From the IMG/VR virus record IMGVR_UViG_3300025695_000092, positions 1-24,374 of that record: 24,374 nucleotides of DNA; one strand, 5' to 3'. Position 1 is the first letter of the stretch. Every line of letters begins with the position of its first letter. Position numbers and translations under genes: made by a program. This document shows, one piece after another, positions 1 through 24,374 of the stretch. Origin of the DNA: a virus. The notes beneath the pieces are model-generated. The model was not told where the DNA came from. It searched no databases and saw nothing but the letters and a program-made list of their open reading frames with translations.

Positions 1-198
1 GCAAACTCTATAGGAACTCAAGCTATAGATAATGAAAACACAGATGATTTTACTGCTTTTGAAGATTTAACTCAAGAGATTGTAGAAGGTTGGTTAGAAG
101 ACAGTGAATTAGATGTAGATGGCATTAAAGCAAGTCTTGATGCGCAAATTGAAAAGGCTATCAATCCTGTCAGCGTTACTAAAAACGTTCCTTGGTAA
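1..198 (+). CDS. 3' end of an upstream phage gene (DUF7936-like C-terminus)
   Basis: Frame 1 is open from the window edge to a TAA at 196-198, giving the last 65 residues of a protein whose start lies outside. The tail is acidic (FEDLTQEIVEGWLED) and then reads SLDAQIEKAINPVSVTKNVPW before the stop. This layout, a short acidic helix, 'xSLxAQIExxxNPxxVTKxxPW' and a terminal Trp, recalls a family of about 100-aa proteins common in marine phages (DUF7936 type), whose function I do not know. The match is from memory of the ending only. The gene is followed by a roughly 95-bp gap with a promoter, so it is probably the last gene of the preceding transcription unit. Confidence 0.6.
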   Translation, partial: ANSIGTQAIDNENTDDFTAFEDLTQEIVEGWLEDSELDVDGIKASLDAQIEKAINPVSVTKNVPW

Positions 199-249
199 AA
201 AACAATGGCTAATACTTACAAAAATAACTTGGTTTATATTAATTGTATA

Positions 250-267
250 AAAAAAATAGTATATTTG
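250..267 (+). repeat. 18-nt promoter repeat, copy 1 (copy 2 at 17416-17433)
   Basis: Seven A followed by TAGTATATTTG occurs unchanged here and at 17416-17433, both times just upstream of a gene and ending in the -7 promoter element. The A-run before the box may take the place of the missing -33 element. Two identical copies in noncoding gaps suggest a shared regulatory signal. Confidence 0.75.
260..267 (+). promoter_or_regulatory. Bacteroidota-type promoter, -7 element TATATTTG
   Basis: TATATTTG fits the TAnnTTTG -7 consensus of Bacteroidota primary sigma factors and lies 26 nt before the start codon at 294 in a noncoding gap. No well-placed -33 TTG is present: the nearest TTGs leave spacers of 14 or 28 bp. 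The preceding A-run and the box form an 18-nt sequence (250-267) found unchanged at 17416-17433, which supports a real phage promoter. It would drive the packaging genes. Confidence 0.65.
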
Positions 268-293
268 TAATATAAACATTAAAATTAAATAAA

Positions 294-533
294 ATGAGTA
301 AGATTAAAGAAGATCAACTTAAAAAATTACAAGAACTTGTTGGTACTATAAACAATTTACAGATGCAAGTAGGTGGGTTTGAAACGCAAAAGCACCAAGC
401 ATTACATCAGCTTTCAGAAGTACAAGGTGAATTGACCGTATATCAAAAAGAACTCGAAACTGAGTACGGAAAGGTGTCAATTAACCTTAAAGACGGAACT
501 GTATCCGAGGATACTCAGGAAGATGCAAATTAG
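294..533 (+). CDS. small coiled-coil protein of unknown function
   Basis: This 79-residue protein is almost entirely predicted helix. From about residue 5 to 60 it is rich in Leu, Gln, Glu and Lys with heptad-like spacing, and it ends in a short 'YGKVSINLKDG' strand-like stretch and an acidic tail. Similar small proteins occur in marine phage genomes as hypothetical proteins, and I cannot name a function. It is the first gene after the promoter at 260-267, starts at an ATG preceded by an A-rich leader, and overlaps the next start by 11 bp, so the two are probably co-translated. A structural accessory or oligomerising role is possible but is inference only. Confidence 0.7.
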   Translation: MSKIKEDQLKKLQELVGTINNLQMQVGGFETQKHQALHQLSEVQGELTVYQKELETEYGKVSINLKDGTVSEDTQEDAN

Positions 534-747
534 AAAGATATCTATAGGAGCTGACTACAAGTCTAGTTCTATGCATTATATACAGGGTCAGGATGTTCTG
601 AATGGTCAGTATTTTATACACTTAATACAATACGACTCAACTACCGATTCTTATAAGATATGGATAGAAAGAGATGGAGAAGTTTTACTGTGGAAGCAGT
701 TTAACAAAAATATGCCAGTATCTATAGAGTTTAATATAAACTTTTGA
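523..747 (+). CDS. hypothetical small protein
   Basis: This 74-residue protein has alternating hydrophobic and polar residues typical of a small all-beta fold (for example YFIHLIQYDSTTDSYKIWIE, then GEVLLWKQF). I see no catalytic motif, signal peptide or membrane segment. It overlaps the gene before it by 11 bp and shares a TGATG stop/start with the gene after it, so it lies inside a translationally coupled run leading to the terminase genes. I do not recognise the family. The tight packing on both sides and the full use of the reading frame are the main reasons to call it real. Confidence 0.65.
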   Translation: MQIRKISIGADYKSSSMHYIQGQDVLNGQYFIHLIQYDSTTDSYKIWIERDGEVLLWKQFNKNMPVSIEFNINF

Positions 748-1316
748 TGAGATCACCATTAAATTTTATTGTGCGTCCGCATGATGGAAGAAGGTATGAT
801 AATATAAAAAAGATAGGTGGTATAGATTTAATAACTAGCACCTCTCAAGAAGATCATACAACTTCCAATAGATACGCTACTGTTGTAGCTACTCCAATAA
901 ATTATTCTGGCGAAATAAGCGAGGGAGATACCCTTATTGTTCATCATAATGTATTCAAGTACTATTATGACATGAAGGGTAGACAGAAAAGTGGAAAAAG
1001 TTTTTTGATGGACGATCTATTTTTAGTAGATGATTACCAGTACTACATGTATAAACATGATGATAAGTGGAAGTCTAAAAATGAATTTTGCTTTGTAAAA
1101 CCTATTCCAAAAGAACAGCTATATATATATAGCCCTGGAGTAGAACATCCATTGATGGGTGAAGTTGTGTATACTAATAATATTCTATTGTCTTATGGTA
1201 TAGATTCTGGAAATATTGTATCTTTTAGACCTGACTCTGAATATGAGTTTAACATAGAAGGTCAAAAGCTATATAGAGTAAGAACAGACTGGATTACATG
1301 GATTCAAGACAAATAA
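747..1316 (+). CDS. two-domain GroES-like co-chaperonin (putative)
   Basis: This 189-residue protein starts at the ATG at 747, whose A is also the last base of the previous stop; a TTG just upstream is a less likely start. The last 55 residues align well by eye with GroES: 'GEVVYTN...GIDSGNIVSFRPDSEYEFNIEGQKLYRVRTDWIT' follows 'GkVvavG...vkvGDrVlFskyagtevkidgeeylilre.dIlai'. The first half has a second, more divergent copy: 'ATVVATPIN', 'GEISEGDTLIVHHNVFK' and a 'FLMDDLFLVDD' strand. So it looks like two GroES-type beta barrels in one chain, as if a GroES dimer were fused. Phage co-chaperonins such as T4 gp31 help the host GroEL fold the capsid protein, and a similar job is plausible here beside packaging genes. 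I cannot identify a typical mobile loop. Confidence 0.5.
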   Translation: MRSPLNFIVRPHDGRRYDNIKKIGGIDLITSTSQEDHTTSNRYATVVATPINYSGEISEGDTLIVHHNVFKYYYDMKGRQKSGKSFLMDDLFLVDDYQYYMYKHDDKWKSKNEFCFVKPIPKEQLYIYSPGVEHPLMGEVVYTNNILLSYGIDSGNIVSFRPDSEYEFNIEGQKLYRVRTDWITWIQDK

Positions 1317-1579
1317 AAGCAGATATTATACGTGCAGCAGAACAGGCTGTGAAAGAGCTTGTAAAGGTTGCACAGGAGAAGATTATAAAGAAAGATTTCG
1401 ATGACCTTTCTCCAGAGCTTGCGGCAGATAGGCTTAAGAACGCAGCTGCAACAAAGAAGCTTGCTATATTTGATGCTTTCGAGATATTGTCTAGAATAGA
1501 ATCTGAAAAAGCTTTATTAGAGGATAGTGGTTCTAGTGAAAAAGATATGAATAGTTTTGCTGAAAGAAGAGCTAAATAA
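1298..1579 (+). CDS. putative small terminase subunit
   Basis: This 93-residue mostly helical protein begins with a basic/amphipathic helix ('QIKADIIRAAEQAVKELVKVAQEK') and continues with 'DLSPELAADRLKNAAATKK' and 'FDAFEILSRIESEKALLE'. Proteins of this size and pattern lie directly upstream of large terminase genes in marine and Bacteroidota phages. On that basis it is probably the DNA-recognition subunit of the packaging motor. I see no clear helix-turn-helix, so the call depends mainly on position. It overlaps the preceding gene by 19 bp and the large terminase by 23 bp, suggesting coupled translation. Confidence 0.5.
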   Translation: MDSRQIKADIIRAAEQAVKELVKVAQEKIIKKDFDDLSPELAADRLKNAAATKKLAIFDAFEILSRIESEKALLEDSGSSEKDMNSFAERRAK

Positions 1580-3770
1580 CATTATACCTTCCTCTGTTCT
1601 AAAGAATAAGAAGTTTGAATACGGTTATGACGAAAAGTACGATGTAGTCGTGATATCTCGTGATGGAACTGTTGGTGAGATATGGAATATAAATGGCGTT
1701 AAGATAGCGCTTCCAGCTGAACCAAAACAAGTGTATAAAAGAAGTCTTAAAAAGGCAGAACAATACTGGGAACCCAGAGAATATCCAAAGCAACTACATA
1801 AAATACGATCGATATTCCAGTGGAATCAATCACCTAAAGACTTTAAGTCTAGGTGGGTTGATTATATAGAAGAGGAATTTGATAGACGTGAACAGGGTTA
1901 CTGGTTTTACAACAATGGCGTACCTACGTATATAACTGGGACACATTATATGTATCTTCAGTGGACTAAGATAGATGTTGGTCATCCAGATTTTCGTGAA
2001 GCAAATAGGATATTCTTTATATTCTGGGAGGCTTGTAAGGCTGATAAAAGATGTTTCGGTATGGTGTACCTGAAAATACGTCGTTCTGGATTTTCTTTTA
2101 TGTCCTCTTCCGAATGTGTTAATACAGCAACCCTTGCAAAAGATGCGAGAGTTGGTATACTTTCCAAGACTGGTTCTGATTCTAAGAAGATGTTTACCGA
2201 TAAGGTTGTGCCTATATCTAGCAATTATCCATTCTTTTTTAAACCCATACAAGATGGTATGGATAAACCAAAAACAGAGCTTGCATATCGTGTCCCAGCG
2301 TCTAAGATAACAAAGAAAAATATGTATGATATCGACGACGATGCAATTACAGGACTTGATACTACGATTGACTGGAAGAATACAGATGATAACTCATATG
2401 ATGGGGAGAAACTTTTGTTACTTGTTCATGATGAATCTGGTAAGTGGTTGAAACCCAATAATATACTTAATAACTGGCGTGTTACAAAAACATGTTTACG
2501 TTTAGGTAGTAGAATTATAGGTAAATGTCTTATGGGTTCTACTTCAAATGCGTTGGATAAAGGCGGTGATAATTTTAAGAAACTGTACTACGATTCTGAC
2601 CCAAACAATAGAAATGCTAATGGTCAGACTAAAAGCGGATTATATGGTTTATTTATACCTATGGAATGGAACTTAGAGGGATTTATAGACAGGTACGGAA
2701 ATCCAGTTATTGATACTCCTAAATCACCAATAGTAGGTGTTAACGGTGAACACATTCACCAAAGCGCCGTAAATTATTGGGATAATGAAGTTTCTTCATT
2801 AAAGAATGATCCAGATGCATTGAATGAATTTTACAGGCAATTCCCTAGAACTGAGTCACATGCATTTAGAGATGAGAGCAAATCTTCTATATTTAATCTA
2901 ACAAAAATATATCAACAGATGGATTACAATGATAATCTTATCAGAGATCGTGTTCTTGTCCGTGGATCTTTTCATTGGAGAGATGGAAAGAAGGATACTA
3001 ATGTTGTATGGGTTCCTGATAATAGAGGTAGGTTTTTAATATCGTGGATACCAAATCAAAAACTACAGAACAGGGTAGAGGTTAGAAATGGATTAAAATT
3101 CCCAGGAAATGCACATATAGGAGCTTTTGGATGTGACTCCTATGATATATCTGGAACAGTAGGTGGTGGGGGTTCTAATGGAGCTTTGCACGGGTTAACA
3201 ACATTTCACATGGATGATGCCCCAGTAAATGAGTTTTTCTTGGAATATGTAGCTAGACCTCAGACAGCAGAAATGTTTTTTGAAGATGTACTTATGGCCT
3301 GTGTGTTTTACGGGATGCCATTACTAGCTGAGAATAACAAACCAAGACTTCTCTATCATTTCAAGAACAGGGGGTACAGGAAATACTCTTTAAACAGGCC
3401 AGATAAACCCACTAGGAACCTTTCTAAGACAGAAAAAGAACTGGGAGGTATACCTAACTCATCTGAGGCTGTAAAGCAAGCACACGCATCCGCAATAGAG
3501 ACTTATATAGAAAAGTATGTAGGGTTAGATACAGAGGGTAGTTATAGATCTCCAGATGAAATGGGCTCTATGTATTTTTCAAAAACCCTACAAGATTGGG
3601 CTAGGTTTGATATAAACAATAGAACCAAGTTTGATGCCTCTATTAGTTCAGGTTTAGCCATTATGGCAAACCAAAAACATACATATCAAGACGTTAAAAA
3701 ACAGTCAAAAATAAGCATTAACTTTGCAAGATATAATAATCAAGGACGATTTAGCGAAATAATTAGATGA
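1557..3770 (+). CDS. terL: terminase large subunit (packaging ATPase-nuclease)
   Basis: This 737-residue protein has the two-domain plan of phage large terminases. In the ATPase domain a divergent Walker A-like 'KIRRSGFSFM' is at about 173-182, Walker B 'LLLLVHDE' at 286-293, and a coupling-motif candidate 'GSTSN' at 327-331. The RNase H-like nuclease domain starts near 520 with 'GAFGCDSYD' (catalytic Asp about 527), followed by Glu about 576 in 'MFFEDV' and Asp about 693 in 'TKFDASISSGLAI'. It pumps DNA through the portal and cuts the concatemer. The start appears to be TTG at 1557: an in-frame TGA at 1548-1550 closes the frame upstream, and the first in-frame ATG would remove about 130 conserved residues. 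The end overlaps the portal start by 4 bp (ATGA). Confidence 0.93.
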   Translation: MLKEELNNIIPSSVLKNKKFEYGYDEKYDVVVISRDGTVGEIWNINGVKIALPAEPKQVYKRSLKKAEQYWEPREYPKQLHKIRSIFQWNQSPKDFKSRWVDYIEEEFDRREQGYWFYNNGVPTYITGTHYMYLQWTKIDVGHPDFREANRIFFIFWEACKADKRCFGMVYLKIRRSGFSFMSSSECVNTATLAKDARVGILSKTGSDSKKMFTDKVVPISSNYPFFFKPIQDGMDKPKTELAYRVPASKITKKNMYDIDDDAITGLDTTIDWKNTDDNSYDGEKLLLLVHDESGKWLKPNNILNNWRVTKTCLRLGSRIIGKCLMGSTSNALDKGGDNFKKLYYDSDPNNRNANGQTKSGLYGLFIPMEWNLEGFIDRYGNPVIDTPKSPIVGVNGEHIHQSAVNYWDNEVSSLKNDPDALNEFYRQFPRTESHAFRDESKSSIFNLTKIYQQMDYNDNLIRDRVLVRGSFHWRDGKKDTNVVWVPDNRGRFLISWIPNQKLQNRVEVRNGLKFPGNAHIGAFGCDSYDISGTVGGGGSNGALHGLTTFHMDDAPVNEFFLEYVARPQTAEMFFEDVLMACVFYGMPLLAENNKPRLLYHFKNRGYRKYSLNRPDKPTRNLSKTEKELGGIPNSSEAVKQAHASAIETYIEKYVGLDTEGSYRSPDEMGSMYFSKTLQDWARFDINNRTKFDASISSGLAIMANQKHTYQDVKKQSKISINFARYNNQGRFSEIIR

Positions 3771-6187
3771 AAGAGGTAAAAATAGCTATAAACCCGTCTT
3801 CATTCCCAAGTCAATACGTACCTGACTCTAAAAAGAATACAAAAGAGTTTGGATTACAAATAGGACAGGCTATTCAGTACGAATGGTTTAAGAAAGATAA
3901 TGGAGGTTCAAAGTTCTATAGCCAATGGGATGCATTCCATAAGTTAAGACTATATGCTAGAGCAGAACAATCTGTTGCTAAATATAAGAATGAACTATCT
4001 GTAGACGGAGATTTATCATATATGAATTTAGACTGGACACCTGTTCCAATTCTACCTAAATTTGTAGATATAGTAGTAAACGGAATGTCAGACAGATTGT
4101 TTGATATTAAGGCTTACGCACAAGACGCAATGTCCGCAGAAAAACGGAACACTTATCAAGATAACATAGAGGCTGACATGGTCTCTAAAGATCTTTTAAG
4201 TCAAATAAAAAATGATTTTGGGGTAGATGCTTTTAACACACCTCAAGACCAGTTACCAGAGAATGATGAAGAGTTGCAACTACACATGCAGCTTAATTAT
4301 AAGTCTTCTATAGAACTTGCAGAAGAGGCTGTAATAAACACCATTCTACTAGAGAACAAATATGAAGATACTAGAAAGAGAGTATTATACGACATTACTA
4401 CATTGGGTATTGGATCTGTTAAGCATGAATTTCTTCCAGGTGCAGGGATCGTTACTAATTATGTTGATCCAGCAAACTTGGTGTATAGTTATACAGAAGA
4501 TCCCAATTTTAATGACTGTTTTTATTGGGGAGAAGTCAAGACGGTTCCTGTTACGGAAGTCGTAAAGATAGATCCTACGATAACAAATGAGGACTTAAAA
4601 ACTATAGGTCAGTTTAGTCAAGATTGGCACAACTCTCACAGAACTACACAATACTACGAGAACTCTTTATTTAATAACGATAGCGTAACACTACTGTACT
4701 TCAATTATAAGACCACTAAAAAGATGGTATATAAGAAGAAGGGTGAAAAGGTTATCGAAAAAGATGATGAATTCAACCCACCACAAGATATGATGGAAGA
4801 AAGAGGGTTTGAAAAAATCGAAAAGAAGATAGAAGTATGGTATGAAGGAGTAATGGTCATGGGGACTAATATTGTTTTGAAGTGGGAGCTAGCTAAGAAC
4901 ATGGTTAGACCAAAGTCTGCTTCTCAAAACGCGACGTCAAACTATGTAGCATGTGCACCAAGGATGTACAAAGGAAATATAGAGTCTTTATTAAGACGCA
5001 TGGTCCCGTTTGCAGATCTTATTCAGATGACACACTTAAAGCTCCAACAAGTAATACAGAAAGTAGTACCAGATGGTGTGTTTATTGATGCAGATGGCTT
5101 AAATGAAGTAGATCTTGGAAATGGAGCAAATTATAATCCTGAAGATGCACTTAGACTTTACTTTCAGACAGGTTCTGTTATAGGTAGAAGTTATACTCAA
5201 GATGGCGATTTTAATAATGCTCGTATTCCAATTCAAGAATTATCTAAGAATTCTGGACAAGCTAAAATATCCAGCCTTATAGGAAGTTACAATCACTACA
5301 TGCAAATGCTTAGAGATGTTACTGGGCTAAATGAAGCTAGAGACGGTTCTATGCCAGATCCTAGTTCTTTAGTTGGTTTACAAAAATTAGCGGCATTGAA
5401 TAGTAATACTGCAACAAGACATATATTAGATGGTCTTACAGATATAACTAGAGATTTGTCTGTAGCTCTATCTTGTAGAGTTTCGGATGCATTAGAATAC
5501 TTCCCGTATAAAGACGAGTTTGTTATGCAGATAGGTAAGTACAATGTTAACTTACTAGACTCGATAAAAGACCTTCACATATATGATTTTGGTATATTTA
5601 TAGAGGTAGCTCCAGACGATGAAGAAAAACAACAACTTGAGCAAAACATTCAAGTAGCGCTGTCTCGTGAAGCTATTGATTTGGATGACGCTATAGATAT
5701 ACGTGAAGTAAGAAATGTAAAGCTAGCAAACCAACTTCTTAAAGTTAAGAGAAAGAGAAAAGAAAAGGATAGACAGCAATACGAAATGCAGAAGATTCAA
5801 CAGCAGCAACAGTCTCAAATGCAATCTCAACAGATGGCTGCTCAGATGTCCGCTCAAAAGATGCAGATGGAAACTCAGTTAAAAATGCAGGTTGCTCAAG
5901 CGGAAGCTGGATTTGCATTGGAAAAACTTAGAGGTGAAGCTGAACTTAAAACTCAATTAATGCAATTAGAGTTTAATCTAAACATGCAATTAAGAGGGGC
6001 TGATGCTCAAATGCTAAAGAATAGAGAAGATAATAAGGAAAAATCCAAGGATGATAGGATAAGCAAACAGAACACGCAACAGTCAAGATTGATTGAGCAG
6101 CGTAAGAAAGACTTACCTCCTATTAACTTTGAATCTAATGAAGATACGCTAGATGGTTTTGATTTATCCGAGTTTGAACCTCGTTAA
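3767..6187 (+). CDS. portal protein
   Basis: This 806-residue protein follows the large terminase through an ATGA overlap, the usual portal position. The N-terminal half has the look of crAss-like/podoviral portals: 'WTPVPILPKFVDIVVNGM' (about 90-107), a long helix region 'SIELAEEAVINTILLENKYEDTRKRV', then 'GIGSVKHEF' and 'VDPANLVYSY', which belong to the wing/clip beta region. Around 520-550, 'DVTGLNEARDG' and 'LVGLQKLAALNSNTATRHIL' resemble the long stem and crown helices of portals. The C-terminal part (about 665-745) is a Gln/Met/Lys-rich coiled coil, probably the barrel or an extension of it into the capsid. It forms the 12-mer ring at one capsid vertex through which DNA enters and leaves. 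Confidence 0.88.
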   Translation: MKEVKIAINPSSFPSQYVPDSKKNTKEFGLQIGQAIQYEWFKKDNGGSKFYSQWDAFHKLRLYARAEQSVAKYKNELSVDGDLSYMNLDWTPVPILPKFVDIVVNGMSDRLFDIKAYAQDAMSAEKRNTYQDNIEADMVSKDLLSQIKNDFGVDAFNTPQDQLPENDEELQLHMQLNYKSSIELAEEAVINTILLENKYEDTRKRVLYDITTLGIGSVKHEFLPGAGIVTNYVDPANLVYSYTEDPNFNDCFYWGEVKTVPVTEVVKIDPTITNEDLKTIGQFSQDWHNSHRTTQYYENSLFNNDSVTLLYFNYKTTKKMVYKKKGEKVIEKDDEFNPPQDMMEERGFEKIEKKIEVWYEGVMVMGTNIVLKWELAKNMVRPKSASQNATSNYVACAPRMYKGNIESLLRRMVPFADLIQMTHLKLQQVIQKVVPDGVFIDADGLNEVDLGNGANYNPEDALRLYFQTGSVIGRSYTQDGDFNNARIPIQELSKNSGQAKISSLIGSYNHYMQMLRDVTGLNEARDGSMPDPSSLVGLQKLAALNSNTATRHILDGLTDITRDLSVALSCRVSDALEYFPYKDEFVMQIGKYNVNLLDSIKDLHIYDFGIFIEVAPDDEEKQQLEQNIQVALSREAIDLDDAIDIREVRNVKLANQLLKVKRKRKEKDRQQYEMQKIQQQQQSQMQSQQMAAQMSAQKMQMETQLKMQVAQAEAGFALEKLRGEAELKTQLMQLEFNLNMQLRGADAQMLKNREDNKEKSKDDRISKQNTQQSRLIEQRKKDLPPINFESNEDTLDGFDLSEFEPR

Positions 6188-6208
6188 AAATGTAATAATA
6201 TTAATGCG

Positions 6209-6216
6209 TAATTTTG
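6209..6216 (+). promoter_or_regulatory. Bacteroidota-type promoter, -7 element TAATTTTG
   Basis: TAATTTTG fits TAnnTTTG and lies in the 49-bp gap between portal and scaffold genes, 20 nt before the scaffold ATG. No -33 TTG is visible at the usual distance. A promoter here would allow separate, stronger expression of the scaffold and capsid genes. Confidence 0.5.
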
Positions 6217-6236
6217 CGCAGTAAATTAAATTTAAT

Positions 6237-7343
6237 ATGGAAATCAAAGTAAAAGAGGTCTCAGGACCTGGACAAAAGTCTGTTCAAGAAGTTGAAGAAC
6301 AACTACTTGAGCAGCATGAAGAAACACAGACCGCCGAAGTAGAAATTCAAAACTCGGAAGTCGAGACTACTACAGAAACTGCTGAGGAGCAGGCTGTAGA
6401 ACAAAGCACTCCTCAATTTGGGGAGGAAGACGTTCTTTCATTTATTAAGAATAGATATAACAAAGATATTGAATCTGTCGATGATTTGTTTACTCAACGT
6501 GAACAGAACAATGAATTGCCAGAAGATGTATCAGCTTTCTTAAATTATAAGAAGGAAACTGGTCGAGGTATTAATGACTTCATAAAGTTGCAGGTCAACT
6601 ATGATGAGTTAAACCCAGATCAGGTATTGCGTGATTACTATTCTGCAACTGAAAATGACTTAGACTCAGAAGATATTGAATATCTTATAGGAGAAAAGTT
6701 TTCTTATGACGAAGAATTGGATGAGGAGTCAGTTGTTAAGCAGAAGCAAATCGCAAAAAAAAGAGAACTTGCAAAGGCAAAGAAATACTTTAATGATTTA
6801 AAGGAGACGTACAAGGTTCCAGTCGAGTCGGCTAGTACACCTGTCAACGAAGAAGAATTGGAGTCTTACAATGCTTACAAGGAATATATATCACAGTCAC
6901 AAAGTGTCCAAGAAGAGAACAGTAAACGTGCGGAATACTTTGCCAAGAAAACTGAAGAGCTTTTCAACGATGAATTCAAAGGTTTTGAGTTCGTAATCGG
7001 TGATCAGAAACTTGTTTTCACACCTGGTGAAGCTAAGGAAGTAAAAAATGTTCAGTCTGATATCAACAACTTCATTTCAAAATATTTGGATGATAATGGA
7101 ATGGTAAAGGATCATGTTGGATACCATAAGGCTTTAAGCGCTGCTTTAAATCCTGATAAACTTGCAACCTATTTCTATGAAAAGGGAAAAGCAGATGCTG
7201 TGGGAGATGTTACAAAGAGGTCAAAAAATATTGACATGAATGTAAGAACATCACCTCAACAGTTATCTAATAATTCAGGATTAAAGATAAGAGCTGTAGA
7301 GTCTAAATATGACCGTGATTTTAAGATTAGATCAAAAAAATAA
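6237..7343 (+). CDS. putative capsid scaffolding protein
   Basis: This 368-residue, highly charged protein lies between portal and major capsid genes, the standard place for a scaffold. Residues 1-60 are very rich in Glu, Gln and Thr (for example 'EEQLLEQHEETQTAEVEI') and are probably disordered. The middle has long charged helices (about 150-250), and the C-terminus ends in a basic stretch 'YDRDFKIRSKK', reminiscent of the basic coat-binding tail of scaffolds such as that of P22. It would template procapsid assembly and then leave. No protease signature is seen in it or nearby, so proteolytic maturation is not supported. It has its own promoter candidate 20 nt upstream. The function is inferred from position and composition, as scaffold sequences are poorly conserved. 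Confidence 0.7.
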   Translation: MEIKVKEVSGPGQKSVQEVEEQLLEQHEETQTAEVEIQNSEVETTTETAEEQAVEQSTPQFGEEDVLSFIKNRYNKDIESVDDLFTQREQNNELPEDVSAFLNYKKETGRGINDFIKLQVNYDELNPDQVLRDYYSATENDLDSEDIEYLIGEKFSYDEELDEESVVKQKQIAKKRELAKAKKYFNDLKETYKVPVESASTPVNEEELESYNAYKEYISQSQSVQEENSKRAEYFAKKTEELFNDEFKGFEFVIGDQKLVFTPGEAKEVKNVQSDINNFISKYLDDNGMVKDHVGYHKALSAALNPDKLATYFYEKGKADAVGDVTKRSKNIDMNVRTSPQQLSNNSGLKIRAVESKYDRDFKIRSKK

Positions 7344-7365
7344 TAACTTTTAAAAACTATTAAAA

Positions 7366-8766
7366 ATGGCTTTAACATTAGGTGGATCTGTGAGTTTAAC
7401 TCCAGCTCCTAGCCAGGTAACATTACCTGGTAATTACATTACTAACTTTGACTTCTTAAGTCAATATTTACCAGACACTTACGAAAAAGAATTCGAAAAG
7501 TATGGTAATCGATCTGTAAGCTCTTTCCTTCGTTTGGTAGGAGCAGAAATGCCTTGTAACTCAGACCTTATCAAATGGACTGAGCAAGGTAGATTACACA
7601 TTAAGCACGAAGGTGTTGTTGTGAAAAATGGCAGCGCTGACGGCGATGGCGAAATTGTACTTTTAATTAGCAACTCTGCAATTAGAAAAGGACAAACAGT
7701 TATGATTTCTGACGGAACTAGCTCTACTGTATCTGCAAAAGGTATCGTTACTGCAAACGATGGTACTGATGTTACTGTGGCATTATATGATGCTGACGGT
7801 ATCCCTGCCTTCACTGGATTAACTGATGGTGCTGATAACAGTGGTACAGATGTAGACGTATTCGTTTATGGTTCTGAATTCAAGAAAGGTACTAACGGTA
7901 TGGAAGATGGTCTTGAGGCTCCTTTCGATGAGAAGTCTAACAACCCTATCATATTAAAAGACAAGTATGAAGTATCTGGTTCTGATATGGCTCAGATCGG
8001 ATGGGTAGAAGTAGAAACTGACGGTGGTGCAGGATACCTTTGGTATTTGAAATCTGAGCACGAAACTCGTTTACGTTTTGAGGATTACTTAGAAACTGCT
8101 ATGATCGAAGCTGTACCAGCACAGGATGTTTCAGGACAAACAAGTGAAGCTTTTGCTTTAGGATATAAAGGATCTAAAGGTCTTTTCTATGCTATCGAAG
8201 AAGATGGTAACACTACTACTGGTTCTTTTTCAGATTTGGATGATATCGATGCTATCGTTACTCGTTTAGATAAGCAAGGAGCAATCGAAGAAAATGTTCT
8301 TTTCGTTAACCGTTCTCTTTCTTTTGAGCTTGATAACATTTTAGCTGCTCAAAATAACTTCGGTTCTTCAGGATCTTCATTCGGATTGTTTGATAACGAT
8401 CAGGATATGGCCTTGAATCTTGGTTTCACAGGGTTCCGTAGAGGATATGATTTCTATAAGTCTGACTGGAAATACTTAAACGACGCTACTATGCGTGGTG
8501 GTATTACTGGTGGAAATGTAGATGGTGTATTAGTACCTGCTGGATCAACTAACGTTTATGACCAAATCATGGGTAAAAACGCTAAGCGTCCATTCTTGCA
8601 TGTACGTTACAGAGCTTCTGAAACTGAAGATCGTAAGATGAAATCTTGGATTTTAGGTTCTGCTGGTGGTGCTTCTAACAGCGAATTAGACGCTATGGAA
8701 GTTCACTTCTTGTCAGAGAGAGCTCTTTGTACTTTAGGTGCAAATAACTTCTTCTTATTCAAGTAA
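7366..8766 (+). CDS. major capsid protein (HK97-fold type)
   Basis: This 466-residue protein resembles the major capsid proteins of crAss-like and marine podoviruses: N-terminal 'YITNFDFLSQYLPDTYEKEF', then 'KWTEQGRLHIKH', a Thr/Asp/Gly-rich beta insertion (about 90-170), 'VFVYGSEFKKGTNGMEDGLE' (165-184), 'NNPIILKDKYEVSGSDMAQ' (192-210) and 'YLWYLKSEHETRLRFEDYLE' (224-243). It would form the icosahedral shell. Its codons differ from its neighbours: AAC, TTC, CGT and ATC are used much more often, as expected for the most abundant virion protein. The ATG at 7366 follows an A-rich leader 22 bp after the scaffold stop, so the two are probably on one mRNA. A stable hairpin follows 11 bp after the stop. 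Confidence 0.9.
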   Translation: MALTLGGSVSLTPAPSQVTLPGNYITNFDFLSQYLPDTYEKEFEKYGNRSVSSFLRLVGAEMPCNSDLIKWTEQGRLHIKHEGVVVKNGSADGDGEIVLLISNSAIRKGQTVMISDGTSSTVSAKGIVTANDGTDVTVALYDADGIPAFTGLTDGADNSGTDVDVFVYGSEFKKGTNGMEDGLEAPFDEKSNNPIILKDKYEVSGSDMAQIGWVEVETDGGAGYLWYLKSEHETRLRFEDYLETAMIEAVPAQDVSGQTSEAFALGYKGSKGLFYAIEEDGNTTTGSFSDLDDIDAIVTRLDKQGAIEENVLFVNRSLSFELDNILAAQNNFGSSGSSFGLFDNDQDMALNLGFTGFRRGYDFYKSDWKYLNDATMRGGITGGNVDGVLVPAGSTNVYDQIMGKNAKRPFLHVRYRASETEDRKMKSWILGSAGGASNSELDAMEVHFLSERALCTLGANNFFLFK

Positions 8767-8777
8767 GATTAAAAATA

Positions 8778-8820
8778 AGTAGTCTTTACCCTCGTCGTTG
8801 TGATGGGGGTAATTACTACT
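8778..8820 (+). terminator. long hairpin after the capsid gene (terminator or mRNA 3'-end stabiliser)
   Basis: Positions 8786-8796 pair with 8802-8812 (11 pairs, three of them G-U) around a GTTGT loop. After a 2x2 internal loop, AGTAGT (8778-8783) pairs with ACTACT (8815-8820), for 17 pairs in total. The downstream sequence is AT-rich but lacks a clean T run, so it may be a partial terminator or a barrier to 3' exonucleases that raises capsid mRNA levels. Confidence 0.65.
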
Positions 8821-8845
8821 CTTATAAATTTTAAATTAAATCAAA

Positions 8846-9589
8846 ATGAAAAAACAAGCTGTCCTTAAGGACAAAACTTACAAGTTAAAAGGCAATAAAT
8901 CTCCATTAGCCTTTATGATTAACTCACGTAACTCACGTAGAAAACCACTATTATATTTTGACGGAACTCGAAACAGAGCTCTAAGGTATTCATCAAACCA
9001 AGCATCACCATTTGAAGATGAGCAGGATAATAATGCAATCTTGGAACCTATTGTTTTTGAAGATGGTATGTTATTTGTGAGAAAGGAAAACCCAGTCTTA
9101 CAAGAATTTTTATCATATCACCCAGGTAATGGAAGTCTTTTTGAAGAGGTGGATAATGAAAAAGATGCAGCAGTTGATGTTGAGACACTAGATGCTCAGC
9201 TTGAGGCTCAAGTCGAAGCAAAAAATTTAAATATTGAGATGCTTGAAACTATAGGCCGAATAGCTCTTTCTTTGAATGTAGACAAACTATCTACAGCAGA
9301 GCTTAAAAGAGACGTTAGATTATATGCTAAAAACAACCCAGAGGATTTTTTAAACACATTGAATGATCCTATGTTAAAGTTGCAAAGTCTAGCTTCTAAA
9401 TGTCTTGCTGAAGGTCTATTAAAGATGAAAAATAAAAACAAGGACATATATTTTAACTTACCTCAAAACAAAAAGAAACTATTAAGCGTTCCTTTTGGTG
9501 ATTCACCGATACATACGCTGTCATCTTTCTTCCAAACAGACGAGGGTATTGAACTTATGTCTATGTTAGAAAATAAATTAGAAGAATAA
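8846..9589 (+). CDS. conserved phage protein of the capsid region, function unknown
   Basis: This 247-residue protein has a basic N-terminus ('KQAVLKDKTYKLKGNKSPLAFMI'), then 'KPLLYFDGTRNRALRYSSNQ' and 'SPFEDEQDNNAILEPIVFEDG', a motif-rich first half of about 100 residues. A helical, acidic second half follows ('ELKRDVRLYAKNNPEDFLNTL' near 155-175), ending in a Lys-rich segment and a short acidic helix. I recognise the general pattern from marine phages, where it sits directly after the major capsid gene, but I know of no assigned function. Capsid decoration, head completion or an assembly factor are all possible. No signal peptide, membrane segment or catalytic motif is visible. It lies between the post-capsid hairpin and a terminator, with no obvious promoter of its own, so it is probably read through from the capsid transcript at lower level. 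Confidence 0.75.
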   Translation: MKKQAVLKDKTYKLKGNKSPLAFMINSRNSRRKPLLYFDGTRNRALRYSSNQASPFEDEQDNNAILEPIVFEDGMLFVRKENPVLQEFLSYHPGNGSLFEEVDNEKDAAVDVETLDAQLEAQVEAKNLNIEMLETIGRIALSLNVDKLSTAELKRDVRLYAKNNPEDFLNTLNDPMLKLQSLASKCLAEGLLKMKNKNKDIYFNLPQNKKKLLSVPFGDSPIHTLSSFFQTDEGIELMSMLENKLEE

Positions 9590-9617
9590 CCTCTATATAG
9601 TTTACCGCTATATATTT

Positions 9618-9651
9618 ACCCCTTCAGAAATGGAGGGGTTTATTTATTTTT
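9618..9651 (+). terminator. Rho-independent terminator with GAAA tetraloop
   Basis: A 9-bp stem (9618-9626 with 9631-9639, one G-U pair) encloses a GAAA tetraloop and is followed by a T-rich tract (TTATTTATTTTT) to 9651. It stands between the 247-aa gene and a promoter, a clear boundary between transcription units. Confidence 0.85.
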
Positions 9652-9654
9652 GAT

Positions 9655-9662
9655 TATATTTG
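9655..9662 (+). promoter_or_regulatory. Bacteroidota-type promoter, -7 element TATATTTG followed by CA
   Basis: TATATTTGCA fits the -7 consensus plus the commonly following CA. It lies directly after the terminator and 16 nt before the ATG at 9679, so the untranslated leader would be about 10 nt. No -33 TTG is seen at the usual spacing. It would drive the connector and tail genes. Confidence 0.7.
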
Positions 9663-9678
9663 CATAAAATATTAAAAG

Positions 9679-10638
9679 ATGATAAACACTGTAAGGAATA
9701 CTGTATTGGCTATTGCTAACAAGCATAACTTCGGATACATAACTCCTGCTGACTTCAATCTTTATGCAAAGCAAGCTCAACTAGATATCTTCGAGAACTA
9801 CTTTTACAGATATAATGAATGGTTGGCTAAGCAAAACGCTAGAGTTTCTGGAAGTCAATATGCAGATATAGTAAAAAATTTAGAAGAGGCTATAGACCTA
9901 TTTTCTGTAGAGGAATCTCTATATAGAAATCAATCAAACGTGTATAATACTCCTAATGAAACAAACAACGACAATACTTATTACCTTATGAATAAAGCAT
10001 TGGTATATCAGAGTGTTCTTTCTGAAGGAACAACTGATGGAACCTCTGGGGGAAATAACTCTATTGTGGATTCAACACAAGACTTTACATCGATGGGGGT
10101 GTCTGTTGGTGACTATGTAGCTGTTCAAATTGAAGGTGGTATTTTATTTCTAACCGTTATTGCTCTTGTTGGGACTGATCAATTAACAGTAAATTCAACA
10201 AACATTACAACATCTGGAAACCCTTACGCTATATATAGTGCTTCAACAAGCTTGAAAGAAGCTGAGAGAGTATCTCACTCTAAAATCACAATGCTTAACG
10301 TATCAAACCTTACAGCACCAAAAACAAACACTCCAGCGTATACACAGAGTGAGCTTACAGTATCATTATACCCTTCTACAATAAACGCAGTAGGGCAGGT
10401 TAGGTTACAATATATAAGAAAACCTAAAGATCCTAAATGGACATACACAACGTTAGAAGGTGGCGAACCAGCTTTCAATCAGGGTGCATCTGATTATCAA
10501 GACTTTGAGTTGCCTGCTAGTGATGAGTCAAACTTAATAAGTAAGATCCTTCAGTATGCTGGAATATCTATAAGAGAGGCAGATATTTATCAAGCTGCAT
10601 CTAATAAGGAAATTAAAGAAGTACAAAAACAAGGATAA
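9679..10638 (+). CDS. putative head-tail connector ring protein
   Basis: This 319-residue protein has a helical N-terminal part ('YITPADFNLYAKQAQLDIFENYFYRYNEWLAKQN', about 20-53) of the kind found in ring/connector proteins of crAss-like and related podoviruses. A Gly/Thr-rich beta segment is inserted at about 115-190 ('STQDFTSMGVSVGDYVAV' ... 'QLTVNSTNITTSGNPYAIY'), then a beta part containing 'VRLQYIRKPKDPKW', and a C-terminal helix 'ESNLISKILQYAGISIREADIY' that returns to the connector-like pattern. The insert looks like a small barrel added within the ring fold. It is the first gene after a new promoter and shares TAATG with the next ring-like gene. The exact ring is not determined. Confidence 0.65.
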   Translation: MINTVRNTVLAIANKHNFGYITPADFNLYAKQAQLDIFENYFYRYNEWLAKQNARVSGSQYADIVKNLEEAIDLFSVEESLYRNQSNVYNTPNETNNDNTYYLMNKALVYQSVLSEGTTDGTSGGNNSIVDSTQDFTSMGVSVGDYVAVQIEGGILFLTVIALVGTDQLTVNSTNITTSGNPYAIYSASTSLKEAERVSHSKITMLNVSNLTAPKTNTPAYTQSELTVSLYPSTINAVGQVRLQYIRKPKDPKWTYTTLEGGEPAFNQGASDYQDFELPASDESNLISKILQYAGISIREADIYQAASNKEIKEVQKQG

Positions 10639-11555
10639 TGGCATATATAACAGGATATCAATATTACGAAAATAGCGGATCTAGTCCAGAAGATAAAAAC
10701 TGGGGATCATACCAATATATATCTTTAGAAGATATTGTAAACAACTTCATGCTTATGTATGTTGGTAATGACAAGTTGGTAAATAATGTTGAGCGATATA
10801 ACGTGTTATTCCATGCAAAGCGTGGTATTCAGGAATTAAACTATGACGCTCTTAAAGAAACTAAGGTAGTAGAACTATCTGTTTGTGATAACGCAACAGC
10901 CGTTCTGCCTCCAGACTATATAAACTGGGTTAGAATATCACTGTACAAAGATGGTGTATTGATGCCATTAACAGAAAATGTCAACACCAACTTTTCTAAA
11001 AGTTACTTGCAAGACAATAATTGTCGTGTATTGTTTGACGAAGATGGAGATATATTAGTGGGATCAGGTATATTAGATGGAGATAGAGCTGACGGTATAC
11101 AAAAAACACAATACTTAGGTGACGGAAAAATGAATGGTGCTCTTGGATACCAGATAGAAGGTAAATGGATTTTTGATTACTCTATTGGTGCAAGATATGG
11201 TTTGAATACTGAAACCGCCAATGTAAACCCAACCTTTAAGATAAACAAGGCAAGTGGAGTAATAAGTTTTAGCTCTTCTATGGCCGATCAAATTGTTGTT
11301 GTTGAATATGTTTCCGATGGAATGGAAAACGGAGATGACGCAAAAGTTAGTCTTAACAAAATGTTTGAGGACTATGTATACGCATATATAAAGTATGCAA
11401 TACTAAACTCTAAGTTTGGTGTACAAGAGTACATAGTTAACAGAGCTAAAAAAGATAAAAGCTCATTGTTGAGAAACGCAAAAATAAGATTAAGCAACAT
11501 TCATCCAGGGCGATTACTTATGAATATGAGAGGTGCTCAAAAATGGCTAAAGTAG
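10638..11555 (+). CDS. head-tail adaptor ring protein (crAss ring-1 / T7 gp11-like, putative)
   Basis: This 305-residue protein contains 'ISLEDIVNNFMLMYVGNDKL', 'VLFHAKRGIQELNYDALKE' (about 55-74), 'LPPDYINWVRISLYKDGVL' (about 93-111) and a C-terminal helical pair ('YVYAYIKYAILNSKFGVQEY' near 250). This pattern is typical of the adaptor ring proteins between portal and nozzle in crAss-like phages, the counterpart of the T7 tail tubular protein A. A Gly/Asp-rich loop region between about 130 and 190 is longer than in a minimal adaptor. Start and stop are shared or nearly shared with both neighbours (TAATG before, 1 bp after), as expected for subunits made together. Confidence 0.72.
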   Translation: MAYITGYQYYENSGSSPEDKNWGSYQYISLEDIVNNFMLMYVGNDKLVNNVERYNVLFHAKRGIQELNYDALKETKVVELSVCDNATAVLPPDYINWVRISLYKDGVLMPLTENVNTNFSKSYLQDNNCRVLFDEDGDILVGSGILDGDRADGIQKTQYLGDGKMNGALGYQIEGKWIFDYSIGARYGLNTETANVNPTFKINKASGVISFSSSMADQIVVVEYVSDGMENGDDAKVSLNKMFEDYVYAYIKYAILNSKFGVQEYIVNRAKKDKSSLLRNAKIRLSNIHPGRLLMNMRGAQKWLK

Positions 11556-11556
11556 A

Positions 11557-14500
11557 ATGAATATAAACAAAAACTTTGTTGGGTCCAGAATGAATAAAAG
11601 TCTGGACGAAAGATTAATACCTGCTGGTGATTATATCGATGCCTTAAATATTCGTGTATCTTCTGATGAGGATGGCGAAGCACTAACTGCAGAAAACGCT
11701 AAAGGTAATGAGCTTTTGGTTACACCAGAATATGAAGGCTCTGTATTAACTAACGCAAAATGTATAGGAGCATTTGAAGACGGAACAAACGAAACTATTT
11801 ATTGGTTTGTTACCTCTGATGAGGCAGATATGATACTATCATATAACACTAGAACAGATTCAATTGCATATCATGTAGTGTCTGTTACAGTGTTAAACTT
11901 TAATGACAAATATCTTATGAATGGTATAGATAAGATTGATGACTTTCTTTTCTTTACCGATAACTATAACCAACCTAGACGTATAAATGTAAAATCATCA
12001 TACCCAAACCCTGTATCAAATGTTGATCAGATTACGGAAGATGATATATCTGTTATCGTAAAACCACCTGTAAACGCACCAGTATTAAAGTTGTTTAAAA
12101 AAGCAACAAAGCAAAACTACATGGAGGATAAATTTATTCGATTTGCTTATAGATACAAGTATAAAGATGGAGAATATTCTGCACTTTCAGAGTTTTCAGA
12201 GCTAGCGTTTACACCTGGTCAATTTAGGTTAGACTATGGTAGTTACGATATGGTCGGTATGAAAAACAGTAGTAACTCAGTTAATGTTTCTTTTAACACT
12301 GGGCCGTCAGAAGTTGTGGGTATAGACTTGTGCTTTAAGCTGTCTAATTCAAATGTTATAAATGTAGTTGAGAAATACAAGAAAACAGACAGTGGATGGG
12401 CAGATGACGCAAATGTTACTATAGAATTTACAAATCAGAAAATTTATACTACACTAACAGAGAGTGAGTTACTAAGGTTGTATGATAATGTTCCTAAGAA
12501 AGCCAAAGCACAGACTACGGTTGGAAACAGAATTATGTATGCTAACTATTATGATGGTTATGATATAGATACGGTGATAGATTACGAACTTGATCTTATA
12601 AATCATGACATAGGTTTTGATCCAGTTCCAGAAGATATGTCTAACGGGTCTGCATACACATTATCTGGCAGTAGTGTTACAATAACTGATTCAAGGATAG
12701 ATATAGATTTAACTGATGTTAATTTATTAGAAGGTGGTAGTCTTAATATAGATTTTAATATTAGACATGACTCCTTTGGTGGCGATAATTCTTACGTTGA
12801 CGGGAATGAGGTTGAAAACAGATACCAAGAAACATTTGAGTTTATATTTCCTAGAGATTATACCTCTGTACATGATTTAGCTACAGATGCTGATTTTTTA
12901 TCTTCTGTAGAGCTTACGGACCCAACTGGATTTCCAGGTACAGAAAGTGATGGTTACAGTTTAAGTGATTTGTTTTTCTCAAACCTAACGATGCACGCAA
13001 GTGGAGATTGGGGACTTTCAGATGGAGGGATTACTTCATCCGATCAGGGCTTTGTGGTTACTTATTCTGTAAATACAATTAGTATACAGGTCCCTTCAGT
13101 TAAGTTTGAAAGCACTGTTACCCCAGGGACATACGCATATGAGTATTTTCTAATGGCTGAAACAACAGCTTCTGTAACAGAGCAGGGTAATAGACAGAGT
13201 CTGCACAGTAATCGTGATTATGAGGTAGGTGTTGTTTACCTTGATGAGTATAATAGAGCTTCTACTGCACTTGTTTGTAATAACAATACCGTGTATGTTG
13301 AACCTCAAGACTCTATCAACAAGAACTCTGTAAAGGCTACTATAAAACATTTAGCGCCATCTTGGGCGAAGAGATATAGACTCGTGATGAAGCCTAGTAA
13401 GGGTAATTACGAAACAATATACTCAAAGCAATATTATTTTGATGAGCAAGAATCTGTATGGTGGGTTAAACTAGAAGGGGATAATCAGACAAAGTTTAAA
13501 AATGGGGACAACCTTATAGTAAAGAGATCTTCAGCTGGTCCTACTACGGATGTTGTAAAGACAAAGGTCTTAGATTTAGGCTCAAAAACAAAAGGATTTA
13601 TAGATGATTCTGGAGATAATATGATTCCACCAACGTCTGGCATTTACATGAAGCTTAGACCAACTCAATATAATATTTCAGAGCCAGAATATGGTGACAT
13701 TGACAAGGGATCTAAAACTAAAAAAAACGGATATGGTTTAGCATACCCTACATATATTGAGGATGATGAAAATCCAGGGACATATAAAAATTATGACATT
13801 CCATCTGGAAGCGAGATTCGTTTTTACTTCTCAAACCATAGAAATGGTTCTGGTTACAGGTGTGGATCTAGAAGATTTAAATTTGAAAGGACCTTTACCG
13901 CTACTAGAGATTATAACAATCTCTATGATTTTATATTAGGTGAGAATATAGATTTTAACAACCCAACCAACAGCCCAGCGACAGAGAGTAGTGATGACAC
14001 CACTCCAAGTGCTGCTTTCGATGAAAGTGTAGGGGTTTATGATGGCGTGCCAGATGGTATTTTTCAAGGTGGGTATAATGCTGGAGAGGGTAAAACTGGA
14101 ATCAGATGGGCTGAGAAAGGTACAGAGAGAACTGGAGATTATGAATCTTACCTTACGTTTACGCAAGCAGGAGGTAGGTGTAATCGTCGTAACTACTGGC
14201 TGGATGTACATATTCAAGTATTTAGAGCTGGGGAACTTCTTGTGTTTGAAACAATACCAGAAGAAAACACTAACGAAATATATTACGAAGGACAAAAAAG
14301 TTATCCAATTACTCAAGATCGCTACCACACTGGTGATGAACAAAATCAAAATGCCACAAATGCATGTGTTGTTAACTTGGATATGTTTAACTGTTTTGCA
14401 TTTGGTAATGGGGTTGAAAGTTTCAAGATAGAAGACGGTTTAGCTAAACCTGGTTTTAAGATTGGTGCAAGAGTTACTGCTGTATCTGAGCAAGATTACA

Positions 14501-16665
14501 AGGAGTCACACAGATATACCGATATTACATATAGTGGTGTATATAACGATGAGACCAACTTAAACAAACTAAACGAATTCAACCTTGGTTTAGTTAATTT
14601 TAAGACTTTAGAGAAATCTTTCGGACCTGTTGAGGTTATACACGCAAGACAAAAGGATATTCTTGTTCTACAAGAGGATAAGATATCATACGTCCTATTG
14701 GACAAAAACTTGTTATCTGATGCTGGAGCAGGGGGAAGTATTGTTTCTACACCTGCTGTTTTAGGAACTCAACTAGCACGTATTGAAGAGTTTGGTATCA
14801 GTAACCATCCTGAAAGCTTTGCTGTTCACGGTTTTGATGTATTCTTTACAGACCAAAAAAGAGGTTCTGTAATCAATCTTAGAGGTGGACAGGGTCCTGG
14901 AGATCAATTAAATATTGTATCTTCGTTAGGGATGCGTTCTTGGTTTAGAAATGAGTTTATAGATAACATGAATAACATACAGTTGGGTGGATATGATCCG
15001 TACATGAATGAGTATGTATTATCTTTCACAGATAACGATCTTGACATACAGAGAGATACAATTGATTGTGGATTTACTGTGGCTCAACAAAATTCTAATA
15101 CACCTATCACGTATACAGTTAATTTAGATGAATACAATGGAGAAGTTGATGTAGACTACGATGTAACGGCTGGAAGTCTTCATGTTTTAGTAACCTATGA
15201 CGGAACAGATGTTATCGATCAGTCTGTAACTGGATCTGGAACTTTAACATTCTCAAGGAACCAATACAATGTAAATAACTGCGTTGTTGTGTTAACACCA
15301 ACTTCAGCAACCTATGAACTTGATTTCGGCTGTGTACAAGCTCAGCAACTTACTGTTATAAGGATAGTTAAAAACACAAATTATATGGAAACCCAGTCTA
15401 TTCATCATGAGTACTTCTGGGAAGCAAATGGATATACAAGTCCAGTTACAACAGATTCTGTGACATTTGGAGAGGGGCCAGTGTCCCTATATGAATCGTT
15501 TACTAACTACGAATCTTCTGGAGGAGCTCCAGAGGAGGGTGCAATTGTTACAATGAGACACAAGAAGTTAGCATCTGATTTGGCAGAATGGGATTATGAC
15601 AAGTTTAAGTATCTCGTATCGGATACGCTGTATGATGAGAGTGATATCAACACGTTGAGCCCTCTTCTTCAAGAAGCAACCCCGATAAACAACCCTGCAA
15701 CAGATGTATATGAGGCTTCATTTACATATGCAAACCCATCAGATCATCAATACCTATATTTAGTTTGGGATTATATAGAGCCTCAGATTGAATGTTCTGA
15801 CACACTTTCAGCAAGTGGTAGTGAAGGTATATATGAAATAGAACTTGAGTTAGGTACGGATACAGGTATTGCTACGATTCAGTTTGACTCTTTAGGTATT
15901 CCTGATAGATTTGAAATACTGTGGGACGGATCGGTAGTAGCTGACTCTTTATTTGTTGGAGATGACTTGCCAGATACTACGAACGAAAATTTAATTATAA
16001 ACGCAGATTCTCTACCTGTATACAGATATAACGGAACCAGTTTTTCTCAAAGTACAACAGAACCTACAAGGAATGTAAATTTCACATCCGCTCATATATC
16101 AAATTCATCAACGGCTAGACCAACGTCTGGCGATGGATCTATAGGAAATCAGTTAGGTGTTGTTGGGGGCTTCCCAACAGGAACTCCTTTGGCATCTGAT
16201 GGAAATGTTAAGTTAGAGTTTAATAAAGATACAGCATACCCAACAAAAGCAACTATTAGAGTTACTGGCGTAAATACAGGTACAGCTTGGAATATTCAAG
16301 GGGTTGAGTGTCCTATAGATACAACACCTGTAGAACCTGTAGAATATGATGTAAGTGAGTTTTTCTTGCAAGACTGGGCATGGCAAGATGACGTTGATCC
16401 GCAAGGGGGAAGTACAGAGCATGTTGTTGTTATTGAACTTACAAATGGAAATTGGTATTATGACATTCTAAATGGATCTGGACTAAGTGGATTTGAGTCT
16501 GAATACCCAATTGGTAGTACGATTGATCTATCTGATGATATGTCTGGCCCATTTGCTAGTGATACTTTAGCGGAAGAACACTTTGAACAATCGGTAGGAG
16601 GTTCCTTAATCACGGACTTCAACTACGTGAGCGTTAATACTAACAATTATACAATAGTAGAATAA
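11557..16665 (+). CDS. giant tail nozzle/muzzle-like protein (T7 gp12-type)
   Basis: This 1702-residue protein is the tail tube end piece by family. The N-terminus 'MNKSLDERLIPAGDYIDALN' (12-31) is the hallmark start of crAss-like 'muzzle'/stabilisation proteins. The beta-rich body includes 'TTVGNRIMYANYYDGYDI' and a beta-propeller-like block near 1010-1160 ('VIHARQKDILVLQEDKIS', 'GISNHPESFAVHGFDVFFTD', 'LGGYDPYMNEYVLSF'). It would form the nozzle below the adaptor ring and keep DNA in. From about 1170 on, Thr/Ser/Asp/Gly-rich beta modules are appended. One of them (about 1409-1588, 'YEIELELGTDTGIATIQF', 'IPDRFEILWDGSVVADS', 'VNTGTAWNIQGVECP') resembles a module recurring in marine phage tail proteins and may face the host surface. 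It overlaps the next start (TAATG). Confidence 0.8.
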   Translation: MNINKNFVGSRMNKSLDERLIPAGDYIDALNIRVSSDEDGEALTAENAKGNELLVTPEYEGSVLTNAKCIGAFEDGTNETIYWFVTSDEADMILSYNTRTDSIAYHVVSVTVLNFNDKYLMNGIDKIDDFLFFTDNYNQPRRINVKSSYPNPVSNVDQITEDDISVIVKPPVNAPVLKLFKKATKQNYMEDKFIRFAYRYKYKDGEYSALSEFSELAFTPGQFRLDYGSYDMVGMKNSSNSVNVSFNTGPSEVVGIDLCFKLSNSNVINVVEKYKKTDSGWADDANVTIEFTNQKIYTTLTESELLRLYDNVPKKAKAQTTVGNRIMYANYYDGYDIDTVIDYELDLINHDIGFDPVPEDMSNGSAYTLSGSSVTITDSRIDIDLTDVNLLEGGSLNIDFNIRHDSFGGDNSYVDGNEVENRYQETFEFIFPRDYTSVHDLATDADFLSSVELTDPTGFPGTESDGYSLSDLFFSNLTMHASGDWGLSDGGITSSDQGFVVTYSVNTISIQVPSVKFESTVTPGTYAYEYFLMAETTASVTEQGNRQSLHSNRDYEVGVVYLDEYNRASTALVCNNNTVYVEPQDSINKNSVKATIKHLAPSWAKRYRLVMKPSKGNYETIYSKQYYFDEQESVWWVKLEGDNQTKFKNGDNLIVKRSSAGPTTDVVKTKVLDLGSKTKGFIDDSGDNMIPPTSGIYMKLRPTQYNISEPEYGDIDKGSKTKKNGYGLAYPTYIEDDENPGTYKNYDIPSGSEIRFYFSNHRNGSGYRCGSRRFKFERTFTATRDYNNLYDFILGENIDFNNPTNSPATESSDDTTPSAAFDESVGVYDGVPDGIFQGGYNAGEGKTGIRWAEKGTERTGDYESYLTFTQAGGRCNRRNYWLDVHIQVFRAGELLVFETIPEENTNEIYYEGQKSYPITQDRYHTGDEQNQNATNACVVNLDMFNCFAFGNGVESFKIEDGLAKPGFKIGARVTAVSEQDYKESHRYTDITYSGVYNDETNLNKLNEFNLGLVNFKTLEKSFGPVEVIHARQKDILVLQEDKISYVLLDKNLLSDAGAGGSIVSTPAVLGTQLARIEEFGISNHPESFAVHGFDVFFTDQKRGSVINLRGGQGPGDQLNIVSSLGMRSWFRNEFIDNMNNIQLGGYDPYMNEYVLSFTDNDLDIQRDTIDCGFTVAQQNSNTPITYTVNLDEYNGEVDVDYDVTAGSLHVLVTYDGTDVIDQSVTGSGTLTFSRNQYNVNNCVVVLTPTSATYELDFGCVQAQQLTVIRIVKNTNYMETQSIHHEYFWEANGYTSPVTTDSVTFGEGPVSLYESFTNYESSGGAPEEGAIVTMRHKKLASDLAEWDYDKFKYLVSDTLYDESDINTLSPLLQEATPINNPATDVYEASFTYANPSDHQYLYLVWDYIEPQIECSDTLSASGSEGIYEIELELGTDTGIATIQFDSLGIPDRFEILWDGSVVADSLFVGDDLPDTTNENLIINADSLPVYRYNGTSFSQSTTEPTRNVNFTSAHISNSSTARPTSGDGSIGNQLGVVGGFPTGTPLASDGNVKLEFNKDTAYPTKATIRVTGVNTGTAWNIQGVECPIDTTPVEPVEYDVSEFFLQDWAWQDDVDPQGGSTEHVVVIELTNGNWYYDILNGSGLSGFESEYPIGSTIDLSDDMSGPFASDTLAEEHFEQSVGGSLITDFNYVSVNTNNYTIVE

Positions 16666-17417
16666 TGGCATACACACTAACATATAGCGAAGGAGCAAAA
16701 GGATGGCCTTCATTTTACTCGTTTCATCCAGAGGTAATGATTGGTATGAATAATTACTTTTACTCATTTAAGAATGGAAGATTATACAGACATAATACTG
16801 GAACTAGAAATAGCTTCTACGGAACTCAATACCCCTCAACCATTACAGGGGTTATAAACGACAATCCGTCTGAAGTAAAGACCTTCAAAACCATAAACCT
16901 TGAGGCTTCGGCTCCATGGAACTGCACCTTAACTAGTGATTTAGGAACTGGTTTCATAGATAGAGATTGGTTTAGCTTAAAGGAGGGAGATTATTACGCA
17001 CATATTAGAAGAAATGATAATGATGGTGTGCTTGAGATGAGATCTCTGCAAGGTATTGGCTCATGTAGCGATGTAAATTCAACTGATACATCTGCCGTTG
17101 TGGTTGCATTTTCTTTTAGACCAGATAGCATGATATCTATAGGAGACAAGATGTATCAACAATCAGGAGGAGGGTTAGCCTTAGTTGGAGATATAATAGC
17201 AATCAGTAAAACCACTATAACTGTAGACACAACCGTAAGCGGGGGTTCAGTACCTCCAAACGGCGTATTTTTAGCTTACATAAAAAACAATATAGCAGAA
17301 TCTTACGGAACCACTGGGTATTACTTGGAATACGAATTAGAATTACCTATAGTTGCCTCGTCAACCTTTACAGAGATTTATGCTATAGGATCCTCTCTAT
17401 TTAAGAGTTTTCCATAA
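16665..17417 (+). CDS. tail-associated structural protein, partner of the nozzle gene
   Basis: This 250-residue beta-rich protein begins 'AYTLTYSEGAKGWPSFYSFH' and continues 'MIGMNNYFYSFKNGRLYRHN' and 'FYGTQYPSTITGVINDNPSE'. I associate this pattern with proteins encoded just after, or fused to, the nozzle/muzzle protein in Bacteroidota phages. Around 150-205 a segment 'PDSMISIGDKMYQQSGGG ... GDIIAISKTTITVDTTV' looks like a small beta barrel, and the C-terminus 'YGTTGYYLEYELELPIVAS' ends in strands. It shares TAATG with the 1702-aa gene, so it is probably made in step with it and may bind the nozzle. No enzymatic motif is seen. Confidence 0.65.
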   Translation: MAYTLTYSEGAKGWPSFYSFHPEVMIGMNNYFYSFKNGRLYRHNTGTRNSFYGTQYPSTITGVINDNPSEVKTFKTINLEASAPWNCTLTSDLGTGFIDRDWFSLKEGDYYAHIRRNDNDGVLEMRSLQGIGSCSDVNSTDTSAVVVAFSFRPDSMISIGDKMYQQSGGGLALVGDIIAISKTTITVDTTVSGGSVPPNGVFLAYIKNNIAESYGTTGYYLEYELELPIVASSTFTEIYAIGSSLFKSFP

Positions 17418-17433
17418 AAAAATAGTATATTTG
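17416..17433 (+). repeat. 18-nt promoter repeat, copy 2 (copy 1 at 250-267)
   Basis: This is identical to 250-267. Here its first two bases overlap the last bases of the stop codon of the 250-aa gene, so the whole promoter is squeezed into 22 bp between two coding regions. Confidence 0.75.
17426..17433 (+). promoter_or_regulatory. Bacteroidota-type promoter giving a leaderless or near-leaderless mRNA
   Basis: TATATTTGCA fits the -7 consensus plus CA and lies only 6 nt before the ATG at 17440, so transcription would begin at or within a few bases of the start codon. The 18 nt at 17416-17433 repeat 250-267 exactly. No -33 TTG is seen at the usual spacing. Confidence 0.7.
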
Positions 17434-17439
17434 CACTGA

Positions 17440-17988
17440 ATGAATTTAATTAAGATAGTAAAATCTGTTTTTAAGAAAAAACGCAATGATGAAGATATAT
17501 TAAAATATGTTCATCAAAACAGAGGAATACTCTGGGAAAAGATTGCTACATTCAAAGAACAACTACTATCTATTGAAGGATCTTTGGAACACAAGGCTGG
17601 TAACCCACAATCTGAAGAGATGAAGGATATGTTCCCTTTAAAGCAAACCCTGGAGGGTGGTCTTTATACAAGGGAATTGTTCATGCCAAAAGGCTCTATA
17701 GTTGTTAGCATGATACATAAACAACAACATCCATCATTTCTATTAAAAGGAAAGGTGTCGTATTTAACCGACGAAGGTGATATAAAAACTATAGTAGGAC
17801 CACACACCATATTTACTCAGACGGGTACACAGAGAGTTCTATATATACACGAAGACACTGATTGGTGTTGTGTATATAAAACGGATGCAAAAACATTTGA
17901 AGAAGCCGAGGCAGATGTATATACAGATAATTACAGAGATTTGCCTAAGATAGTTATAAAAGAAAAAAAGAAATTATGTCAGGAATAG
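17440..17988 (+). CDS. cupin-like protein of the tail region
   Basis: This 182-residue protein has a basic N-terminal helix ('NLIKIVKSVFKKKRND'), a helical spacer to about 60, and a cupin-like beta barrel at about 64-150: 'FMPKGSIVVSMIHKQQHPSF' (81-100), 'LLKGKVSYLTDEGD' (101-114), 'GPHTIFTQTGTQRVLYIHED' (120-139) and 'DWCCVYKTDA'. H93, H97, H122 and H137 could include metal ligands, but the classic cupin HxH pair is spaced HxxxH here. Similar cupin-like proteins occur next to tail genes in many phages without a proven role, so I do not assign an activity. It has its own promoter 6 nt upstream and overlaps the next gene by 13 bp. Confidence 0.7.
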   Translation: MNLIKIVKSVFKKKRNDEDILKYVHQNRGILWEKIATFKEQLLSIEGSLEHKAGNPQSEEMKDMFPLKQTLEGGLYTRELFMPKGSIVVSMIHKQQHPSFLLKGKVSYLTDEGDIKTIVGPHTIFTQTGTQRVLYIHEDTDWCCVYKTDAKTFEEAEADVYTDNYRDLPKIVIKEKKKLCQE

Positions 17989-18779
17989 CAGCAGCAATTG
18001 GAGCAGGGGTAGCAGTACTAGGTACTGGTTTTCAGATTTCCCAAGGTCTAAAACAAACTAAAATGGCTAAAGATGCTCAAAGAGCTTCAGCAACAGCATT
18101 ATCACAAGCAAAGCAAAGATTAGATGCAAACAGAATGGAAGGTATTCAAATTCCTTTAGAATCTTATGAGAGATTGATGAATGAAATGACTGCACAACAG
18201 AAACAATCTCTAACAAGTTTGCAAGAAGCAGATGAAAGAACATTAGCTGCTGGTATAGGTAAATTATACGCCGCTTCATCTGGAGAAACAGAAAAGATTA
18301 GAGATAAAATGGGTGAGGCTATATATGATAGAGACAAAATGATTGCGCAAGAAGATGCTAGAATAGATAGAGCTCTTGCTTCTATAAATTTAGAAGAGGC
18401 AATTGGTTTTGAAAAAGAGGCTTCTCAAAGAGAGGAAGCAGCAGCATTGAATTTTGCTGGAGCAATATCTGGTTTAGGACAGGCTGCAAGTTTGTATCAG
18501 CAGAGTAGGCCACTATATAGTCAAAGACAAGGAGAATTGTCTGCTGCAACAGAATATCAAAAACAATCAGGTAAGTATGCAGACATGAACGCAAGACAGG
18601 CTAGAAGAGCTATGTTATCAGATGGTTTTACTAATGAAGGTTTTAAAAATATAACCTCTGGATTAACATCTTATGTAAAACCTTTTGAAATACCCCAACC
18701 GAAAGGTATCCAACCATTAACTGGAGCTACGATACCTATAATGGATATTATACCTGTTACTACACCTAAAAGCAACTAA
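17976..18779 (+). CDS. putative internal virion protein (T7 gp14-like position)
   Basis: This 267-residue protein starts with a small-residue hydrophobic stretch 'GIAAAIGAGVAVLGTGFQI' (3-21), like a glycine-zipper membrane segment. It then turns into long Ala/Gln/Glu/Met-rich helices ('SQAKQRLDANRMEGIQIPLESYERLMNEM', and 'ADERTLAAGIGKLYAASSGE' near 85-105) and ends in a Pro-rich tail. This pattern matches small internal virion proteins of podoviruses that are injected and insert in the host envelope, such as T7 gp14. Its place after the nozzle genes and before two larger proteins agrees with that. The assignment is by pattern and synteny. The start overlaps the cupin gene by 13 bp. Confidence 0.6.
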   Translation: MSGIAAAIGAGVAVLGTGFQISQGLKQTKMAKDAQRASATALSQAKQRLDANRMEGIQIPLESYERLMNEMTAQQKQSLTSLQEADERTLAAGIGKLYAASSGETEKIRDKMGEAIYDRDKMIAQEDARIDRALASINLEEAIGFEKEASQREEAAALNFAGAISGLGQAASLYQQSRPLYSQRQGELSAATEYQKQSGKYADMNARQARRAMLSDGFTNEGFKNITSGLTSYVKPFEIPQPKGIQPLTGATIPIMDIIPVTTPKSN

Positions 18780-18790
18780 TAAAATAAACA

Positions 18791-20455
18791 ATGGGATACG
18801 GATATCAAGAAAGAGATTTAGATAAGTCGGTAATAGACTGGTCAGGTTTAACCAAGACTATATCTGACAATTTGTCTAAAGAAGCTCAGCGCAGAGAGAA
18901 AGTTAAGTTTGAACTTGAAAAAACTCAACAAGATGAGCTACAGAAGCTTAATGAGTACGAGCAAGGTTTGGACCCGTCTGCGAATAAGTGGGCTATGGAG
19001 ATGGCTCAGCAAGCAAGAGAGTTCAAAATGCAAAACCACAAGATCATGAAAGCTGGTATTAGATCTGTAAACGACTCAAAACTTGTAAGTCAAAATGTTA
19101 TGGATGGATGGACCAATCTTAATGGTGCGTTAAAATCATACAACGAGACATACAAAAAACTTAGTGAAAAAGACGGCAAAGGAAACCAGTTTATTTTACA
19201 AGAAATGGCTGACTTTGTTGATTTGAAAAACAAAAAAATATATTACGATCCAAATACAGGATCTCCATACTTTGCTAATGTAGATCCTAAAACTGGTAAG
19301 ATGGACGAAAAGAGTCTTAGACCAGTTAGAGCATTTAACAACGTGCAAGCTCAAGAGTTTGAAGTTATTGATGTCGAGTCTGAAACTGCAAAGATGGCTG
19401 AAAACACTGCCGCATGGGAGTTGGCTCTTAGTTCTACTAAAGACTTAAAGAACGCACGAATAAACCCTACATATCAACAATGGCGTGACAATAGTGTTAA
19501 ATCAATATTGAGTAGTGATCAAAGAACAGCTTCTGTTCTAATGGATTATTTAAACTTAGATCCAACTAGTGACCCAAAAGCTCCTTCTGGAGCTGTAACA
19601 TATGAAAGAGTAAAAGATTATGATAAGCAAGGTAAACCTATCATGGAGACTGTTACAAAAAACATTGGGCAGGTTCAGATGGAGTATGTTAATGGTGTTC
19701 TTACACCAAAGCTTACGGATGAGCAAAAAGAACTTGCAAAAGATGCGGTTGTTTCTTCTTTAGAAAACAAACTAGCATTTAAAACATCTCTACAATATGT
19801 TGCACCTAAAACAAAAAGTTCAGTTACTACAACAAATACAAACGTAGCTTCTCTAGTACAAGACTTTGTTACTGATGGAAACTTCTCTGCACTACAATCA
19901 GCATTATCTCAAAAAGGATTTACTGGTACAGTTGCTCCTGACGCTAATGGTATTATAAAATTAAGAGATAAAAACGGAGCCTTACTAAACGTTAACACTA
20001 AAGGTAAGACAGCTCAAGATGTTGGTTCTGAAATCTCTGGTTACCTTGGTGTTGGTTCAGAATTTAATCAAAGAAGAATTAAAGGTGACCTAAACTCAAA
20101 TATTTTAGACCCTAAAAATGCAGAAAACTTTGGAACATTCTCTACAAGAGCTACTACTATAAGTAGTCAAAGTATTGATCTTATAGATCTAGCTAAGTCA
20201 GATGCAGCGAAGGTCAAGTCTTCTGTTCAGAAGGCGGCCAAGGAAGTAGGTATCACAGCTAGTAGAGTAACAGTTACTAACAGAGAAGTATTACTAGATG
20301 GCAATGTTATTGGAAATATTGGAGTTACAAGTGGATCAGAAATTGCAGAAATACTAGAGCAAGAAGCTAAAGGAAAAAAAACTAATAAACCGACGTATCA
20401 AGAGTGGAAAAAAACCAATCCAAATGGAACGTTTTCAGAATGGCAAAAAATTTAA
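18791..20455 (+). CDS. putative internal virion/cargo protein (T7 gp15-like position)
   Basis: This 554-residue, mostly helical and hydrophilic protein begins 'YGYQERDLDKSVIDWSGLTK' and continues with a Gln/Glu/Lys-rich coiled coil (about 25-90). A Lys/Asp-rich middle contains 'DPNTGSPYFANVDPKTGK', and from about 330 there is a Thr/Ser/Ala-rich mixed part. The last 23 residues carry a short aromatic motif 'PTYQEWKKTNPNGTFSEWQK'. There is no signal peptide, membrane segment or enzyme motif. Its place between a gp14-like protein and a giant multidomain protein suggests virion cargo, as for T7 gp15, but I do not recognise the family with certainty. It starts at ATG after an A-rich leader 11 bp downstream of the previous stop and ends 5 bp before the next gene. 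Confidence 0.6.
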   Translation: MGYGYQERDLDKSVIDWSGLTKTISDNLSKEAQRREKVKFELEKTQQDELQKLNEYEQGLDPSANKWAMEMAQQAREFKMQNHKIMKAGIRSVNDSKLVSQNVMDGWTNLNGALKSYNETYKKLSEKDGKGNQFILQEMADFVDLKNKKIYYDPNTGSPYFANVDPKTGKMDEKSLRPVRAFNNVQAQEFEVIDVESETAKMAENTAAWELALSSTKDLKNARINPTYQQWRDNSVKSILSSDQRTASVLMDYLNLDPTSDPKAPSGAVTYERVKDYDKQGKPIMETVTKNIGQVQMEYVNGVLTPKLTDEQKELAKDAVVSSLENKLAFKTSLQYVAPKTKSSVTTTNTNVASLVQDFVTDGNFSALQSALSQKGFTGTVAPDANGIIKLRDKNGALLNVNTKGKTAQDVGSEISGYLGVGSEFNQRRIKGDLNSNILDPKNAENFGTFSTRATTISSQSIDLIDLAKSDAAKVKSSVQKAAKEVGITASRVTVTNREVLLDGNVIGNIGVTSGSEIAEILEQEAKGKKTNKPTYQEWKKTNPNGTFSEWQKI

Positions 20456-20460
20456 AATAA

Positions 20461-23400
20461 ATGGAAGAGATATACGAAATGCTACCAGAAGGAATCTTTA
20501 ATGATTATAAAGGTTTCTCAGAATACGTTAACAGTAATGGTATAGACGCGGTATATGAAATGCTACCAGAAGGAATCTTTAATGACAAACAAGGATTTAT
20601 AGACTATACATCTTCATTAAAAAAAAAAGACGTATCTCAGCCTACTTCTCCAAAGGTCGTTACGGAGTCTATTACCAAGGAAGAAACAATTCCTACCTCA
20701 TTGGAGTCTTCAGAAAGTTTAGATAAATCTAAATTAAATGAAGAAGGTGGTTTTGGAGAATACATAAAAGATGCTTTAGATGTAGGTATTTCTACAGTTT
20801 CAAAATCTATATATGATGCTCCTGCACTTATTTATGACGCATTTGCTACTATAACAAACCCAATAGCTAGAACTCTAGGTATTGAAGAAGCTAGTTCTGA
20901 AAAATTTGCAGAGACATTTGATTTAAAAAATATTCCATCTGAAATTGTTGGAGAAAGAATTGCTAAAAAACAAAAAGAAATACAAGAGTATAGCGATAAG
21001 AATGGAGGAGATGCTTTAACTGCGTTAGAAAATGGAAATATATTAGGTGCTGCAAAAATGATTGCAGGAACTACTGCTCAGTCATTACCTTTAATGGTTC
21101 CTGTTTTTCTAAGTGCAGGATCGTCTTTAGGTCTAGGCGTTGTTGGAGTTTCTACAGCTTCTACAAAAGCTGCGCAATTAAAAGAAGAAAATCCTGACAT
21201 GGATGTAGCATCAAGGACTATTAATGCAACTGCTACTGGTATGTTAGAAGCCACATTGGGACAATTATTAACAGGGGCTTCTGGTGCTGTTACTAAAAGA
21301 ATATTAGCTCAGGAAGGTAGTAAAAAAGGAGCTAAAATAATAACTGATTCTTTTAGAGGAATACTAGAAGAAGGATTAGAAAAAAGTCCAATTGCATCAT
21401 TATTTGGAGAGATGCTTGAGGAAGGGTTGGTATCTGTTGGAGAACAACTTACTGATATATCAACAGGAGTAAAGAACGACTTTGATTTTAGAGAGGTTGT
21501 AAATTCATCCATATCAGCAACTGGTATGGGAGGTGTGAATACAGTTTCTATTTATGGATCAAAAGGATATGTAGCCGCAAAAGAATACGCTAAATTAAAG
21601 AAATTAAACAAAAATCTATCGAAACTTTCTAGTGAACTTGATAATAGTGATTTATCTGTTGAAGAGAAAGATTTGTTAAAAAAATCCATAGAAAGATTAA
21701 AATCTGCAGGAAAAAATATAATTGATGATGCTATAGCAAATGTATCATTACTCCCTGAAGAACAAAGAAAGGAATTAGAGAATACAATTCTAAATTTAGA
21801 TAATATTAGTGTGTCTGCGTTTGAAATAAATTCAAATAACAAAATTCCAAAAGAAGTAAAAAAAGTAATGTTAGATGAATTAAAAGCAAAAGCAATTGAA
21901 CTAACACAAAAAAAAGACAACATACTATCTAAAAATTATAGATTAAACGAATTTGAGAGTTTACCTGATTCTGAAAAAATAAAACTAAAAGAAGAAGCTG
22001 CTTCAGTTCTTTTTAAAGAGTCTCAAGACTCAGGACAAACTAATATAAATATAACAGACGATCAAATAAGCAGAAAAGCTTTAGATATATTTACTAATAA
22101 AAAAGAATTAGATGCCATTCAAAAGCAAGAAACAGGAGATATATCTGATGCTAAACCAGCCGAAGGTGTACAAGAAGTGGAAGAAGAAGTACGGGTCACT
22201 CCTGAGCAAGAAGCGAAAGTAGACGAGCGTGCTTACAAACCAGAAGAGGTAAAAGAAACCACAGATACAGCAGCATTCGCAGCCTCACAACAAGAGGCTA
22301 TAGCACAGCGTGTGGAAGATAAACTACAAGTCACACCTGTAACACAAGAAAATGCACAAGCTATTGTAGATGAAGGAGGTAAGCTATTCATGACCGAAGA
22401 TGGTAAGGCTGGAGCCTACGTCAAAAAAGACGGTTACATGGGTGGTTTATTTAAACAACCAGGAGCTGACAGAACACAGGCTTCTAAAGTGCTTCAAGAT
22501 GCACGAATAGAAGCTGGAGGTAAATTCTTTGATGCATTTGGTATCAATGTAGAAAGTGGTAAAGGAACAAATCTTGAAGACATATATATAAAGAATGGCT
22601 TCAGACCTATCGCTCGTATGACATTTAATCCTGAGTTTGCGCCTAAAGGATGGGAAAATACAAACTTAAAGAACCGTCCAGACAACGTGTTCTTTGTTTA
22701 CGATCCTGGATATAAGGCTACAAAAGGAGAGGGTCAACGTATAGAAAATTACGATCAAGCATATAAGCTTGCTAAAAATTTCTCACCTGAAGCTGCAAAA
22801 GTTGAGGGAGAAGTGCAGCAATTAAGAGATATGTTTAAAGCCCCTGATCAAAGAAAACAGGTAGAGAATGCTGAAAAAGCACTCAAGGCTGTAGCACCTG
22901 ATGTAAAAATCATAGTGCATGAGAGTGAACAAGCCTACGCCGAAGCGACTAATGAGCAGAACCGTGCTCAAAAAACAGCTGGAGAATATAATCCAAATAC
23001 AAAGACCATCCACATAAATCCTAAAAAGGCAAACGTAAGAACTGTAGCGCACGAAACATTCCATGCTATACTTCTTAATATGGTTAAGACAGATACTGAA
23101 GCACAGCGTCTTACAGATGCTATGATGAAGTCAGTAGCAAAAGTTGAGTCTCCAGAACTTAAAGCGTACCTAGACGAGTTCGCATCTAATTATGATCAAA
23201 ATATTAGGTCTGAAGAAAAACTTGCAGAGCTTGTAGGTAAACTAGCATCTGAATATGATAGCCTTCCAAAACCAACGCAAAACATTATTAAGAGATGGTT
23301 AGATAGGCTTGCTAAGATGTTTGGTTTTAAACCATTTACCAACGATCAAGTTATCGATGTACTTAATACTATAGCAGGTAAGGTAGCAAGAGGTGAAGCG

Positions 23401-24374
23401 ATTACAGAAAATGATGTTTCTGCAATATCAGAAGGAGCATCTACATTCTTTAGTGGTCCAACAACTATAAGTAAAAAACAGGTATCTAGAGAGGTTAAGG
23501 TTTCTGACACACCTGCCGACCTATCATTTGTTACATCGAAAGATATTATAGATATCGATAGTCTTATAAATGATATATCTTCTAAAGGACAAAAAGTTTG
23601 GTTCTGGGTAGCCGATCAATTAGGTAGAGGAATGTATATGGATACGCAGATAGGTACAGAACACTTCTTAGACGCTGGACCAAGTTATGCATTGGATCCA
23701 AAAAATAGAGCTAAGAAAACAATATGGGCTACAGGTAAAGGTGAGTCTGAAGTATCTAAATTGATAGATAAATCTGATTACATATTTATAATGAGTGGAT
23801 CACCAATAAAATCTAAGCTATTTAATAAGAGGGTATTGAACATCCTCAAGGATAGAGTGGGTGATTACAATGCGTTTAAAGAAGGTGCGCTCAATGCTAA
23901 GCCAACTAAACCTTTTAGAGATGTTCTTGAAGCTCATGATAACTGGGAATCATTAACTGAAAGTCCAGACAGAAAGAAACTTCTAAATGCGATTGAGAGC
24001 GTTAAAGAGAAGAAAGATACGCCATTAAAAACATTCTTACAAGATAATAATGCATTCATTGATTTGAATGAACTTAGAGATGGTTTTTACGCACAGAATG
24101 ATTTCCAAATGAATGACGTTATGTTGGTATTAAAACCAACTGCATTTGGAGGAAAGTCTGATCACTCAACGTATGAGAACGATATCTCTGGAGAAGTTAT
24201 TGGTGTGCCAAATAAAAAAATCAATGCATACGACTTAATGCCAGAGGATGTAAAACAAAAGTATTCTGACTCAATAACAGAGTCTCAGAAAGCACAAGTT
24301 GTTGCTCCTTACGGTATTGGAGTTAAAGGTATCTCTTCAAGAAAACAAATCGTGGGTAAGAAAGCTAGACTTTC
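20461..24374 (+). CDS. giant polyvalent virion protein with zincin protease motif, 3' end beyond window
   Basis: The frame is open from ATG 20461 to the window edge (1304 codons, no stop). Visible parts in order are: a duplicated 'YEMLPEGIFND' motif (5-15 and 32-42); a hydrophobic, Gly/Ala-rich patch (200-234, 'SLPLMVPVFLSAGSSLGLGV') that could contact membranes; charged helices (to about 560); a Glu/Pro/Thr-rich linker; a GNAT-like region (about 640-770, 'YIKNGFRPIARM'); a zincin-type domain (about 820-950) with HExxH at H864-E865-H868 ('TVAHETFHAIL') and E919 or E923 as possible third ligand; and a C-terminal domain from about 1040 ('VWFWVADQLGRGMYMD', 'HFLDAGPSYALDP'). Such polyvalent proteins are known in phages as packaged, co-injected effectors. 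It stands where T7 has gp16. A composition break occurs near residue 560. Function is inferred. Confidence 0.85.
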   Translation, partial: MEEIYEMLPEGIFNDYKGFSEYVNSNGIDAVYEMLPEGIFNDKQGFIDYTSSLKKKDVSQPTSPKVVTESITKEETIPTSLESSESLDKSKLNEEGGFGEYIKDALDVGISTVSKSIYDAPALIYDAFATITNPIARTLGIEEASSEKFAETFDLKNIPSEIVGERIAKKQKEIQEYSDKNGGDALTALENGNILGAAKMIAGTTAQSLPLMVPVFLSAGSSLGLGVVGVSTASTKAAQLKEENPDMDVASRTINATATGMLEATLGQLLTGASGAVTKRILAQEGSKKGAKIITDSFRGILEEGLEKSPIASLFGEMLEEGLVSVGEQLTDISTGVKNDFDFREVVNSSISATGMGGVNTVSIYGSKGYVAAKEYAKLKKLNKNLSKLSSELDNSDLSVEEKDLLKKSIERLKSAGKNIIDDAIANVSLLPEEQRKELENTILNLDNISVSAFEINSNNKIPKEVKKVMLDELKAKAIELTQKKDNILSKNYRLNEFESLPDSEKIKLKEEAASVLFKESQDSGQTNINITDDQISRKALDIFTNKKELDAIQKQETGDISDAKPAEGVQEVEEEVRVTPEQEAKVDERAYKPEEVKETTDTAAFAASQQEAIAQRVEDKLQVTPVTQENAQAIVDEGGKLFMTEDGKAGAYVKKDGYMGGLFKQPGADRTQASKVLQDARIEAGGKFFDAFGINVESGKGTNLEDIYIKNGFRPIARMTFNPEFAPKGWENTNLKNRPDNVFFVYDPGYKATKGEGQRIENYDQAYKLAKNFSPEAAKVEGEVQQLRDMFKAPDQRKQVENAEKALKAVAPDVKIIVHESEQAYAEATNEQNRAQKTAGEYNPNTKTIHINPKKANVRTVAHETFHAILLNMVKTDTEAQRLTDAMMKSVAKVESPELKAYLDEFASNYDQNIRSEEKLAELVGKLASEYDSLPKPTQNIIKRWLDRLAKMFGFKPFTNDQVIDVLNTIAGKVARGEAITENDVSAISEGASTFFSGPTTISKKQVSREVKVSDTPADLSFVTSKDIIDIDSLINDISSKGQKVWFWVADQLGRGMYMDTQIGTEHFLDAGPSYALDPKNRAKKTIWATGKGESEVSKLIDKSDYIFIMSGSPIKSKLFNKRVLNILKDRVGDYNAFKEGALNAKPTKPFRDVLEAHDNWESLTESPDRKKLLNAIESVKEKKDTPLKTFLQDNNAFIDLNELRDGFYAQNDFQMNDVMLVLKPTAFGGKSDHSTYENDISGEVIGVPNKKINAYDLMPEDVKQKYSDSITESQKAQVVAPYGIGVKGISSRKQIVGKKARL
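20476..20585 (+). repeat. 29-nt perfect direct repeat within the polyvalent gene
   Basis: The 29 nt at 20476-20504 recur unchanged at 20557-20585, 81 bp (27 codons) later. They encode EMLPEGIFND both times, and the flanking 'GF(S/I)(E/D)Y' residues also match, so a unit of about 27 residues is duplicated. The identity at synonymous positions suggests a recent duplication. Confidence 0.9.

Follow-up and report, generated by a model that had tools for sequence, protein, structure and literature searches.

A conserved promoter-like box behind the muzzle gene of crAss-like phages and a predicted leaderless slot for interchangeable small genes

The sigma-A promoters described in F. johnsoniae and F. 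psychrophilum carry a -7 element of the TTTG or TAnnTTTG type. Transcription in F. johnsoniae starts 4 or 5 nt after the -7 box, while the -33 element is described as much less evident; 87% of the leaders are longer than 10 nt and the mean leader is 33 nt (PMC6847099). The median leader in F. psychrophilum is 24 nt and 5.5% are leaderless (PMC9723704), and about 3.7% of the 5' UTRs of B. thetaiotaomicron are shorter than 10 nt (PMC7366714). Transcription of crAss-like late genes is believed to depend on the host RNA polymerase (PMC10136315, PMC8375218). The locus presented here has a -7 word of the same class, again with a -33 element that is faint or absent. However, the leaders of F. johnsoniae and F. 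psychrophilum are mostly longer, while the leader predicted for the cupin-fold gene described below is 1-2 nt. As in the minority of leaderless Bacteroidota mRNAs, the start codon is predicted to lie at or beside the 5' end. Leaderless messages in Bacteroidota are known as a share of the genes, whereas here a single position appears to persist throughout a phage lineage, even where one gene has been exchanged for another.

Two kinds of phage have comparable gene orders. The junction of gp44 (muzzle) and gp45 (cargo protein 1) in PhicrAss001 likewise contains a -7-type box, TACATTTG. There, however, 107 nt separate the genes, the box-to-ATG gap is 19 nt, no cupin or GNAT gene lies between, and a hairpin with a T run can be seen by eye. 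The gp45 cargo protein has been proposed to be ejected and to help form a membrane channel (PMC10172136). A related cupin (tblastn 9e-14 to 3e-10), annotated as short tail fiber or adhesin, is present in the gammaproteobacterial podoviruses BA3, VPMS1, Vibrio 234P9 and Shewanella X14, which are four of the five examined among the 51 records with a match. It directly precedes a gene matching a DNA-ejection PHROG and overlaps the next gene by 1, 19, 13 and 10 nt, respectively. Its start ranges from a 1-nt overlap with the preceding gene to a distance of 7 nt beyond it, which leaves no room for the promoter layout considered here. The fifth record, Alteromonas H4/4, has a different gene order.

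The window, that is, the whole stretch of DNA analysed, is a virus record of 24,374 bases. It encodes late proteins of crAss-like type, namely a terminase (PHROG 6681), structural proteins and a muzzle protein. The muzzle protein scores 66.5 bits with PF25729 against a cut-off of 27, which assigns the record to the crAss-like phages, and it was also aligned with five phage records. A megablast search for near-identical phage records gave no match, and near records may be left out of that search. The features are as follows.

260..267, + strand: comparison promoter, 26 nt before ATG 294
6209..6216, + strand: comparison promoter, 20 nt before ATG 6237
9655..9662, + strand: comparison promoter, 16 nt before ATG 9679, with a terminator-like site upstream at 9618-9639
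16665..17417, + strand: C-terminal muzzle gene, 250 aa, ending in KSFP (Pfam PF25729 crAss_MUZ_C)
17426..17433, + strand: putative -7 promoter element TATATTTG (TAHHTTTG type), from sequence and conserved across junctions
17434..17439, + strand: spacer CACTGA, with an in-frame TGA (17437-17439) before the ATG, from sequence
17440..17988, + strand: cupin-fold gene, 182 aa, predicted leaderless (PHROG 12032, predicted fold)
17976..18779, + strand: structural gene of the virion following the cupin gene, 267 aa (matches PHROG 13764, virion structural protein, at 6e-14)
18791..20455, + strand: 554-aa protein (PHROG 35506, function unknown, weak match 2e-5), by position perhaps a second internal protein
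20461..24374, + strand: giant open frame of at least 1304 aa reaching the window end, no PHROG match

The box TATATTTG agrees with the -7 sequence of Bacteroidota sigma-A promoters (TAHHTTTG) and ends 6 nt before the ATG at 17440, exactly as the original prediction had placed it. That prediction gave the span as 17416-17445, which opens within the muzzle stop codon. It had also given 16-26 nt for the other three promoters, and the distances from box to ATG are 26, 20 and 16 nt. The cupin start codon is secure because a TGA stands in frame just before the ATG and the first ten codons after it contain no alternative in-frame ATG, GTG or TTG. The spacing rule of F. johnsoniae would put the transcription start at 17438 (4 nt) or 17439 (5 nt), so that the cupin mRNA would have a leader of 2 or 1 nt. 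RNA structure at the predicted 5' end is not unusual (z 0.21 and 0.74). Promoters of the E. coli sigma-70 type, which were also considered, are fewer in the window than in shuffled sequences (32 vs 45.3).

The box could be a chance match and no promoter. The word TANNTTTG occurs 32 times in the window against 30.0 expected, which is the chance level, so that the box is not significant by counts alone. A TTG or TTTG -33 element is also absent at spacers of 15-25 nt from all four window boxes, but it is not treated as defining because it is much less evident in F. johnsoniae according to PMC6847099. This explanation is nevertheless highly improbable, since the box recurs at a fixed position in 100 of 109 distinct muzzle junctions, and the genes that come next differ. 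The pool scanned comprised 80 muzzle loci, the window, the five phage records and other phage loci. It yielded 158 muzzle frames, of which 5 were cut, and the rest gave 109 junctions differing in a 70-nt stretch, near copies among them still being counted separately. The 100 boxed junctions include the window's own, and in 92 of them the box is located 6-8 nt past the muzzle stop. Among cupin relatives in viral contigs, 46/47 have an upstream box, with gaps of 3-7 nt in 32 and 15-20 nt in 14; one of them (L047) has a second box inside the gene, and the upstream box was used in this count.

No box was detected in nine junctions (L020, L045, L049, L051, L071, L085, L086, L097 and L270). Two of these, L045 and L071, do carry the box, the muzzle frame ending early in the junction scan. 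A third, L049 (Cellulophaga phage phi38:1), has the muzzle stop at 3747 and TATCTTGT located 3 nt before a GNAT-like ATG at 3769. This word resembles the TAnnTTGY variant box reported for F. psychrophilum (PMC9723704). The host chromosomal contigs gave 114 pattern matches and two confirmed muzzle genes, both from Flavobacteriaceae and without a usable box. A muzzle gene and a GNAT gene are found inside an 837-kb contig of Aquimarina longa (scaffold1, L224) and inside an 862-kb contig of Flavobacterium caseinilyticum (contig2, L225). This placement suggests that the contigs contain integrated or chromosomally captured crAss-like elements. In both, the GNAT gene starts across the muzzle stop or behind it, and phi13:2 is alike; the single box match in L224 overlaps the GNAT ATG itself.

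The distance from the box to the start codon depends on the kind of gene that follows. For a cupin the gap is 3-8 nt in 28/40 boxed junctions and 15-20 nt in the remaining 12, so a leaderless start is not required for the cupin gene. For a gene of GNAT fold it is 3-7 nt in 33/36. The three exceptions are one gap of 16 nt (L053, Maribacter phage Panino, where the annotated GNAT start lies further upstream) and two junctions, L123 and L130, without an in-frame ATG near the box. In the cultured Flavobacterium phage elemoF the box is 4 nt before the ATG of the GNAT gene. A structural gene placed directly after the box has a gap of 16-39 nt in 20/21 junctions and of 4 nt in one (L152); the follower is unknown in four junctions. 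Gaps of 3 nt occur at two junctions, L048 (with a second ATG at 6 nt) and L208, and fit the 4-5 nt rule badly because the transcription start would fall inside the ATG.

It is important to compare these junctions with gene starts in general. The phage loci used for this count gave 1370 distinct starts, with boxes at 4-7 nt before 68, at 8 nt before 3, at 9-12 nt before 2 and at 14-30 nt before 185. For these four bins the counts with a reversed control word were 0, 2, 1 and 15. Those with a second control word, which is noisy because its last letters form an ATG at one offset, were 2, 0, 17 and 52. Gene clusters other than cupin and GNAT have 17 short, 2 middle and 177 long gaps. Comparison of cupin plus GNAT with all other clusters, short against long, gives a Fisher p of 3e-29; the p values of 3e-29 and 4e-31 overstate independence, the rows being related. 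The host genomes were sampled in parts of 400 kb each, and the counts from these two parts are small: among 306 starts in Aquimarina longa, 2 have a box at 3-8 nt, 1 at 9-12 nt and 17 at 13-26 nt, and the same bins hold 5, 0 and 23 of 324 starts in Flavobacterium caseinilyticum, with the reversed word giving 0, 1, 2 and 0, 0, 6, respectively. The near-empty zone at 9-12 nt may be a host rule. A gap of this size would give leaders of about 4-8 nt, which would presumably be too short for normal ribosome binding and too long for reading from a terminal AUG.

These distances bear on two other explanations. The short spacing could simply result from genome compaction, with genes packed as tightly as they can be behind a promoter that is needed, and leaderless initiation would then bring no advantage. 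Neighbouring genes do overlap or abut, and the muzzle and cupin genes are separated by only 22 nt; the promoter is indeed squeezed between two genes, as was originally noted, although this is a trait of the family and not peculiar to the window phage. However, compaction should fill the 9-12 nt zone too, and this zone is near empty both in the phages and in the portions of the two host genomes that were sampled. Most other promoters of these phage genomes also have long gaps: genes of the type found at window position 6237 have 58 long gaps and 0 short, and those of the type at 9679 have 76 long and 7 short. Compaction is thus an unlikely cause. Alternatively, the box could be a real promoter while most of the cupin protein comes from polycistronic read-through transcripts, in which the upstream context is normal; the leaderless transcript would then be minor or would mainly serve the downstream structural gene. 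No terminator-like site was found on the + strand between the muzzle and cupin genes, the intergenic distance is short, and the box is missing in L224, L225 and L270, where the GNAT gene begins across the muzzle stop or immediately after it, the arrangement expected for coupling. Yet read-through explains neither the difference between the 3-8 nt gaps of the small genes and the 16-39 nt gaps of the structural genes nor the near-empty zone. We consider this explanation possible but less likely than not. Some read-through from the promoter of the upstream operon at 9655 probably also supplies the cupin message, because no terminator-like site was found between the muzzle and cupin genes.

The preferred reading, to which we assign a probability of about 70%, is that a conserved internal promoter behind the muzzle gene serves a leaderless slot in which small genes can be exchanged, each tightly joined to the virion gene that follows. 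Several features of the spacing are consistent with it. The short spacers vary in their letters, with 20 different ones before cupins and 22 before GNAT genes. In L087, L091 and L117 the box is about 10 nt further upstream, with the muzzle TAA stop forming its first letters, and the ATG has shifted along with it so that the gap stays at 4-5 nt. In the cupin tree, built from 40 rows (of which 26 are short, 13 are long and 1 lacks a box; midpoint root, 13/37 inner branches unresolved), the short or long label needs 2 changes, and 0/500 shuffles were as low; the short spacing is spread over the tree. The bases before the ATG differ as well. An A at -3 is found in 12/49 starts of the short class, 72/165 long-gap starts and 604/974 remaining starts, a bin that includes a few short-gap genes of other clusters; short against long gives p = 0.02. 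A G at -4 is present in 27%, 1% and 8%, respectively. The usual bias (A at -3, little G at -6 to -4) is therefore missing before the short-class ATGs, a comparison that is partly confounded because these positions also lie just behind the box. The spacing, the shifted boxes and the lost base bias may be taken as signs of selection. Together with the conserved box, the 3-8 nt gap and the near-empty 9-12 nt zone, the lost bias lends the original leaderless reading indirect support. The accompanying suggestion, that such a start allows translation by altered ribosomes late in infection, found no support in this analysis.

The genes occupying the slot belong to two folds. The cupin gene matches PHROG 12032 (4e-23), labelled short tail fiber protein, and a Pfam search of its protein gave no match. 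An AlphaFold2 model from 38 sequences has a pLDDT of 84.3, and its best Foldseek match in the PDB is the cupin TM1459 (E 9.2e-7), with modest TM values of 0.40/0.59. The model thus predicts a double-stranded beta-barrel cupin fold for the gene at 17440..17988, and the name cupin given to it earlier is right by predicted fold. His93, His97 and His137 are invariant in the 38 sequences. Their spacing is HxxxH and not the HxH of the canonical cupin metal motif. The GNAT model (26 sequences) has a pLDDT of 96.0 and its best match is RimI, of the GNAT acetyltransferases (1.6e-6); the 26 aligned N-termini differ by no more than 2 residues. Its viral-library matches include 'Internal (Core) protein' at rank 16, 'DUF2824 family protein' at 49 and 'Protein inside capsid A' at 50. 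These names presumably tie to T7 gp13 and P22 gp14, proteins which we take to occupy a like position, before the ejection genes. The link of the GNAT slot gene with the T7 gp13 and P22 gp14 type is one of fold and position only.

Both kinds of small gene are closely joined to the next one. The window cupin overlaps the structural gene at 17976 by 13 nt, and the overlap is exactly 13 nt in 28/40 cupin genes; no box was found from -45 to +40 around the cupin stop in any of the 40. GNAT genes abut the next gene, with 1 nt between them in 19/29, and a box is present there in 1/29. With no box of its own at the next virion gene, the slot box is the nearest box for that gene too. Comparison of gene 17976 with known DNA-ejection proteins gave an hhalign probability of 5.4% and a different PHROG. 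Its role is claimed by position alone, because it has no profile similarity to podovirus ejection proteins; only the gene order and rough size agree with an ejection protein like T7 gp14 or P22 gp7.

The arrangement would work as follows. A late promoter of the host sigma-A type would be located in the short gap behind the muzzle gene, and the transcript would start at the start codon of the small gene, here the cupin, or up to about 3 nt before it. The small gene would then be read as a leaderless message. Its end overlaps or touches the start of the next structural gene, and that gene lacks a separate box, so the promoter would drive both. The slot is occupied alternatively by a cupin or by a GNAT-fold protein, and these occupants may help to make or assemble the internal proteins encoded downstream. 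A further-reaching proposal is that a slot dedicated to leaderless genes is maintained in the crAss-like phages of Flavobacteriia, its promoter being fixed to the muzzle gene end and exchangeable small genes sitting on the transcription start. The slot would exploit a host rule by which leaders measure either about 0-4 nt or some 8 nt and more, giving the slot gene and its coupled virion gene a separate initiation at a 5'-terminal AUG. We put this forward tentatively, its chances being only a little short of even.

Bacteroidota messages are without Shine-Dalgarno sequences, and the start on leaderless messages by Bacteroidota ribosomes is little studied, as far as we searched. Although a minority of Bacteroidota messages is known to be of this kind, a leaderless position conserved among crAss-like phages would be new as far as searched. 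The literature searches found no paper on leaderless genes in Crassvirales, nor one treating crAss-like phages, promoters and leaderless genes together. In one phage lineage the same promoter occurs in several natural versions before related genes, for which leaders of about 0-4 or 10-16 nt are predicted, and the scarcity of 9-12 nt gaps leads to a directly testable rule on permitted leader lengths. The comparison also suggests that crAss-like phages and gammaproteobacterial podoviruses have a slot in common ahead of their internal-protein genes.

Other sites in these genomes have related arrangements. In the window, the terminator-like site at 9618-9639 is followed by two boxes (9645-9652 and 9655-9662) and then by the ATG at 9679; this appears to be a clean operon border, in contrast to the muzzle-cupin junction. 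Seven starts of the window-9679 type (cluster 4), for example L076 2309, L152 12234 and L163 4931, have gaps of 5-7 nt, and these genes would be a second place with a switch of leader class. Past the muzzle stop of L123, inspection by eye shows the GNAT frame opening at a GTG located 4 nt downstream of TACCTTTG, which may be a leaderless start. In L129 and L130 the box is followed after 7 nt by an ATG whose frame is only two codons long, and the GNAT frame has no ATG nearby, which may reflect a broken gene, an error or an odd start. The word TAACTTTG is found 4 nt before the ATG of three related muzzle-type frames (L163 12464, L166 11621 and L184 11979), which gives a further short-gap box one gene upstream.
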